In this document: positions 1 through 64,000 of the stretch, piece by piece | How positions within the stretch are numbered: position 1 is the first letter of the stretch | Layout: each line of letters starts with the position of its first letter | Source: an uncultured Ruminococcus sp. | GTDB lineage: Bacteria; Bacillota; Clostridia; Oscillospirales; Acutalibacteraceae | NCBI GenBank assembly: GCA_944415425.1 | Contig: CALYBP010000002.1 | Location: 1-64,000 of the forward strand | DNA: 64,000 nt | Reading direction: 5' to 3' | Position numbers and translations under genes: made by a program | The notes under the pieces: generated by a model | The model's database searches: none | What the model saw: the letters and a program-made list of their open reading frames with translations, nothing else | What the model was told of the DNA's origin: nothing

Positions 1-397
1 GCGGCATTTTTGTAAAATATTTAATTATATCCTGTCTCGTAACTATTCCGATAAACGTTCCGAGTGCGTCTGTAACGGGAATAAAGTTTTGATTCATCGC
101 TTTTTGCAAAAGTTCATCCATATCAACGCTTATTTCAACGGCAGGGTTAAAGTCATTTCGTATTATATCTCTCACAAAATAATTTTCAAGTTCTTTTATT
201 CCCTTGCTTCCTTTGTCAACTATGTAATAAAGGAAATCACCCTCACTTACAGTACCAACATATTTACCGTCTTCGGAAATAACGGGTATCGCCGTGTAAC
301 TATGGGCTTTCATTTTTTCTAGTCCCTGTCTGAGAGTGTCATCCTCATAAATATATTTTACGGTTTCCTTTGGCTTTAAAAGCATTATTACATTCAT
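1..397 (-). CDS. CBS-domain pair protein (partial, runs off left edge)
   Basis: The open frame starts at ATG 397 and is still open at base 1, giving 132 visible residues. Two CBS repeats can be read, roughly residues 10-62 (with IPVISEDGKYVGTVSEGD) and 76-130 (with IPVTDALGTFIGIVTRQD). The alternation of a hydrophobic strand, a G-x-(V/F)-x-G-(T/I)-V turn and an S/T-x-x-D helix start is typical of CBS modules, which bind adenosine nucleotides. No effector domain is attached in the visible part, so this looks like a stand-alone CBS sensor that is nearly complete. An AGAGG ribosome binding site lies just before the start, inside the 13-base gap after the upstream membrane protein gene, so the two are probably one operon. 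The target is unknown. Confidence 0.85.
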   Translation of the reverse strand, partial: MNVIMLLKPKETVKYIYEDDTLRQGLEKMKAHSYTAIPVISEDGKYVGTVSEGDFLYYIVDKGSKGIKELENYFVRDIIRNDFNPAVEISVDMDELLQKAMNQNFIPVTDALGTFIGIVTRQDIIKYFTKMP

Positions 398-410
398 AAG
401 TTCCTCTCAA

Positions 411-851
411 TCAATTTATAAGTTTTGATGAAACATACAGCTCACCAATTAAATATACAATACCGGCAGTTAAAAGGAGAGTTTTGACCTGCAATAAACC
501 GCTTTGGATTACGATAAATGAAGCGGTAATCGTAAGCAGATAATAAACGCCTTTTGTACCTTTTTTAAAGAACAAAAGCCACAGGAGTACATATACAGCC
601 GTGAGCACAGATGTTGAAATCATCCAGTAATTCTGCATAAGAGCTGATGTAAAGCCCTCCTCAAGTATGCCGATATTAAAACTCATCAAAAATAAACTGC
701 CGTATTTTCCGATTCTCTCGATATACAACATAGCTTTATTATCAATTAGGCTCAAATTCGTTTTGTGTGATTTTATATATACTATATTCGGAGCTGCAAG
801 TATCGCAGCAAACAGAAGTCCGAAAACATTAATAAATCCAAATAGCTCCAT
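411..851 (-). CDS. Uncharacterised five-helix membrane protein
   Basis: A 146-residue protein of no family I recognise. Five hydrophobic segments are visible at about residues 5-24, 50-68, 78-95, 102-118 and 122-140. There is no signal-peptidase site and little soluble sequence apart from a short basic stretch near residues 27-45. The start ATG has an AAGGTGA ribosome binding site seven bases upstream, and a near-consensus promoter lies 27-55 bases before it. It is followed after 13 bases by the CBS-domain gene, so a membrane partner for that sensor is a reasonable guess but not shown by sequence. Confidence 0.7.
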   Translation of the reverse strand: MELFGFINVFGLLFAAILAAPNIVYIKSHKTNLSLIDNKAMLYIERIGKYGSLFLMSFNIGILEEGFTSALMQNYWMISTSVLTAVYVLLWLLFFKKGTKGVYYLLTITASFIVIQSGLLQVKTLLLTAGIVYLIGELYVSSKLIN

Positions 852-877
852 ACAATCACCTTTTTACAATTTAGATT

Positions 878-906
878 ATTATAACATACAGTTATGTTTT
901 TTACAA
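878..906 (-). promoter_or_regulatory. Promoter for the membrane protein / CBS operon
   Basis: On the minus strand the -35 is TTGTAA (901-906), the spacer is 17 bp, and the -10 is TATAAT (878-883). An inverted repeat AACATA-N4-TATGTT (883-898) sits between the two hexamers and could be an operator. Confidence 0.7.
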
Positions 907-1009
907 TGAGAATCTGTAAAACGATTTATTAAACAGGGAATCCCTTGTTATTATTTTTTATATTTATAATAAAATCAAACATTAATTTACAGTAATATTG
1001 TTTTTTATA

Positions 1010-1038
1010 TTGCAATTCCTTTAAAAACTTTGTATTAT
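1010..1038 (+). promoter_or_regulatory. Promoter for the MprF-like gene
   Basis: The -35 is TTGCAA (1010-1015), the spacer is 17 bp, and the -10 is TATTAT (1033-1038). Transcription would start near 1045, which places the in-frame GTG at 1043 outside the message and favours the TTG start at 1082. Confidence 0.7.
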
Positions 1039-1081
1039 AGTAGTGCATACAAAATTATTTTTTAATCAAAGGAAGATTTAC

Positions 1082-2200
1082 TTGAACGATAAAAAATTTA
1101 AAATAAAAATCAGCGGTAAGCTGGTATTTAATTTAATTGTTTTCGCGATAACCGTATATCTTGCCGTGTTCTTTTTTGCATCTGAAGACGGTCTTATTGA
1201 CCTGCTTTCTACGCCGAACAGCTTTATACTGGGCTGGATAATAGTTGCTTTTTTGGTTTTTGTTTCTAACATTTTTATAGATACCGTTGTTACGATCGTC
1301 TTTGTAAAATCAAAGTATAAGGAATTCAGGTTTATTGACGCACTTAAAGTAGCTTTTGTCGGTGTGTTTTTCGGTGCGATCACACCATCAAACACGGGCG
1401 GACAGCCAATGCAGTTATATTTGATGTCTAAGATGAATATAAGCGTTGGTTTCGGTTCGGCATGTATGACGCAAAAATTTATTGTGTATCAGATAGTTAC
1501 AACTGTATTCAGTATTTTTGCCGTTATTTTTAAATTTGATTATTTTCAGGATGCTTTTACAAATATATGGTCCACATTATTTATTGTGTTCGGTTTTTCT
1601 GTTCAAATGCTTGTAACGGGCTTATTTTTGCTGGTTTCATTTTGTTCGGGGATTACGGCTAAAATTATTAGCGGAATTGATAAGCTAATGAAAAAAATAA
1701 AAATTATTAAGAATCCAGATAAAAAAATACAGCGTCTTAAAAGAGAAGTTGAGATGTTTCACAAGGCAAACAGCGAGCTTTTTAAAAACCCCAGGATTAT
1801 TATTTTAACTTATTCGCTTGTAGCCCTGCAGGTCTTAGCAAGTTTGTCTGTTCCGTATTTTATTTATATATCATTCGATATGCCGAATATCGCAGTACAA
1901 AACGGAATTGAGCCTGCAGGATTTATCGACTTTATATGCATACAGTCATTTGTGCTATTTACCTCGAATCTTGTACCGCTTCCCGGCGCTTCGGGAGGTG
2001 CAGAGCTTGCGTTTACAATGTACTTCTCTAAATTTTTTGTAATAGGAGAGGTTAATAAAATCAAGCCCGCAATTCTCTTATGGAGGCTCATTACCTACTA
2101 CGGAGCTATAATAATATCCGCTCCGTTCTCATATTATACAAAAGATAAGCATTCTGATGATATTGACGCCCTCAGCAAGGGCGAAGATGAGCTGCCTTAA
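1082..2200 (+). CDS. MprF-flippase-like integral membrane protein (UPF0104 / LPG synthase TM region)
   Basis: About 372 residues with many hydrophobic helices across the whole length and a short acidic C-terminal tail. The conserved polar loops GAITPSNTGGQPMQLYLM (about residue 105) and PLPGASGGAELAFTMYF (about residue 300) match the lysylphosphatidylglycerol-synthetase transmembrane family (PF03706), the domain that flips aminoacylated lipids in MprF. No cytosolic aminoacyl-transferase domain follows, so the lipid moved is unknown and the name must stay general. I chose the TTG at 1082 because AAAGGAAG lies just before it and the upstream promoter excludes GTG 1043. The hydrolase gene follows after 40 bases and is probably co-transcribed. 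Confidence 0.85.
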   Translation: MNDKKFKIKISGKLVFNLIVFAITVYLAVFFFASEDGLIDLLSTPNSFILGWIIVAFLVFVSNIFIDTVVTIVFVKSKYKEFRFIDALKVAFVGVFFGAITPSNTGGQPMQLYLMSKMNISVGFGSACMTQKFIVYQIVTTVFSIFAVIFKFDYFQDAFTNIWSTLFIVFGFSVQMLVTGLFLLVSFCSGITAKIISGIDKLMKKIKIIKNPDKKIQRLKREVEMFHKANSELFKNPRIIILTYSLVALQVLASLSVPYFIYISFDMPNIAVQNGIEPAGFIDFICIQSFVLFTSNLVPLPGASGGAELAFTMYFSKFFVIGEVNKIKPAILLWRLITYYGAIIISAPFSYYTKDKHSDDIDALSKGEDELP

Positions 2201-2240
2201 TAATTTTTAATATTTTTAGGATTTTATTTAGGGTGATGAA

Positions 2241-3365
2241 ATGACAAATATTTTTGATTATTTTAATTGGCGCGGAGATTTGTCATTAAAACAGGACGGA
2301 TTTAACGAAGTAGATGCCCTTGTGCTTTCACGGCTTTCTTATTTACCGTTTGATAATATTGTTTCTGCTGATATAAAGGAAAAAATCTCTTTAAGAAAAA
2401 CGGGAGATAAATTTTTTTCATCTGATATTGATAAAACGAAAATACTTTGGCGCGATGATATAAATCTTCTTAAATGCTGCTCTGAATCAAAAAGATATGA
2501 AGATATGAAACTTTCGGGTTATGTTAATATAGTCGATGAGAAAAAACAGCTTCAGTTTTCGGCTGTTGCAATAGAAATCAGTAAAAATCATTATTTTATA
2601 TCATACCGCGGGACCGACAATACTGTTGTAGGTTGGCAGGAGGATTTTAATATGTATCATACGTTTCCTCTGCCGTCACAAAAAACAGCTTTGAAATATC
2701 TTGAAGAGGCATCAAAAAAACTATACGGAAATTTAATATTAGGCGGACATTCAAAAGGAGGAAACCTTGCTGTGTATGCCTCATCATTTTGTAAAAATGA
2801 TATTCGTAAGAGAATTACTGATGTTTATAATTATGACGGACCCGGGTTTGATTCAAAATCAATAGAAAACAGCGGTTTTAACCTAATAATAGATAAAATT
2901 CACACATATCTGCCTCAATCATCAATATTCGGAATGATGTTTGAACACGACGAGAATTATACTATTATCAAGAGCTGCCAAAAGGGATTTTTACAGCACG
3001 ATATTTACTCATGGGAAGTCGTGGGTAACAAACTGGTTACACTTAGCGAAATGACGAGCACAAGTGCTTTTTTTGACCATACGTTGAATGAATTTTTGTC
3101 TACAATGAGTATAGAGCAAAGAAAGCATTTTGCGGACGGCGTATTTTCACTGCTTAAAAATTCAGATGATAAGACCTTTAATGAAATTGCCGATAACTGG
3201 AGAGCTAATTCGGCTGTTGTTTTTAAATCATTTAAAAATATGGATAAAGAAACAAGATCGCTTATTCTTTCTTCGGTACTTAATTTTGTAAAGTGTGCAA
3301 AAAATAATTTTTCAGATATTAATCCGCTTAGCAAGGGAAATAAAAAATCAAGAAAAAAGAGTTAA
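2241..3365 (+). CDS. DUF2974 (Mbeg1-like) alpha/beta hydrolase
   Basis: A 374-residue soluble protein with a lipase-like core. The nucleophile elbow is GGHSKGG with Ser171; the preceding strand loop SYRGTDNT (about 121-128) would supply the oxyanion hole, and YNYDGPGF follows about 25 residues after the serine. This arrangement is that of DUF2974/Mbeg1-like proteins, which are predicted lipases or esterases of unknown substrate and common in Clostridia. No signal peptide is present, so it should act in the cytosol. The ribosome binding site AGGGTGATGAA precedes the ATG. The C-terminal tail is very basic (KGNKKSRKKS). It sits directly after the lipid-flippase-like gene, which would fit a lipid substrate, but this is inference. 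Confidence 0.88.
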   Translation: MTNIFDYFNWRGDLSLKQDGFNEVDALVLSRLSYLPFDNIVSADIKEKISLRKTGDKFFSSDIDKTKILWRDDINLLKCCSESKRYEDMKLSGYVNIVDEKKQLQFSAVAIEISKNHYFISYRGTDNTVVGWQEDFNMYHTFPLPSQKTALKYLEEASKKLYGNLILGGHSKGGNLAVYASSFCKNDIRKRITDVYNYDGPGFDSKSIENSGFNLIIDKIHTYLPQSSIFGMMFEHDENYTIIKSCQKGFLQHDIYSWEVVGNKLVTLSEMTSTSAFFDHTLNEFLSTMSIEQRKHFADGVFSLLKNSDDKTFNEIADNWRANSAVVFKSFKNMDKETRSLILSSVLNFVKCAKNNFSDINPLSKGNKKSRKKS

Positions 3366-3432
3366 GGTGAACTATTGAATGGTTTACAATATAATATTAA
3401 ATATTAAATTCATTGATATTTTTAACTGATAA

Positions 3433-3461
3433 TTTACATTCCCATTGTGTTATGGTATAAT
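3433..3461 (+). promoter_or_regulatory. Promoter for nusB operon
   Basis: The -35 is TTTACA (3433-3438), the spacer is 17 bp, and the -10 is TATAAT (3456-3461), 33 bases before the nusB start. It would drive nusB, the glycoprotease-like gene, xseA and possibly dnaE. Confidence 0.75.
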
Positions 3462-3494
3462 AAATAATAAATTATATGAAAAGTTGGTAGCAAA

Positions 3495-3932
3495 ATGAGC
3501 AATGAAGCAAATATAAATGGAAACACTTTGAGCAGGAGCGAAGCAAGAGAACAGGCGTTTATGATTTTATTTTCAAAATCTTTTGACGATAAACCAATAG
3601 AGGATGTATTTGAGGATAACTCACAGCTTTTTGTTGGAGGTGTTTGCGGCTATGCACAAGCAGTAGTAGGTGCTATTGAAGAAAAAATTGATGAAATAGA
3701 CGAGGACATTTCAAAATTTTTAAAAAAAGGCTGGACAGTATCAAGAATATCTAAGCCGTCACTTGCAATTTTAAGACTTGCGTTTTATGAAATAAAATAT
3801 CTCGAAAATGTTCCTGACAGCGTTTCTGTTAACGAAGCGGTAGAGCTTGCAAAAAAATATACAATAGATGAAAGCAAATTCATAAACGGAGTTCTCGGAG
3901 CCTATATTCGGGGTATTGAGGAAGTAAAATGA
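3495..3932 (+). CDS. nusB: Transcription antitermination factor NusB
   Basis: A 145-residue, all-helical RNA-binding protein of the NusB family (usual length about 130-150). Diagnostic stretches are SRSEAREQAFMILF near the N-terminus and the C-terminal RLAFYEIKYL...SVNEAVELAKKYTIDESKFINGVLG, which is the highly conserved NusB core. NusB with NusE (ribosomal protein S10) binds boxA RNA and helps RNA polymerase read through rRNA operons. The first 12 residues are a polar extension. Its stop overlaps the next start in an ATGA, so the two genes are translationally coupled. Confidence 0.96.
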   Translation: MSNEANINGNTLSRSEAREQAFMILFSKSFDDKPIEDVFEDNSQLFVGGVCGYAQAVVGAIEEKIDEIDEDISKFLKKGWTVSRISKPSLAILRLAFYEIKYLENVPDSVSVNEAVELAKKYTIDESKFINGVLGAYIRGIEEVK

Positions 3933-4873
3933 GTTTGTTTTTGGGAATTGATACGTCTAATTATACCACTTCTGTGGCTGTTTTTAACGAGAAAACAGGC
4001 GAGATGACACAGGCTAAAAAGCTTTTGCCGGTAAAAAAGGGTCAGCTCGGTCTGCGTCAAAGCGATGCGGTGTTTCATCACAATGCTCAGCTGCATACTT
4101 TAATTGCCGAGCTTGCAAATAAAATAAATGTTTCCGAAATTGCGGCCATCGGAGCTTCGGTAAGACCTCGGCCCGTTGACGGATCATATATGCCGTGTTT
4201 TACAGTCGGAGAAAACACGGCAAAAATTTTATCGTCAGTCCTTTCTGTCCCGATGTATTCTTTTTCACATCAGGAGGGACACATCGCCGCAGCTTTGTTT
4301 TCGTCAGGCAGAGATGATTTGTTTAATGAAAAATTCTTAGCATTTCATGTCAGCGGCGGCACGACCGAAGCAGTACTTGCTAAAGGCAGCAATTTCGGCT
4401 TTACGCTTGATTTAGTGGCTTCATCACTTGATTTACATGCGGGACAGGCTATCGACAGAGTGGGATTAATGCTTGGTCTTGATTTTCCCTGCGGACCTCA
4501 GCTTGAAATACTTGCATTAAAAAATTCGGAACCCGTTATTGTCCATCCCGCTTTAAAGGATTGTGATTGTTGTTTGAGCGGGCTTGAAAATATATGCAAA
4601 AATCTTCTTAACAGCGGCAGAAGCAGGGAATATGTGGCAGCCTACTGTATAGAATACATAAATAAAACGATAAAACTTATGACATGCTGCCTTATACGAA
4701 AGTACGGACAGATGCCGATAGTTTATGCAGGCGGAGTTATGTCCAACAAAATTATAAAAAATTCTGTTACAAAAGATTTTAACGCTGTTTTTGCAAAACC
4801 CGGATATTCTTCGGATAATGCTGCAGGAACAGCCTATCTTGCTTATAGGAAGTATAAATATGTACAGTCCTGA
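3929..4873 (+). CDS. TsaD/Kae1-like glycoprotease paralogue (ASKHA fold)
   Basis: A 314-residue member of the M22/TsaD family. Family motifs that are kept: N-terminal GIDTSNYTTS, the metal-ligand motif HQEGH (His114, His118), SGGTTE (142-147) in the phosphate-binding region, LHAGQAIDRVG, YAGGVMSN and SDNAAG (Asp296). It is shorter than true TsaD (about 335-340 aa), and the usual T-x-GPGL-x-G segment is replaced by RPRPVDGSYMP. It is therefore likely a paralogue rather than the t6A-synthesis enzyme, although TsaD function cannot be excluded without knowing whether a second copy exists. It lies between nusB and xseA with overlaps at both ends (ATGA at the front, 14 bases at the back). Confidence 0.85.
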   Translation: MSLFLGIDTSNYTTSVAVFNEKTGEMTQAKKLLPVKKGQLGLRQSDAVFHHNAQLHTLIAELANKINVSEIAAIGASVRPRPVDGSYMPCFTVGENTAKILSSVLSVPMYSFSHQEGHIAAALFSSGRDDLFNEKFLAFHVSGGTTEAVLAKGSNFGFTLDLVASSLDLHAGQAIDRVGLMLGLDFPCGPQLEILALKNSEPVIVHPALKDCDCCLSGLENICKNLLNSGRSREYVAAYCIEYINKTIKLMTCCLIRKYGQMPIVYAGGVMSNKIIKNSVTKDFNAVFAKPGYSSDNAAGTAYLAYRKYKYVQS

Positions 4874-6074
4874 TTTTAAAGCACCTCCCGTGCTTACCGT
4901 ATCACAGTTAAGTTTATATATAAAATCTGTGATAGAAAACGACCCAAAGCTTAATATTGTATTTTTATCAGGTGAAATCTCAAACTTGACCGATCATTAC
5001 AGAAGCGGTCATATTTATTTGTCTCTTAAAGACGAAAAATCCGTTATCAGGGCCGTGATGTTTTCGGGCAACGCGCAAAAACTTCGTTTCAGACCCTCAA
5101 ACGGTATGAAAGTTATATGTCACGGCAGAGTCTCTGTTTATGAACCGTCGGGACAGTACCAGTTTTATATTGAAGATATGCAGCCTGACGGCTTAGGAGC
5201 TCTTGCGCTTGCTTATGAACAGTTAAAACAAAAACTTGAAAAACAAGGATATTTTGCTCCCGAAATTAAAAAGCCTATTCCTAAATTTCCCGATACAATC
5301 GGTGTGATTACTTCTCCGACAGGAGCCGCTGTGCAGGATATTTTAAATATTTTGCGCAGAAGATTTCCGTGCGTCAATGTTGTAATGTGTCCCGTTCTTG
5401 TTCAGGGGGAAAACGCTCCTCCTCAGCTTGTCAGAGCGGTAAAGACACTCGATAGGTATAATTTATGTGACTTGATAATAATTGGTAGGGGAGGAGGTTC
5501 CATCGAGGATTTGTGGGCTTTTAACGATGAATCTCTCGCAGACGCTATATACGAATGTAAAATTCCGATTATTTCCGCTGTGGGTCACGAAACTGATTTT
5601 ACAATTTGCGATTTTGTTTCGGATTTACGCGCCCCTACTCCGTCTGCCGCTGCTGAAATGGCAGTACCTGATAAAAACGAACTTATTTCATATTATGATT
5701 CACAGCTTCAGTATACGACATCTATGATAGAGACTTTAATAAGAGATAATAATCTAAAATTACTTGATATATCGGCAAAACTCTCAAATTTATCTCCATT
5801 ATCTGAAATTATTGATTTCGGGAACAATATTGACACATTATTTTTAAATCTTAATAAAATAATGAGCGACATTTACAATGAAAATAACTTATCACTTGAA
5901 AAAATTTCCGCAAAACTTGAGATGCTCAACCCTGTTTCGGTGCTGGCGCGCGGTTATTCAATCGTTGAAAAAGACGGGATACATATTCATTCAAGGACTC
6001 AGCTTAAAGCCGGGGATAAATTCAGTCTTGAATTTTCCGACGGAAAAATTAACGCTACGGTAAACGGTGATTAA
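4860..6074 (+). CDS. xseA: Exodeoxyribonuclease VII large subunit
   Basis: A 404-residue XseA. An N-terminal OB fold (about residues 10-105) is followed by the catalytic domain with PTGAAVQDIL, the signature GRGGGSIEDLWAFNDE (from about residue 209) and SAVGHETDFTICDFVSDLRAPTPSAAAE (from about 239), then a coiled-coil region and a C-terminal RGYSIVEKDG segment. With XseB it degrades single-stranded DNA in both directions to acid-soluble oligonucleotides. I chose ATG 4860 because AGGAAG lies eight bases upstream and the protein then begins like other XseA proteins; an earlier ATG at 4791 lies deep within the previous gene. No xseB follows: dnaE starts two bases after the stop. Confidence 0.96.
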   Translation: MYSPDFKAPPVLTVSQLSLYIKSVIENDPKLNIVFLSGEISNLTDHYRSGHIYLSLKDEKSVIRAVMFSGNAQKLRFRPSNGMKVICHGRVSVYEPSGQYQFYIEDMQPDGLGALALAYEQLKQKLEKQGYFAPEIKKPIPKFPDTIGVITSPTGAAVQDILNILRRRFPCVNVVMCPVLVQGENAPPQLVRAVKTLDRYNLCDLIIIGRGGGSIEDLWAFNDESLADAIYECKIPIISAVGHETDFTICDFVSDLRAPTPSAAAEMAVPDKNELISYYDSQLQYTTSMIETLIRDNNLKLLDISAKLSNLSPLSEIIDFGNNIDTLFLNLNKIMSDIYNENNLSLEKISAKLEMLNPVSVLARGYSIVEKDGIHIHSRTQLKAGDKFSLEFSDGKINATVNGD

Positions 6075-6075
6075 T

Positions 6076-9000
6076 ATGGCTTTTACTCACTTACATTTGC
6101 ACACAGAATACAGCTTGCTTGACGGAGCCTGCCGAATCGGCAGGCTTGCATGCGCTGTTAAAGAAAAGGGTATGAACTCGGTTGCCGTTACTGACCATGG
6201 AGTTATGTACGGTGTCGTGGATTTTTACAGAGAATGTAAAAAACATGATATAAAACCTATTATCGGATGTGAGGTTTATGTTGCACCGCACTCTCGGTTC
6301 GACAAAAATTCACCGCACGAAAAATACTATCATATGGTGCTTTTATGTGAAAATAACACCGGATATCAGAATCTTATAAAGCTCGTTTCTCTTGGATTTA
6401 CCGAGGGGTTTTATTCTAAACCGAGAATTGATGATGAACTGCTAAAAAAATATCACGAAGGACTTATTTGCCTTTCTGCCTGTCTTGCGGGTGAAATACC
6501 GCAGAAATTGCTTGACGGAAGATTTGAAGAAGCAAAATTAAAGGCTCTTTTTTACAGGGATTTGTTTGGTAAGGATAACTTTTTCATTGAACTTCAGGAT
6601 CACGGAATAGAAGAACAGCAGCGTATTATTCCTAATCTTGTAAAGATAGCTAATGAAATCGGTGTAGATATTGTGGCGACAAATGACTGCCATTATATAG
6701 AGAAAGATGACAGTAAAACGCACAACATTCTGCTTTGTATTCAGACTAATAAAACCGTAAATGATAATGATAAAATGGAATTTCAAACAAGCGAGTTTTA
6801 TCTGAAAAGCGAAAGCGAAATGTTTGAACTGTTCAAGAATTATCCACAAGCTATTGAAAACACCCAAAAAATCGCCGACAGATGTAATGTTGAATTTGAA
6901 TTCGGTGTGAGAAAGCTGCCGAGATTTGATGTGCCTAATAATGAAGATCACCTTGCGTATTTCAGAAGAAACTGCTACGACGGACTATACAAGCACTACG
7001 GGAAAAATCCCGATAAATCTCTTGTTGACAGACTTGAATACGAAATTTCTACCATTTCAACGATGGGGTTCGTCGATTACTATTTAATAGTAAATGATTT
7101 TGTACAATACGCAAAGTCAAAGTCAATTCCCGTAGGTCCCGGAAGAGGATCAGGAGCAGGCTCACTATGCGCATATTGTATAGGAATAACGGCTATTGAC
7201 CCGATAAAATATAATCTTCTTTTTGAGCGATTCTTAAATCCTGAACGAGTAAGTATGCCTGATTTTGATATTGACTTCTGTAAGGAGCGCAGGGGAGAGG
7301 TAATTGATTATGTTGTCGAAAAATACGGCAAGGATCACGTAGCCCAGATTATTTCATTCGGAACGATGGCGGCCAGGGGAGCAATACGGGATGTAGGCAG
7401 AGCTCTTGCGATGCCGTACGCTTCGGTAGATGTAATAGCAAAGCTGGTTCCTATGGAGCTTAATATAACCATAGAAAAGGCGCTTAAAATCAGCTCGGAA
7501 CTGAACAAGAGATATAATGAGGATTCCGAGGTTAAAACACTTATTGATATTGCTAAGAGTATTGAGGGTATGCCTCGTCACGCAACAATGCACGCGGCAG
7601 GAGTTGTTATAACCGACAAACCCGTTTCGGATTATGTACCTCTTTCTAAAAACGACGATAATATTGTAACTCAGTTTCCTATGACGACGCTTGAGGAACT
7701 CGGACTTTTAAAAATGGATTTTTTAGGTTTAAGAAATCTTACTGTCATAGATGACGCAGAGCGGCTGATTCGTGAGAGCAACGCTGATTATGATTCAGAG
7801 AAAATAGATGAACATGATAAAAATGTTTTTGATATGATCTCAAAAGGATATACCGAGGGTGTGTTCCAATTTGAAAGTCAGGGAATGAGAAATGTGCTAT
7901 CGCAGCTAAAGCCTGACAGTATTGAGGACCTTATTGCAGTTTTGTCATTGTATCGGCCGGGTCCTATGGACAGTATTCCAACATACATTGACTGTCGCCA
8001 TAACCCGTCGCATATCCGTTATAAGCACCCTTTGTTAAAGGAAATACTTGAGGTTACATACGGTTGCATAGTGTATCAGGAACAGGTAATGCAAATATTG
8101 AGGACGCTTGCGGGTTACAGCCTTGGCAGAGCTGATATTGTTCGCCGTGCGATGAGCAAAAAAAAGCATGCCGTTATGGAAAAAGAACGAAATATTTTCA
8201 TAAACGGACTATGTGATGAAAACGGTAATGTGATGGTGGACGGGTGCATAAGACGGGGCGTTGATGAAAAAACCGCAAACTCAATTTATGACGAAATGGA
8301 AAGCTTTGCTTCCTATGCGTTTAATAAATCTCATGCAGCAGCTTACGCCACAATATCGTATAAAACTGCATGGCTTAAATGTTACTATCCCAAAGAATAT
8401 ATGGCGGCGCTCTTGTCAAGCGTTCTTGATAATCAGAATAAGATGTCTGTTTACATTGTTGAGTGCCAAAGACTGGGGATAAGCGTTTTGCCGCCTGATA
8501 TAAACGAGAGTAAGCACGGATTTTCAGTATCTAAAAATAATATCAGGTACGGATTGCTTGCCATCAAAAATCTCGGCAGACAATTTATTGATGAGATTAT
8601 TACCGAAAGACAATCCAGGCCATACAGTTCCTTCTATGATTTTTGTAAAAGACTTTACGGAAGAAATATGAACAGCCGCGCAATAGAAAGTCTCATAAAA
8701 TGCGGAGCGTTTGATACTTTAGGGGCAAACCGCCGACAGCTTCTTACTGTTTGTAAAACAGTACTTGACGATTTGGAATATGTAACAAAGCGCAATTTAG
8801 ACGGTCAACTTTCGTTCTTTGATATGGAAAACAGCTCATCAAAAACTTCTTCGCAACCGGTTATCCCTGATTTAAAGGAGTTTTCAAAAGATGAACTGCT
8901 TCATATGGAGTACGAAATTGCAGGTATGTATCTCAGCGGTCATCCGCTTGATGAGTACACTAAATTTTCAAATGCAGTTAATGCTGACAAAACCTCTGAT

Positions 9001-9579
9001 ATAATCTCAAATGATGCAGGCATATATTTTGACGGCAAAAAAGTGACGCTTGTTTGTCTGGTTTCAAAAATAAAGACGCAGCTTACGAAGAACAATAAAA
9101 TTATGGCGTTTGCAACTTTAGAGGATAGATTCGGTTCAATGGAAGCTGTAATATTTCCTAATGTTTATGAAAAATTTGCTTTGTTTCTTAATGAAGGGAA
9201 TGTTGTTGTTGCAAGAGGAAGCCTTAATTTTAAGGAAAATGAAGAACCTAAGCTGATTTGTGATACTCTCGAAAAAGCACGCACCGATAATGAGTGCTCT
9301 GAAAAATTCATAAATAAGGAAAATGTTATCCAAAATATAAAAAAGCAGCCGACAAAACCTGCCGCTCTTTATCTCAGAATTGATGACTTAAATACAGACT
9401 TATTTTATAAAGCAAAGCGTATTCTTGAAATTTTTGAAGGAACAACACCTGTTATCTTTTATCTTACAAACACTTCCAAATTGAAAAAAGCTCCCGCTTC
9501 GCTTTGGGTAACGCTTAATGACGTTATGATAAAAGAGCTGAAATACCAACTCGGCGAAAATAATGTTGCGACAAAATAG
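6076..9579 (+). CDS. dnaE: DNA polymerase III alpha subunit DnaE
   Basis: 1167 residues, the size of full-length DnaE. Order of domains: PHP domain starting with THLHLHTEYSLLDGA (metal-binding histidines 5, 7 and 9); palm with GPGRGSGAGSL (about 354) and the catalytic acid cluster PDFDIDF (Asp396, 398, 400); a further acidic residue in KMDFLGL (Asp548); then finger and helix-hairpin-helix regions; and an OB fold near 990-1070. No DnaQ-type exonuclease is embedded, so this is DnaE and not the Gram-positive PolC. In Firmicutes DnaE usually extends primers and works beside PolC; PolC is not in this window. ATG 6076 is preferred over GTG 6067 because GGTGA sits five bases before it. xseA ends two bases upstream. 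Confidence 0.97.
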   Translation: MAFTHLHLHTEYSLLDGACRIGRLACAVKEKGMNSVAVTDHGVMYGVVDFYRECKKHDIKPIIGCEVYVAPHSRFDKNSPHEKYYHMVLLCENNTGYQNLIKLVSLGFTEGFYSKPRIDDELLKKYHEGLICLSACLAGEIPQKLLDGRFEEAKLKALFYRDLFGKDNFFIELQDHGIEEQQRIIPNLVKIANEIGVDIVATNDCHYIEKDDSKTHNILLCIQTNKTVNDNDKMEFQTSEFYLKSESEMFELFKNYPQAIENTQKIADRCNVEFEFGVRKLPRFDVPNNEDHLAYFRRNCYDGLYKHYGKNPDKSLVDRLEYEISTISTMGFVDYYLIVNDFVQYAKSKSIPVGPGRGSGAGSLCAYCIGITAIDPIKYNLLFERFLNPERVSMPDFDIDFCKERRGEVIDYVVEKYGKDHVAQIISFGTMAARGAIRDVGRALAMPYASVDVIAKLVPMELNITIEKALKISSELNKRYNEDSEVKTLIDIAKSIEGMPRHATMHAAGVVITDKPVSDYVPLSKNDDNIVTQFPMTTLEELGLLKMDFLGLRNLTVIDDAERLIRESNADYDSEKIDEHDKNVFDMISKGYTEGVFQFESQGMRNVLSQLKPDSIEDLIAVLSLYRPGPMDSIPTYIDCRHNPSHIRYKHPLLKEILEVTYGCIVYQEQVMQILRTLAGYSLGRADIVRRAMSKKKHAVMEKERNIFINGLCDENGNVMVDGCIRRGVDEKTANSIYDEMESFASYAFNKSHAAAYATISYKTAWLKCYYPKEYMAALLSSVLDNQNKMSVYIVECQRLGISVLPPDINESKHGFSVSKNNIRYGLLAIKNLGRQFIDEIITERQSRPYSSFYDFCKRLYGRNMNSRAIESLIKCGAFDTLGANRRQLLTVCKTVLDDLEYVTKRNLDGQLSFFDMENSSSKTSSQPVIPDLKEFSKDELLHMEYEIAGMYLSGHPLDEYTKFSNAVNADKTSDIISNDAGIYFDGKKVTLVCLVSKIKTQLTKNNKIMAFATLEDRFGSMEAVIFPNVYEKFALFLNEGNVVVARGSLNFKENEEPKLICDTLEKARTDNECSEKFINKENVIQNIKKQPTKPAALYLRIDDLNTDLFYKAKRILEIFEGTTPVIFYLTNTSKLKKAPASLWVTLNDVMIKELKYQLGENNVATK

Positions 9580-9585
9580 ACAAAA

Positions 9586-9633
9586 AATAGCATTTCAAAT
9601 TATTAATAATTAATGAATATAATAAATGCTATT
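9586..9633 (+). other. Long-arm hairpin after dnaE
   Basis: A 10-bp inverted repeat AATAGCATTT (9586-9595) / AAATGCTATT (9624-9633) lies seven bases past the dnaE stop. It has a 28-base AT-rich loop and no T-run on the plus strand, so it is a weak terminator at best. The right arm overlaps the -35 of the next promoter. Confidence 0.4.
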
Positions 9634-9660
9634 GAAATCTTCATCTATATGATGTATAAT
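9632..9660 (+). promoter_or_regulatory. Promoter for the ABC importer operon
   Basis: Near-consensus: -35 TTGAAA (9632-9637), 17-bp spacer, -10 TATAAT (9655-9660). The 5' leader is only about 50 bases and contains two copies of AAAAGTGT. There is no room for a T-box or large riboswitch. Confidence 0.85.
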
Positions 9661-9718
9661 ACTGCTTGTAAGTTTATTTTAACACATAAAAGTGTAAAAG
9701 TGTTTAGGAGGAGAATTT

Positions 9719-10699
9719 ATGAAAAAGAGCAAAAAGATTTTGTCTTTAATGCTTGCGGTACTTATGATGTCTGCTGTATTTGTAGGTTGCGGCAGCTCTT
9801 CTGGTGATTCAAAAGAGGGAAAGACATATAAAATCGGTATTTGCCAGCTTATTACTCACGAGGCTCTGGACGCCGCAACAAAAGGTTTCAAAGAAGCAGT
9901 TATCGAGGGTCTTGGTGAAGAAAATGTAGAATTTATTGAGCAGAACGCTGCCGGTGAAAATAACACATGTACAACAATCGTAAACGATTTTGTATCCAAG
10001 AATGTTGATTTAATGATGGCTAACGGCACCGGAGCTCTTCAGGCTGCCGCTAACGCAACAGTTGATATTCCGATTCTGGGTACATCGATTACTGATTACG
10101 GCGTTGCGCTTGAGATTGATGATTTTTCAGGTACGGTAGGCGGTAATATTTCAGGTACATCTGACCTTGCACCGCTTGAGGATCAGGCTCAGATGATAAT
10201 TGACCTTGTTCCCGAAGCAAAAAATATCGGTATTCTTTATTGCTCTGCAGAACCTAACTCGGCATATCAGGTTAAAATCGTAAAAGAGTATCTTGAGGGA
10301 AATGGCCTTACAGTTAAGGAATATGCTTTTTCGGCTTCATCGGATGTTGCTCAGGTAGCAGAAGCTGCTGCTGCTGCGTCAGATGCAATGTATATTCCCA
10401 CAGACAATACTGCTGCATCGTGTACCGAAACAATTAACAATGTAGTACTTCCCACAAAAACTCCGATAATTGCCGGTGAATCCGGTATATGCAAAGGTTG
10501 CGGAATTGCTACCTTGGCTATCAGCTACGAAAAACTCGGTCAGATCACAGGTGAGATGGCTGTTGAAATTCTCAAGGACGGAAAAGATATTTCCGAAATG
10601 CCGATTCAGTATGATAAAGATACTTCAAAGCTTTATAACAAAACAATTTGTGATGAATTGGGAATAAAGGTTCCTGATGATTACGAAGAGCTTAAATAA
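9719..10699 (+). CDS. ABC importer substrate-binding lipoprotein (ABC_sub_bind family, TrpX-like)
   Basis: 326 residues. A basic N-terminus (KKSKK), a hydrophobic stretch and the lipobox-like FVGC give a predicted lipid-anchored cysteine at residue 24, then a Ser/Gly linker. The mature part (YKIGICQLITHEALDAATKGFKEA, MANGTGALQAAANATVDIPILGTSITDYG) is typical of the COG2984 / PF04392 family, periplasmic-type binding proteins with a two-lobed fold. Characterised relatives in streptococci (TrpX) and other bacteria bind aromatic amino acids, but the ligand here cannot be read from sequence. The ribosome binding site is AGGAGGAGAA. It is followed by its permease and ATPase, completing the importer. 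Confidence 0.93.
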   Translation: MKKSKKILSLMLAVLMMSAVFVGCGSSSGDSKEGKTYKIGICQLITHEALDAATKGFKEAVIEGLGEENVEFIEQNAAGENNTCTTIVNDFVSKNVDLMMANGTGALQAAANATVDIPILGTSITDYGVALEIDDFSGTVGGNISGTSDLAPLEDQAQMIIDLVPEAKNIGILYCSAEPNSAYQVKIVKEYLEGNGLTVKEYAFSASSDVAQVAEAAAAASDAMYIPTDNTAASCTETINNVVLPTKTPIIAGESGICKGCGIATLAISYEKLGQITGEMAVEILKDGKDISEMPIQYDKDTSKLYNKTICDELGIKVPDDYEELK

Positions 10700-10732
10700 T
10701 TTGCTTTGAATTTTAATATTAAGTAACATATT

Positions 10733-10765
10733 GCTGTGTCACTTCCCACGGGATAGCGGCACAGC
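10733..10765 (+). other. Intercistronic hairpin between binding-protein and permease genes
   Basis: GCTGTG (10733-10738) pairs with CACAGC (10760-10765) around an inner C/G-rich loop. It has no T-run and lies between the first and second gene. Such structures often protect the abundant binding-protein message or lower expression of the membrane part. Confidence 0.45.
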
Positions 10766-10796
10766 TTTGTGGTATATTAAGGAATGGAGTAAAAAC

Positions 10797-11702
10797 ATGG
10801 ATATTACAGGTCTCCTCGGAGCAATGCCGGGTGCGGTAGCACAAGGTATGATATGGGGAATAATGGCAATAGGAGTTTACATAACTTTTAAAATACTTGA
10901 TCTCGCCGATTTGACAGTTGACGGTTCAATGGTTACCGGTATGGCTGTATGCGCTATGCTTATGGCAGCCGGCTGGAATGTTTGGTTTGCAATGTTGATT
11001 TCTGTATTAGCGGGTATGTGTGCAGGACTTCTGACAGGAATTTTCCATACAGTTATGGGAATTCCGGCAATACTTGCGGGAATACTTACTCAACTTATTT
11101 TGTGGTCTGTAAACCTTAAAATTATGGGTAAAGCTAATCAGGCGCTGCCAGCAAGAAAATTTGACGTCCTTTTAACACAGCTTAAAACAAATCAGGCACT
11201 TGTTGTCCTTGTTATTTTCTGCATTGTAATTATTGCATTACTGTACGCCTTCTTCGGAACAAAATTCGGTACGGCTATTCGTGCGACAGGATGTAACGAA
11301 AAAATGGCTCGTGCACAAGGTATTAATACTAACAGAAACAAGGTTATAGGATTTGTTATATCAAACGGAATCGTGGCTCTTTCGGGAGCGTTGCTTGCTC
11401 AGTATTCAGGTAAAGCTGACATAAATGACGGACGAGGTGCCATTGTAATTGGTCTTGCGGCTGTAATTATAGGAGAAGCGGTATTTTCTAAATTTTCTCA
11501 AAGCTTTATTTTACGACTTACGGGCGTAATTGTCGGTGGTATAATCTATTACATTGTTTATCAGGCTGTAATATTCCTTGGACTTGACACCGATTTACTT
11601 AAAATGCTCTCAGCAATAGTCGTTGCAATATTCCTTGCAATTCCTTATATGAAGAAAACATATTTTTCCAAGCCTGCGAAAAGAATTAAGGAGGTACAAT
11701 AA
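10797..11702 (+). CDS. ABC importer permease (COG4120 family)
   Basis: 301 residues with about eight hydrophobic helices. It starts with GAMPGAVAQGMIWGIMAIGVYITFKILDLADLTVDG, the characteristic opening of the BPD_transp_2-type COG4120 permeases that partner ABC_sub_bind proteins; a conserved RATGCNEKMARAQGIN loop near residue 161 is the likely ATPase-coupling segment. I chose ATG 10797 because TGGAG stands seven bases upstream; longer in-frame extensions run into the intercistronic hairpin. The stop overlaps the ATPase start (TAATG), showing tight coupling. Confidence 0.93.
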   Translation: MDITGLLGAMPGAVAQGMIWGIMAIGVYITFKILDLADLTVDGSMVTGMAVCAMLMAAGWNVWFAMLISVLAGMCAGLLTGIFHTVMGIPAILAGILTQLILWSVNLKIMGKANQALPARKFDVLLTQLKTNQALVVLVIFCIVIIALLYAFFGTKFGTAIRATGCNEKMARAQGINTNRNKVIGFVISNGIVALSGALLAQYSGKADINDGRGAIVIGLAAVIIGEAVFSKFSQSFILRLTGVIVGGIIYYIVYQAVIFLGLDTDLLKMLSAIVVAIFLAIPYMKKTYFSKPAKRIKEVQ

Positions 11703-12502
11703 TGTTAGAAGTCAAAAGTATTTCCAAAATTTTTAACGCCGGTACTGTAAATGAGAAGCTGGCTCTTGATGAGCTTTCGCTTACTCTGAACTCGGGCGAT
11801 TTTGTTACTGTGATAGGCGGAAACGGCGCCGGAAAATCAACACTTCTCAATTCCGTTGCAGGAACGTATTCAGTTGACGGCGGAAAAATTTATATTGATG
11901 ATGCTGATGTTACAAATCTCCCTGAGTATAAAAGAGCAAAGTATATCGGACGTGTTTTTCAGGATCCAATGGTCGGTACTGCGGCAGATATGTGGATTGA
12001 AGAAAATATAGCTCTTGCTATGAGAAGAGGAAAATCAAGGGGACTTTCCTGGGCAATAAAAAATTCAGACAGAAAATACTTTAAGGAATTACTCTCTCAG
12101 CTTGATTTAGGTCTTGAAAACAGGCTTTCTACAAAAGTTGGTTTGTTGTCAGGAGGTCAGCGTCAGGCACTTACGCTTCTTATGGCGTCAATGAACAAGC
12201 CAAAACTCTTACTTCTTGATGAACATACTGCGGCGTTAGATCCGAAAACAGCGGCAAAAGTTTTGAGTATTACTGAGAAAATTGTAAGTGAAAATCACCT
12301 TACTACATTAATGATAACTCACAATATGAGCGATGCAATAAGGCTTGGCAATCGTTTGATTATGATGAGTGAAGGCAAAATTATTCTTGATATTTCAGGT
12401 GAAGAAAAGAAGAATTTAACCGTTGAGCATTTACTTCAGATGTTTGAAAAGGTGAGCGGATCAAAGCTTGAAAACGACAGAATGCTGCTTACAAACGAGT
12501 AA
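11702..12502 (+). CDS. ABC importer ATPase (COG1101 family)
   Basis: 266 residues with all ATPase motifs: Walker A GGNGAGKST (about residue 39), Q-loop at GRVFQDP, signature LSGGQRQ, Walker B KLLLLDEHTAALDP and switch histidine in MITHNMSD. The DEHTAALDP form, with His after the catalytic Glu instead of Pro, is what I recall for the COG1101 group that pairs with COG4120 permeases and COG2984 binding proteins. It powers uptake from the cytosolic side. A strong AAGGAGG site lies within the end of the permease gene. A strong terminator follows, closing the operon. Confidence 0.95.
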   Translation: MLEVKSISKIFNAGTVNEKLALDELSLTLNSGDFVTVIGGNGAGKSTLLNSVAGTYSVDGGKIYIDDADVTNLPEYKRAKYIGRVFQDPMVGTAADMWIEENIALAMRRGKSRGLSWAIKNSDRKYFKELLSQLDLGLENRLSTKVGLLSGGQRQALTLLMASMNKPKLLLLDEHTAALDPKTAAKVLSITEKIVSENHLTTLMITHNMSDAIRLGNRLIMMSEGKIILDISGEEKKNLTVEHLLQMFEKVSGSKLENDRMLLTNE

Positions 12503-12538
12503 TTTAAAATTTATTGTCGTAATACACATATGCAAAAC

Positions 12539-12596
12539 AATAGGCACTGACGGTATTGTTGCCGTGTCGGTGTCTATTTTATTTTTAATATTGTAA
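12539..12596 (+). terminator. Rho-independent terminator of the ABC importer operon
   Basis: AATAGGCACTGACG (from 12539) pairs with the arm ending CTATT (12578) to give about 14 bp including three G-U pairs, followed by a T-rich tail (TTTTATTTTT). Confidence 0.88.
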
Positions 12597-12603
12597 AATA
12601 TAC

Positions 12604-12632
12604 TTGATATAAAGTCAATAATAATTTATACT
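12604..12632 (+). promoter_or_regulatory. Promoter for the XRE / ABC exporter operon
   Basis: The -35 is TTGATA (12604-12609), the spacer is 17 bp, and the -10 is TATACT (12627-12632), 38 bases upstream of the first gene. The XRE protein two genes on is a likely regulator. Confidence 0.72.
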
Positions 12633-12669
12633 TATTACATACAATCAATAATATTTTGGAGGTATGTTT

Positions 12670-13206
12670 ATGTCAAACTATGAAATGGGTTTTATCTGTG
12701 GTTTTATTACAGTATTTGTTTTAATAGCGGTAATTACTGCGTTAAGACGAAAAAGAGGAGTTAAAATTGAATATGATGAACGGCAGCTAATCGCAAGGAA
12801 TGCCGCATATAAGTACTCTTTCTTTACGCTGATTATTTATTGTATTCTTTGCGGAATGCTTGATGTTCTTTCAATAAATTGGGCAATACTCTCTGTACAG
12901 ATGTTTTTGGGAATCTTCATATCGGTAACAGTTTGTGTTGTGATATGTATATATAAGGATGCATAATTCGGTATTGAAAAAAATAAAAACAGCATATATT
13001 ACTTTGTATTTCTATCCTGTTTAATAATTTTTGTTAATATGTTTTCATTTGTTTCTAACTTTGTTTACAACAAAAACTCTTTTATTAGCGACGGTATGCT
13101 TAACGAGAATGTCGTAAATCCTATGTGTGCAGGCGCTTTTTTGATTATGATGTTATCTGCGATAATAAAAATTATTATTAACAAGAAAGAGTGTAGTGAA
13201 GAATGA
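12670..13206 (+). pseudogene. Small membrane protein gene interrupted by one in-frame TAA
   Basis: From ATG 12670 (GGAGG seven bases upstream) a frame codes for two or three hydrophobic helices and ends at TAA 12964-12966 after 98 residues. The same frame continues without any further stop for 79 codons to TGA 13204-13206. The continuation also codes for hydrophobic helices (FVFLSCLIIFVNMF and AGAFLIMMLSAIIKIIIN) and overlaps the XRE start in an ATGA. The intact protein would be about 178 residues. The stop follows CIYKDA, where one base change would restore a Tyr codon (TAT/TAC). The simplest reading is a recent nonsense mutation or a base-call error; a functional 98-residue form is possible. 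I do not recognise the family; similar membrane proteins often precede small XRE regulators in Firmicutes. Confidence 0.7.
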
Positions 13207-13403
13207 AAAATTTACGGCTCAAAAGTGCCCGTGCGGCGCTTGATATTTCTCAGCAGCAGCTTGCTGATATGGTTGGGGTGTCACGGCAAACAATTTCTGC
13301 GATAGAAAAAGGAGATTATAACCCCACCATACATTTGTGTATATCTATTTGCAAAGCTCTCGGAAAAACTTTGGATGAACTTTTCTGGGATGAAAATATA
13401 TGA
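13203..13403 (+). CDS. Small XRE-family helix-turn-helix regulator (YozG-like)
   Basis: 66 residues, entirely one HTH_3 domain: LRLKSARAALDISQQQLADMVGVSRQTISAIEKGDYNPTIHLCISICKALGKTLDELF. The recognition helix is VSRQTISAIEKG. This compact type binds DNA as a dimer and usually controls the operon it sits in. It overlaps the preceding membrane protein frame by four bases and is followed after 14 bases by the ABC ATPase, so it is probably the operon's own repressor. Confidence 0.92.
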   Translation: MKNLRLKSARAALDISQQQLADMVGVSRQTISAIEKGDYNPTIHLCISICKALGKTLDELFWDENI

Positions 13404-13417
13404 TTTCGGAGGATTGT

Positions 13418-14332
13418 ATGGAACTTGAAGTAAAAAACATATTTAAAAACTTTGGCAATAAAGAGGTTCTTAAAGGTATATCTTTTTCTGCCGAAAGCGG
13501 CGAAGCCTTTGGATTGCTCGGAAGAAACGGAGCAGGAAAAACTACTTCAATAAGAATACTTATGGATGTTTTCCCTGCTGACAGCGGAGAAATATTAATT
13601 GACGGAAAACCCATAGATTACAGTAAAATCCGCATAGGATATCTTCCCGAAGAAAGGGGTCTTTATCCAAAAAAGAAAATCGTTGACCAGCTTGTATATT
13701 TTGCGATGCTTAACGGTCTTTCAAAACGCAATGCTGTAAAATCTGTTGACAATTGGCTTAACAGACTTCAAATGAGTGAGTACAGAAATAAAAGGCTTGA
13801 TACCCTTTCAAAAGGAAATCAGCAAAAAATACAGCTTGTTACAGCTCTTGCGCATAACCCGCAGATTATAATTCTTGATGAACCATTTTCAGGTTTGGAC
13901 CCTGTTAATGCTATGACGCTTAAAGAAGTTGTAAAAGAAGAAATAGACAAGGGTAAGATAGTACTTTTTTCGAGCCATCAGATGAATTATATTGAAGAGT
14001 TTTGCGATAAGATCGCTATAATAAACAATGGTAAAATCGCAATACAGGGAAGTATAAAAGAAATTAAACGCAACTATACACGCGATCGTCTTGTTGTTTC
14101 AACTGAATATCCTCAAAAGATGATTCAGCACTTCGGTTCAAGATGTATGGCTGATAAAAACGGTGAGCTGACAATAAAGCTGAAATCTGCTGATGATAAG
14201 AATAAAACGATGAAAGAAATTATTGAAAATTTTGATGTCGATACAATCAAAGTTTTTGAACCGTCGCTAAATGATATTTTTGTTGAGTACACAAAAAACG
14301 GGGGACAGGAGATTAAAAATGAAACAATTTAA
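13418..14332 (+). CDS. ABC exporter ATPase (NatA-like)
   Basis: 304 residues: Walker A GRNGAGKTT, signature LSKGNQQK, Walker B IIILDEPFSGLDP and switch His in LFSSHQMNYIEE, then a C-terminal domain of about 80 residues typical of the NatA/DUF4162 branch of export ATPases. I chose ATG 13418, which has CGGAGG seven bases before it, over the ATG at 13400 that overlaps the regulator's stop. It pairs with the ABC-2 permease whose start lies inside its last 14 bases. The substrate is unknown; sodium, peptides or drugs are all known for relatives. Confidence 0.93.
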   Translation: MELEVKNIFKNFGNKEVLKGISFSAESGEAFGLLGRNGAGKTTSIRILMDVFPADSGEILIDGKPIDYSKIRIGYLPEERGLYPKKKIVDQLVYFAMLNGLSKRNAVKSVDNWLNRLQMSEYRNKRLDTLSKGNQQKIQLVTALAHNPQIIILDEPFSGLDPVNAMTLKEVVKEEIDKGKIVLFSSHQMNYIEEFCDKIAIINNGKIAIQGSIKEIKRNYTRDRLVVSTEYPQKMIQHFGSRCMADKNGELTIKLKSADDKNKTMKEIIENFDVDTIKVFEPSLNDIFVEYTKNGGQEIKNETI

Positions 14333-15554
14333 AACCATTTTAAGCTTTGAACTATTAAACTATTTGAAAAATAAAGTTTTTGTAGGTGTTACGGTATTTC
14401 TTGTTGTTGTTATTGCCGCAATTATGTGCTTTCCGAGTTTTGCCGACAATATTTTCTCCGAAGAATCAGACAAAAACGAAAGTTTGCCTGTTATGATTAT
14501 TATTAATGAAACAAATAACGAATCATCAATTTTTGAAGAGCCGTTTTCCTATGCTTTTACAAATTATAACGTAAAGCTATATGATGATTCTTATGATACT
14601 TTTGAAGACGAAATCGCTGTGGGAAATGCTGAATGTGCTTTTGTAATTAAAAGTCTCACCGACTATGATTACTATGTTAACAACTATACTCTTTACGATA
14701 CAAATACCGAAATCGCAGATCAAGTACTGCGAAGTATCTATCAAACTAACTCCATGATTGAGAGCGGAATATCGATAGAGGACGCATCAAATATAATTAA
14801 TGTTCAAATCAATCATACCGCACACAGTCTCGGTAAAGATCAGACGCAGAATTTCTTTTATACATATGTTATGATTTTTGCTTTGTATATGGTGATTGTT
14901 CTTTACGGTCAGCTCGTCGCGACCAATGTAGCAACCGAAAAAAGCTCACGGGCAATGGAGCTTCTTATCACAAGTGCAAAACCTGTTAATATGATGTTCG
15001 GCAAGGTTATAGCTTCCTGCTTAGCAGGATTTATTCAGCTTATTGCTGTATTCGGCTCTGCTTTTGTATTTTATAATATAAATAAAAGATACTGGGAAGA
15101 TAATTTTATTATTAAATCAATATTTGATATACCACTAAATTTACTGCTCTATATGCTGTTGTTTTTTGTTCTGGGATTTCTTATTTATGCTTTTCTTTAC
15201 AGCGCGATTGGTTCGACAGCGTCGAAAGTCGAAGATATAAATACTTCATCAATGCCTCTTACAATCGTATTTGTTGCCGCTTTTTTGGTGGTAATTACTT
15301 CAATGTCATCAGGTTCTGTTGATAATCCGCTTATGATAGCTTGTTCATATATTCCATTCACTTCACCCATAGCTATGTTTACCAGAATAGCCATGAGTTC
15401 GGTGCCGGTTTATGAAATTGTTATATCTGTTGCAATTTTAATTGTTTCAGTATTTGCAATAGGCATTGTCTCTGCAAAAATTTATCGTTTGGGTGTATTG
15501 CTCTACGGTACTCCGCCGAAATTCAGTGCAATTTTCAAGGCAATAAAAAAATAA
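14319..15554 (+). CDS. ABC-2 type permease (NatB-like)
   Basis: 411 residues. One N-terminal helix (about residues 22-40) is followed by a large outside domain of about 150 residues rich in acidic and Asn residues, then about five helices from residue 185 to the end, including the conserved ATEKSSRAMELLITSAKP loop. This is the layout of ABC2_membrane_3 / NatB proteins. The start ATG 14319 has AGGAG seven bases upstream and overlaps the ATPase gene by 14 bases, so the pair is translationally coupled. It ends before a symmetric terminator shared with the convergent hemW. Confidence 0.92.
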   Translation: MKQFKTILSFELLNYLKNKVFVGVTVFLVVVIAAIMCFPSFADNIFSEESDKNESLPVMIIINETNNESSIFEEPFSYAFTNYNVKLYDDSYDTFEDEIAVGNAECAFVIKSLTDYDYYVNNYTLYDTNTEIADQVLRSIYQTNSMIESGISIEDASNIINVQINHTAHSLGKDQTQNFFYTYVMIFALYMVIVLYGQLVATNVATEKSSRAMELLITSAKPVNMMFGKVIASCLAGFIQLIAVFGSAFVFYNINKRYWEDNFIIKSIFDIPLNLLLYMLLFFVLGFLIYAFLYSAIGSTASKVEDINTSSMPLTIVFVAAFLVVITSMSSGSVDNPLMIACSYIPFTSPIAMFTRIAMSSVPVYEIVISVAILIVSVFAIGIVSAKIYRLGVLLYGTPPKFSAIFKAIKK

Positions 15555-15567
15555 ATTTTAAATATAA

Positions 15568-15605
15568 AAACGGCTGATATTAGTTAATTCTAATGTCAGC
15601 CGTTT
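15568..15605. terminator. Bidirectional terminator between ABC exporter and hemW
   Basis: A 16-bp stem (AAACGGCTGATATTAG, 15568-15583, with 15590-15605), one G-U pair and a six-base loop. There are A-rich bases on the left and T-rich bases on the right, so it can work for both converging genes. Confidence 0.9.
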
Positions 15606-15610
15606 GAATT

Positions 15611-16714
15611 TTAAATCAATTTACTTATTATTGTATTTGAAACAAGAAATCCTTTTGGTGTAAAAGAACAACCTGTATCGTTTAATTCCATATATCCGAG
15701 TTTAGAGTATTTCTTGATAATTTGTAGTTTATCGCAAGGAAAATCCTCATTGTATTTTTCTTTGTACTCCTTAAATTTTAGTCCGTCTTTTAATCTCAGC
15801 GACAGCATAATAAACTCTTCTTTATCTCCGCCAAAACAATCAAAATTAATTTTGTCATCGGCAAAATTCTTTAAACTGCGATTGTAATAAAATCTTTTGC
15901 CCTCAAAAAATGAATGAGCCGAAGGACCTATGCCGATATACTCGCCGCATTTCCAATAATTTATGTTGTGTCTGCTCTCAAAACCGGGTTTTGAAAAATT
16001 AGATATTTCATATTGCTTATATCCCAAAGCTTCAAGCGTATCAACAGCAAGAAGATAAAGCTGTGCCTGTCTGTCGTCATTCGGTAAAGGCAGTTTATCT
16101 TTCATTTTTTCAAACTTTGTGCCTGCTTCGATTTTCAATATATAAGATGATATGTGAGTAACATCACAGCTTGCACAAAACTCTATTGATTTTTTTAAAC
16201 TTTCATCCGTTTGATATGGGATTCCCAGCATAAGGTCAAGAGAAATATTTTTAATTTCCGCATTTTTTGCTCTTTTTACCGTTATCATAGCGTCATCCGC
16301 CGAATGAATTCTGCCGAGCACCTTTAGTTCAGCTTCAACTGCACTTTGCATACCGACAGAAATCCTGTTAAATCCGGATTCCTTTAGTAAACAAAAATCA
16401 AGCACCTTGCCTGAATCGGGATTAACTTCAACTGTTATCTCTGCGTCATCTGCAACTTTAAAATGTGTTTTTATAATACTGAGCAGGGACGCAAGTCTTT
16501 CTGCTCCTAAAATGCTCGGAGTACCGCCGCCGAAATATATACTTGATACAATGTGATTTTTACATTTTTCACCCCACATAATGATTTTATCCGAAAGGAG
16601 GCATGTATAATCCTCGTAATCTCTTTCGCTTGCTTTCCCGCTGAAAAAATCGCAGTAAGGACATTTGCTTTTACAAAAGGGGATGTGGATGTATAGACCG
16701 ATATAATTATTCAT
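15611..16714 (-). CDS. hemW: Heme chaperone HemW / HemN-like radical SAM protein
   Basis: 367 residues. The radical SAM motif CKSKCPYC (C-x3-C-x2-C followed by Asp-Phe) lies at about residues 15-22 in YIHIPFCKSKCPYCDF, with YFGGGTPS, SVGMQSAV and the C-terminal HemN domain (about 300-360). The CDF variant, where coproporphyrinogen oxidase HemN has CYFC, marks the HemW group, which binds heme and transfers it to proteins. I chose ATG 16714 with AGAGG upstream; the longer frame would start inside the promoter and leader. The leader contains a 13-bp perfect hairpin. Confidence 0.93.
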   Translation of the reverse strand: MNNYIGLYIHIPFCKSKCPYCDFFSGKASERDYEDYTCLLSDKIIMWGEKCKNHIVSSIYFGGGTPSILGAERLASLLSIIKTHFKVADDAEITVEVNPDSGKVLDFCLLKESGFNRISVGMQSAVEAELKVLGRIHSADDAMITVKRAKNAEIKNISLDLMLGIPYQTDESLKKSIEFCASCDVTHISSYILKIEAGTKFEKMKDKLPLPNDDRQAQLYLLAVDTLEALGYKQYEISNFSKPGFESRHNINYWKCGEYIGIGPSAHSFFEGKRFYYNRSLKNFADDKINFDCFGGDKEEFIMLSLRLKDGLKFKEYKEKYNEDFPCDKLQIIKKYSKLGYMELNDTGCSFTPKGFLVSNTIISKLI

Positions 16715-16737
16715 AATAATAAAACCTCTTAAATTGA

Positions 16738-16767
16738 TTGAGCCGGAAACTTTTGTTTCCGGCTCAA
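16738..16767 (-). other. Perfect 13-bp hairpin in the hemW leader
   Basis: TTGAGCCGGAAAC (16738-16750) and its exact complement (16755-16767) are separated by four bases. It lies between the minus-strand promoter and the hemW start, with no T-run on either side. It may stabilise the message or be a regulatory structure. Confidence 0.6.
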
Positions 16768-16823
16768 CTTGGAAGGTATATGAAAAAATAGGAAAAATCT
16801 GTTTTTCAACCTTTGACAAGATT

Positions 16824-16852
16824 ATATTACAATATTTTAACTTTTTTGTCAA
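16824..16852 (-). promoter_or_regulatory. Promoter for hemW
   Basis: On the minus strand the -35 is TTGACA (16847-16852), the spacer is 17 bp, and the -10 is TAATAT (16824-16829), giving a leader of about 100 bases. Confidence 0.7.
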
Positions 16853-16895
16853 GGTTTTGTATTAATTAAGTTGAAAAAATATTTATTCTTTTTTG

Positions 16896-16925
16896 TTGAC
16901 ATATACAGCAGTAAAATAGTAAAAT
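16896..16925 (+). promoter_or_regulatory. Promoter for prfC
   Basis: Consensus -35 TTGACA (16896-16901), 18-bp spacer, -10 TAAAAT (16920-16925). The prfC start is 50 bases downstream. Confidence 0.72.
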
Positions 16926-16974
16926 ATAAAATTGTGGATAAAGTAATATTTTCTATTAATTCCGAAAGGATAGT

Positions 16975-18567
16975 ATGTACATGAGTTCTTTAAAAGAAGA
17001 AATAAGCAAACGCAGAACATTTGCAATAATTTCTCACCCCGACGCAGGTAAAACAACGCTTACAGAAAAACTGCTGCTCTACGGAGGGGCTATCAACCTC
17101 GCTGGTTCTGTAAAAGGAAAACGCACCGCAAAGCACGCCGTATCCGACTGGATGGAAATTGAAAAGCAGCGCGGAATATCTGTTACTTCATCTGTATTGC
17201 AGTTCAAGTACAATGACTACTGCATCAATATTCTCGATACACCGGGTCATGAAGATTTCTCTGAAGATACTTACAGAACACTTATGGCTGCGGACTCCGC
17301 AGTAATGGTAATCGACGGTTCAAAGGGCGTTGAAAAACAGACAATTAAACTTTTTAAAGTCTGCGTTATGCGAAATATTCCCATCATTACTTTTATAAAT
17401 AAAATTGACAGGGACGCAAAAAATCCGTTTGATTTGCTTGAGGATATAGAAAATGTACTCGGAATAAATACCTATCCTATTAACTGGCCGATTGGTTCGG
17501 GCAAGGAATTTAAAGGCGTTTATGACAGAAAGTCAAAAAAGATTCTTTCTTTTACCGCAAATAACGGTCAAAAAGAAGTGGAAAAAGAAGAGCTTACACT
17601 TGATGATCCGTCGCTTGATGAAAAAATCGGGGTTTATCACAAGCAGGATTTATTTGATGATATAGAGCTTCTTGACGGCGCGGGAGATGAATTTAATCTT
17701 GATGCAGTAAGAAACGGAAAATTAACTCCTGTATTTTTCGGTTCTGCACTCACAAATTTCGGAGTTGAACCGTTTTTGGAGCAGTTTTTAAAGCTTACAA
17801 CTTCTCCTCTGCCGAGAGAAACTGTCAGCGAAGAAGTTGACCCGATGTCAGAGGATTTCTCGGCATTTGTATTTAAAATACAGGCAAATATGAACAAGGC
17901 ACACCGTGACAGAATTGCTTTTATGCGTATATGCAGCGGTAAGTTTGAAAAAAATATGGAAGTGTTCCATGTTCAGGGCAACAAGAAAATGCGTCTTTCA
18001 CAGCCTCAGCAGATTATGGCTCAGGAAAGGGAAATTGTCGATGAAGCTTACGCGGGAGATATAATAGGCGTTTTTGACCCGGGTATTTTTTCAATCGGCG
18101 ATACAATCTGTTCGCCTAAGCATAAGGTCCAGTTTAAAGGTATACCTACTTTTGCTCCCGAACATTTTTCACTTGTTCGCCAAAAAGACACAATGAAACG
18201 AAAGCAGTTTATTAAAGGCACAAGCCAAATTGCTCAAGAGGGCGCAATCCAGATTTTCCAGGAATTTGATGCAGGTATGGAAGAAGTAATCGTCGGTGTT
18301 GTCGGCGTTCTTCAGTTTGATGTTCTTAAATACAGACTTCAAAATGAATATAATGTTGACATTATTATGGAAGGTCTGCCGTACGAATATATCAGATGGA
18401 TTGTAAACGATGATGTCGATCCTAAAGCACTTGATCTGGCTTCCGACACAAAGCGTATTCAGGATTTAAAGGGCAATCATCTGCTTCTTTTTACAAGCTA
18501 TTGGAGCATAAACTGGGCGCTTGAACACAACAAGGGTCTTGAGTTAAGGGAATTCGGCACAAACTAA
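16975..18567 (+). CDS. prfC: Peptide chain release factor 3 (RF3)
   Basis: 530 residues, the normal length for RF3. GTPase motifs: G1 SHPDAGKTT, G2 region EKQRGISVTSSV, G3 DTPGHEDFSEDTYRTL and G4 NKIDRD. The GHEDFSEDTYRTL run and RQKDTMKRKQFIKGTSQIAQEGAIQIF separate RF3 from EF-G. RF3 is a ribosome-dependent GTPase that recycles RF1/RF2 after termination. Two ATGs are possible, 16975 (GAAAGGAT four bases before) and 16981; both keep the whole domain. The downstream decarboxylase gene starts 21 bases after the stop, so the two may be co-transcribed. Confidence 0.96.
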   Translation: MYMSSLKEEISKRRTFAIISHPDAGKTTLTEKLLLYGGAINLAGSVKGKRTAKHAVSDWMEIEKQRGISVTSSVLQFKYNDYCINILDTPGHEDFSEDTYRTLMAADSAVMVIDGSKGVEKQTIKLFKVCVMRNIPIITFINKIDRDAKNPFDLLEDIENVLGINTYPINWPIGSGKEFKGVYDRKSKKILSFTANNGQKEVEKEELTLDDPSLDEKIGVYHKQDLFDDIELLDGAGDEFNLDAVRNGKLTPVFFGSALTNFGVEPFLEQFLKLTTSPLPRETVSEEVDPMSEDFSAFVFKIQANMNKAHRDRIAFMRICSGKFEKNMEVFHVQGNKKMRLSQPQQIMAQEREIVDEAYAGDIIGVFDPGIFSIGDTICSPKHKVQFKGIPTFAPEHFSLVRQKDTMKRKQFIKGTSQIAQEGAIQIFQEFDAGMEEVIVGVVGVLQFDVLKYRLQNEYNVDIIMEGLPYEYIRWIVNDDVDPKALDLASDTKRIQDLKGNHLLLFTSYWSINWALEHNKGLELREFGTN

Positions 18568-18588
18568 AATTTTTAATTAGGAGGATAT

Positions 18589-20001
18589 ATGCTGTTTGAT
18601 AAGCTGAAAAACTACTGCAATAACGGCGTATATCCTTTTCATATGCCGGGACATAAGAGGGTACGCATTAATGGCGATACAATACTTCCGTATCAGATTG
18701 ACATAACCGAAATTGACGGATTTGATAATCTGCATAATGCGTCGGGATGCATCAGAGATATTGAAAAAAAGGCGGAAAAACTTTACTCGGTTAACCGTGC
18801 GTACTTGCTTGTTAACGGTGCTACTGGCGGAATACTGTCTTCGTTAAGGGCGTTGACACACTTCGGTGACGATGTTATAATTGCCCGAAACTGCCACAAG
18901 TCGGTGTATAACGCTGTCGAGCTGTGCGGACTTAACTGTAAGTACATAATGCCTGAATTTAATAAAAAATACGGTATTTTTACTTCTGTTTCTCCCGCCA
19001 AGCTTGAAAAGCTGTTAAACTCAAATCCGAACACAAAGCTTGTTGTTATCACATCTCCGACATATGAGGGGGTTGTATCTGACATCAATTCTATCTCTAA
19101 AATATGCCGAGAACATGGGGCTTTGCTTTTTGTAGATGAAGCTCACGGAGCGCATTTTCCTTTTGCTGATAAATTCCCACGTGAAGCTGTCGCCTGCGGA
19201 GCGGATGTTGCCGTTTTGAGCCTTCATAAGACATTGCCTTCTTTTACGCAGACAGCGCTTTTAATAACAAACGACCTTGATTTATCTGAAAGATTGCAGG
19301 AGAATCTCTCAATATTTCAAACAAGCAGTCCGTCTTATGTTTTGATGAGCAGCATAGATAATTGCCTTGATTACTTCTCAAAAAATAATGGGGAATTTTC
19401 TGAATACATAAAAAGACTTGATTCTTTCTATACATCAGTCGCATCGTTAAAAAATCTAACCGTACTTTATAATGACAAAGAATTTTTAAACTCATGTTAT
19501 GCGTTTGATATAGGTAAAATCGTAATTTCAACTTCTGATACAAATATCAGCGGAGTTGAGCTTGCCTCGATTTTAAGGGATAAATATAAAATCGAACTTG
19601 AGATGGCTTACACAAACTATGCCATTGCAATGACTTCCGTATGCGACAGCGACAAAGGATTTGAGCGGCTTTTTACTGCGTTACAAGAAATAGACAGCAA
19701 TATTATGAAAATATCTGAAAACAGCTCCCATAATAATTATTTCAGCGCACCGAGGCAATGCTTTAAAGCAAACTTAAAAAGTAATTATCGATCAGAAAAA
19801 GTTTTGCTTAAAGACGCAAAAGGGAAGGTGTCTGCGCAATATTTGTGGGCATATCCGCCCGGCATCCCCATTATCGTACCGGGGGAATATATATCAGACG
19901 ACATTATAAAGTTAATTGATAATATGAATGATAAAAAAATAAATATAGGTTCTGAAAATAATTTACCGCCTCAGTACATTTACATTGCCAAAACCGATTG
20001 A
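18589..20001 (+). CDS. Orn/Lys/Arg decarboxylase family protein (PLP, fold type I)
   Basis: 470 residues, matching the short Gram-positive class (YaaO/SpeA-like) that lacks the N-terminal wing domain. The N-terminal FHMPGHKR, the PLP-contact region NGATGGILSSLRAL, the cofactor Asp-x-x-His in VDEAHGAHFPF (Asp183, His186) and the Schiff-base lysine in SLHKTLPSFTQ (Lys214) are all present. The C-terminal domain with YPPGIPIIVPGE (about 420) is also typical. It would decarboxylate a basic amino acid to a polyamine precursor; which one is not clear from sequence. AGGAGG stands eight bases before the ATG. The SCIFF promoter overlaps its stop codon. Confidence 0.92.
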   Translation: MLFDKLKNYCNNGVYPFHMPGHKRVRINGDTILPYQIDITEIDGFDNLHNASGCIRDIEKKAEKLYSVNRAYLLVNGATGGILSSLRALTHFGDDVIIARNCHKSVYNAVELCGLNCKYIMPEFNKKYGIFTSVSPAKLEKLLNSNPNTKLVVITSPTYEGVVSDINSISKICREHGALLFVDEAHGAHFPFADKFPREAVACGADVAVLSLHKTLPSFTQTALLITNDLDLSERLQENLSIFQTSSPSYVLMSSIDNCLDYFSKNNGEFSEYIKRLDSFYTSVASLKNLTVLYNDKEFLNSCYAFDIGKIVISTSDTNISGVELASILRDKYKIELEMAYTNYAIAMTSVCDSDKGFERLFTALQEIDSNIMKISENSSHNNYFSAPRQCFKANLKSNYRSEKVLLKDAKGKVSAQYLWAYPPGIPIIVPGEYISDDIIKLIDNMNDKKINIGSENNLPPQYIYIAKTD

Positions 20002-20026
20002 CAAATATAACTGTATGTGGTAAGAT
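19998..20026 (+). promoter_or_regulatory. Promoter for the SCIFF precursor gene
   Basis: Consensus -35 TTGACA (19998-20003), 17-bp spacer, -10 TAAGAT (20021-20026). The -35 overlaps the stop codon of the decarboxylase gene. Confidence 0.78.
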
Positions 20027-20060
20027 TAATTTGTAAATTCTTACAAGGAGAACGATTGCT

Positions 20061-20213
20061 ATGAAAAGAATTAAAACTATTGAAACTCGTGATCTTAAAA
20101 AGAGCGTTAAGACAGGCGGCTGCGGCGAATGTCAGACTTCTTGCCAGTCAGCTTGCAAAACTTCATGCGGCGTTGCTAACCAGCAGTGCGAAAAATGCAT
20201 GAGCGAGGAATAA
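20061..20213 (+). CDS. scfA: SCIFF ranthipeptide precursor (six cysteines in forty-five family, here seven)
   Basis: A 50-residue peptide too short for ordinary gene calling. It begins MKRIKTIETRDLKKSVKTGG and continues with the family core CGECQTSCQSACKTSC and a further cysteine. Cysteines lie at 21, 24, 28, 32, 36, 43 and 46. SCIFF peptides are nearly universal in Clostridia and are ribosomally made and modified: the adjacent radical SAM enzyme forms thioether cross-links from Cys to a nearby residue. The last cysteine, in CEKC, is beyond the canonical six. AAGGAGAA stands before the ATG, and a promoter lies 35-63 bases upstream. The function of the mature peptide is unknown. Confidence 0.95.
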   Translation: MKRIKTIETRDLKKSVKTGGCGECQTSCQSACKTSCGVANQQCEKCMSEE

Positions 20214-20242
20214 TTTTAATTATATCAAATTAAGGATACAAC

Positions 20243-20270
20243 AGCCGTTTTACCTTGAGGTTTAACGGCT
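20243..20270 (+). terminator. Hairpin/attenuator between SCIFF and its maturase
   Basis: AGCCGTT (20243-20249) pairs with AACGGCT (20264-20270), extended inward by ACC/GGT past two mismatches, and is followed by TTCCTTTTG. It probably ends most transcripts after the small peptide gene and leaves less for the enzyme. Confidence 0.7.
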
Positions 20271-20295
20271 TTCCTTTTGTCAAAACGGAGATATT

Positions 20296-21672
20296 ATGAT
20301 ACATCAATATAAATTAAACGGGTATAACATTGTTCTTGATGTTTTCAGCGGAAGCGTTCATTGTGTGGATGACCTTGCGTATGATGTTATAGCATTATTT
20401 GAAAAATCCGACAGAGAAAATATTATTAATACGCTTCTTGAAAAATACGCAGATGATCCTGAAATCACGGAGCAGGAGATTAAAGACTGTATTGACGATG
20501 TAGAGGAGCTAAAACAACAAGGGAAGCTTTTTGCCGAAGATAAATATGCAGACCTTGCTTTTGACTTTAAAAAACGAAATACGGTCATTAAGGCGCTTTG
20601 TCTGCATGTTGCTCATACCTGCAATTTGAACTGCGAATACTGCTTTGCAAGCCAAGGTAAATATCACGGTGATAGAGCGTTAATGAGCTTTGAAACGGGC
20701 AAAAGAGCTATTGATTTTCTTATTGAAAATTCTGGCAGCAGAGTAAATCTTGAGGTTGACTTCTTCGGCGGAGAGCCTCTTATGAATTTTGATGTTGTAA
20801 AACAAATTGTCGCATACGCACGAAGCATAGAAAAAGAAAAAAATAAAAATTTCCGTTTTACTCTTACTACAAACGGAATGTTGGTTGACGATGATGTAAT
20901 AGAATTTGCAAATAAAGAATGTCACAATGTAGTTTTAAGCCTTGACGGCAGAAAAGAAATTCATGATAATCTGAGAAAAACTGTTAACGGAAAAGGCAGT
21001 TATGACATAATTGTTCCGAAATTTCAGGAATTTGTTAAAAAAAGAGGCAACAGGGGATACTATGTAAGGGGTACATATACTCACAACAATACGGATTTTA
21101 CAAACGACATTTTTCATATGGCTGATCTCGGATTTACAGAGCTTTCAATGGAACCTGTTGTGTGTGCACCTAATGACCCTTATGCGCTGACTTACGATGA
21201 TTTGCCTGTCCTTTTTGAGCAGTATGAGATTCTTGCAAAGGAAATGCTTAGGCGTGAAAAAGAGGGCAAACCTATTACTTTCTATCATTATATGATTGAT
21301 TTAACGGGTGGTCCATGCATTTACAAGCGCATTTCAGGCTGCGGTTCAGGTACGGAATATATGGCAGTTACGCCTTGGGGCGAGCTTTATCCGTGCCATC
21401 AGTTTGTCGGCGACCCAAAATACAGCCTCGGCAATATATTTGACGGAGTTACGAATACCGAGATACAAAATGAATTTAAGCTCTGCAATGCGTATGCAAG
21501 AGAGGATTGTAAAAACTGCTGGGCTAAGCTGTATTGCAGCGGCGGCTGTGCCGCAAACGCTTATCACGCAACAGGCTCAATAAGCGGTATATATAAATAC
21601 GGCTGTGAGCTGTTTAAAAAGAGAATGGAATGTGCAATTATGATGAAGGTTGCTCAGGCAGATTCTGAATAA
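20296..21672 (+). CDS. scfB: SCIFF radical SAM maturase (SPASM domain, thioether-forming)
   Basis: 458 residues. An N-terminal peptide-recognition region (about 1-85, starting IHQYKLNGYNIVLDVFSGSVH) is followed by the radical SAM core with CNLNCEYC (Cys109, 113, 116) and the SAM-binding FFGGEPLMNF. The C-terminal SPASM domain is cysteine-rich (ISGCGSG, LYPCHQ, CNAYAREDCKNCWAKLYCSGGCAANAY in pieces, then a late YGCELF), for two extra iron-sulfur clusters. This is the layout of the clostridial SCIFF maturase studied as CteB. It would bind the neighbouring leader peptide and cross-link its cysteines. The gene starts 25 bases after the attenuator-like hairpin. Confidence 0.96.
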   Translation: MIHQYKLNGYNIVLDVFSGSVHCVDDLAYDVIALFEKSDRENIINTLLEKYADDPEITEQEIKDCIDDVEELKQQGKLFAEDKYADLAFDFKKRNTVIKALCLHVAHTCNLNCEYCFASQGKYHGDRALMSFETGKRAIDFLIENSGSRVNLEVDFFGGEPLMNFDVVKQIVAYARSIEKEKNKNFRFTLTTNGMLVDDDVIEFANKECHNVVLSLDGRKEIHDNLRKTVNGKGSYDIIVPKFQEFVKKRGNRGYYVRGTYTHNNTDFTNDIFHMADLGFTELSMEPVVCAPNDPYALTYDDLPVLFEQYEILAKEMLRREKEGKPITFYHYMIDLTGGPCIYKRISGCGSGTEYMAVTPWGELYPCHQFVGDPKYSLGNIFDGVTNTEIQNEFKLCNAYAREDCKNCWAKLYCSGGCAANAYHATGSISGIYKYGCELFKKRMECAIMMKVAQADSE

Positions 21673-21690
21673 TTTTATATCAAAACAAAT

Positions 21691-21717
21691 GAGCCGGTGC
21701 TGAAATAAGCGTCGGCT
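21691..21717. terminator. Terminator between SCIFF maturase and feoB
   Basis: An 11-bp stem GAGCCGGTGCT / AGCGTCGGCTC with two G-U pairs and a five-base loop, eight bases from the feoB stop. It serves both converging genes. Confidence 0.75.
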
Positions 21718-21724
21718 CTGTCGT

Positions 21725-23647
21725 TTATATAAAGATTTTCATTATATTTGAAACTATAAAGCAAAGAATAATCCCCATTACGGTTGGCATAACAGCTGAA
21801 AATATGGTCCATTTTATGCTTGCGGTTTCTTTTTTTATAGTAAGGCATGAGGTAGAACACGGAAAATGCATTATACACATAATTATCATACATACCGCGG
21901 TAATGACGGTCCAGCCATTTGCCGAAAGTAATTCCAAAAGCTGCTCATAGCTTGAATATTCCATCATTGTTGTGCTCGACATATATGACATAATTATAAT
22001 GGGTACCACAATTTCATTTGCGGGGAAACCAAGAATAAACGCCATAACGATTACGCCGTCAAGTCCTATCATTCTGCCGAACGGGTCTAAAAAATTTGTA
22101 CAGTATGAAAGCACAGAACTGTCGCCGACATAAATGTTTGCCGTAAGCCATATTATTGCCCCTGCAGGAGCGGCAACAATGACCGCTCTGCCAAGCACAA
22201 ATATCGTTCTGTCAAGCAGTGAACGAATAACAGTTTTTAAAATCTGAGGTTTTCTGTAAGGGGGAAGCTCAAGCGCAAAACCCGACTTTTGACCTTTTAA
22301 TAATGTGACGGACAGCAATTTTGAAACACCGAGTGTAACAAGAACGCACCCCACAATAATGCATAAAAGAATTACAGCTACCTTAAATGACGCAATCAGA
22401 CCAAAAGCAGAACCAGCAAAAAACATCATAATAATTGCTATAAGAGTAGGAAATCTGCCGTTGCACGGCATAAAATTGTTTGTTACTACGGCAATTAATC
22501 GTTCGGACGGGCTTTCGATAATTCTGCAACCCGTAACCCCGCAGGCATTGCAGCCGATTCCCATAGCCATAGTAAGGCTCTGCTTACCGTGGGCGCCGCA
22601 TCTTGCAAAGAATTTATCGAGGTTAAACGCAATTCTCGGTAGATAGCCTGAATCTTCTATTAGAGAAAAAAGAGGAAAGAATATTGCCATAGGAGGGAGC
22701 ATTACGGACACTACCCAGGTAAGGGTGGTATAAACTCCGTCAATCAATATTCCCGTTAAAAAATGAGGCACGGCAATCATTTCAAAAAGTATATACAGTT
22801 CATCTTTTATATAATTAAATAATATACTCAGCCATTCGCTCGGATAATTGGCACCTACCGCTGTTATCCAAAATAACGCGGCAAAAAGTACGAGCATTAC
22901 GGGTATTCCGAGTGCTTTGGATGTAAGTATTTTATCCAACGAGCAGTTATCTCTTTTTTTGGGGTCTGTGTTGTAAGATACGGTTTTTTCGCAGATTTCC
23001 TTTGATTTTTTTGCAAGCATTTCCGAGTTAAGTTTATGCTTTTCTTTGTCAAGAACATCTATTCCCGTAAAATTTCTTTCAACTCTGAAGCACTTGGTTT
23101 CTCCTAAACAGATTTTTCCCAATACATTTTTCAATTCATTTATTCCACTTTTTTTAGTTGCACAGGTACATACAACCGGTATCCCTAAGTTTAGCGAAAG
23201 CTCATCGACATCAATATTTACACCGTTTTTTTCCGCTTCATCGCATAAATTCAAACATAATACAGCTTCTTTTTGCAAAGAAAGGACCTCAAGAACAAAC
23301 GATAAATTTCGCTCAATAATATTTGAATCAACAACAATAATTACGCAGTCAATTTTCTCTGTCGCAAGAAAATTTCTTGTAACTTCCTCTTCTTCGGAAA
23401 AATCATTCATGGAGTATGTTCCCGGAAGATCCGTAAACAAATAACACTTATCTTTAATTACTGCTTTGCCCGAAGAACATTCAACCGTCTTACCCGTCCA
23501 GTTGCCGGTATGCTGTTTCAATCCCGTAAGCGCGTTAAATATTGTACTTTTACCGACATTAGGGTTACCGGCAAGCGCAACTTTAAAATCGGCTGACTCT
23601 TGTACATTGACAGAACATGATGAACGAAATAAATCCCTTGCAAACAA
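21725..23647 (-). CDS. feoB: Ferrous iron transport protein B
   Basis: 640 residues. The N-terminal G domain has G1 GNPNVGKST, G3 DLPGTYSM and G4 NLCDEAE. It is followed by a long membrane part with conserved polar helices (PFLSLIEDSGYLPR-like region near 330 and the Cys-containing GIGCNACGVTGCRIIES near 370, which is in the gate region). This is the GTP-dependent Fe(II) importer. It is shorter than E. coli FeoB (about 770) because it lacks a long C-terminal extension, usual in Clostridia. The start is TTG 23647, eight bases after a perfect AGGAGG. feoA lies 16 bases upstream. Confidence 0.96.
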   Translation of the reverse strand: MFARDLFRSSCSVNVQESADFKVALAGNPNVGKSTIFNALTGLKQHTGNWTGKTVECSSGKAVIKDKCYLFTDLPGTYSMNDFSEEEEVTRNFLATEKIDCVIIVVDSNIIERNLSFVLEVLSLQKEAVLCLNLCDEAEKNGVNIDVDELSLNLGIPVVCTCATKKSGINELKNVLGKICLGETKCFRVERNFTGIDVLDKEKHKLNSEMLAKKSKEICEKTVSYNTDPKKRDNCSLDKILTSKALGIPVMLVLFAALFWITAVGANYPSEWLSILFNYIKDELYILFEMIAVPHFLTGILIDGVYTTLTWVVSVMLPPMAIFFPLFSLIEDSGYLPRIAFNLDKFFARCGAHGKQSLTMAMGIGCNACGVTGCRIIESPSERLIAVVTNNFMPCNGRFPTLIAIIMMFFAGSAFGLIASFKVAVILLCIIVGCVLVTLGVSKLLSVTLLKGQKSGFALELPPYRKPQILKTVIRSLLDRTIFVLGRAVIVAAPAGAIIWLTANIYVGDSSVLSYCTNFLDPFGRMIGLDGVIVMAFILGFPANEIVVPIIIMSYMSSTTMMEYSSYEQLLELLSANGWTVITAVCMIIMCIMHFPCSTSCLTIKKETASIKWTIFSAVMPTVMGIILCFIVSNIMKIFI

Positions 23648-23663
23648 ATAAAAAACCTCCTGA

Positions 23664-23903
23664 TTAATTTATAGGAGTTACCGTAATATATTTACTGTCT
23701 TTTTCTCTCAACGCTATAACTGTATTTTTTACAAGATAAGCCGTTGGGTCACCAAACGGACTTCTGTACAACGGTTTAATCATTGTATTTTCAAGTATTC
23801 CCATATCAAAAATCCTGTTAATAAGGTAATCTTTGCATTTTATAGATAAAATCAATCCGCTTTTATAGAGCGGCAGATTGTTAAGAGTACAAACATCATT
23901 CAT
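23664..23903 (-). CDS. feoA: Ferrous iron transport protein A
   Basis: 79 residues of the SH3-like FeoA family: LNNLPLYKSGLILSIKCKDYLINRIFDMGILENTMIKPLYRSPFGDPTAYLVKNTVIALREKDSKYI, read here in pieces. The MGI...IKPL...GDP...ALR pattern is diagnostic. FeoA is a cytosolic partner that supports FeoB. The start at 23903 is supported by GGTGA five bases upstream; an in-frame ATG at 23915 is the alternative and adds four residues. Iron control by Fur or a DtxR-type regulator is expected for the family, but I could not recognise a box upstream. Confidence 0.92.
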   Translation of the reverse strand: MNDVCTLNNLPLYKSGLILSIKCKDYLINRIFDMGILENTMIKPLYRSPFGDPTAYLVKNTVIALREKDSKYITVTPIN

Positions 23904-23987
23904 AGTCTTCACCATTAAACTTTTTGTAACATATTATTCCGAATATCATTTAATGTTAAAGGAATATGGTCGTTAAGTTACTTTCAC

Positions 23988-24016
23988 TTTACCAATTACG
24001 AAAGATGTTGTATAAT
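23988..24016 (+). promoter_or_regulatory. Probable promoter for cwlD
   Basis: A perfect -10 TATAAT (24011-24016) is preceded by TG, with 17 bp to a weaker -35 TTTACC (23988-23993). Confidence 0.55.
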
Positions 24017-24070
24017 TAATGTAATATATTTGCAGGCACAAACTATATATTTATATACGGGAGTGTTTGT

Positions 24071-24781
24071 ATGAATATAAAAAAAATTATTTATATTGTA
24101 ATTTGTGTTGTGTTGTTTTTAACATTTAATATACTTATGATTACGGCTGCGGTAAATATAAATACGGCAGTTTCTTCAAAATCTGTAAGGTCCATTCCGT
24201 CGGTTGTAATTGATGCGGGTCACGGCGGGGAAGACGGCGGAGCTGTATCGGACGACGGAGTGCTTGAAAAAGACATAAATCTTGAAATATCCCAAAAAAC
24301 TTCGGCTATGTTATATATGCTCGGATTTGATGTAACAGAAACAAGAACTGACGATACTGCTCTTGATAACGGAGAAGAAACCATAAGACTGAGAAAAGTA
24401 AGCGATATGAAAAACAGGCTCAAGATATATGATTCATCCGATGAAAATGTAGTTATAAGTATTCATCAAAATAAATTTACCCAAAGTAAATATCACGGAA
24501 CTCAGATTTTTTACTCTCCCAACAATCCAAACAGCAAAAAACTTGCGGAAAACATCAAATTCTCAGTAAAAGGCTTGCTTCAGCCGGATAACGAAAGAGA
24601 ATGTAAGCAAGCTGACAACGGTATTTATCTGCTTAAAAATACGCATAATCCGGCGGTTATAGTTGAATGTGGTTTTATTTCTAATAAAGAAGAATATAAA
24701 AAACTAATTGATTCAGAATACCAAAAACAAATGGCTTTTTCAATTTCTGCCGGATTCTTAAATTATTGTAATACAAACTGA
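24071..24781 (+). CDS. cwlD: N-acetylmuramoyl-L-alanine amidase CwlD (spore cortex)
   Basis: 236 residues: an N-terminal hydrophobic anchor (about 4-27) and an Amidase_3 domain with the zinc ligands in DAGHGGEDGG, EKDINLEIS and SIHQNKF, and the catalytic Glu in VVIECGFISNKEE-type VECGF near residue 203. It cleaves the amide between muramic acid and the stem peptide. Its size and single-domain form match CwlD, which acts with PdaA to make muramic-delta-lactam in spore cortex, and this supports a spore-forming host. The ribosome binding site GGGAGTG precedes the ATG. radA follows after 14 bases. Confidence 0.9.
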   Translation: MNIKKIIYIVICVVLFLTFNILMITAAVNINTAVSSKSVRSIPSVVIDAGHGGEDGGAVSDDGVLEKDINLEISQKTSAMLYMLGFDVTETRTDDTALDNGEETIRLRKVSDMKNRLKIYDSSDENVVISIHQNKFTQSKYHGTQIFYSPNNPNSKKLAENIKFSVKGLLQPDNERECKQADNGIYLLKNTHNPAVIVECGFISNKEEYKKLIDSEYQKQMAFSISAGFLNYCNTN

Positions 24782-24795
24782 CAGGATGTGTAATA

Positions 24796-26163
24796 ATGGC
24801 GTCAAAAATTAAAAGTGTATATATTTGTTCAGAATGCGGATATGAATCAGCAAAATGGTACGGAAAATGCCCGTCATGCGGCGAATGGAACACTATGAAC
24901 GAAGAGATAAAGGATACAGCAAAAAATGCTTCAGTTTCAAAATCCCGTACATATTCGGCTTATTCAAAACCTGATACAATAAATGAAATTTCCACAGAAG
25001 ACGAACACCGATACGATACGGGCTGTAAGGAGCTAAACAGAGTCCTCGGAGGAGGAATAGTTAAAGGAAGCCTTATATTGCTCGGCGGAGATCCCGGAAT
25101 AGGTAAATCTACGGTTCTTATGCAAATCTGCCAGTATATGGGCGATACATTAAAAATACTTTATGTATCGGGCGAGGAATCAAAGCGTCAGCTAAAACTT
25201 CGTGCAATGCGTCTGGAAGTTAATTCGCCAAATCTTTTTGTGATGACTGAAACCGATGTTGAAATAGTATGTGAACAAATTAAGTCTTTAAAGCCTGATA
25301 TTGTCATGGTGGATTCGATACAAACTATGAATCTTTCAGAATTAAGCTCATCTCCCGGAAGCGTAACGCAGGTCAGAGAGTGTACCAATACGCTGATGAG
25401 AACAGCAAAATCTTTTGATATTCCGATGTTTATTGTCGGCCATGTAAACAAGGAAGGGTCAATCGCAGGGCCAAAGGTTCTTGAACATATTGTCGACACC
25501 GTGCTACATTTTGAAGGTGACAAGCAAATGAGCTGCAGAATTTTAAGAGCGGTAAAAAACCGTTACGGCTCAACAAACGAAATAGGCGTTTTTGAAATGA
25601 CCGACAGAGGATTAAAAGAAGTAGAAAATCCATCCGTTATGCTTCTTTCAGGCAGACCTAAAAATGTATCCGGTACCTGTGTTACCTGCACCATAGAGGG
25701 TTCTCGGCCTATACTTGCAGAAACACAGGGACTTGCAACACAGAGCGGTTACGGAAATCCACGAAGAATGTCCACAGGTTTTGACTACAACAGACTTTCG
25801 CTTCTGCTTGCTGTTCTCGAGAAGCGAGCAGGGTATTATTTTTCAAATTTTGACGCCTACATTAACATAGTAGGAGGTCTGCGTGTTGATGAACCCGCAA
25901 TAGATTTGTCAATCGCTATGGCCCTTATAAGCAGTCTAAAAGACACTCCAATTGATGAAAATGCCGTTGTGTTCGGTGAAATAGGGCTTGCAGGAGAAAT
26001 AAGGGCTGTTTCACAGGCGCAAATGAGGATTAACGAGGCAGTAAGACTTGGATTTAATAAAATCATACTTCCGTACCATAATTTAAAAGGTGTTTACTGC
26101 GACGATGCACAGCTTATAGGAGTAAAAAACATCCGTCAGGCATTTGAGGCTTTAAGTATATGA
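24796..26163 (+). CDS. radA: DNA repair protein RadA/Sms
   Basis: 455 residues. The order is: an N-terminal C4 zinc finger (YICSECGYESAKWYGKCPSCGEWNT), a RecA-like ATPase with Walker A GGDPGIGKST and Walker B VMVDSIQT, the RadA-specific KNRYGSTNEIG motif, and a C-terminal Lon-protease-like domain that lacks protease activity in this family (VGGLRVDEPAIDLSIAMALISS). RadA is a hexameric helicase that extends recombination intermediates. Full length and all motifs are present. Its stop overlaps the next gene in an ATGA. Confidence 0.97.
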   Translation: MASKIKSVYICSECGYESAKWYGKCPSCGEWNTMNEEIKDTAKNASVSKSRTYSAYSKPDTINEISTEDEHRYDTGCKELNRVLGGGIVKGSLILLGGDPGIGKSTVLMQICQYMGDTLKILYVSGEESKRQLKLRAMRLEVNSPNLFVMTETDVEIVCEQIKSLKPDIVMVDSIQTMNLSELSSSPGSVTQVRECTNTLMRTAKSFDIPMFIVGHVNKEGSIAGPKVLEHIVDTVLHFEGDKQMSCRILRAVKNRYGSTNEIGVFEMTDRGLKEVENPSVMLLSGRPKNVSGTCVTCTIEGSRPILAETQGLATQSGYGNPRRMSTGFDYNRLSLLLAVLEKRAGYYFSNFDAYINIVGGLRVDEPAIDLSIAMALISSLKDTPIDENAVVFGEIGLAGEIRAVSQAQMRINEAVRLGFNKIILPYHNLKGVYCDDAQLIGVKNIRQAFEALSI

Positions 26164-26855
26164 GTACATTTGTTATGTCGGACAAGTATCCGTGCTTTGT
26201 AAACGAAATCAAAAAGTACGGTCATTGCGTGATTTCAAGCGATAGAATTCAAATTTTCCCCAAACCCGAACAAAATCACGCCGATATGCAGCTTTTGCCA
26301 ATAAACGATAGATTTTTTATACTTAACGAATGTAAATCTCTATCAAAGAAACTGCATCCCGAAAAATTGATGTTTTGCAGTAGAAAAGCAGGGAAAAAGT
26401 ATCCCGAAAATATATTGCTCAATTTTTTGTACCTGAACAATACATTGTACGGTAAGATTTCCGCAATAGATAACAATCTATTATCCTATTGTAACTCAAA
26501 CAATATTAAAACAGTCAATATAAATCAAGGGTATGCTCGTTGTTCTGCGCTAATAGTAAATAACAATGCGGTTGTAACATCTGATATTTCTATTGCAAAT
26601 ACATTAAAAGCAAATGGGGTAGAGGTGCTTTTGATTTCACCGGGTCATATTGTCTTAGACGGATACGATTATGGATTTATCGGAGGCGCAAGCGGTAAAA
26701 TAAATAAAGATACAATAGTATTTTTCGGGAATTTAAAAAATCACCCTGATTATGATAAAATTGAAAATTTTTGTCATGAATACGGTGTAAGTATAAAAAT
26801 ACTATGTAATAATATTCCCCTGACCGATGTAGGGGGAATGGTACAAATAAAATAA
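26160..26855 (+). CDS. DUF6873-like protein of possible pentein/GME fold
   Basis: 231 residues, no signal peptide or membrane segment. From memory the sequence resembles the DUF6873 family found in Clostridia; the C-terminal half has NINQGYARCSALIVNNNAVVTSD, ISPGHIVLDGYDYGFIGGASGK and TIVFFGNLKNHPDY, which read like the repeated beta-beta-alpha-beta units of penteins such as dimethylarginine hydrolases. A Cys (residue 127 area), His and Asp are present but I cannot assign a catalytic triad. The function is unknown. The ATGA overlap with radA makes co-translation likely. A perfect terminator follows. Confidence 0.72.
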   Translation: MSTFVMSDKYPCFVNEIKKYGHCVISSDRIQIFPKPEQNHADMQLLPINDRFFILNECKSLSKKLHPEKLMFCSRKAGKKYPENILLNFLYLNNTLYGKISAIDNNLLSYCNSNNIKTVNINQGYARCSALIVNNNAVVTSDISIANTLKANGVEVLLISPGHIVLDGYDYGFIGGASGKINKDTIVFFGNLKNHPDYDKIENFCHEYGVSIKILCNNIPLTDVGGMVQIK

Positions 26856-26875
26856 ATTCAATCTTTAGGTAAATA

Positions 26876-26910
26876 AAAACGACAACGAAAAAAATCGTTG
26901 TCGTTTTTTT
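26876..26910. terminator. Strong bidirectional terminator
   Basis: A perfect 12-bp stem AAAACGACAACG / CGTTGTCGTTTT with an A-rich loop and a run of seven T. It ends the cwlD-radA operon and, read the other way, the XRE gene at 26947. Confidence 0.92.
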
Positions 26911-26946
26911 ATGCAGTTATAATATCTGAAAAATTGAAGCCGAGTT

Positions 26947-27156
26947 CTACTTAACAAATTTTTCAATCCCCAGAACATAATCACTTGATACCTTATACAA
27001 GCAGCACAAAGCAATCAAGTGACGAATGGGCAGTTCACGCTTACCGTTTTCATATTTGCTGTACTGCTCCTGACGGGTGTGAAGTATAAAGGCAATCTGT
27101 CCCTGTGTGTATCCGTTTTTTATTCTTAGTTCTTTAAGTCTTTTATAATAATCCAT
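26947..27156 (-). CDS. XRE-family helix-turn-helix regulator
   Basis: 69 residues, a single HTH_3 domain: LKELRIKNGYTQGQIAFILHTRQEQYSKYENGKRELPIRHLIALCCLYKVSSDYVLG read in pieces. The recognition helix region is TRQEQYSKYENGKR. GAGGTAAG stands five bases before the ATG. It is transcribed away from gdhA. Its promoter (27197-27226) carries the inverted repeat TTAACAT-N9-ATGTTAA over the -10, a plausible self-repression site, and further ATGTTRA copies extend towards gdhA. A direct role in gdhA control is inference. Confidence 0.9.
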   Translation of the reverse strand: MDYYKRLKELRIKNGYTQGQIAFILHTRQEQYSKYENGKRELPIRHLIALCCLYKVSSDYVLGIEKFVK

Positions 27157-27188
27157 ATTCTTACCTCAAAATATTACTATTTGTATTA

Positions 27189-27211
27189 TTAACATAATTA
27201 TAACATGTTAA
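27189..27211. promoter_or_regulatory. Candidate operator of the XRE gene
   Basis: The inverted repeat TTAACAT (27189-27195) and ATGTTAA (27205-27211) has a nine-base spacer that contains the minus-strand -10 element. Bound protein would block that promoter. Confidence 0.55.
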
Positions 27212-27226
27212 TATGTCCGTTTGCAA
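27197..27226 (-). promoter_or_regulatory. Promoter for the XRE gene
   Basis: On the minus strand the -35 is TTGCAA (27221-27226), the spacer is 18 bp, and the -10 is TATAAT (27197-27202). Confidence 0.72.
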
Positions 27227-27446
27227 CTAAAAAATATGTTGATTATAATGTTGAAACAAAATTTCCGAATTATACAAAATAATAATCCGTATGTTAATAA
27301 GTTATCATTTTATGTTAAAAACTTAATTTTGCAATTAAATTCATAAATAATATTGAGATTTTGCAAATAAAAATTGCATAATAGGCATATAAATATAAAA
27401 TTTTCCAAATTTATTTAATTTTTTTGCAAGAATATGATATTTTTTA

Positions 27447-27475
27447 TTGCAAAATTCTTCATAATATAGTATTAT
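27447..27475 (+). promoter_or_regulatory. Promoter for gdhA
   Basis: The -35 is TTGCAA (27447-27452), the spacer is 17 bp, and the -10 is TATTAT (27470-27475). The same hexamer pair and spacing occur at 1010-1038. Confidence 0.75.
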
Positions 27476-27480
27476 AATAA

Positions 27481-28890
<1,410 letters not shown>

Positions 28891-28908
28891 TCGTTTATAA
28901 ATACGTTA

Positions 28909-28941
28909 AAAACAGCAGGTCAGTAACGGCCTGCTGTTTTC
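28909..28941 (+). terminator. Terminator of gdhA
   Basis: A perfect 11-bp stem AAAACAGCAGG / CCTGCTGTTTT with a ten-base loop, followed by TCTG. The ribosome binding site of the next gene starts about 10 bases later. Confidence 0.85.
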
Positions 28942-28957
28942 TGTAAAGAGGAAAAAT

Positions 28958-29494
28958 ATGAAATTAACAAAGAAATATCCCATTGAAACTCTAAATAAAA
29001 TAGAATCCCTGTATTATATCTCGTTTCCTGATAATGAAAGAAAACCATTTAATTTAATCTTAGATAAATGCAAGTCTGATGATATGGAAGTAATTGCCAT
29101 TACAGGGGATAACGATGAATTTTTAGGACTCGCAATCACTGTTTTATATAAAGATATAGTAATCCTTGATTATTTCGCTATATCAATGGAACAAAGAGGT
29201 AAAAATATCGGTTCAGAGGCTTTACGGCATATTTTTAATACTTACAAAAACAAGCGACTGCTGCTTGAAATAGAAGATCCTGATGTTCTATCTGAAAATC
29301 AGATTGAACGAATTCGCAGAAAATCATTTTACCTAAAGAACAATATGACGGTAATGCCGTATAAAGTCGATTTGTTAGGAGTGCAAATGGAAATCTTAAC
29401 ATATAATTGTTTTGTATCGTTTGAAGAGTATCACAGCGTGTTTGAAAATGTATTTGATAAATCCGTATCCGATAAAGTTAAATTCATTTTTTAA
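28958..29494 (+). CDS. GNAT-family N-acetyltransferase
   Basis: 178 residues. The acetyl-CoA binding motif is present as LDYFAISMEQRGKNIGSEALRHIF (about 67-90), the R-G-x-x-I-G form of the Q/R-x-x-G-x-G/A signature, after two beta strands (LGLAITVLYKDIVIL). The C-terminal part (EIEDPDVLSENQIERIRRKSFYLKNNMTVMPYKVDLLGVQMEIL in pieces) resembles clostridial GNAT proteins of unknown substrate. AGAGG precedes the ATG. It lies beyond the gdhA terminator, and no separate promoter is obvious, so low read-through expression is possible. Confidence 0.88.
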   Translation: MKLTKKYPIETLNKIESLYYISFPDNERKPFNLILDKCKSDDMEVIAITGDNDEFLGLAITVLYKDIVILDYFAISMEQRGKNIGSEALRHIFNTYKNKRLLLEIEDPDVLSENQIERIRRKSFYLKNNMTVMPYKVDLLGVQMEILTYNCFVSFEEYHSVFENVFDKSVSDKVKFIF

Positions 29495-29878
29495 TATTGA
29501 TTATACGTTTATTATTATAAAAATCATTGCATAAAATAATATTAAGGTAAAAATTATGGTTTAAAAAGATGATTTATTCAATTAATAAAATGCTGTCCAT
29601 TCAATTAATTCTGCTTGGTATAATGATGTCACTAAATTACTTCAATTTTTTAAAATTATTTTCTTTGAAGCCGTTTGCTACTCCCTGAATTATACAAAAT
29701 ATTCATTTTGTATAATTTTCTGTATAGGAATTATACTGTATCTTTTTATGTTATAATACTTGTAAGAGTTAAGAGTTATTTGCAGCGTCTGTTCCCGTTA
29801 CTCAGGCGTTCTGTTATAAAACTCATATTCAATCATATGTGTTTTTATTTTATTATTTTTATAAAGGCTGTGAATTAT
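29495..29878. other. AT-rich gap upstream of the Xer recombinase gene (384 bases)
   Basis: No coding frame with a plausible protein is visible. It contains ATTCAATTAAT twice (29576 and 29599), a 30-base near-perfect palindrome (29688-29717), a TATAAT at 29752-29757 without a good -35 at 17 bp, and a small CGTCTG/CAGGCG hairpin around 29785-29810 in the likely leader. Confidence 0.6.
29688..29717. repeat. 30-base palindrome upstream of the Xer gene
   Basis: AATTATACAAAAT (29688-29700) and its exact complement (29705-29717) are separated by four bases. It is almost free of G and C, so it is a poor terminator. With 11-base arms it leaves a six-base centre, the geometry of Xer sites, but it does not match the dif core TTATG. 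Confidence 0.7.
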
Positions 29879-30859
29879 ATGGCGGCATCCTTCCGTGACG
29901 AGGCTCCTCAAATTTTAAAAGATTATTTGTTTTATCTTGAAACTATAAAATTAAAATCTAAAAAAACCGTTGACGAATACTTTATAGATTTGCGGACTTT
30001 TTTCAGATACATTAAAAAGTCTCGAAAATTGGTCAGTGATGATACTGAATTTGAAAAAATTAAAATTGACGATGTTGACTTAGATCTTATTAAATCAATC
30101 ACTCTCAATGACGCTTATGCATATATGGATTACCTGTATCGTGACCGTCATAATCAAAGTGCAGCTCGTGCAAGAAAATGCTCAAGCCTAAAAGGATTTT
30201 TTGATTTTATTTTTTCTAAAAAGCATCTTATTGACTCTAATCCGATGGCTCAGCTTGAAATGCCGAAAAAGAAAAAGTCTTTGCCTAAATATCTGACCCT
30301 TGAACAAAGCATAGAGTTGTTGAACGCCGTGGAAGGTGATTTTAAGGAGCGTGATTACGCCATCCTTACCCTATTCCTCAACTGCGGATTGCGTGTTTCG
30401 GAAATGGCGGCTTTAAATTACGCAGATATTCGTTCCGATAATACGATGAGAATTATTGGTAAAGGCAACAAAGAACGCGTTGTTTACTTGAATTCTGCCT
30501 GTTTAGATGCTATTAATGATTATATGAAAGTACGCCCTGTTGATGATGTTAAAGATAAAAAAGCTCTCTTCATCAGCAGAAATCATAATCGCTTGTCAGT
30601 TAAAATGATTCAGGCAATGGTATATAAGTATCTCGCAAAGATTGGTCTTGAGGCTCAGGGATATTCCTGCCATAAGCTAAGACACACCGCAGCAACACTT
30701 ATGTATCAGCACGGAGGCGTTGATGTAAGGGTGCTAAAGGAAGTTTTGGGACATGAAAATCTGGGCACTACCGAAATATATACTCATTTAAGCTCAGAAC
30801 AAATGAAAAACGCAGCAGACTCAAACCCTCTCTCAAAAATCAAAAAGAAAAGTGATTAA
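29879..30859 (+). CDS. Xer-type site-specific tyrosine recombinase
   Basis: 326 residues: an N-terminal SAM-like core-binding domain (about 10-120) and a C-terminal catalytic domain with all active-site residues, Arg172 (CGLRVSE), Lys195 (GKGNKER), His265 and Arg268 (CHKLRHT), His292 (LGHE) and the nucleophile Tyr301 (IYTHLS). Size and motifs fit XerC/XerD/XerS-type chromosome-dimer resolvases; no phage genes or other integrase partners are near, which argues against an element integrase. I chose ATG 29879 because the domain begins there; upstream codons are AT-rich non-coding in character. The ribosome binding site (AAAGG, 11-12 bases away) is weak. Which Xer it is cannot be settled here. 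Confidence 0.9.
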   Translation: MAASFRDEAPQILKDYLFYLETIKLKSKKTVDEYFIDLRTFFRYIKKSRKLVSDDTEFEKIKIDDVDLDLIKSITLNDAYAYMDYLYRDRHNQSAARARKCSSLKGFFDFIFSKKHLIDSNPMAQLEMPKKKKSLPKYLTLEQSIELLNAVEGDFKERDYAILTLFLNCGLRVSEMAALNYADIRSDNTMRIIGKGNKERVVYLNSACLDAINDYMKVRPVDDVKDKKALFISRNHNRLSVKMIQAMVYKYLAKIGLEAQGYSCHKLRHTAATLMYQHGGVDVRVLKEVLGHENLGTTEIYTHLSSEQMKNAADSNPLSKIKKKSD

Positions 30860-30864
30860 ATATC

Positions 30865-30900
30865 AAAAGGACAGGCGTAAATGACATCGCCTGCCCTTTT
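30865..30900. terminator. Bidirectional terminator between xer and lysA
   Basis: Two 6-bp helices separated by one A-C mismatch (AAAAGGACAGGCG with CGCCTGCCCTTTT), then AAATTTT. It marks the switch from plus- to minus-strand genes. Confidence 0.82.
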
Positions 30901-30912
30901 AAATTTTATGAG

Positions 30913-32211
30913 TTAAATATCGTTTCTTACAAGATCTTCGTAACTTTCACGCTTAATAATCACGCGTGATTTTCCGTTATTGACCATTACCATAGCAGGT
31001 CTCGGAATTCTATTGTAATTTGAAGCCATAGAGTAATTGTATGCGCCTGTTGACAAAACAGCAATGGTGTCCCCTACCTCAACATTCGCAACCTTTGTAT
31101 GCTCCTGAATAAGATCTCCGCTTTCGCAGCACTTTCCGGCAATTGTGACAATCTCATCAGGCTCTTTGTCAGCTTTACCTGCATTCAACACCGTGTAATC
31201 GGACTGATAGAGTGCATAGCGGATATTATCTGTCATACCGCCGTCAATTGAAACATAGGTTCTTGCGTTAGGGATAACCTTCTTACCGCCGACAGTATAT
31301 AATGTAATTCCTGCTTCGCCGACAACCGACCTGCCCGGCTCAATGTAAATAAACGGAACAGGGAGTCCGAATTCTTCGGCTTTAGCTTTGACTGCGACAG
31401 AAACCTTCTCCATATAATTCTCATATGGAACAGGTTCGTCTTTGCTTGTATACATAATTCCGAATCCACCGCCGAGGTTAAGTTCTGATATTGTTATGCC
31501 GAGTTCACGATTGATTTTTTCAATAAAGTCCATCATAATTTCAGCGGCAGTAACAAACGGCTCAATATCAAATATTTGAGAACCGATATGGCAATGCAGT
31601 TCTTTAAGTGAAACATTATCAAGCTTCAAAGCTTCTTTTACTGCCTCAAAAGCCTCCCCTGTTTCGAGCGCAAAACCAAACTTTGAATCAATCTGACCTG
31701 TTCTTATAAAATTGTGAGTATGGGCGTCAACACCGGGCTTTATTCTGAAAGAAATATTTACCTTCTTCCCCATTTCACCTGCAATTTGATTAAGCAATTC
31801 AAGTTCATAAAGGTTATCAACAACAAATTTGCCTACATTTGACTCAATAGCAAATTTGATTTCATCAGAAGTTTTATTATTGCCGTGAAAATGCACTTTT
31901 TCCATAGGAAAGCCTGCCTTTAGTGCAGTATAAATCTCACCGCCAGATACCACATCAAGTCCGATATTCTCCTCCTTAGCAATTCTGCAAAGCTCTTTAC
32001 ACGAAAGCGCCTTGCTTGCGTAAAGAGGCATACCGTTGCCGCCGTAATATTTCTTAAAGGAGTTTACATACGCACGGCAGGTTTCTCTGATTACATTTTC
32101 ATCAAGTACATAAAGCGGCGTACCGTATTCCTTTGCAAGCTCCAAAGTATCGCAACCGCCTATTGTTAAATGTCCCTTTTCGTTAACATTAAGACAATCG
32201 TTTACAAACAT
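30913..32211 (-). CDS. lysA: Diaminopimelate decarboxylase
   Basis: 432 residues, fold type III PLP enzyme. Schiff-base lysine Lys67 in LYASKALSC, the phosphate-binding stretch ELNLGGGFGI, HCHIGSQI, and the C-terminal CCESGDL with YNYSMASNYNRIPRPA are all as in LysA. It converts meso-diaminopimelate to lysine, the last step of lysine synthesis. AGGAA lies at the ysxC stop, and the start is three bases after it, so it is the last gene of a lon-ysxC-lysA unit. A bidirectional terminator follows. Confidence 0.97.
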   Translation of the reverse strand: MFVNDCLNVNEKGHLTIGGCDTLELAKEYGTPLYVLDENVIRETCRAYVNSFKKYYGGNGMPLYASKALSCKELCRIAKEENIGLDVVSGGEIYTALKAGFPMEKVHFHGNNKTSDEIKFAIESNVGKFVVDNLYELELLNQIAGEMGKKVNISFRIKPGVDAHTHNFIRTGQIDSKFGFALETGEAFEAVKEALKLDNVSLKELHCHIGSQIFDIEPFVTAAEIMMDFIEKINRELGITISELNLGGGFGIMYTSKDEPVPYENYMEKVSVAVKAKAEEFGLPVPFIYIEPGRSVVGEAGITLYTVGGKKVIPNARTYVSIDGGMTDNIRYALYQSDYTVLNAGKADKEPDEIVTIAGKCCESGDLIQEHTKVANVEVGDTIAVLSTGAYNYSMASNYNRIPRPAMVMVNNGKSRVIIKRESYEDLVRNDI

Positions 32212-32214
32212 TTC

Positions 32215-32817
32215 CTATTCCCCCGTTTTGTTAAAATCAATAACAGATTCTTCAATTAAGTGTCTTATCTCTTCGTTGCCAAACCCCGTTTGAGCCGAAA
32301 ACGGAAGCAGCTTTACATGCTCAATAGAACTGAAAATATCATTGTAATACTGAATCTGTTTTTCAAACTGAGTTTTTTTAAGCTTATCGCTCTTGGTAAG
32401 AACGGCGGCAAAATTGTATCCGCCTCTGTACAGAAAGTCTATCATATGCAAATCATCATCAGTAGGAGGATGACGCAAATCAAGAATTTGAATAACAAGC
32501 GCACGCTTTCGCTGTTGGCTGAAATAACCTTCAACAAGCTCTGCCCATCTTGTTTTTTCAGCCTTTGATACTTTAGCATATCCGTAACCGGGCAAATCCA
32601 CCATTCTGAATTCCTTAAGTTTATAAAAGTTAATTGTGGCAGTTTTACCCGGCTGTGAGCTGACTCTTGCAAGGGCTTTTCTTTGCACAAGTTTATTAAT
32701 AAGCGATGATTTTCCAACGTTTGAATGTCCCGAAAAAACAACCTCGGGCATATCCGACTCTGGAAGCTGATTAACTTTTCCTGCCGCAAATTCAAAGCTT
32801 ACTTCATTAAAATTCAT
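32215..32817 (-). CDS. ysxC: Ribosome-biogenesis GTPase YsxC/EngB
   Basis: 200 residues with GTPase motifs G1 GHSNVGKSS, G3 DLPGYGYAK (the family hallmark) and G4 TKSDKLKK. It acts late in 50S subunit assembly. lon-ysxC adjacency is a conserved Firmicutes arrangement, which supports the assignment. The ribosome binding site AGGTGA overlaps the lon stop codon. The length is usual for the family. Confidence 0.97.
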   Translation of the reverse strand: MNFNEVSFEFAAGKVNQLPESDMPEVVFSGHSNVGKSSLINKLVQRKALARVSSQPGKTATINFYKLKEFRMVDLPGYGYAKVSKAEKTRWAELVEGYFSQQRKRALVIQILDLRHPPTDDDLHMIDFLYRGGYNFAAVLTKSDKLKKTQFEKQIQYYNDIFSSIEHVKLLPFSAQTGFGNEEIRHLIEESVIDFNKTGE

Positions 32818-32825
32818 TTTTTCAC

Positions 32826-35234
32826 CTACTGTCTTATAGCAGTTGTATTTTCATTATCCTGCTTTCTGACTAACTTATGCTTGTCCCAATCATTTTCTGT
32901 TACATTAATAGCATTATTAACCGCCAAAACAAGTACATCTTTAAGGTTATCTACCGTAACAAAATTTATGTTGTTTTTAACCGCATTATCAATTTCAGTT
33001 AAATCAGGCTCATTTTCCTTTGGTATTATAACCGTTGTTATACCGTGTTTATATGCAGCCATACTCTTTTCCTTTAGCCCGCCTATCGGCAACACCTTGC
33101 CCCGCAGGGTAATTTCACCCGTCATAGCAATATCACATCTGACAGGTTTTGAAGACAACGCCGAGTAGATTGCGGTTGCCATTGTTATGCCGGCAGAAGG
33201 TCCGTCTTTTGGGACAGCTCCCTCGGGCGCATGAATGTGAATATCTTTTTCTTTGTAAAAATCGGGATCAATGCACAACACATCGCTGTGATACCTTATA
33301 CAGGAAATTGCAATTTTCGCAGATTCTTTCATCACATCACCGAGCGAACCTGTCAATTCAATTTTACCCGTGCCGGGCATTACGGCAACCTCAATTGGAA
33401 GCAATTCCCCTCCAACCGATGTCCAAGCGAGTCCGTTTACCACTCCGATTTCATCTTTTTGAGTAAATTTATCAGAATTGTATTTCTTATTGCCGAGTAA
33501 CTCATGTACTGATTTTTCGTCAATTTTAAATAATTCCTTGTTTTCCTCAAGTTTTTGTACAGCACATTTTCTCAAAATCGAAGCAATCAACCGTTCAAGT
33601 GTGCGCACACCCGATTCCCGTGTATAATAATCAATCAAATAGTATATACCCTTTTGAGTAAACTTGACTTCTTTGCTTGTAAATCCGCACAACTCAAGCT
33701 GCTTAGGAATAAGGTACTTCTTAGCGATATTAAACTTTTCTTCCCTCGTATAACTGTTAAGCTCGATAATTTCCATTCTGTCACGAAGAGGCGCAGGAAT
33801 AGCAGAAACGTCGTTTGCAGTTGTTATAAACATAACATTTGACAAATCAAACGGTATGTCGATATAATGATCCACAAACTTGTTATTTTGCTCGCTGTCG
33901 AGAACTTCAAGCAACGCAGAAGTCGGATCGCCCTTATAGTCAGAAGATAGTTTGTCTACCTCATCAAGTATAATAACAGGATTATTTGTTCCGGCAGATT
34001 GAATAGCAGAAATTATACGCCCCGGTATGGAACCTATGTATGTGCGCCTGTGTCCCCGTATTTCAGCTTCATCTCTCACACCGCCAAGCGCAATGCGGCA
34101 GCTTTCTCTTCCTATCGCCTTTGCAATTGACTGAGCTATTGAAGTTTTACCTACTCCTGGAGGACCCGCAAAACAAATAATCTGACCCTTTTGTTTTTCG
34201 CTGAGTTTTCTCACCGCAAGCTGTTCTATTATTCTCTGTTTAATTTTTTCAAGTCCGAAATGACTCTTATCAAGATCTTTTCGTATTTTGGAAATTACAA
34301 TTTTGTCCTTTGAAGAATTGTTCCATGGCAGGGAAATTACGGTATCAAGATATGATCTTATAACAGAAGCTTCCTGACTGCCGTATGACATTTTCATAAG
34401 CTTCTGACATTCTCTGAGCAGCATATCCTCTGATTTTTGGTCAAGGTGAAGCTGTGCGATTTTTTCGGCGTATTCTTCCGCTTCCGCAGATGGATTATCA
34501 TCTTCGCCAAGCTCCTCCTCAATAACACGTTTCTGCTCCCTTAAAAAATAGTCTCTCTGATTTTCATCTATATGGAGCTTTGCTTTTCTCGTAATTTCTT
34601 CTTCTATTCGCAAAATAAAATTTTCATTTACAAGTATATCAAACACCTCATTAAGGCGCTCAGTTTGTGAAATAATTTCCAGTATGGACTGTTTTACATG
34701 ATAATCAAGTATTAAATTGGAAACAATAAAATCAGCAAGCTCACCCGGCGACTTACAAAGCGCTATCTTAAAGATTATATCGGGAGGCATCTTAGGCGAA
34801 ACCTCCATATACTTTTCAAATTCTTTTTTAACAGCTCTCATAAGTGCATAATCCTCTGTGGTTGTGCCGCTTACGGAATCGTTAATTGGTTTTACTTCGG
34901 CCATAAGACATTTTTCGTCGAAAACCGGAGTGGAAATTTTAGCTCTGTACTGTCCCTCAATAACTATTCTGGTTGTATTTTCAGGCTGTTTTAAAATTTG
35001 TACCACCTTGGCAATCACACCTGTGGAATACAAATCGGTTATTGCAGGCTCATTTTCGACTGCATCGCGCTGAGTAGCTAAAAATATCAGCTGATCTCTC
35101 TTCATGGCTTTGTTTATAGCCGAAATGCTCTTTTTCCTGCCTACATCAAAATGTATCAATGATTTAGGAAAAACCACTAATCCGCGTAACGGAAGTACCG
35201 GAACAGTCAAGGTTTCTTTAAAATCAAAATCCAT
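32826..35234 (-). CDS. lon: ATP-dependent protease Lon (LonA)
   Basis: 802 residues, full-length LonA. An N-terminal LON substrate domain (about 10-205) and coiled-coil region are followed by the AAA+ module with Walker A GPPGVGKTS and Walker B VIILDEVDKLS, and the C-terminal protease with the catalytic Ser in PKDGPSAGI and catalytic Lys in GGLKEKSMAAYKHG. It degrades misfolded and regulatory proteins in the cytosol. AAGGAG stands five bases before the ATG. The leader contains a 15-base tandem repeat (35250-35279). The clpX terminator lies just upstream, so it has its own promoter, which I could not place firmly. Confidence 0.98.
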   Translation of the reverse strand: MDFDFKETLTVPVLPLRGLVVFPKSLIHFDVGRKKSISAINKAMKRDQLIFLATQRDAVENEPAITDLYSTGVIAKVVQILKQPENTTRIVIEGQYRAKISTPVFDEKCLMAEVKPINDSVSGTTTEDYALMRAVKKEFEKYMEVSPKMPPDIIFKIALCKSPGELADFIVSNLILDYHVKQSILEIISQTERLNEVFDILVNENFILRIEEEITRKAKLHIDENQRDYFLREQKRVIEEELGEDDNPSAEAEEYAEKIAQLHLDQKSEDMLLRECQKLMKMSYGSQEASVIRSYLDTVISLPWNNSSKDKIVISKIRKDLDKSHFGLEKIKQRIIEQLAVRKLSEKQKGQIICFAGPPGVGKTSIAQSIAKAIGRESCRIALGGVRDEAEIRGHRRTYIGSIPGRIISAIQSAGTNNPVIILDEVDKLSSDYKGDPTSALLEVLDSEQNNKFVDHYIDIPFDLSNVMFITTANDVSAIPAPLRDRMEIIELNSYTREEKFNIAKKYLIPKQLELCGFTSKEVKFTQKGIYYLIDYYTRESGVRTLERLIASILRKCAVQKLEENKELFKIDEKSVHELLGNKKYNSDKFTQKDEIGVVNGLAWTSVGGELLPIEVAVMPGTGKIELTGSLGDVMKESAKIAISCIRYHSDVLCIDPDFYKEKDIHIHAPEGAVPKDGPSAGITMATAIYSALSSKPVRCDIAMTGEITLRGKVLPIGGLKEKSMAAYKHGITTVIIPKENEPDLTEIDNAVKNNINFVTVDNLKDVLVLAVNNAINVTENDWDKHKLVRKQDNENTTAIRQ

Positions 35235-35249
35235 ATAAACTCCTTGTAG

Positions 35250-35279
35250 AATATGTACGCTTAAAATATGTACACCTAA
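35250..35279. repeat. 15-base imperfect tandem repeat in the lon leader
   Basis: AATATGTACGCTTAA (35250-35264) and AATATGTACACCTAA (35265-35279) differ at two positions. They lie 16-45 bases before the lon start. They do not match the CtsR heptad repeat or the CIRCE element. Confidence 0.65.
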
Positions 35280-35285
35280 AATTAA

Positions 35286-35313
35286 TAGCTGTATTGTTTT
35301 TGCAATACAGCTA
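35286..35313 (-). terminator. Terminator of the tig-clpP-clpX operon
   Basis: A perfect 11-bp stem TAGCTGTATTG / CAATACAGCTA with a six-base loop, then a TTAATTTTA tail on the minus strand, 11 bases after clpX. Confidence 0.8.
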
Positions 35314-35324
35314 TAATCACATTA

Positions 35325-36662
35325 TCAAGACGCTGTGCTGCGTTTCTGACGCTTCGTTGCATCCTTCTTTGTTAAATTGCTCGTTCCCGCAGAAGCCTTT
35401 TCTTTTCTCCGAGTAATTTGAGGCTGGGCATCCGAGGTAATGACATCCTTTGTTATAATAATTTTTTCTATTGTGCTGTCAGAAGGCGTTTCAAACATAA
35501 GATCGGTCAAAATACCCTCTATGATACCTCTTAAGCCTCTTGCGCCAGTATGCTGTTCCTGAGCCTTGCGAGCAATCTCGAGCAAAGCTTCCTCTTCAAA
35601 ATAAAGCTCAACATGGTCAAGCTCAAATAACTTTTTGTACTGGGAAATAATCGAGTTTTTAGGCACAGTTAAAATCTTTACGAGCGCATCGGTATCAAGA
35701 CCGCTCAATGCTGTAATAACCGGAAGTCTTCCTATAAGCTCAGGAATTATTCCGAATTTTACAAGATCATGGGCAGTTACATCCTTCATCCAATCCGTTT
35801 CGTCAAGCTCTGTCTTTGACTTGACTATCGACTCAAAGCCTATTACGGAAGAGCCCTTGCGCTTTTCAACAATTTTTTCAAGTCCGTCAAACGCACCGCC
35901 GCAGATAAAGAGAATATTCTTTGTATCTATCTGTAAAAACTCTTGCTGAGGATGCTTTCTTCCTCCTTGCGGCGGAACATTTGCAACAGTTCCCTCAACA
36001 ATTTTAAGGAGAGCCTGCTGTACGCCTTCACCGCTAACATCACGGGTAATTGACGGATTTTCGGATTTTCTTGCTATTTTATCAATCTCGTCAATGTAAA
36101 TAATTCCGCGCTCTGCCTTTTCAATATCATAGTCGGCAGCCTGAATGAGCTTTAAAAGTATATTTTCAACATCCTCGCCCACATAGCCTGCTTCCGTTAA
36201 TGTTGTTGCGTCAGCAATAGCAAACGGAACATCAAGCGCTTTTGCAAGAGTTTGAGCAAGCAAGGTTTTTCCTACACCTGTCGGTCCAAGAAGCAGAACA
36301 TTACTTTTTGAAAATTCTACGCTTCCGTCGTCAGCAAAAGCTCTTTTATAGTGGTTATAAACAGCAACGCTGAGTGTCACCTTTGCCGAATCCTGCCCGA
36401 TTACGTATTCATCGAGTATAGCTTTGATTTCCTTTGGCTTTAAAAGGCCGTCCATAAGCTCTTCCGGTTTCGGCGGGGTCGGGGCCTTATCGGATTTCAT
36501 TTCCTTTTCAAGTTCTCCCGATTCCTCAAGTATGCTCATACAAAGCTCAACACATTGGTCACAGATATATACGCCGTTTCCGGCAATCAGTCTGCCCACC
36601 ATTTCCTGTGGCTTTCCGCAAAAAGAACAGTAAATGTCCTTATCGTTGTTTTTATTAGCCAT
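35325..36662 (-). CDS. clpX: ATP-dependent Clp protease ATP-binding subunit ClpX
   Basis: 445 residues. The N-terminal C4 zinc domain (YCSFCGKPQ and [10 protein letters not shown]), Walker [11 protein letters not shown], Walker [13 protein letters not shown], sensor and VGEDVEN pore loop region and SVIGFES (IGF-type loop region for ClpP docking) are in place. The C-terminal tail is basic and Ser/Thr-rich. ClpX unfolds substrates and feeds them to ClpP, whose gene ends 14 bases upstream. The ribosome binding site is GTGAGGAA. Confidence 0.98.
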
Positions 36663-36676
36663 CAGTTATTCCTCAC

Positions 36677-37258
36677 TTATCTTTTTTCAATAACCTTATC
36701 AATAAGTCCATATTCAAGAGCCTGCTGCGCTGTCATAAAATTATCTCTGTTTGTATCCCTTGCTATAACATCAATCGGTTGACCTGTATTTTCAGCAAGA
36801 ATTTTATTAAGGCGCTGTTTCATGTCAAGAATATGTCTTGTGTGAATTTCCATATCAGTTGCCTGACCCTGTGCTCCTCCCGACGGCTGATGAATCATAA
36901 TATCACTATTCGGAAGAGCAAGGCGCTTACCTTTTGCTCCTGCAGCAAGCAAAAACGCACCCATACTTGCAGCCATTCCCATACAAATAGTAGAAACATC
37001 GCATTTGATATAATTCATAGTATCAAAAATAGCAAAGCCATCTGTTACACTTCCGCCGGGGCTGTTAATATAAAGGCTTATATCTTTTGTAGGATCCTGG
37101 CTTTCAAGATAAAGAAGCTGAGCTACAACTACGCTTGCGCTTGCGCTGTTTACTTCTTCGTTAAGCATTATTATTCTGTCGTTTAAAAGTCGAGAATATA
37201 TATCATAGGAGCGCTCACCCCTGTTTGTCTGTTCAACAACATACGGTATCAAAGCCAT
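36677..37258 (-). CDS. clpP: ATP-dependent Clp protease proteolytic subunit ClpP
   Basis: 193 residues with the full catalytic triad Ser98 (GMAASMG), His123 (MIHQPSGG) and Asp172 (RDTNRDNFM), and the [10 protein letters not shown] oxyanion strand. It forms the double-heptamer barrel served by ClpX. The N-terminal [23 protein letters not shown] is nearly invariant in the family. It sits between tig and clpX, the classic order. AAAGG lies ten bases before the ATG. Confidence 0.98.
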
Positions 37259-37312
37259 TCGATCATAACCTTTCTAAATAAATAATTGGCCAAAAAATCT
37301 AAAATATTCAAA

Positions 37313-38593
37313 TTACTTAATTACTGCCTTATCCTTGATAAGTTTAAGTGCTTTAGCAACTTTTATATCCTCTTTTAACGAATCAGCGGGAACGGCAGCT
37401 TTTACCTTTTCAATTTCCATCTTGTATGCTTCCGCCATCTTGCTGTATTCTTCTTCAAAATCAGCTTCTTCAGCTTCGAGGTTTTCTTTTCTTGCAACAG
37501 TTTCAAGAGCAAGTCTTAACTTAACTCTCTTCTCAGCCTCTTCTTTATACATTCCTTTAAGAGCGTTTGCGTCAATACCCATATACTGCATATAAGTATT
37601 CATATCCATACCCTGAGCACGCAGGCGCATTTCAAATTCTCTAACCATTTCCGTAGCTTCGTTATCGTACATTGCCTCGGGAATTTCGCCCTCAAGAAGT
37701 TCCATAAGCTTGTTTGCAATCTGATCGTCAATATCTTTATCTGCTTCGTCGGCAAGGCGCTTTGCAATAGTTTCCTTGAGTTCTTCCTTGTATTCGTCGA
37801 GAGTTTCTTTTTCCGAAACATCCTTGACAAAATCGTCGTCAACTTCGGGAAGCTCTTTCGCCTTTATCTCGTGAAGGTTAATTTTGAATTGAGCAGCCTT
37901 TCCCTTAAGCTCTTCAGCCTGATAATCCTCGGGGAAATTAACATCAATAGTAAACTCCTCGTCGGTATTGTGTCCTACTATCTGCTCCTCAAATCCGGGG
38001 ATAAAATTACCCGATCCAAGCTTCAAATTATAGTTCTCAGCCTTTCCGCCTTCAAATGCTACACCGTCAACAAAACCTTCAAAATCAATTACAGCAACAT
38101 CGCCGTTCTGTGCAGCTCTGTCCTCAACTGTAACCATTCTTGAGTTACGATCTCTTACTTTTTCAATTTCTTCGTTAACGAGTTCGTCTGTGACTTCTGT
38201 TGACTTCTTAGTTACTTCAATTCCGAGGTAATCTTTTATCTCCATTTCAGGTTCAACAATAACTGTTGCCTTGAAAGTAAAGCCATCCTTTGACGCCTCA
38301 ACTGCCTCCAAAGTTTCAACCTTAACAATCTTTACATTTGCCTCACCGGCAGCATTGTAAAGAGCCTCAGGATAGCAATCCTGCATTGCATCTTCGTAAA
38401 ATACTTCAGAGCCATACATTTTCTCAACAACTTTTCTGGGAGCTTTACCTTTTCTGAAGCCCTGAATAGAAATGTTCTTTACCTGTCTTTTATAAACAGC
38501 GTTAACAGCCTTTTCAAATGTATCCCCGTCTACGCTGACTACCAACTCATAAGTATTTGCCTGTTCTGCTTTTTTACTTTCCTTTAATGCCAT
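37313..38593 (-). CDS. tig: Trigger factor
   Basis: 426 residues: the ribosome-binding N-terminal domain with the GFRKGKAP signature (about 40-47), a central FKBP-type prolyl isomerase domain (about 150-235) and a C-terminal helical chaperone domain. It catches nascent chains at the ribosome exit. ATG 38593 is chosen because GGAGG stands eight bases before it; the longer frame begins at a TTG that contains this ribosome binding site. It heads a tig-clpP-clpX unit with a clear promoter. Confidence 0.97.
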   Translation of the reverse strand: MALKESKKAEQANTYELVVSVDGDTFEKAVNAVYKRQVKNISIQGFRKGKAPRKVVEKMYGSEVFYEDAMQDCYPEALYNAAGEANVKIVKVETLEAVEASKDGFTFKATVIVEPEMEIKDYLGIEVTKKSTEVTDELVNEEIEKVRDRNSRMVTVEDRAAQNGDVAVIDFEGFVDGVAFEGGKAENYNLKLGSGNFIPGFEEQIVGHNTDEEFTIDVNFPEDYQAEELKGKAAQFKINLHEIKAKELPEVDDDFVKDVSEKETLDEYKEELKETIAKRLADEADKDIDDQIANKLMELLEGEIPEAMYDNEATEMVREFEMRLRAQGMDMNTYMQYMGIDANALKGMYKEEAEKRVKLRLALETVARKENLEAEEADFEEEYSKMAEAYKMEIEKVKAAVPADSLKEDIKVAKALKLIKDKAVIK

Positions 38594-38632
38594 TATTTTA
38601 TCCTCCAATTAAAATGTAATAAATATCACTTA

Positions 38633-38660
38633 ATTATAACACAAAATTTATGTTTTGCAA
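38633..38660 (-). promoter_or_regulatory. Promoter for tig-clpP-clpX
   Basis: On the minus strand the -35 is TTGCAA (38655-38660), the spacer is 16 bp, and the -10 is TATAAT (38633-38638), preceded by TGTG. Confidence 0.75.
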
Positions 38661-38674
38661 ATAGTAAATAACAA

Positions 38675-39364
38675 TTATATTATCGGTAAAGGTGAAAAAT
38701 GAAGTCTGTCACATGAAATCAGCTTTAAATCAATACCTTTGTAGTTCCCCTCAAAAGCGCTTATTATCCCCTTTTTCCCGTGGATATGACCGTAAAAACA
38801 TTTTTTTATTCCGTATTTTAACAGAATATCAATTATTTCTTTACATTCAATTCCTCCGAAAACGGGAGGATAGTGCAGAAAAACAATCGGTTCTAATCCG
38901 CTTTTTATGGCTGATTCAATAGATGTCGTGAGTCTGCCGATTTCACGGTTAAGAACCTTCAAATCCTCCGGAGTATCGTTTTCGAGAAACCAACCTCTTG
39001 TTCCGCATATCGAATACTCTTTGCAAACAAAAGAATTGTTAAACAGTATAGAAATAGTGTTAAATGAATTATTCAGAAGATATTTATCAATTTTGTTTTT
39101 AGTCCCCCACCAATAATCGTGGTTGCCTTTTAAAAAAATCTTTCTGCCGGGCAAATCGTTAATGAACTTAAAGTCCTCATATGTTTCTTCAAGTTTCATT
39201 GCCCAGGAAATATCTCCGGCGATAACAACCGTGTCTGTATCTTTAACAATATTTCTCCAGTTTGTTTCAAGTCGCTGAGTGTAATTTTCCCAACCGGCAA
39301 ATACATCCATCGGCTTATCTTCACCGAGCGACAAATGCAGGTCGGCAATAGCAAACAAAGACAT
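38675..39364 (-). CDS. Calcineurin-like metallophosphoesterase
   Basis: 229 residues. Metal-ligand motifs of the family are all present: D-x-H in IADLHLS, GDISW, GNHDYWW, H in FLHYPP and GHIHGK. The SLGEDKPMDVFAGWENYTQRLETNW segment marks a clostridial subfamily annotated as a predicted phosphohydrolase. The substrate is unknown. Its start overlaps the thrC stop by one base (TAATG), so it is translated from the thrC message. Confidence 0.92.
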   Translation of the reverse strand: MSLFAIADLHLSLGEDKPMDVFAGWENYTQRLETNWRNIVKDTDTVVIAGDISWAMKLEETYEDFKFINDLPGRKIFLKGNHDYWWGTKNKIDKYLLNNSFNTISILFNNSFVCKEYSICGTRGWFLENDTPEDLKVLNREIGRLTTSIESAIKSGLEPIVFLHYPPVFGGIECKEIIDILLKYGIKKCFYGHIHGKKGIISAFEGNYKGIDLKLISCDRLHFSPLPII

Positions 39365-40872
39365 TATTCTATTCCGAGCGTGCTCAGCACGTAGTCAGGC
39401 ATTTTATCTACTTCTGTAACATCAAAAAATCTTGCATTTTTGTTTTTAAGACCTGCAAGCGGCTGAGGTACATCTTTTTTGGTGATTTCATGAAGCATAT
39501 CAACCATCTCAAATTCAGTTGACGGAAGCTCTGCGTCAGGAGCAACTGACTGCAATACAGCCTTTGAAAATTTGTAAGGGCTTGCAGTAGAAGCGATTAC
39601 AGCGGGAGTTTCATCTCCTGTTTCATTTACATACTGCTCATATACATTTACGGCAACAGCTGTATGTGTGTCGCAAAGGTAATTGCTCTGAGAAAACAGC
39701 TTATTTATAGTCGCCTTAGTATCGGAATCATCGCAGTAACCACCGTAAAACCTGTCCTTTATTACAGCCTTAACATCGTCCGTCACTTCATATTTTCCGT
39801 TGGATTTAAGAGAATTCATCCATTCTCTTGTTGTTTTGTCGTCATTTCCGCATATATTGTAGAGCAGTCTTTCAAGATTGCTTGACACCAAAATATCCAT
39901 TGACGGAGATATAGTTGTGTAAAAGTCTCTGTTTTTATCATAAACGCCCGTTTTGATGAAATCTGTCAGAACATTATTTGAGTTTGAAGCGCAAATAAAT
40001 TTGTTAATCGGAAGGCCCATGATGTTAGCGTAATATGAAGCAAGTATGTTGCCGAAATTTCCTGTGGGCACAACAACATTTATTTTATCGCCCATGGAAA
40101 TTTTGCCTGCATTAACCAAATCACAGTAAGCAGAAACATAATATACAATCTGCGGAAGAAGTCTGCCCCAGTTAATGGAATTTGCAGAAGAGAAAAGCAT
40201 ATTGTTATCGGCAAGTTTCTTTGATATTTCAGGTGTTGTAAAAATCTTTTTTACGCCCGTCTGAGCATCGTCGAAATTGCCTTTAATAGCACATACATTG
40301 ACATTTTTGCCTTCCTGTGTATCCATTTGGTGCTTCTGCATAGGACTTACGCCGTCAACAGGATAAAAAACAAGAATTTTAGTATGCTCAACATCCTTAA
40401 AGCCTTCAAGTGCAGCCTTACCTGTATCACCCGAAGTAGCAACCAAAATAACAGCATCTTTACCATCATTAGTCTTTTTAAGAGATTTTGTTAACAAATG
40501 GGGTAAAATTTGAAGAGCCATATCCTTAAACGCACAAGTGGGACCGTGCCAAAGTTCCAAGATGTTTAAAGATTTTCCGTCTACATCGCAATATGCGATG
40601 GGAGCGGGATTGTTTCCGTTGAATTTTTCTTTTGTATACGCCTTTTCAACGCAGTCGTTGATTTCTTCCTCGGTAAAATCGGTAAGAAAATCAGAAAATA
40701 TTTTTTTTGCTCTTCCTTTGTAGTCGGTTTTCAAAAGTGAATTAAATACAGACTCATCATATTTAGGAAACTCCTGCGGTACGAACAATCCTCCGTCTTG
40801 TGAAATTCCCTGTGAAATAGCCTGTGCCGATGAAACAACTTCCTTTGCATTTTGTGTACTGTTGTATAACAT
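39364..40872 (-). CDS. thrC: Threonine synthase
   Basis: 502 residues, the long class of ThrC. PLP-binding lysine Lys116 in HGPTCAFKDMALQ, phosphate loop ATSGDTGKAA and PTGNFGNILASYYA are diagnostic. It converts O-phosphohomoserine to threonine. It begins at ATG 40872 after a short leader with a small CAGCATA/TATGCTG hairpin (40913-40928) and the AAAGGAAG ribosome binding site. Its promoter overlaps the end of the dipeptidase gene. No T-box is present in the roughly 60-base leader. Confidence 0.97.
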   Translation of the reverse strand: MLYNSTQNAKEVVSSAQAISQGISQDGGLFVPQEFPKYDESVFNSLLKTDYKGRAKKIFSDFLTDFTEEEINDCVEKAYTKEKFNGNNPAPIAYCDVDGKSLNILELWHGPTCAFKDMALQILPHLLTKSLKKTNDGKDAVILVATSGDTGKAALEGFKDVEHTKILVFYPVDGVSPMQKHQMDTQEGKNVNVCAIKGNFDDAQTGVKKIFTTPEISKKLADNNMLFSSANSINWGRLLPQIVYYVSAYCDLVNAGKISMGDKINVVVPTGNFGNILASYYANIMGLPINKFICASNSNNVLTDFIKTGVYDKNRDFYTTISPSMDILVSSNLERLLYNICGNDDKTTREWMNSLKSNGKYEVTDDVKAVIKDRFYGGYCDDSDTKATINKLFSQSNYLCDTHTAVAVNVYEQYVNETGDETPAVIASTASPYKFSKAVLQSVAPDAELPSTEFEMVDMLHEITKKDVPQPLAGLKNKNARFFDVTEVDKMPDYVLSTLGIE

Positions 40873-40939
40873 TGAAATCTTCCTTTCAAATGACTTGCCC
40901 CATACTGGATTTCAGCATAAATATGCTGCAACTTATGAT

Positions 40940-40968
40940 ATTTTACTACATAATACGGCTCTTGTCAA
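40940..40968 (-). promoter_or_regulatory. Promoter for thrC
   Basis: On the minus strand a consensus -35 TTGACA (40963-40968), 17-bp spacer and -10 TAAAAT (40940-40945). The -35 lies inside the 3' end of the dipeptidase gene. Confidence 0.78.
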
Positions 40969-41884
40969 AGTTTTGAAAGAAATTAAGTGCATTTTCGCAA
41001 AAAATCTTTTTGACAAGAGCTTCGCTGTAATTTTCTTTTAAAAACAATTCATATAAATCAGATAATCTAACCTTTCCAGATAAATCATCAGGCAAAGTGC
41101 AACCGTCAAAATCAGAACCTATACAAACCGAATCTACGCCTCCGAGAGCTAAAAATCTTTCAATATGATTCAACGCATCGTATTTTGAACTTTTATTACC
41201 GTCTGTATTTAAAAATTCATTGTGAAAATTAATTCCCGCTATTCCTTTTTTTTGAACAATAATTTTAAACTGATCGTCGGTTAAATTTCTTTTATTTCCC
41301 GCAACCGTCCTTGAGTTTGAATGTGTTGCAATAAAAGGCTTTTGTGCAATCTGTGCAACGTCATAAAAAAGTTTGTCACTTGCGTGAGATATATCAACTA
41401 CGATTCCGCATCGTTCCATTTCTTTTACTGCGATTTTACCGAAATCGGTTAATCCGTCAGAATTTAAAACTTCGGCTCCGTCCCCTATTTGATTTGAACC
41501 GTTCCAGGTAAGCGTCATTATTTTCACGCCCATACTTGATAGAAGCCTGATATTTCTTAAATCATCACCGATGACTTTCGCGTTTTCAACAGTTAATAAA
41601 GCGGAGTTTAAATTGTTTTTAAACGCAGAAACAATGTTTTCATTACGATTTATAAAATGAATGTTCAGTCGTTTACATTCATCATTAATAATTTTCACTG
41701 ATTTTTTTAACAGTCTTTGAGCCATATCAATCGAACAGTCATCAGGAATCCAAACGGCATAGCATTGAAGCCAGCGGTTTTTTTGATTTTCATACTGACT
41801 AACCTCCATTAGACTGTCATCAAGTTTTAAGTTTGATGTTGCGCATTTGTATAAAGTATCACAATGAAAATCTACAAAATCCAT
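40946..41884 (-). CDS. Membrane dipeptidase family (peptidase M19)
   Basis: 312 residues. Zinc-site motifs: DFHCDTLYK (H-x-D) at residues 5-8, a bridging Glu in LLTVENAK, His in THSNSRTV and the terminal Asp in GSDFDGCTL. This is the M19/renal dipeptidase fold, cleaving dipeptides including those with a D-residue. There is no signal peptide, so it is cytosolic despite the family name. ATG 41884 has AGGAG eight bases before it; the longer frame overlaps yraN. It is the last gene of the lepB2-ylqF-rnhB-yraN unit. Confidence 0.93.
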   Translation of the reverse strand: MDFVDFHCDTLYKCATSNLKLDDSLMEVSQYENQKNRWLQCYAVWIPDDCSIDMAQRLLKKSVKIINDECKRLNIHFINRNENIVSAFKNNLNSALLTVENAKVIGDDLRNIRLLSSMGVKIMTLTWNGSNQIGDGAEVLNSDGLTDFGKIAVKEMERCGIVVDISHASDKLFYDVAQIAQKPFIATHSNSRTVAGNKRNLTDDQFKIIVQKKGIAGINFHNEFLNTDGNKSSKYDALNHIERFLALGGVDSVCIGSDFDGCTLPDDLSGKVRLSDLYELFLKENYSEALVKKIFCENALNFFQNFDKSRIM

Positions 41885-41894
41885 AAATAAGCTC

Positions 41895-42263
41895 CTATTC
41901 AAATGCGTTTTCAATATAATTGATTTTCACGAGTTTTAAATTTTCGGGATCAAAATAAACCTCGCACACATCAAATCTGCAAAACATATCAATTTTATTT
42001 TCAGCGATAAAACACATAGCCGTCTTTTTTATACGATGCTGTTTATTACTGTCAACATACTGAGCGGCGTCTATGTACGGGTTTATGTGACGAGTTTTTA
42101 CCTCGATAAAAACGAGAGTATCACATTTTTGAGCAATAATGTCAATTTCCCCGAATTTTTTTCTGTAATTTCTTTGTATAATTTTAAATTTATTCTTCTT
42201 TAAATATTTTTCGGCGTACTTTTCTCCCAAGTCACCTATAAATTTAGTAGTAAGTTTTTTCAT
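41895..42263 (-). CDS. yraN: UPF0102 endonuclease-like protein YraN
   Basis: 122 residues. [19 protein letters not shown] at the N-terminus and the PD-(D/E)XK-type core [21 protein letters not shown] define the UPF0102 family, a restriction-endonuclease-like fold of uncertain role, usually next to rnhB as here. It overlaps the rnhB stop in an ATGA. Confidence 0.94.
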
Positions 42264-42859
42264 TTCAGTATTTTTTTCAGAAAACTTTTTCTATGATATG
42301 GACAAGGACCGTATTTTCTCAGCATTTCTATATGAAGCTTTGTTCCGTAGCCTTTGTGTTTGTCAAATCCGTACTGGGGATATTCTTTTGCATATTCATA
42401 AAGCAACCTGTCACGTGTAACTTTTGCAAGAATTGATGCGCATGCTATTGACATTGATTTTGCATCTCCTTTGACAATAGTTTCGCACGCTGTTTCAAGT
42501 TTTGGAGCACGGTTTCCATCAATCATAACGTAATCGGGAATGATTTTAAGACCTTCAACTGCCCTTCTCATAGCAAGCATAGTGGCGTTTAAAATGTTGA
42601 GTTCCTCAATTTCCTCAACAGTCGCATACGATACAGAGTATGAAAGGGCGGTATTCTTTATTACTTCATAAAGCTGTTCACGCTTCTTTTCTGAAAGTTT
42701 TTTTGAATCATTCACGCCTTCTATTATTGTATTCTCAGGCAAAATCACTGCAGCAGCGCAAACAGGACCGGCAAGAGGTCCCCTGCCCGCCTCATCAACG
42801 CCGCATACTGCGCTGTACCCATTGTTTATCGCGTTATTTTCATATTCAAGCCAGTTCAT
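42260..42859 (-). CDS. rnhB: Ribonuclease HII
   Basis: 199 residues with the active-site [14 protein letters not shown] (Asp22, Glu23), a later Asp in VMIDGN, and the C-terminal [30 protein letters not shown] signature read in pieces. It removes ribonucleotides and RNA primers from RNA-DNA hybrids. It overlaps ylqF by four bases upstream and yraN downstream, the usual ylqF-rnhB-yraN order of Firmicutes. Confidence 0.97.
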
Positions 42860-43734
42860 TTTAACACTCCGTTAGGCATTTCAACCGTAATTCTTCCGAG
42901 CTTAGCGCTTCTGAATTCATCAAGCAGCATAACAGACGCTCTTTCCGTGTCAACTTCTCCTCCGGAAATAAGCATACCTCTCTTCTTTGCAATAATGCGC
43001 AAAAGCTCGTATGATTCTATCTCATTAATATTTGTTTGCTCAAGCTTAAAACGTGAAATAAAGCTTTCAGGCTTTAAATCCTTTAAAAAATCAAGAAGTC
43101 TTACAGCTAATAACTCCGTATCAAGAATCTGATCCTTAACGGCTCCCGTAAATGCCAAATGCTCTCCGACGGTTTTATCATCAAACTTAGGCCATAAAAC
43201 ACCCGGAGTGTCGAGCATTTCAAGATTTTTTCCGATAGAAAACCATTGATTTCCCCTTGTAACCCCGGGTCTGTCCTCTACCTTTGCCCTGTTTTGTTTT
43301 GCTATTTTATTAATAAACGATGATTTACCCACATTCGGTATTCCCACAATCATAATCCTCATCATCGGATTAACCATACCCTTTTGTTTAAGACGAGAGA
43401 TTTTTTCGCTCATCACCTCATTAACGGCAGGCGAAAATTTATTAAGTCCTTTTCCGCTCTTACAGTCAACCGCTACGGCCGAAATTCCCTGCTTTTTAAA
43501 ATGGTCTATCCACATTTTTGTTGCAGTTTGGTTTGCCATGTCACACTTGTTGAGCAGAATAATTCTGGGTTTGTTTTGTACAAGTTTTGCTAGATCCGGA
43601 TTACGGCTGCTTACTGGGATTCTTGCGTCAATTATTTCAGCAACAGCATCAACAAGTTTTAAGCTTGCTTGAATCTGACGCTTTGTTTTTGTCATATGTC
43701 CCGGAAACCATTGTATATTCTGCATTTCACTCAT
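42856..43734 (-). CDS. ylqF: Ribosome-assembly GTPase YlqF/RbgA
   Basis: 292 residues. A circularly permuted GTPase: G4 NKCDM comes first (about residue 62), then G1 GIPNVGKSS and G3 [10 protein letters not shown]. The opening [13 protein letters not shown] is the family signature. RbgA drives a late step of 50S assembly. AAGGAAG precedes the ATG. It is followed by rnhB with a four-base overlap. Confidence 0.97.
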
Positions 43735-43765
43735 AATAATCTTCCTTGCTGTATTATCTTATAAA

Positions 43766-44326
43766 TTAATATATATATTTAATTCTGTTAAACGGATAAA
43801 ATATTAACTGAGCTTTTCCAATTATATCATCACACGGTATAAATCCAATATCCTCATATCTGCTGTCATAAGAAATGAGCCTGTTATCGCCCATAACAAA
43901 AATATGATCTTTTGGCACAACACACGGAAATTTTAAAGCGTTATCGGGTTTATTAGTTTTTGAATACAAATAATTTTCACTTATTACAATTCCGTCTACG
44001 ATAACATTTCCGGTTTTATAATCAATATTGATAAGTTGCCCCTCGGTTGCTATTACTCTTTTTATAATTCGCTTTTCAACCAAGTTTTCAGTATTTACAG
44101 CAACTATATCGCCAGGTTTAGGCACATAATTAAAGTTAGTGAGAATTATTTTATCACCTGCGTGCAGGGTGTCAAGCATTGAACTTCCGACAACATTAAC
44201 ATCTCTGATAAAATAAGTAAATACAACCGTGACAAACACCATAACAAAAATTATTGTTTTTATAAAATCAAATGCTCCGATAACCAATTTGTTTTGATTA
44301 CATACTAATCTTAACTTTTGGTTCAT
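43766..44326 (-). CDS. lepB: Signal peptidase I (second copy)
   Basis: 186 residues. One N-terminal transmembrane helix (about 22-40) is followed by catalytic Ser49 in VVGSSMLDTL, Lys89 in IIKRVIATEG and the GDNR-x-x-S-x-DSR box (MGDNRLISYDSR). It cleaves signal peptides at the outer membrane face. The GGAGG ribosome binding site is five bases before ATG. It is a tandem paralogue of the next gene upstream; its promoter overlaps the terminator of that gene. Confidence 0.95.
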   Translation of the reverse strand: MNQKLRLVCNQNKLVIGAFDFIKTIIFVMVFVTVVFTYFIRDVNVVGSSMLDTLHAGDKIILTNFNYVPKPGDIVAVNTENLVEKRIIKRVIATEGQLINIDYKTGNVIVDGIVISENYLYSKTNKPDNALKFPCVVPKDHIFVMGDNRLISYDSRYEDIGFIPCDDIIGKAQLIFYPFNRIKYIY

Positions 44327-44345
44327 GAAAACCTCCGAAATAAAA

Positions 44346-44379
44346 AAGCTTATTCCTATTATAAAACAGAAATAAGCTT
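44346..44379 (-). terminator. Terminator of the rplS-lepB unit
   Basis: A 9-bp stem AAGCTTATT (44346-44354) / AATAAGCTT (44371-44379) with a 16-base loop. On the minus strand it is followed by TTTTTTA. Confidence 0.72.
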
Positions 44380-44386
44380 AATACAA
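44358..44386 (-). promoter_or_regulatory. Promoter for the second lepB, inside the terminator
   Basis: On the minus strand the -35 is TTGTAT (44381-44386), the spacer is 17 bp, and the -10 is TATAAT (44358-44363). The -10 lies in the terminator loop, so RNA begun here would contain only the second arm. Confidence 0.68.
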
Positions 44387-44404
44387 CATAAATTTGTGTT
44401 CAAA

Positions 44405-45082
44405 TTAATAAAGATAACCAAATTCACTAAACGGATAAGCGACAAACTGAGCTTTGCCGATTACATCGCCAACATCAATAAGCCCAATCTCGGCTCTACG
44501 GCTGTCAAGCGACACCTGCCTGTTATCACCCATTACAAAAATCTTACCCTCCGGAATAACCTCAGGTATATCATAATCCGAGTAGTTGCCGGAAAAAGTA
44601 GAGCCTTTTATATACGGCTCGTCAAGTACAACTCCGTCAACTATGATTCGGTCATTTTCGAAATCAAGCTCAAGTGTTTGTCCCTCGGTAGCAATTACTC
44701 TTTTAATAATAGGCTTAGCATATTCGGCTCCGTGGGATATAACAACAATATCCTGTGCCTTAGGCGTATAAAAAAGATTAGTTACAATAACTTTGTCTTT
44801 GGTTGCAAGCGTGTCGTCCATTGAAGATCCCTCAACATCAACAAGGCGGAAAACAAACGTAAGACATAGAACGACAATAGATACGGCAATAAGTATGCAT
44901 CTGATCCAGTCGTAAAAGCTTGCCATCGGTCCGTCGGACTTCATTGCTACAAATTTACCGCCGGAGCTATTGCTGTTGTTATCCTTAAAATAAATATCAG
45001 GATTCAGCTCTGCCGAAAGCTCAATGTCACTTTTGTTATCATAGTTGTTAAATACTTCATCAAACGGATCTTTTCTGCTCAA
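44405..45082 (-). CDS. lepB: Signal peptidase I (first copy, with cytosolic extension)
   Basis: 225 residues from TTG 45082. A polar, acidic cytosolic stretch of about 55 residues precedes the single transmembrane helix (about 60-80). Catalytic Ser87 lies in VEGSSMDDTL and Lys127 in IIKRVIATEG, and the MGDNRQVSLDSR box follows. TTG 45082 is chosen because AGGTGA stands five bases before it; the in-frame ATG at 45121 lies inside the rplS terminator hairpin and has no ribosome binding site. It differs from the second copy mainly by the N-terminal extension. Expression is by read-through from rplS. Confidence 0.93.
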   Translation of the reverse strand: MSRKDPFDEVFNNYDNKSDIELSAELNPDIYFKDNNSNSSGGKFVAMKSDGPMASFYDWIRCILIAVSIVVLCLTFVFRLVDVEGSSMDDTLATKDKVIVTNLFYTPKAQDIVVISHGAEYAKPIIKRVIATEGQTLELDFENDRIIVDGVVLDEPYIKGSTFSGNYSDYDIPEVIPEGKIFVMGDNRQVSLDSRRAEIGLIDVGDVIGKAQFVAYPFSEFGYLY

Positions 45083-45109
45083 TTTATTCACCTGCTGATA
45101 ATAAAGTAA

Positions 45110-45135
45110 AAAAGGGAACATTTAAGTCCCCTTTT
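45110..45135 (-). terminator. Terminator after rplS
   Basis: A 10-bp stem with one G-U pair (AAAAGGGAAC with GTCCCCTTTT) and a six-base loop, followed on the minus strand by a T-run. It separates rplS from lepB and would lower lepB expression. Confidence 0.8.
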
Positions 45136-45141
45136 AAATAA

Positions 45142-45489
45142 TTACTTGCGAATCTGCTCTTTAACCTTAGCAGCCTTACCAACTCTGTCACGAAGATAGT
45201 AGAGCTTGCTTCTGCGAACCTTACCGTAACGAACAACCTGTACATCCTTAACATTGGGTGAATGGAGGGGGAATACTCTCTCAACACCAACACCGTAAGC
45301 TACTCGTCTAACAGTAAATGTTTCTGCAACGCCACTGCCTCTCTTAGCAATGACTGTTCCCTCGAACATCTGGATTCTTTCTCTTTCGCCCTCGCGAATG
45401 TTAACCGATACCTTTACAGTATCACCGATTCCGAATTTAGGAGTAGTATCCTTGACAGAATCAGCAGCAATTGTTTTTAATGCGTCCAT
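45142..45489 (-). CDS. rplS: 50S ribosomal protein L19
   Basis: 115 residues. [37 protein letters not shown] and [43 protein letters not shown], read in pieces, are the L19 signature; the length is usual. It lies at the 30S-50S interface. The AAGGAGGATATAT site stands before ATG. It has its own promoter and a roughly 115-base structured leader. Confidence 0.98.
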
Positions 45490-45605
45490 ATATATCCTCC
45501 TTAGTTTTCCCGATATTCATACCACGAAGGCAGCGGACTATCAGCTTCAAAATGACGGCAACGCCGTTATCTGACCGCGTCGTGAGTAACGACGGCATCA
45601 AATGC
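45490..45605 (-). promoter_or_regulatory. Structured leader of rplS, candidate ribosomal-protein autoregulatory RNA
   Basis: It contains two clear hairpins: CGTCGT/ACGACG with a five-base loop (45578-45594) and ACGGC/GCCGT with a three-base loop (45555-45567). L19 leaders that bind the protein are known in Firmicutes; whether this one matches that class needs a covariance search. Confidence 0.5.
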
Positions 45606-45611
45606 TTATCT

Positions 45612-45640
45612 ATAATATCATAAAAAGAATAATAATTCAA
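45612..45640 (-). promoter_or_regulatory. Promoter for rplS
   Basis: On the minus strand the -35 is TTGAAT (45635-45640), the spacer is 17 bp, and the -10 is TATTAT (45612-45617), followed by A. Confidence 0.75.
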
Positions 45641-45662
45641 GAGTTTTTTCAAAAAAATTGAT

Positions 45663-46580
45663 TTATTTACTAATATTATTCAGTTTTACGAGAAACTCAT
45701 TGAAATAATCCGGTAAATCAGAGACAAACTCCATATATTTCCCGGTTTTCGGATGGACAAAGCCAATCTTTCTGGCGTGAAGACACTGTCCCGTAAAAGG
45801 CACTTTTTCATTTTTTACACCGTAAACCGTATCCCCCGCAACAGGATGACCGAGATAAGCCATATGAACCCTTATTTGATGCGTCCTTCCGGTTTCAAGA
45901 ACACATTTGATATGAGTATATCCCTTATAGCGTTTAATAACTTCATAATGCGTAACTGCATTTTTGCTGTTTTTTAAAGTTACGCACATTTTTTTGCGGT
46001 CATTCGGGTTTCTGCCAATCGGTGCGTCAACAGTACCATTGTCATCTTTAAGATTACCAAATACGACAGCCTCATATTCTCTCGTAAAAGAATGTGCCTT
46101 GATTTGCTGTGCAAGATTCAAATGAGCAAAGTCGTTTTTTGCTACAATAAGTAATCCGCTTGTATCTTTGTCAATTCTGTGGACGATTCCCGGTCTTAAA
46201 ACGCCGTTTATTCCCGATAAACTGTTTTTACAGTGAAATAACAGTGCGTTTACCAAAGTACCTTCGTAATTGCCGGCAGCAGGATGTACAACCATCCCCT
46301 TTGGCTTATTGACAACAAGAAGATACTCGTCCTCATAAACAATATCAAGCGGAATATTTTCCGCCTTTGCCTCATATTCCACAGGATCGGGAATTTGCAA
46401 AATAACGGTATCGCCCTCAAAGAGCTTATACTTTTTGTCAACAAATTTGCCGTTTACGGTAACATTTGAACATTGTATCAGATTTACGGCGGCGCTTCTT
46501 GATAAACCTATATCGGAATCAGCAATAAACTTGTCCAATCGTATGGCATTTTCTGTGCAAATTAATTTTTGTTCATTCAT
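45663..46580 (-). CDS. rluD: RluD-family 23S rRNA pseudouridine synthase
   Basis: 305 residues. An N-terminal S4 RNA-binding domain (about 13-75) precedes the synthase domain with the catalytic Asp in HRIDKDTSGLLIVAK and the motif GRTHQIRVHMAYLGHPVAGD. It resembles the RluD/YlyB group, which sits beside lspA in Firmicutes as here; the exact target uridines are inferred only by family. It overlaps lspA by eight bases. Confidence 0.94.
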   Translation of the reverse strand: MNEQKLICTENAIRLDKFIADSDIGLSRSAAVNLIQCSNVTVNGKFVDKKYKLFEGDTVILQIPDPVEYEAKAENIPLDIVYEDEYLLVVNKPKGMVVHPAAGNYEGTLVNALLFHCKNSLSGINGVLRPGIVHRIDKDTSGLLIVAKNDFAHLNLAQQIKAHSFTREYEAVVFGNLKDDNGTVDAPIGRNPNDRKKMCVTLKNSKNAVTHYEVIKRYKGYTHIKCVLETGRTHQIRVHMAYLGHPVAGDTVYGVKNEKVPFTGQCLHARKIGFVHPKTGKYMEFVSDLPDYFNEFLVKLNNISK

Positions 46581-47055
46581 CCTGTAAATCTGCCTTTTTT
46601 TGTGAACTGAATATATCCGAGAAAAACAGCAGATATATCATTAAAATAACAGTACCTGCCGTGATACAGTAATCCGCAAAATTACAAACAGGCGGAAAAA
46701 ACGACAGACTCAGGTAGTCAATTACATAACCATAGAATATTCTGTCAATTAAATTTCCGATTCCGCCGCCTATAATGAGAGCCGTGCTGATATAAAATAC
46801 TTTTTCCCTCGGCCTTTTCTTAAACATATATACAAGTATAAAAATTATAAGAGCAACAGTAACTGCGACAAAAAGCCAGCGCATATCGGAAAACATACCA
46901 AACGCTACGCCTCTGTTTTCGACATAAGTCAAGCTGAATAAATTATCAATGACACTGACAGTACCGACCGGCTGAAGATATTCGGATACAAAATATTTAA
47001 TTAATTGGTCGAACGCAGCAATTATAATTCCTATAACAAGTGCAACAAAAGGCAT
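46573..47055 (-). CDS. lspA: Lipoprotein signal peptidase (signal peptidase II)
   Basis: 160 residues with four transmembrane helices. Conserved segments are DQLIKYFV, VENRGVAFGMF, and the two catalytic aspartates in GNLIDRIFYGYVIDYL and CNFADYCITAG. It cleaves signal peptides of diacylglyceryl-modified prolipoproteins, such as the binding protein encoded at 9719-10699. ATG 47055 has GGAGG six to seven bases upstream; the longer frame starts at a TTG that includes this ribosome binding site. Confidence 0.97.
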   Translation of the reverse strand: MPFVALVIGIIIAAFDQLIKYFVSEYLQPVGTVSVIDNLFSLTYVENRGVAFGMFSDMRWLFVAVTVALIIFILVYMFKKRPREKVFYISTALIIGGGIGNLIDRIFYGYVIDYLSLSFFPPVCNFADYCITAGTVILMIYLLFFSDIFSSQKKADLQDE

Positions 47056-47086
47056 AAATTCCTCCAAAACTCAAGTATCGGTTGCA

Positions 47087-47115
47087 AATTTAAAACTGAA
47101 TGATTAAAAGTACAA
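47087..47115 (-). promoter_or_regulatory. Probable promoter for lspA-rluD
   Basis: On the minus strand the -35 is TTGTAC (47110-47115), the spacer is 17 bp, and the -10 is TAAATT (47087-47092), just after the ileS terminator. Confidence 0.5.
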
Positions 47116-47139
47116 ATCGGTGTGTTTTATCACACCGAT
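47116..47139 (-). terminator. Terminator of ileS
   Basis: A perfect 9-bp stem ATCGGTGTG / CACACCGAT with a six-base loop, followed on the minus strand by the T-rich TTTGTACTTTTAA, 22 bases after ileS. Confidence 0.75.
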
Positions 47140-47161
47140 CGTACTGTATAATATTATAACT

Positions 47162-49927
47162 TTATTTTAGATTTTCACAGCAGCGTGAACAAAGTGTCGG
47201 ATGTTCGCTGTTGCTGCCGACCGTATCGGAGATAACCCAGCAGCGCTCGCATTTTTCGCCGTGCGCTTTTTCAATTTTAATTTCAAGTTCATCCGAACCT
47301 TCAATAATCTCAACTTCCGAAACTATAAACGCAGAAGCAAGCTCATTTTCGGCCTTTTTAAGGAAATCAAGCTTTTCATTACTTGCCGACAAAACCACCT
47401 TTGCCTCAAGAGAGCTTTTAATAGTTTTATCCTTAATAAACGCCTCAAGCGATTTTTTAACATCATCTCTCAGTTCATGTATTTCGTCCCAAAATGCCAT
47501 AAAGTCATCATCAATTTCAATGTCTACTTTACTGCACATTTCGTTAAATATAACATGATCAGCCTTGTCATTTGACGAATGAGGCATATATTTCCAAATT
47601 TCATCTGAAGTATATGCAAGAATAGGAGCAATCATTCTTGTCATGGCGTCAAGTATGATATAAATTGAAGTCTGAGCGGCACGTCTGAGCTTACTGTCAG
47701 CCTTTTCGGTGTAGAGTCTGTCTTTTAAAACATCAAGATAGAAGTTTGACATGTCAACTACACAGAAATTATGAATTGCATGGTAAACAATGTGGAATTC
47801 ATATTTATCATAAGCTTCCTTGACCTTATCAATAAGGCTGTTAAGCTTTGCAAGCGCCCATTTGTCAATCGGCATAAGCTCATTTAACGGCACCATATCC
47901 GTATCAGGGTTAAATCCGTTGAGATTTCCGAGAATGTATCTTGCGGTATTTCTGATCTTTCTGTACGCTTCGGAAAGCTGCTTTAATATATCGGGAGATA
48001 TACGAATATCAGCATGATAATCAGAAGAAGCAACCCAAAGTCTGAGGACATCGGCTCCGTACTGATCAATAACCTCCTGAGGATCAATACCGTTTCCGAG
48101 AGACTTGTGCATAACTCTTCCCTTGCCGTCAACTACCCAACCGTGAGTAAGAACAGCTTTATAAGGGGCAGTACCCATTGTTGCAACGGATGTTAGGAGC
48201 GATGACTGGAACCAGCCTCTGTATTGGTCTGCGCCCTCGAGATAAAGGTCAGCAGGCCACTTTAAGTAAGGACGGTTTTTAAGCACAGCAGCGTGAGATG
48301 AACCGCTGTCAAACCAAACGTCCATAATATCTTTTTCTTTTACAAACCTTGAACATCCACACCTTGAGCACTTTTTGCCGGCAGGCAAAATCTCCTCGGC
48401 GGAATGAGTAAACCACGCATTGGAGCCTTCCTTGCCGAACAAATCTGCAACGGCAAGCATTGCTTCCTTATCAATGAGAGGCTCGCCGCACTCTTCACAA
48501 TAGAAAATAGGAATAGGCACGCCCCATTTTCTCTGTCTTGAAATACACCAATCTTTTCTTTCTTTCACCATTGATGTAATCCTATCCTTGCCCCATGCAG
48601 GAATCCACTCGACCTCATTGATTGCCTTTACAGCATCATCTTTAAAATCATCAACGGAGCAGAACCACTGGTCAGTTGCGCGGAAAAGTACGGGATGCTT
48701 ACATCTCCAGCAATGCGGATATTGGTGAATAATCTTTTTAAGCGCAAAAAGTGCGCCTACCTTATCAAGGTGTTCTGCAATCGGCTTGTTTGCGTCATCA
48801 GTTTTAAGACCAGCAAACATTCCGGCTTCTTCTGTTAATACACCGTTTTCATCAACAGGAACTATAATCGGAATCTCAGGATAGTTGCGGCAGACATCAT
48901 AGTCTTCTACACCGTGTCCTGGAGCGGTGTGAACGCAGCCTGTACCGCTTTCGAGAGTAACATGATCTCCGACTATAACAACAGATTCTCTGTCCATAAA
49001 CGGATGAGCTGTTTTCATATATTCAAGCTCCGAACCTTTTATTGTGGCTACAACCTCATAATCGGTCTTTTCGGCAGCTTCCATAGCGCTCTTATAGAGT
49101 TCTTCCGCCATTACGTAATACTCGTTGCCGCATTTAACTATTGCATAATCAAACTTAGGACCTACACAAATAGCAACATTGCCCGGCAATGTCCATGTAG
49201 TTGTAGTCCAAATTACAAAATATACCTTTTTAGGATCAATTCCCAAAGCAGAGAATTTTCCGAGATCATCGGTAACATTAAATTTTACATAAATTGAATG
49301 ACACGGATCCTCAGCGTATTCAATTTCTGCCTCGGCAAGAGCTGTCTTACATTCAGGACACCAATACACAGGTTTAAGTCCTTTATAAATATAACCCTTG
49401 CAAGCCATTTCAGCAAATATTCTTATCTGTTCAGCTTCAAAATCAGGAGTCAGAGTAACATAGGGATTATCCCATTCGCCTATTGCGCCAAGCCTTTTGA
49501 ACTGGTTTCTCTGGTCGTCAATATATGTTTCAACAAATTCGCGGCACATTTTACGAAGCTCAAGCTCAGATATATCGGCAGAGCTTCCTACGCCGGCTTT
49601 TTTCCTCGCCTTTAGCTCGGTAGGAAGTCCGTGCGTATCCCATCCCGGAACAAACGGAGCTTTAAATCCTGCCATATTCTTATATCTTACTATAAAATCT
49701 TTTAATATTTTATTAAGCGCAGTTCCGAGATGAATATTACCGTTTGCGTACGGAGGACCGTCATGAAGTACAAATAAAGGTTTACCCTCGTTGATCTCCA
49801 TAAGCTTTTCGTAAATTTTTTCATCTTCCCAATTTTGAAGTGTAACCGGCTCGCTTTTTGGCAGACCGGCTCTCATGGGAAATTCAGTTTTAGGAAGATT
49901 AAGTGTAGAATTGTAATCCTGGGACAT
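47162..49927 (-). CDS. ileS: Isoleucyl-tRNA synthetase
   Basis: 921 residues, the bacterial type. The HIGH-like motif appears as PPYANGNIHLG, the KMSKS region as MHKSLGNGIDP, the editing domain includes the WTTTTWTLPGN segment, and the C-terminal zinc-binding motif is CERCW...CSRCC. It charges tRNA-Ile. The ribosome binding site is GGAGAGAAG. divIVA ends only 35 bases upstream, so there is no T-box leader; transcription comes from the long division cluster. A terminator follows. Confidence 0.98.
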   Translation of the reverse strand: MSQDYNSTLNLPKTEFPMRAGLPKSEPVTLQNWEDEKIYEKLMEINEGKPLFVLHDGPPYANGNIHLGTALNKILKDFIVRYKNMAGFKAPFVPGWDTHGLPTELKARKKAGVGSSADISELELRKMCREFVETYIDDQRNQFKRLGAIGEWDNPYVTLTPDFEAEQIRIFAEMACKGYIYKGLKPVYWCPECKTALAEAEIEYAEDPCHSIYVKFNVTDDLGKFSALGIDPKKVYFVIWTTTTWTLPGNVAICVGPKFDYAIVKCGNEYYVMAEELYKSAMEAAEKTDYEVVATIKGSELEYMKTAHPFMDRESVVIVGDHVTLESGTGCVHTAPGHGVEDYDVCRNYPEIPIIVPVDENGVLTEEAGMFAGLKTDDANKPIAEHLDKVGALFALKKIIHQYPHCWRCKHPVLFRATDQWFCSVDDFKDDAVKAINEVEWIPAWGKDRITSMVKERKDWCISRQRKWGVPIPIFYCEECGEPLIDKEAMLAVADLFGKEGSNAWFTHSAEEILPAGKKCSRCGCSRFVKEKDIMDVWFDSGSSHAAVLKNRPYLKWPADLYLEGADQYRGWFQSSLLTSVATMGTAPYKAVLTHGWVVDGKGRVMHKSLGNGIDPQEVIDQYGADVLRLWVASSDYHADIRISPDILKQLSEAYRKIRNTARYILGNLNGFNPDTDMVPLNELMPIDKWALAKLNSLIDKVKEAYDKYEFHIVYHAIHNFCVVDMSNFYLDVLKDRLYTEKADSKLRRAAQTSIYIILDAMTRMIAPILAYTSDEIWKYMPHSSNDKADHVIFNEMCSKVDIEIDDDFMAFWDEIHELRDDVKKSLEAFIKDKTIKSSLEAKVVLSASNEKLDFLKKAENELASAFIVSEVEIIEGSDELEIKIEKAHGEKCERCWVISDTVGSNSEHPTLCSRCCENLK

Positions 49928-49962
49928 TTTATATACTTCTCTCCAATATCATTAAAATTAAA

Positions 49963-50646
49963 TTACTCAGCCGATACATCGTAATTATCGCCGAATTTTA
50001 AATGAGCAAACTTGCCTGAACGCTTAGGGGCGGGCTCTGTGACTTCATTTTCCGTGTGCTTATCGGTAACTTCAGGTTCAGCCGATTCAGCGTCTGGTTC
50101 TTCTTCCTGTTGCTCAGCTTCTTTTACGGGTTCTTCCTTTACAGGCTGAGTAGGATATTTCTGGTCAAGAGTGCTTTTAGATTCGTTTAGATCAGCCTCT
50201 GTCGGGAGTTCGTCAATAGCCTTGATGTGCTTTTTATACAGTTCAATAAGTTCACTCCTCAAAGCAACTGCATCGGACTGAAGCTGGAGATAATTTTCCT
50301 TTTCAATCGCTGTGGTCTTATTTGCGTCTACAAGAAGTGACTGAGCTTTTTCTTCAGCCTCTCTTACGATTTTGGCAGCTTTTTCCTTTGCTTCTCTTAT
50401 GCAGGCATCGGAAACCTTTTGAGAAGCAAGCAGAGCGTTTCTTACCGTCTCCTCATCGGACTTGTACTGCTCAACACGGGTAGCAAGCACATCAATCTTA
50501 TGAACAAGATTTGTCTTTTCCTTTTTAAGCTGCTCAAAAGCGGCGATAACCTCGTCGATAAAAGCGTTAACATCCTCAGCTCTGTATCCACCTCTTACGG
50601 TAGCTTTTCTGAAGCTTACATTCCTAATTTCATCAAGTGTAATCAT
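49963..50646 (-). CDS. divIVA: DivIVA-domain cell division protein
   Basis: 227 residues. The conserved N-terminal lipid-binding region is present (SFRKATVRGGYRAEDVNAFIDEV), followed by coiled coil to about residue 150 and a long acidic, Pro/Glu-rich tail with a short basic end (PKRSGKFAHLKF). DivIVA proteins bind curved membrane at poles and septa. It lies downstream of sepF and ylmH, the standard Gram-positive order. AAGGAG precedes the ATG. Confidence 0.95.
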   Translation of the reverse strand: MITLDEIRNVSFRKATVRGGYRAEDVNAFIDEVIAAFEQLKKEKTNLVHKIDVLATRVEQYKSDEETVRNALLASQKVSDACIREAKEKAAKIVREAEEKAQSLLVDANKTTAIEKENYLQLQSDAVALRSELIELYKKHIKAIDELPTEADLNESKSTLDQKYPTQPVKEEPVKEAEQQEEEPDAESAEPEVTDKHTENEVTEPAPKRSGKFAHLKFGDNYDVSAE

Positions 50647-50660
50647 GTTTCTGCACTCCT

Positions 50661-51407
50661 TTATCTAAAATGAATCAATCTGATTTTTAATCGGCCTTTT
50701 TTAGTTTGACCCTCAACGGTCTGCAAAATATATTTGCCTTTTCCCCTTATAATAAGCGTATCTCCTACCTTAATCTCTCGGCTGATATTTGATGACTGAA
50801 TAAATCCGCAGCTTACATTCCCCGATAAAATAATATTTTTGGTTTTCTCCCGTGAAAGCCCGGTTACAGCTGCAACGATATTGTCGAGACGCATCGAAGT
50901 GACTGTGAGCAAAAGCTCCTCAACTCCCATTCCCTGAGGAAGATCCGACAAATCGGCATCAAATGCCTTTACACCGATTTTTCCGACTTTATAAATCTGA
51001 GACACGATATAGTCACGAAGTTCACTTTTAGCAAAAACAACAGCTCTGCCGTTTTCTACAAGAATATCGCCGATAGTCTCTCTTTCAATGCCCAAAGACA
51101 TCAAAGAACCCAAAAAATCCCTGTGAGTCAGATTATCCGCACTCCTGAATCGAAATTCAATAGCAGAAACGGGAAAATCAGGAAATGTGTTATGGGGGCA
51201 CAGTGCAAGCATCTTTCGCTCACTTTGTTCATATCCGCCGTAAAAAAAGTAGTTTTCAAAGCCTGTTCTTTTTAGATATTCTTCTGAAATCGCCTGTTTT
51301 CTCTCGCTTAAAAAAGGGAAAAAGTAAGGCTTCATACGTATTTGACAAAGCCTTACGGCATCTTCAAGCTTTGAAAAAAACAAATTGTCTTTATCAGAAA
51401 TATACAC
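50661..51407 (-). CDS. ylmH: YlmH-type S4-domain RNA-binding protein
   Basis: 248 residues. The first 170 residues match the YlmH N-terminal domain (SAIEFRFRSADNLTHRDFLGSLMSLGIERETIGDI in pieces) and the C-terminal 70 form an S4 domain (SMRLDNIVAAVTGLSREKTKNIILSGNVSCG). YlmH binds rRNA and in B. subtilis helps ribosome-associated quality control. The start is GTG, overlapping the sepF stop by 14 bases, with a weak ribosome binding site, so coupling to sepF is likely. Confidence 0.93.
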   Translation of the reverse strand: MYISDKDNLFFSKLEDAVRLCQIRMKPYFFPFLSERKQAISEEYLKRTGFENYFFYGGYEQSERKMLALCPHNTFPDFPVSAIEFRFRSADNLTHRDFLGSLMSLGIERETIGDILVENGRAVVFAKSELRDYIVSQIYKVGKIGVKAFDADLSDLPQGMGVEELLLTVTSMRLDNIVAAVTGLSREKTKNIILSGNVSCGFIQSSNISREIKVGDTLIIRGKGKYILQTVEGQTKKGRLKIRLIHFR

Positions 51408-51861
51408 CGCTGTTTTCTAACTCATCGAGCAAATCGTCACCGGTAAGATCAACGTTGCTCGGTATAATTATATATGTATTTGTGGCAACTCTTTTAATTT
51501 TGCCTCTGTTTGCATAAGCAACTCCGCTGAGGAAATCAAGAATTCTTCTTGCCATATCCTTGTTTGTATCCTCAAGGTTCAAAACTACGGTGTGAGTTTT
51601 CATAAGCTCATCTGCAATAGAGCGTGTTTCCTCACCGAATCTCTCAGGCTTAAAGATACCAACCTGCAATTTGGCTGTTGCGTTGATATTAACGACCTTG
51701 TTTCTTCCTCCGAGGTCTCTTTCTCTTTCGCGGTGTGTTTCTCTTACAGGTTCTTCCTCGTAATCGTCCTCTCCGTCATCAGCATAGCCGTACTCATCAT
51801 ACTCATATTCATCGTCCGGAGCATCCCACATACGCTTAAACTTATCAACAATTCCTGCCAT
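51394..51861 (-). CDS. sepF: Cell division protein SepF
   Basis: 155 residues. An amphipathic N-terminal membrane-targeting helix (AGIVDKFKRMW), an acidic Tyr/Asp linker (about 13-50) and the C-terminal SepF domain with FKPERFGEETRSIADELMKTHTVVLNLEDTNKDMARRILDFLSGVAYA in pieces. SepF anchors and bundles FtsZ at the division site. AGGAGG stands before ATG. It lies between yggS and ylmH, as in other Firmicutes. Confidence 0.97.
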   Translation of the reverse strand: MAGIVDKFKRMWDAPDDEYEYDEYGYADDGEDDYEEEPVRETHRERERDLGGRNKVVNINATAKLQVGIFKPERFGEETRSIADELMKTHTVVLNLEDTNKDMARRILDFLSGVAYANRGKIKRVATNTYIIIPSNVDLTGDDLLDELENSGVYF

Positions 51862-51878
51862 TTGTATTTCCTCCTAAA

Positions 51879-52592
51879 TTATGTGTAATCTCTTGCGCCG
51901 AAAAGCGCAGAGCCTATTCTAACCATATTAGCGCCCTCTGATATGGCTTCAAAGTAATCGGCGGACATTCCCATTGAAAGAATAGTCATATCTATATTAT
52001 CTAATTTTTTTTGCGATATGTCAATAAATATATTATGCATATTATTAAAATATTTTAAAATTTTATGTTTATTATCACAAATCGGCGGAATAGTCATAAG
52101 ACCTTTTACCTTAACACCTTCAATTTCAGATATTTGACAAAGCAGCTCTTCAAGATTTTCAGGATAAACTCCCGATTTATTCTCTTCTTTGCCTATATTC
52201 ACCTCGATTAAAATGTCAGTAGTCTTACCGATTTTTAATGATTGTCTCGCAATTTCACTTGCAAGCTTAACCGAGTCAACCGACTGGATTAAATCAACCT
52301 TGTCCACGATTTGTTTAACCTTATTTGTCTGAAGATGACCGATGAACTGTAAAGAACAATCTTCAAGATTGTAGTCATTATATTTCGCAAGCAGCTCCTG
52401 AACTCTGTTCTCGCCAATATGGTCAAGTCCCAGACTGACAGCATAATTTATAACTTCGGCGGGCACTGTTTTTGTTGCTGCAAGGAAAGTAATGTCTTCC
52501 CTGCTTTTACCCGTTTTTAAAGCGGCCTCTGCAATTCTATCATTAATTTTTTTATAGTTATACTCAACATCACTGAACAATTTTTCCGTCAT
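51879..52592 (-). CDS. yggS: PLP homeostasis protein YggS/YlmE
   Basis: 237 residues from ATG 52592. Fold type III barrel with the PLP lysine in LAATKTVPAEV, then HIGENRVQEL, QFIGHLQTNK, SVDSVKLA, LSMGMSADYFEAI and MVRIGSALFGAR. The family has no catalytic activity of its own and balances pyridoxal phosphate. GGGAG is nine bases before this ATG; the frame is open for six further codons. It overlaps the HlyD-like gene by 23 bases. Confidence 0.95.
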   Translation of the reverse strand: MTEKLFSDVEYNYKKINDRIAEAALKTGKSREDITFLAATKTVPAEVINYAVSLGLDHIGENRVQELLAKYNDYNLEDCSLQFIGHLQTNKVKQIVDKVDLIQSVDSVKLASEIARQSLKIGKTTDILIEVNIGKEENKSGVYPENLEELLCQISEIEGVKVKGLMTIPPICDNKHKILKYFNNMHNIFIDISQKKLDNIDMTILSMGMSADYFEAISEGANMVRIGSALFGARDYT

Positions 52593-53853
52593 AAAGGTCA
52601 TCTCCCTCAATAATTACTTTATCATACATAGATACAGTTTCATCGCTGAAAAGTTCATCTTCATCAGGCGACGGATCGCATATAACATAGTCGTTATCGG
52701 AGTACAGTATTGAAATTTCTTTAAATTGCACTTCACTTCCGTACATAACATAAACGCCCTGCACCTTTTTCTCTTCTTTGTGCGCGTTTCCGTCATCGTC
52801 GTATGTTGTTTTTACCGCATAGTCATCGTGAATTGCCTTTTTGCTGATTCTAAGACCTGTGTATGTTCCAAGACCGATTTCTATCGGCTCATATCTTGCT
52901 TCAATAAGGCTGTCATCCATATAATCGCACTCAAGAATTACAAGAGCGTCGGAATCCTTTGTTTCCTGGCTTATTTTATACACTGTTGCAGGGATCTGCA
53001 TTGATGTCGCATCAGAAAAATACACACTCACGCTTCCGTCATACATAGCAAGCCGAGTCGCTTCATCCGAAGAAACAGAACACAAAACATACCAGTTGAG
53101 ACCGCTGACAATCTTGCCGGCGCTGTTTTGGGAAACATCCTGTTTTTTTATACTCTCAAAATCCGAAAGCTTTAATTTTTCTAAATCGGAATATTTAACA
53201 GCATTTTCGTATCCGTCACAAAATTCGGAAAAATATCCTGCCTTGTCAGTTGTTATGTTTCCTATACTTTCAGAGGCAGAATTTCTCAGCGAATCAATTT
53301 CAGACTGAAGCTTGTCTATCTGAGATTGCAAGCTGTCATATTTACCTGTGTAAAGATACCGCTGATTTATTGAATATATCAAGTTACTCGAATCAGAAAG
53401 TGCCGAACTCAGATTGCCGCCGTTTATATTATCAATATATGAAATTATATTATTGTTAATGGAATTGTTTATTGTGTCAATTCCAACTGTATTTACCTTA
53501 CTGTTTGTCTGCAATGTTTCCAAATCGGATTTTTGCTTCTCAAGTGAGTCTGCCATAGCTCTTGCGCGGGCATCCTCTTCTGAAGTATATATCTTTGCAA
53601 TTTCGCCGCCCACGCTCATCTGTTCTCCTTCTTCGCAGGAATACGACAAAACGCCTGATGTGTTCGCACTTATAACGGACTCATCCCTGACAATAAACCC
53701 ATTTGAAGATATTTTATTCGTCACCGTCACTTCTACGGCATTTTCGGTAGCGTACATATCAAAATTCGCACTTACCAAAAGATAAACAACATACATTACG
53801 GCAAGTAAAGTAAGCACCGCTATAAGTATTCGTTTAAACAGCAATTTATCCAT
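52570..53853 (-). CDS. HlyD-family membrane-fusion-like protein of the sepF cluster
   Basis: 427 residues: a single N-terminal transmembrane helix (about 9-28), a lipoyl/barrel-sandwich half (SSNGFIVRDESVISANTSGVLSYSCEEGEQMSVGGEIAKIY), a long coiled coil (about 95-205) and the return barrel with a C-terminal region. This is the HlyD adaptor layout, but no ABC transporter or outer-membrane partner is nearby. Its presence in the miaA-yggS-sepF cluster suggests a wall or division role. It overlaps miaA by eight bases. I know of similar clostridial proteins only as uncharacterised HlyD-domain proteins. Confidence 0.82.
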   Translation of the reverse strand: MDKLLFKRILIAVLTLLAVMYVVYLLVSANFDMYATENAVEVTVTNKISSNGFIVRDESVISANTSGVLSYSCEEGEQMSVGGEIAKIYTSEEDARARAMADSLEKQKSDLETLQTNSKVNTVGIDTINNSINNNIISYIDNINGGNLSSALSDSSNLIYSINQRYLYTGKYDSLQSQIDKLQSEIDSLRNSASESIGNITTDKAGYFSEFCDGYENAVKYSDLEKLKLSDFESIKKQDVSQNSAGKIVSGLNWYVLCSVSSDEATRLAMYDGSVSVYFSDATSMQIPATVYKISQETKDSDALVILECDYMDDSLIEARYEPIEIGLGTYTGLRISKKAIHDDYAVKTTYDDDGNAHKEEKKVQGVYVMYGSEVQFKEISILYSDNDYVICDPSPDEDELFSDETVSMYDKVIIEGDDLYDGKIVQ

Positions 53854-54826
53854 ATATATTTTCCTTTTTTAATATTTCACAGGCGTCACAAAACAAATCA
53901 TATTCGGACTTATAATCATCGGCGTACAGCCAGTTAATTCCCGCATCTCTCTTAAACCAAGTAATCTGCCTTTTTGCGTACCTTCTTGTTTCGCGTTTTA
54001 AATTTTCTACGCACTCTTCAAGTGACTTTTCACCGTCAAAATAAGGTATAAGTTCCTTGTATCCTATTGCTTTTACGGAAGTAAGACTCAATCTGCCCTC
54101 AAGCACTTGCTTCGCTTCATCTAAAAGTCCTTTTTCGAGCATTAAATCCACTCGTTTATTTATTTTATCATAAAGTTTTTGCCTGTCCCTAAAATTCAAA
54201 CCGATTTTAACGGCACTATAAGGACTTTTTACCCTTTTGGAATTTTCAATTTGCTCTGAAATAGTAATTCCCGTTGTTTTATAAAACTCTATTGCTCTGA
54301 TTATTCTTTTGGGATTTTTGCCATCCTTGAGCCTTAAAGCCGATTTTTTATCGATTTCCGCAAGCATATCGAGCAAAACATCAATCCCGCTCTCTTCATA
54401 TATTTTTCTGAGCTCACTTGTAATCTTTTCATTCCTGTTTTCTTCGGAAAAATTTATGTTGTTTAAAAAAGAATCAACATATAAACCGGTTCCGCCTACA
54501 ATAAACGGAAGTTTATTTCTGTTTAAAATGTCAGAAACACACTTTGCCGCATCTCTAACGAACATCGCAACAGAATATGTTTCCTGAGGTGAAACGAAAT
54601 CAATCAAATGATGTTTTATTCCTTCCATTTCATCAGCGTCTGGCTTTGCCGTTGCAATCTGCATACCTTTATAAATCTGCATCGAATCTGCGGAAATAAT
54701 TTCTCCGTCATATTTTTTGGCAAGCTTAACCGCAAGGCTTGTCTTACCCGATGCAGTAGGTCCCACTACTGAAACAATATCAATTAAATTTTCCAGAATA
54801 TCACACCCTGCCAAATTGTTTTTCAA
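53846..54826 (-). CDS. miaA: tRNA dimethylallyltransferase MiaA
   Basis: Up to 326 residues. P-loop GPTASGKTSLA, ISADSMQIYKGM, HHLIDFVSPQETYSVAMF, FIVGGTGLYVDSFL and TRRYAKRQITWFKRD are all diagnostic. It adds a dimethylallyl group to A37 of tRNAs that read UNN codons, the substrate for MiaB encoded upstream in the same cluster. The start is uncertain: the first in-frame TTG at 54826 lies within mutL with no good ribosome binding site, while AGGGTG at the mutL end could serve a non-ATG start near 54796. The P-loop is intact either way. Confidence 0.95.
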   Translation of the reverse strand: MKNNLAGCDILENLIDIVSVVGPTASGKTSLAVKLAKKYDGEIISADSMQIYKGMQIATAKPDADEMEGIKHHLIDFVSPQETYSVAMFVRDAAKCVSDILNRNKLPFIVGGTGLYVDSFLNNINFSEENRNEKITSELRKIYEESGIDVLLDMLAEIDKKSALRLKDGKNPKRIIRAIEFYKTTGITISEQIENSKRVKSPYSAVKIGLNFRDRQKLYDKINKRVDLMLEKGLLDEAKQVLEGRLSLTSVKAIGYKELIPYFDGEKSLEECVENLKRETRRYAKRQITWFKRDAGINWLYADDYKSEYDLFCDACEILKKENIYG

Positions 54827-56897
54827 TCTCGTTTTTGGTCAATACAATACAAATCGGTCTGCCGTGGGGGCAGTACTTTAGTTCAGGGTTGTCCTCAAGC
54901 TTTTTAACAAGTTCAATAAGCTCCTGAGCCGTGCTTTTATTACCGGCTTTGACAGCGCACCTACATGCAACATTATGATAAAACCAATCCATTTTTTCAG
55001 AGTAAATATCATTTTTCCCAAGAGCGATATAATTTGACATTTCAGCTATACAATCGGAAATATCTCCGGCATCAAGATACTGCGGTGCGCTTCTCACTAT
55101 AACGGTTCCGTTTCCGAAATCATCAACATCAAATGCGCACTCCTTAAACATGTCAAGATTATTTACGGCTGCGTTATATTCCGCTTTATCAAGCGTTACT
55201 GTTACGGGCTGCAAAAGAAACTGTGAGTAAGCTCCTGCTTTTTCACTTTTTAGTTTTTCGTAAATCAATCTTTCATGAGCAGCGTGCTTGTCGATAAGCA
55301 GGATTTCTTTTGAGTTTTTTTCAGCAATAATGTATGTATTGAACACTTCCCCTATGTATTTTATAAAAATATCATCTTGTTTTATCAGCTTTTGAACAAC
55401 AGTTGTTTCATCATTATCAGTAATTCTTTCAGAATTTGTATTTAATTTTTCGGTTTCGCCGTAATATTCTTTATAAGAATCATCAAAAGAATCAAATTTT
55501 GAAATCCCTGTATTATCCTTTAAAGATAAATTATCAGAAGCATCATTTTGTTCATCCTTTTGCTGAATATCAGGCTTTGACGTCGTAAACAACTGCTTTT
55601 CTTTTCTGTTATTATTAATTGCAGTCTTTGTAAAAATATCAAAAGGATTAGACGAATCGGATAATCGTGTACCTTCTGTATTCTTATCTTTTTGACTGCG
55701 TTTTAAATTATTAACTTCATCATTTGCATTAAAGCTGACATTATCAAAAGGGTTGTAATCATCTTGTTTTGTCGTTTTATTCGGCAAAGGTGCCTTATCA
55801 TTAACGCCAATATTTTTATTAAAAACAGCCTGCGCATTTTTAAAAGGATTAAAACCGTTGATTTCATTAAAAGCAGAATTATGCTTAAATGAGGCTGACT
55901 TTCTGCTGTCATACTTCATTAACGCAGATTTGACTGCGTGGTAAACCGCGTCAAATACCGGACGCTCATTTACAAAACGCACTTCAATCTTTGATGGATG
56001 AACATTCACATCCGTCGCCTCAAAAGGAAGCTCAATATTTAAAACACAAGAAGGAAATTTTCCGACCATAACGGAGCCTTTAAACGCTTCCTCAAGCGCT
56101 ACAAAACCCGTTTTTGTCTTTACATATCGTCCGTTAATAAAAAAATTCTGCATATTTCTGTTCGGCCTTGCGTTAACAGGTTTTGAAACATACCCATAAA
56201 CCCTAATTGATTCAAGTGTATAATCTACCGGTATTAAAGAATCTTTAAAGTCTTTTCCGTATACAGAATAAATTGCTGAAATAAGTTTTCCGTCGCCAAA
56301 GGTTTTAAGAGCCTGCTTACCGTCCTTTATGTATGTAAAAGCAATATCGGGGTGTGAAAGCGCGGTTTTATCAACAACGTTTGAAACAGCGTTTCCTTCC
56401 GAAATATCCTTCTTTAAAAATTTTGCCCGTGCGGGGATATTATAAAATAAATCCCTTATTATAAATGTTGTTCCGACGGGACAACCTGTATCGCTCAGGC
56501 TTATTTCTTCTCCGCCGTTTATTTCATAGAGTGAACCGATTTCTTCATTTTTGTTTCTTGTGATAAGACGGAGCTTAGACACAGCGCAAATTGAGGCTAA
56601 AGCTTCTCCTCTGAAACCTAGAGTTGAGATACTATCAAGATCATCTTGAACCTTTACCTTACTTGTTGCATGCCTCAAAAAAGCGACTTTAATATCGTCT
56701 CTTAAGATACCGCATCCGTCGTCGGTAACACGCATAAATGTAGTGCCTCCGTTTTTTATTTCAACGGTAATGTTCTTAGCCCCAGCATCTATTGAATTTT
56801 CTATAAGCTCTTTAACGACCGACGAAGGACGTTCAACCACTTCGCCCGCCGCAATAAGCTCGGCAACATGCTTATCAAGAACATTAATGACACCCAT
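54801..56897 (-). CDS. mutL: DNA mismatch repair protein MutL (endonuclease type)
   Basis: 698 residues from ATG 56897 (GGTGA seven bases upstream). The N-terminal GHKL ATPase has IAAGEVVERPSSVVKELIENSIDAGA, DDGCGI and FRGEALASI. A long Asn/Asp-rich linker (about 330-500) follows, carrying three NPF motifs. The C-terminal dimerisation domain has DKHAAHERLIYEK, matching the DQHA-x2-E-x4-E endonuclease motif, plus CPHGRP. This fits organisms without MutH, where MutL itself nicks DNA. It starts 32 bases after mutS and overlaps the miaA frame. Confidence 0.96.
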   Translation of the reverse strand: MGVINVLDKHVAELIAAGEVVERPSSVVKELIENSIDAGAKNITVEIKNGGTTFMRVTDDGCGILRDDIKVAFLRHATSKVKVQDDLDSISTLGFRGEALASICAVSKLRLITRNKNEEIGSLYEINGGEEISLSDTGCPVGTTFIIRDLFYNIPARAKFLKKDISEGNAVSNVVDKTALSHPDIAFTYIKDGKQALKTFGDGKLISAIYSVYGKDFKDSLIPVDYTLESIRVYGYVSKPVNARPNRNMQNFFINGRYVKTKTGFVALEEAFKGSVMVGKFPSCVLNIELPFEATDVNVHPSKIEVRFVNERPVFDAVYHAVKSALMKYDSRKSASFKHNSAFNEINGFNPFKNAQAVFNKNIGVNDKAPLPNKTTKQDDYNPFDNVSFNANDEVNNLKRSQKDKNTEGTRLSDSSNPFDIFTKTAINNNRKEKQLFTTSKPDIQQKDEQNDASDNLSLKDNTGISKFDSFDDSYKEYYGETEKLNTNSERITDNDETTVVQKLIKQDDIFIKYIGEVFNTYIIAEKNSKEILLIDKHAAHERLIYEKLKSEKAGAYSQFLLQPVTVTLDKAEYNAAVNNLDMFKECAFDVDDFGNGTVIVRSAPQYLDAGDISDCIAEMSNYIALGKNDIYSEKMDWFYHNVACRCAVKAGNKSTAQELIELVKKLEDNPELKYCPHGRPICIVLTKNEIEKQFGRV

Positions 56898-56928
56898 TAT
56901 TTTGTCACCGCCTTTCATTTTTTTATGA

Positions 56929-59520
56929 CTAAATCATTTCTTTTAGCTTATAAAGCAAATTCATCGCTTCAATCGGTGTAAGTGTATTCAAGTCAGCGTT
57001 TTTGATCATATCAATAACAGGGCTTTGTACGGCGCCCATAAGTGAAAGCTGAATATCATTGTCAGTATCTTTTAACGTTTTGGGCTCGTTATTATTTCCT
57101 CCGCTCTCAAGTTCAGCCAAAATTTCTTTTGCGCGGCTGATAATTGACTGCGGCACACCCGCAAGCTTTGCGACCTCTATGCCGTAGCTGTCATCGGCGC
57201 CGCCTCTTACTATTCTGCGTAAAAAAGTAATGTCATCGCCCCGTTTTTTTACTGCAATACTGTAATTTTTAACGCCGTCAAGCAGATTTTCCATTACAGT
57301 AAGTTCATGATAATGAGTCGCAAAAAGAGTTTTTGCGCCAAGCTTGTGTTTATCTGCACAAAATTCAAGAACAGCTCTTGCAATACTCATACCGTCAAAA
57401 GTAGATGTTCCGCGACCGATTTCATCAAGTATCAAAAGACTTTTTGAAGTGGCGTTTTTGACGATATTAGCGACCTCGTTCATCTCAACCATAAATGTAG
57501 ATTGTCCGGACGCCAAGTCATCAGACGCTCCGACTCTTGTAAATATACTGTCAACTATTCCGATTTCAGCAGATGAAGCGGGCACAAAGCTTCCCATCTG
57601 CGCCATCAAAACAATTAATGCAATCTGCCTCATATATGTTGATTTTCCCGCCATATTAGGTCCGGTAATAATCGCAACCCTGTCGGAATTACTATCAAGA
57701 CTAACATCATTAGGAACAAACGGAGCATCCTTTAAAAGAAGCTCCACCACGGGATGACGGGAATCTTTTATTCTGATAGCGGACGACATATTTACATCGG
57801 GTCTTACATAGCGGTTGTCAGATGCTACATTTGCAAGTGAGGTAATAACATCGAGGGCCGCAATTGCTCTTGCCGTTTTCTGAATTCTGCTAAGATTATC
57901 GGCAACAGTCTTTCTTATTGCGTCAAATAATGAAAATTCAAGTGCAACGGCTCTGTCTTTTGCGCCTAAAATTCTTCCCTCTACTTCTTTAAGCTCCTGA
58001 GTTATGTATCGTTCGCAATTTGTAAGCGTTTGTTTTCTTATGTATGTTTCCGGTACCATATCCTTGTAAGAATTAGTTACCTCAATATAATAACCGAATA
58101 CCCTGTTGTACCCTATTTTAAGTTTCGGTATACCGGTAAGCTGCCGTTGTTCAGCTTCAATCCCTGCAAGAATATCTTTGGAGTTATTCATATCACCGTT
58201 AACTGAATCAAGCTCCTCGCTATATCCTTTTTTGATCATTCCGCCTTCTCTTACAGTAAAAGGCGGATCTTCAACAATGGCATTGTTTATAAGATTAAAT
58301 ATGTCCTCAAGGGTATCAATTTCCGAGTGTATTTTTTTTAGATAAGAAGCGCTGCACTCCGAAATAAGACCCGATATTTTCGGCAGGTTTTCAACCGCAG
58401 AACAAAGAGAGCGTAGATCCCTTGCATTTGCGGAACCGTAAACCACCTTTGTCATCAGCCTTTCAATATCAAATATTCCAGAAACAGTTTCACTAATTTC
58501 AAGCCTGAGCACAGTATTATTTACAAGCTCCTCGACTGCAGACTGTCTGTTGTTGATTGCGGAGATATTCATCAGCGGATGTTCAAGCCAAGAGCGAATA
58601 AGTCTCTTTCCCATAGCAGTCTTTGTCTTGTCAATTACCCACAAGAGTGAGCCTCGTTTATCTTTTGACAGCATCGTTTGTGTCAGTTCAAGGTTTCTTT
58701 GAGTATTATAATCAAGACGCATATACTGACTTTCGCTGAAAAGCGATATTTTGTTTATGCGCTCAAGACCGCTCATTTGGGTTTCTTTAAGATAATCCAG
58801 AAGAGCGCCGATTGTAGAAATCAAAACAGCAGAATTTTCAACCGACTTTGCCTCATCATTAAAATGCTCAAAAACAGAAGTTTTGCAAATTTGATAGTCA
58901 AATTTTTCATCTTCAAGCATTTCAACGCCTGCAGAAAGCTTTGTTTTGATAAATCCGGGAAGTTCTTTATACTTTACAATGTCTCCTCCGATAAGTATTT
59001 CGCGCGGGTTGTAGCTTGAAAGCTGACTTATAAGCACATTATATGAATCTTTACCCGATATTTCGGTTGCGTATAATTCTCCCGTGGAAATATCACAAAA
59101 GCACAATCCGATATTCTTATTCTTTGCAAACATGCAGCAAATGTAATTATTTTTGCTCTCGTCAAGCATACTTGATTCCATTACGGTACCGGGTGTGATA
59201 ACACGGATTATATCACGCTTAACAAGGCCTTTTGCAGTTGCAGGATCTTCCGTCTGCTCACATATTGCAACCTTATATCCTTTTGCAACAAGGCGTGCGA
59301 TATAGCTCTCGCAGCTATGAAAAGGTACTCCGCACATCGGCGCACGCTCATCCTGACCGCAGTCGCGTCCTGTTAAGGTAAGCTCAAGCTCCTTTGACGC
59401 AAGCTTTGCGTCGTCATAGAACATCTCATAAAAATCCCCAAGACGAAAGAAAAGAATACTGTCCTTGTTTTCTTCTTTAATTTTAAAATACTGTTTCATC
59501 ATTGGAGATAACTCCGCCAT
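56929..59520 (-). CDS. mutS: DNA mismatch repair protein MutS
   Basis: 863 residues, full MutS1. The mismatch-binding Phe-x-Glu motif is in FFRLGDFYEMFYDDA, and the C-terminal ATPase has Walker A GPNMAGKSTYMRQ, Walker B LLILDEIGRGTSTFDG and FATHYHEL. The last 60 residues carry the clamp-binding/tetramer region typical of the class. It recognises mismatches and recruits MutL, encoded directly downstream. The ribosome binding site is GGGTGTGAG. Confidence 0.98.
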   Translation of the reverse strand: MAELSPMMKQYFKIKEENKDSILFFRLGDFYEMFYDDAKLASKELELTLTGRDCGQDERAPMCGVPFHSCESYIARLVAKGYKVAICEQTEDPATAKGLVKRDIIRVITPGTVMESSMLDESKNNYICCMFAKNKNIGLCFCDISTGELYATEISGKDSYNVLISQLSSYNPREILIGGDIVKYKELPGFIKTKLSAGVEMLEDEKFDYQICKTSVFEHFNDEAKSVENSAVLISTIGALLDYLKETQMSGLERINKISLFSESQYMRLDYNTQRNLELTQTMLSKDKRGSLLWVIDKTKTAMGKRLIRSWLEHPLMNISAINNRQSAVEELVNNTVLRLEISETVSGIFDIERLMTKVVYGSANARDLRSLCSAVENLPKISGLISECSASYLKKIHSEIDTLEDIFNLINNAIVEDPPFTVREGGMIKKGYSEELDSVNGDMNNSKDILAGIEAEQRQLTGIPKLKIGYNRVFGYYIEVTNSYKDMVPETYIRKQTLTNCERYITQELKEVEGRILGAKDRAVALEFSLFDAIRKTVADNLSRIQKTARAIAALDVITSLANVASDNRYVRPDVNMSSAIRIKDSRHPVVELLLKDAPFVPNDVSLDSNSDRVAIITGPNMAGKSTYMRQIALIVLMAQMGSFVPASSAEIGIVDSIFTRVGASDDLASGQSTFMVEMNEVANIVKNATSKSLLILDEIGRGTSTFDGMSIARAVLEFCADKHKLGAKTLFATHYHELTVMENLLDGVKNYSIAVKKRGDDITFLRRIVRGGADDSYGIEVAKLAGVPQSIISRAKEILAELESGGNNNEPKTLKDTDNDIQLSLMGAVQSPVIDMIKNADLNTLTPIEAMNLLYKLKEMI

Positions 59521-59546
59521 AATCTCACACCCTTGCTAAAATAATA

Positions 59547-59954
59547 TTAGTGACAGCCTCCGCAGCTCTCACAACTTCCTGTACAGGATGACTGTGAATA
59601 GTCAGCTGTCTGAGGGTCTGCACCCTCGCATGACTGCTGAATAATTGCAAGCACTCTGTTTGCCACCATATCAAAAGCTTCTTTTGCTTCGTTATAAGCA
59701 ATCATATTTTCATTCGACATAATTTTTGAGTAAACTTCTCTCATTTCGGTATTAAGCTTAGAAAGCTTTTCTTGATCTCTTTCCTTCTTTGAAGCCTCGT
59801 TATTTATTGACATTCTCTTTAAATTAAATTCACCGATAAGGTTTTGAAGCTCTGTATCAGCGTCAGCCTTAGTTTGAACTTCGTGTAATTTAATATAAGT
59901 TTCTTCTTTTTGAATTGCCTCTCCGAGTGCTCTTGCCTGTGAAATAATATCCAT
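59547..59954 (-). CDS. YlbF/YmcA (Ric) family protein with C-terminal Cys cluster
   Basis: 135 residues. The first 105 residues are helical and match the Com_YlbF family (SQARALGEAIQKEETYIKLHEVQTKADADTELQNLIGEFN in pieces). The end has Cys109, then Cys124, 128, 131 and 134 followed by His135. In B. subtilis, RicA (YmcA) and RicF (YlbF) with RicT bind iron-sulfur clusters through such cysteines and influence RNA processing and development. By position between miaB and mutS it corresponds to ymcA (ricA) of B. subtilis. Exact orthology between RicA and RicF cannot be fixed by eye. GGAGG precedes the ATG. Confidence 0.88.
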   Translation of the reverse strand: MDIISQARALGEAIQKEETYIKLHEVQTKADADTELQNLIGEFNLKRMSINNEASKKERDQEKLSKLNTEMREVYSKIMSNENMIAYNEAKEAFDMVANRVLAIIQQSCEGADPQTADYSQSSCTGSCESCGGCH

Positions 59955-59974
59955 AATTTATACCTCCAGTTATT

Positions 59975-61387
59975 TTAAATCAATTCACCTTTAAGAATCC
60001 AGTTTCTTGCATTAGTAATTTTTACATTTTTAAATGTGCCTATCATATCGTCAGTACCCTCAAACTCAACAATTATATTTGAGCTTGTCCTGCCCGACAA
60101 ATCGTTGCATTTGCCTGTTTTTTCTTCAACAAGCACCCTTTCAATACTGCCCACCATGGAAGAACAGCGTTTTGCAGCAATTTCCTCCTGAACATCAAGC
60201 AGCTCTCTAAACCACTTCGACTTTTCCGAATAAGGTATAGGGTCGTCCATCTTTTCGGCGGGAGTACCCACACGAGGAGAAAATATAAAGGTAAACAGAG
60301 AAGTAAACTCAACTTCTCTTACAAGAGAAAGCGTTTGCTTAAAATCTTCATATGTTTCTCCCGGAAATCCTACTATAATATCACTTGTGAGAGATACACC
60401 GTCTATCTTTTCTTTAGCGTAATTTATGATTTCAAGGTATTTTTTTCTGTCATAATGTCTGTTCATCGCCTTTAAGACACGATCAGAGCCGCTTTGAAAC
60501 GGCAAATGCAAATGCTTGCTTATATGTTTTCCGCCCGCGATAGTGTCAATAAGTTCTTTTGAGCAATCTTTCGGATGGGAAGTCATAAAACGAATCCAGT
60601 AATCACCGTCAATTGAGTCAATTTCTCTTAACAGAGCAGAAAAATTAACTCCGTTTTCAAGGTTTTTACCGTATGAATTGACATTTTGCCCAAGCAGAGT
60701 GATTTCCTTATACCCGCTTTGTATCATATCGTTCGCTTCATTTAAAATAACCGACTTTTCACGGCTTCGTTCACGACCTCTCACATACGGTACAATACAG
60801 TATGTGCAAAAATTATTACAGCCATACATTATAGGAAGCCAGCCCTTAAAATTGCCGTCACGGCGTATCGGGATTCCCTCGTGAACGACATTGTCGTCAA
60901 CACCCCTCTCAAACACTCTTTTGCAGTTGACAAGAGAGCTGTACATAAGCTCGGGAAAACGGTGCAAAGAATGTGTGCCGAACACAAGACCGACAAAGGG
61001 AAAGCTTTTGTAAATTCTGTTTGCAACGTGTTCTTGCTCCATCATACACCCGCACAGAGCAATCAAAATTTGAGGGTGTTTTCTTTTAATATTTTTCAGC
61101 GCACCGACATTTCCGAAAACTCTGTCCTCTGCGTGTTCACGCACAGCGCAGGTATTGAAAAGAATAAAATCCGCGTCATCGGGGGCATCGGTAAAATCAA
61201 ATCCCGACATTGATAGCATACCTTTTATTCTCTCGCTGTCAGCGACATTTTGTTGACAGCCGTATGTTCTGACATAGGCAAGCGGTTTTTCGCCTCTTTT
61301 ACGGATTTCCATAATCTCGGCAATCAGCTTCATATATTCAAATTGTCTGTCAGACAGATTATCAGGCGCAGCTTTAACCTCAGCCAA
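59975..61387 (-). CDS. miaB: tRNA-2-methylthio-N6-dimethylallyladenosine synthase MiaB
   Basis: 470 residues from TTG 61387, with AAGGAGG eight bases upstream. Order: N-terminal MTTase domain with Cys in RTYGCQQNVADSE, NTCAVREHAEDR and CGCMMEQ; radical SAM core with CNNFCTYC followed by IVPYVRGRERSR; C-terminal TRAM domain (about 405-470). It adds methylthio to the i6A37 made by MiaA. The longer in-frame extension covers the promoter and is not coding. It heads the long miaB-to-ileS cluster. Confidence 0.97.
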   Translation of the reverse strand: MAEVKAAPDNLSDRQFEYMKLIAEIMEIRKRGEKPLAYVRTYGCQQNVADSERIKGMLSMSGFDFTDAPDDADFILFNTCAVREHAEDRVFGNVGALKNIKRKHPQILIALCGCMMEQEHVANRIYKSFPFVGLVFGTHSLHRFPELMYSSLVNCKRVFERGVDDNVVHEGIPIRRDGNFKGWLPIMYGCNNFCTYCIVPYVRGRERSREKSVILNEANDMIQSGYKEITLLGQNVNSYGKNLENGVNFSALLREIDSIDGDYWIRFMTSHPKDCSKELIDTIAGGKHISKHLHLPFQSGSDRVLKAMNRHYDRKKYLEIINYAKEKIDGVSLTSDIIVGFPGETYEDFKQTLSLVREVEFTSLFTFIFSPRVGTPAEKMDDPIPYSEKSKWFRELLDVQEEIAAKRCSSMVGSIERVLVEEKTGKCNDLSGRTSSNIIVEFEGTDDMIGTFKNVKITNARNWILKGELI

Positions 61388-61423
61388 ATAAGTGCCCTCC
61401 TTATAAATTGTATTAACTGACTT

Positions 61424-61452
61424 AGTATAGCACAAAATATAAGAATTTTCAA
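61424..61452 (-). promoter_or_regulatory. Promoter for the miaB cluster
   Basis: On the minus strand the -35 is TTGAAA (61447-61452), the spacer is 17 bp, and the -10 is TATACT (61424-61429). Confidence 0.75.
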
Positions 61453-61504
61453 TATTTTTCACAGGCTTTTCAAAATGCCGCCGACAAATTATCAATCTAT
61501 TAAA

Positions 61505-62158
61505 TTAATATGTTCTGTAAAGTGTCCCATAGTAATTCGGTATCTGCCCTACTATTATAGACTGGGCGATTTCAAAGTCCGTTGTAAATGTAATATTTCC
61601 GGAATAATCAAGTGAGGTAGTCATAATTTTCGACGTAAGCATAAGCCTTATGTGGTGTATGGTTTGATTTATGCCCGCCTGTTCAAAGGTACTTACTATT
61701 TCGGAAGAAAAACTACCCGTAAGGTTAAAATTCATATTGATACAAGGTCCCCAGTTTGAAAGTACCGTAATATTGGTAAAAGCACCGATAGGAATATCCA
61801 CATCATTATCATACACTTTAGCAATTTCATTCTGAACCGATCTTGTAATCTCAGACTTGATTCTGTTTATTTTCATAGAATCGGTTTCTATCGCCTGAAC
61901 AATTCCGCTGTCAGAGTAAACTATTTTAGCAATATCATCGTAATTATAGTTTAGCATTTCAATTGTTGAATTAGCTGCGTCACAAACCGAATTAACCGAA
62001 AGTATTTCCGCCTGCGTCCTTATATATTCCGGTCTGAAATCCATAAGATGAATTTCACAGTATACGATAACAGTAAGTACTGACAAGAGCACAGATAGTA
62101 TAATACGCCTTATTATCTTAACAACAGGTCTTGATTTGCGTCTTTTATAGTACAGCAA
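61505..62158 (-). CDS. yunB: Sporulation protein YunB
   Basis: 217 residues: a basic N-terminus (YYKRRKSRPVVKIIRR), one transmembrane helix (about 18-35) and an extracellular domain ending with IIVGQIPNYYGTLY, close to the family ending. YunB is a sigma-E-dependent sporulation protein of unknown mechanism in B. subtilis. The start is TTG 62158; its ribosome binding site GAGGGGTG forms part of a perfect hairpin (62166-62190). It supports a spore-forming host together with cwlD. Confidence 0.88.
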   Translation of the reverse strand: MLYYKRRKSRPVVKIIRRIILSVLLSVLTVIVYCEIHLMDFRPEYIRTQAEILSVNSVCDAANSTIEMLNYNYDDIAKIVYSDSGIVQAIETDSMKINRIKSEITRSVQNEIAKVYDNDVDIPIGAFTNITVLSNWGPCINMNFNLTGSFSSEIVSTFEQAGINQTIHHIRLMLTSKIMTTSLDYSGNITFTTDFEIAQSIIVGQIPNYYGTLYRTY

Positions 62159-62165
62159 AATAACA

Positions 62166-62190
62166 CCCCTCGTACATCATATACGAGGGG
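62166..62190 (-). promoter_or_regulatory. Perfect hairpin covering the yunB ribosome binding site
   Basis: CCCCTCGTA (62166-62174) and TACGAGGGG (62182-62190) form nine perfect pairs with a seven-base loop. In the minus-strand RNA the downstream arm ends GAGGGG, the yunB ribosome binding site. It may also act as a weak terminator after the preceding gene, since TGTTATTTTG follows. Confidence 0.65.
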
Positions 62191-62208
62191 ATACAAAATG
62201 TTCTTAAA

Positions 62209-62673
62209 TTATTCGACATCTTCATCGCTGTCACAGCAGCCGCAGGTACAGCTGTCGTCGCAGCATCCGTCTTCATCAAACAAATCAGAAAAATCAAACT
62301 CGAGAAGTTCGCCGCAATTCGGGCACTCAATTTCGCCCTCAAGCAAAACATCTTCGGATACGTTAATCTTTTGTCCGCAAGCGCCGCACGTTACCTCATA
62401 GAAAGGATTCTCCTCGTCCTCTTCATCATCGCAGTCGCAGCAGTCACATTCGTCGTCATAAACATCTGACTCAACATCTGCCAAGTCCTGGTCAATCTCA
62501 TCGACCTGAGCGCTCAAGTCATCATAAAGCTCTTCCATATCGTTTACGGAATAAGCCATATCGTCGAGAAGTTCAACGATTGCGTTAATCACTTTAACCT
62601 CGGGCTTTGATTCATCAAGGTTAAGTCCTTCTGCGAGGCCTTTGATATAAGAAATTTTTTCAGTTAAATTCAT
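62209..62673 (-). CDS. Cys-rich zinc-ribbon protein (CD1247-type)
   Basis: 154 residues. The N-terminal helical part (NLTEKISYIKGLAEGLNLDES...LLDDMAYSVNDMEELYDDL) matches the clostridial family known from C. difficile CD1247. Then come an acidic Cys run (DDECDCCDCDD), a zinc ribbon (TCGACGQ and CPNCGE) and a second acidic Cys run (GCCDDSCTCGCC). In all there are 14 cysteines. There is no membrane segment. The function is unknown; metal binding is likely. It sits between efp and yunB. AAGGAG precedes the ATG. Confidence 0.82.
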   Translation of the reverse strand: MNLTEKISYIKGLAEGLNLDESKPEVKVINAIVELLDDMAYSVNDMEELYDDLSAQVDEIDQDLADVESDVYDDECDCCDCDDEEDEENPFYEVTCGACGQKINVSEDVLLEGEIECPNCGELLEFDFSDLFDEDGCCDDSCTCGCCDSDEDVE

Positions 62674-62693
62674 AATAAATACTCCTTGAGAGA

Positions 62694-63251
62694 TTATGCT
62701 CTGCCCATATACTCGCCTGTTCTTGTGTCGATCTGAATCATTTCACCTTCATCAATAAAGAGCGGAACCTTGATTTCGGCACCTGTTTCAAGAGTAGCAG
62801 GCTTTGTTGCATTTGTAGCCGTATCACCCTTAAATCCGGGATCGGTCTTTGTTACCTGAAGCTCAACAAAGTTGGGCGGCTCAACGCCGAAAACATTACC
62901 CTTGTAAGAAAGAACCTTACAAACCATATTTTCTTTAACAAACTTAAAGTTATCGCCGAGAACACTCTTGTTGATAGGAATCTGCTCCCAGGTTTCCGTA
63001 TCCATAAAGTAATAAAGATCACCGTCTGAATAGCTGTATTCCATATCCTTTCTGTCAATAAAAGCAGTAGGATATTTATCGTTCGGGTTAAAAGTTTTTT
63101 CTACTACTGCACCTGTTATAACATTTCTGATTTTAGTTCTAACGAACGCAGCACCCTTACCCGGCTTTACATGCTGGAATTCAATGATAGAAACAACCTG
63201 TCCGTCCATTTCAAATGTAACGCCGTTTCTGAAATCACCTGCTGATATCAT
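62694..63251 (-). CDS. efp: Translation elongation factor P
   Basis: 185 residues, usual length. Three beta-barrel domains: [41 protein letters not shown] with the loop Lys of domain I (PGKGAA, Lys32), and the C-terminal [44 protein letters not shown] signature, read in pieces. EF-P relieves stalling at polyproline stretches; the loop Lys is modified in some bacteria. AGGAGG precedes the ATG. It stands after the M24 peptidase gene, a common Firmicutes pair. Confidence 0.98.
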
Positions 63252-63316
63252 TAGTAATACCTCCTAATTTAAAGTTTATACAGCGTTATCTGCAACACTG
63301 TAAAATAACAAGTAAC

Positions 63317-63345
63317 ATTATACATAAAAAGCGTATAAAATGCAA
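63317..63345 (-). promoter_or_regulatory. Promoter for efp
   Basis: On the minus strand the -35 is TTGCAT (63340-63345), the spacer is 17 bp, and the -10 is TATAAT (63317-63322). It would drive efp, the Cys-rich gene and yunB. Confidence 0.78.
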
Positions 63346-63350
63346 GTGTT

Positions 63351-64000
63351 TTAAAGAATAATAAGCTCTTTTGGCAAAGAAACAAGATTTTTACAGCCGT
63401 TTTCTGTCACGCAAACCATATCTTCAATCCTTACGCCGAACTTATCGGGAAGATAAATTCCGGGTTCGTCTGTAATTATCATACCGCTTTTTAAAATTGT
63501 ATCTGAATTTACCGAAACGGTAGGTCCCTCGTGTATATCAAGACCAACTCCGTGACCCGTTGCGTGCCCGAAATACTTACCGTAGCCTGCATTGCTGATA
63601 ATATCTCTTGCTGTTTTATCAATTTCACTGCACAAAACTCCGCTTTTTATCTTTTCCAAGGCGGCAGTCTGTGCCTTTAAGACCGTGTTGTATACCTCGT
63701 ACATCTCATCGGTTGCGTGTCCTACGGCAACCGTCCTTGTGGTATCGCTGTGATAGCCCTCATACACCGCACCTATATCAAAAGTGAAAAAGTCACCGCT
63801 CCTTACCTTATCATCAGAAGGAACACCGTGAGGCAGAGAAGTTTTTTTGCCCGTAATCGTTATGAGATCAAATGAAATATCCTCCGCACCGTTCATTTTC
63901 ATCAAAAATTCAAGACGTGCGGAAATTTCATTTTCGCTTACACCGGGTTTTAGATAATTTAGCACCTCATTATACGATTTTTCCGTAATGATTTGGGCTT
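63351..64000 (-). CDS. M24 family Xaa-Pro peptidase (C-terminal part, runs off right edge)
   Basis: 216 visible residues, open at base 64000. The pita-bread metallopeptidase domain is nearly complete: metal ligands in TFDIGAVYEGYHSDTTRT (two Asp), ATGHGVGLDIHE (His), ITDEPGIY (Glu) and VRIEDMV (Glu). The N-terminal creatinase-like domain of aminopeptidase P/PepQ lies outside the window, so the exact class is open. An in-frame GTG at 63965 should not be taken as the start, because conserved sequence (AQIITEKSYNEVL) continues upstream of it. Confidence 0.92.
   Translation of the reverse strand, partial: AQIITEKSYNEVLNYLKPGVSENEISARLEFLMKMNGAEDISFDLITITGKKTSLPHGVPSDDKVRSGDFFTFDIGAVYEGYHSDTTRTVAVGHATDEMYEVYNTVLKAQTAALEKIKSGVLCSEIDKTARDIISNAGYGKYFGHATGHGVGLDIHEGPTVSVNSDTILKSGMIITDEPGIYLPDKFGVRIEDMVCVTENGCKNLVSLPKELIIL

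What the first reader, a model, noticed from the sequence alone, without database searches (positions are those of the whole stretch)
20061..20213. SCIFF peptide with a seventh cysteine
The family is named for six cysteines in forty-five residues. Here the usual six (21, 24, 28, 32, 36, 43) are joined by Cys46 in a C-terminal CEKC. An additional Cys could give a further thioether, a free thiol, or a metal site in the mature peptide. The peptide has its own consensus promoter and is separated from its maturase by a hairpin, so it should be made in excess over the enzyme.
Basis: partly seen in the sequence, partly recalled or inferred. Interest (0 to 1): 0.6.

Follow-up and report, generated by a model that had tools for sequence, protein, structure and literature searches.

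The report
SCIFF peptide with lineage-fixed seventh cysteine
A small sulfur-rich peptide that nearly all Clostridia make with a dedicated radical enzyme carries one extra cysteine here; it is kept throughout this bacterium's close relatives and has arisen several times, and the same peptides lack the amino acid first reported as the partner in the family's known cross-link.

Summary
Window 20061-20213 encodes a 50-aa SCIFF precursor (TIGR03973 and PF13165, about 85 bits) with Cys 21, 24, 28, 32, 36, 43 plus Cys46. The ScfB maturase follows (TIGR03974, 779 bits; 566 bits to CteB, 5WGG).

Among 363 distinct SCIFF peptides, Cys46 is not unique. It is fixed in the window's own clade (94 of 95; both Cys codons used; positions 47-50 variable), present in 96 of 130 genus loci, in about 7% of sampled relatives in the same family, and in 1 of 110 peptides sampled elsewhere in the class. 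It sits almost always at CxxC spacing from Cys43.

It is one of two alternative seventh-Cys sites. The other is leader Cys13, and no peptide has both. A small clade that lost the thioether donor Cys32 always carries one of the two.

These peptides also have Gly37, not Thr37, while Thr34 is nearly invariant. Cys46 has no conserved acceptor, so a disulfide or metal role with Cys43 is likelier than a new thioether.

The promoter and intercistronic hairpin are conserved.

Verdict: a new variant of a known kind, moderately interesting. The chemistry is untested.

The parts
19998..20026 (+). promoter-like site TTGACA-17-TAAGAT with TG before the -10; the -35 overlaps the stop codon of the upstream gene
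   Evidence: the same element recurs in almost all genus loci printed
20045..20050 (+). ribosome-binding site AAGGAG of the SCIFF gene
   Evidence: sequence
20061..20213 (+). scfA: SCIFF ranthipeptide precursor, 50 aa, seven Cys, Gly37
20061..20120 (+). leader, residues 1-20, ending GG; relatives carry an alternative extra Cys at residue 13
   Evidence: leader boundary is approximate, inferred from the CteA/CteB structure as described in PMC8326336
20154..20162 (+). residues 32-34 (Cys-Lys-Thr): presumed thioether donor Cys32 and acceptor Thr34
   Evidence: inferred by homology to CteA
20169..20171 (+). codon 37, Gly: the residue reported as thioether acceptor (Thr37) in Tte1186a and CteA in vitro is absent
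20187..20198 (+). residues 43-46, Cys-Glu-Lys-Cys: CxxC pair made by the seventh Cys (codon 46 = 20196-20198)
20243..20270 (+). intercistronic hairpin AGCCGTT...AACGGCT followed by TTCCTTTTGT; AAGGA (20232-20236) conserved upstream
   Evidence: terminator or attenuator role inferred
20296..21672 (+). scfB: SCIFF maturase, radical SAM/SPASM, with all conserved cluster Cys present
18589..20001 (+). Orn/Lys/Arg decarboxylase-like gene, the conserved upstream neighbour of many Gly37-type SCIFF loci (context only)

Best explanation
This is an ordinary scfA-scfB locus of a Gly37 subtype of SCIFF, in a lineage that has fixed an extra C-terminal cysteine. ScfB (identified by homology) makes at least one thioether from Cys32; since residue 37 is Gly here, the acceptor is most likely Thr34 (inferred). 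Cys46 is most likely not a thioether donor. It forms a CxxC pair with Cys43, matching the CxxC at Cys21/Cys24, and serves as a disulfide partner or metal ligand that brings the cysteines left over after thioether formation from five to six (inferred). Leader Cys13, found in other lineages instead of Cys46, probably supplies the same missing sulfur (inferred). A promoter of its own and an intercistronic hairpin make the peptide in excess over the maturase (inferred from conserved elements).
For: Family and maturase identity. Cys46 fixed in 94 of 95 clade members with synonymous codon turnover beside variable positions 47-50. Tail Cys lie at position 46 in 73 distinct peptides and at 45, 47 or 51 in one each. 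Cys46/47 and an N-side Cys never occur together in 394 rows (109 versus 76); dependence test p = 0.008, simulated null P = 0.035. The 8-member clade without Cys32 always has exactly one extra Cys, at 46 (5) or 13 (3). Thr34 in 359 of 363 peptides, Gly37 in 204, Thr37 in 149. No conserved acceptor for Cys46: positions 48-50 vary, and 31 of 95 peptides stop after residue 49, so a C-x3-D spacing is unavailable. The literature reports Cys32-Thr37 in vitro and Cys32-Thr34 on co-expression: PMC8326336, PMC8172795. Promoter and hairpin.
Against: No chemistry was measured. The six-Cys Gly37 peptides (84 distinct) manage without any extra Cys, so it is not required in general. After phylogenetic control, the link between Cys32 loss and an extra Cys is not significant (p = 0.07), nor is the link between non-Thr37 and an extra Cys (p = 0.07). 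Residue 37 changes only about five times on the tree, so its association with Cys46 rests on few events. The Cys32-less clade keeps Thr34, which suggests Thr34 is conserved for more than accepting Cys32.
Confidence: 0.5

Rival explanations
1. Cys46 gives a further radical-SAM-made thioether in the mature peptide.
For: ScfB acts on Cys residues of this peptide family, and the related maturase PapB makes six thioethers in one peptide (PMC8172795).
Against: No Thr, Asp, Glu or Asn is conserved at +2, +4 or +5 from Cys46; the tail is variable and often ends at residue 49. Only one thioether has been found in characterised six-Cys SCIFF peptides.
Confidence: 0.12
2. Cys46 is a free thiol that is kept because of ancestry or mild selection and has no structural partner.
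For: One clade member replaced it with Tyr (L211), and many related peptides lack it.
Against: 94 of 95 retention beside freely varying neighbours, repeated change at the same spacing, and exclusivity with leader Cys.
Confidence: 0.2
3. Cys46 and Cys13 act during maturation rather than in the product, for example as an auxiliary-cluster ligand that helps dock or release the peptide on ScfB.
For: In CteB an auxiliary [4Fe-4S] cluster has an open site, and Cys21 of a bound leader peptide lies near it (PMC8326336). Alternation between a leader and a tail Cys is easiest to explain if both meet the enzyme.
Against: ScfB cluster Cys are conserved in nearly all enzymes whether or not the peptide has the extra Cys; no enzyme change specific to Cys46 was sought rigorously.
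Confidence: 0.15

Closest known systems
SCIFF / six-cysteine ranthipeptide (TIGR03973, PF13165); CteA of Clostridium thermocellum, Tte1186a of Caldanaerobacter subterraneus
   Same: Leader before a core with six Cys at the family spacing, the CQxSCQSACKTSC and NQxC motifs, and the maturase gene directly downstream.
   Different: Seventh Cys at 46 as CEKC; Gly at 37 where the characterised peptides have Thr; TRDL leader.
ScfB / CteB (TIGR03974; PDB 5WGG, 5WHY)
   Same: Full-length match at 566 bits, with the radical SAM CxxxCxxC and SPASM Cys conserved.
   Different: Gly37-type enzymes differ consistently from Thr37-type ones, e.g. T108/N112 beside the radical SAM motif, Y330/Y332, and the C-terminal SPASM edge. 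This is essentially one split on the tree, so lineage may explain it.
Freyrasin PapA/PapB and NxxcA ranthipeptides
   Same: Cys-rich peptides with beta-carbon thioethers made by related enzymes.
   Different: C-x3-D or N-x2-C donor-acceptor spacing; the window has no C-x3-D at Cys46. N40-x2-C43 does fit the NxxC spacing in nearly all SCIFF peptides, but is untested.

Membership tests
SCIFF ranthipeptide precursor (TIGR03973 / PF13165) | model match over the curated cut-off | tested here: met
   85.1 bits against 50; 84.7 against 27
SCIFF ranthipeptide precursor (TIGR03973 / PF13165) | six core Cys at conserved spacing | tested here: met
   Cys 21, 24, 28, 32, 36, 43
SCIFF ranthipeptide precursor (TIGR03973 / PF13165) | adjacent TIGR03974 maturase | tested here: met
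   20296-21672, 779 bits against 425
SCIFF ranthipeptide precursor (TIGR03973 / PF13165) | Thr37 acceptor as in Tte1186a and CteA in vitro (a feature of the characterised members, not of the curated models) | tested here: not met
   Gly37. Not family-defining: 204 of 363 distinct peptides sampled have Gly here.
SCIFF ranthipeptide precursor (TIGR03973 / PF13165) | non-alpha-carbon thioether in the product | not testable with these tools
   needs expression and mass spectrometry
ScfB/CteB maturase | radical SAM CxxxCxxC and SPASM cluster Cys | tested here: met
   Cys 109, 113, 116, 341, 349, 367, 405, 408, 414, 418, 437, conserved in 97% or more of 394 enzymes

The most novel reading that the evidence does not exclude
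SCIFF peptides carry a movable seventh sulfur: a Cys from either the leader (13) or the tail (46) completes the same disulfide or metal site. That would mean the leader stays on the product in Cys13 lineages and that the peptide's job is redox or metal binding rather than being a cleaved signal. In one clade this site replaces the Cys32 thioether altogether.
Probability: 0.15. Interest if true: 0.7.

Novelty: new variant of a known kind. Interest (0 to 1): 0.42.

Why it matters
SCIFF is among the most widespread RiPP precursors in Clostridia, yet its product, acceptor residue and role are unsettled. Two published experiments disagree on the acceptor (Thr37 or Thr34). Natural Gly37 peptides such as this one show by sequence that Thr37 cannot be the acceptor in this subtype, and a single co-expression would show what is. 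Two alternative seventh-Cys sites, and a clade without the donor Cys32, give natural variants for testing which sulfurs matter.

Tried and rejected
Rfam search of 19900-21800 found no known RNA family for the hairpin. PDB sequence search with the peptide gave only a chance hit, epoxyqueuosine reductase at E 0.038. Independent-pair tests on the ScfB tree had too few informative pairs. A first dependence test had badly converged rates and was replaced. Association of Cys46 with non-Thr37 looks strong by counting (74 distinct peptides with Cys at 46 or 47 are all Gly37 or Ser37, none Thr37), but the broader association of any extra Cys with non-Thr37 is not significant once phylogeny is modelled. 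The original SCIFF, CteB and thermocellin papers are not held, so their results are cited through reviews. The lower hairpin stem is invariant, so it gives no covariation evidence either way. No structure prediction was run: a 50-aa Cys-rich peptide would not give a trustworthy model, and ScfB already has a solved homologue.

Full report
What is there. The ORF at 20061-20213 encodes a 50-residue SCIFF precursor with Cys at 21, 24, 28, 32, 36, 43 and 46. It matches TIGR03973 and PF13165 well above cut-off. Both matches stop short of residue 46, so automatic annotation does not flag the seventh Cys. Downstream lies ScfB (20296-21672; TIGR03974 779 bits), a full-length homologue of CteB (5WGG, 566 bits) with all cluster cysteines.

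How common the extra Cys is. I collected SCIFF loci from sets that mostly hold one genome per species: 131 of 161 genomes of the window's genus hold a SCIFF, 144 of 200 in the family sample, and 328 of 391 in a class sample. A further 80 named loci came from a protein search chosen for likeness to the window peptide, so that set is biased towards it. I read peptides from 433 loci, 363 of them distinct. The directly asked share is: Cys at 46 or 47 in 96 of 130 genus loci, 8 of 109 family loci outside the genus, and 1 of 114 loci in the class set. In the ScfB clade that holds the window, 94 of 95 keep it (one Cys to Tyr), with TGC 81 and TGT 13, beside freely varying positions 47-50. It is thus a selected, lineage-level trait, neither unique to this genome nor universal.

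Two alternative sites. Other lineages carry an extra Cys in the leader, mostly at residue 13 (NLCES). No peptide with Cys at 46 or 47 also has an N-side Cys (109 versus 76 among 394 rows); the two peptides with Cys on both sides have the tail Cys at 45 or 51. Shared ancestry can produce such a pattern without any coupling. Modelled on the ScfB tree, independence is rejected only nominally (likelihood ratio 13.9, p = 0.008; simulated null P = 0.035). Parsimony needs about 11 changes for Cys46 and 16 for N-side Cys. It does not separate gains from losses.

Loss of Cys32. An eight-member clade has Ser at 32 and Ser or Ala at 37. All eight have exactly one extra Cys, five at 46 and three at 13, so the total stays six. 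Their ScfB keep the radical SAM motif. This suggests the extra sulfur matters when Cys32 is gone, but it is one clade and the tree-aware test gives only p = 0.07. Two further, degenerate peptides elsewhere in the family (L315, L317) also lack Cys32; one of them has no extra Cys.

Residue 37. The reviews report Cys32-Thr37 for Tte1186a and CteA in vitro, and Cys32-Thr34, through the gamma carbon, for CteA on co-expression (PMC8326336, PMC8172795). In the window residue 37 is Gly, which has no side chain to accept a beta or gamma thioether. Over 363 distinct peptides, residue 37 is Gly in 204, Thr in 149, Ser in 7 and Ala in 2, while Thr34 is present in 359; the four Thr34 exceptions all have Thr37. 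For the Gly37 subtype Thr37 is excluded and Thr34 is the best candidate. The Cys32-less clade still keeps Thr34, so Thr34 conservation alone is not proof. Gly37 and Thr37 peptides sit beside distinguishable ScfB lineages with consistent differences next to the radical SAM motif and in the SPASM region. Because this is essentially one split, these are leads and not tests.

What Cys46 does. Known donor-acceptor spacings give no conserved acceptor for Cys46: positions 48-50 vary and 31 of 95 peptides end at residue 49. The constant feature is the CxxC spacing to Cys43. I therefore favour a disulfide or metal role over a further thioether. This step is inference.

Regulation. The promoter-like site 19998-20026 and the intercistronic hairpin 20243-20270 recur through the genus with the same layout. 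The hairpin tail TTCCTTTTGT resembles a weak intrinsic terminator, so excess peptide over enzyme is likely but unmeasured. No Rfam family matches.

Context. An Orn/Lys/Arg decarboxylase-like gene lies just upstream. It is found near SCIFF in 29 of 29 genus loci tested and in many other Gly37 loci, but in none of 114 Thr37 loci. Flanks were 1.5-3 kb and the longer ones belong mostly to Gly37 loci, so the contrast is partly a matter of reach. Disruption of the SCIFF precursor and maturase in C. beijerinckii lowered sporulation gene expression and raised agr (PMC8102284). Nothing here tests function in this organism.

Limits. Genus and family are group codes without names; related contigs are titled uncultured Ruminococcus sp. 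and the like, from rumen and gut. The tree is a FastTree of one protein. No chemistry was done.

Noticed in passing
L373 (genome G360): One ORF holds two complete SCIFF units in tandem (12 core Cys, both Gly37), each with its own leader: a two-peptide precursor.
   Followed up: partly
L054 and L271 (genome G242): A genome with two SCIFF genes; the Thr37 peptide of L054 sits beside a maturase that falls in the Gly37/Cys13 part of the tree, a possible natural enzyme-peptide swap (or an assembly problem).
   Followed up: partly
genus loci, e.g. L001, L160, L209, L232: Species of one genus carry scfAB pairs from several separate parts of the ScfB tree, hinting at transfer or replacement of the cassette; 13 of 81 good genus genomes have no SCIFF hit.
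   Followed up: no
window 20178-20189 and nearly all SCIFF loci: Asn40-x2-Cys43 is almost invariant and has the spacing of the Asn-Cys thioether of NxxcA; I found no test of a second thioether there in the papers I could read.
   Followed up: no
window 20232-20280: The intercistronic hairpin keeps an identical lower stem (GCCGTT/AACGGC) and AAGGA/TTCCTT flanks across diverged species, more sequence conservation than a plain terminator needs.
   Followed up: partly
window 18589-20001: Short Orn/Lys/Arg decarboxylase-like gene conserved next to many Gly37-type SCIFF genes but not found next to Thr37-type ones, whose upstream neighbour is often a small membrane protein.
   Followed up: partly
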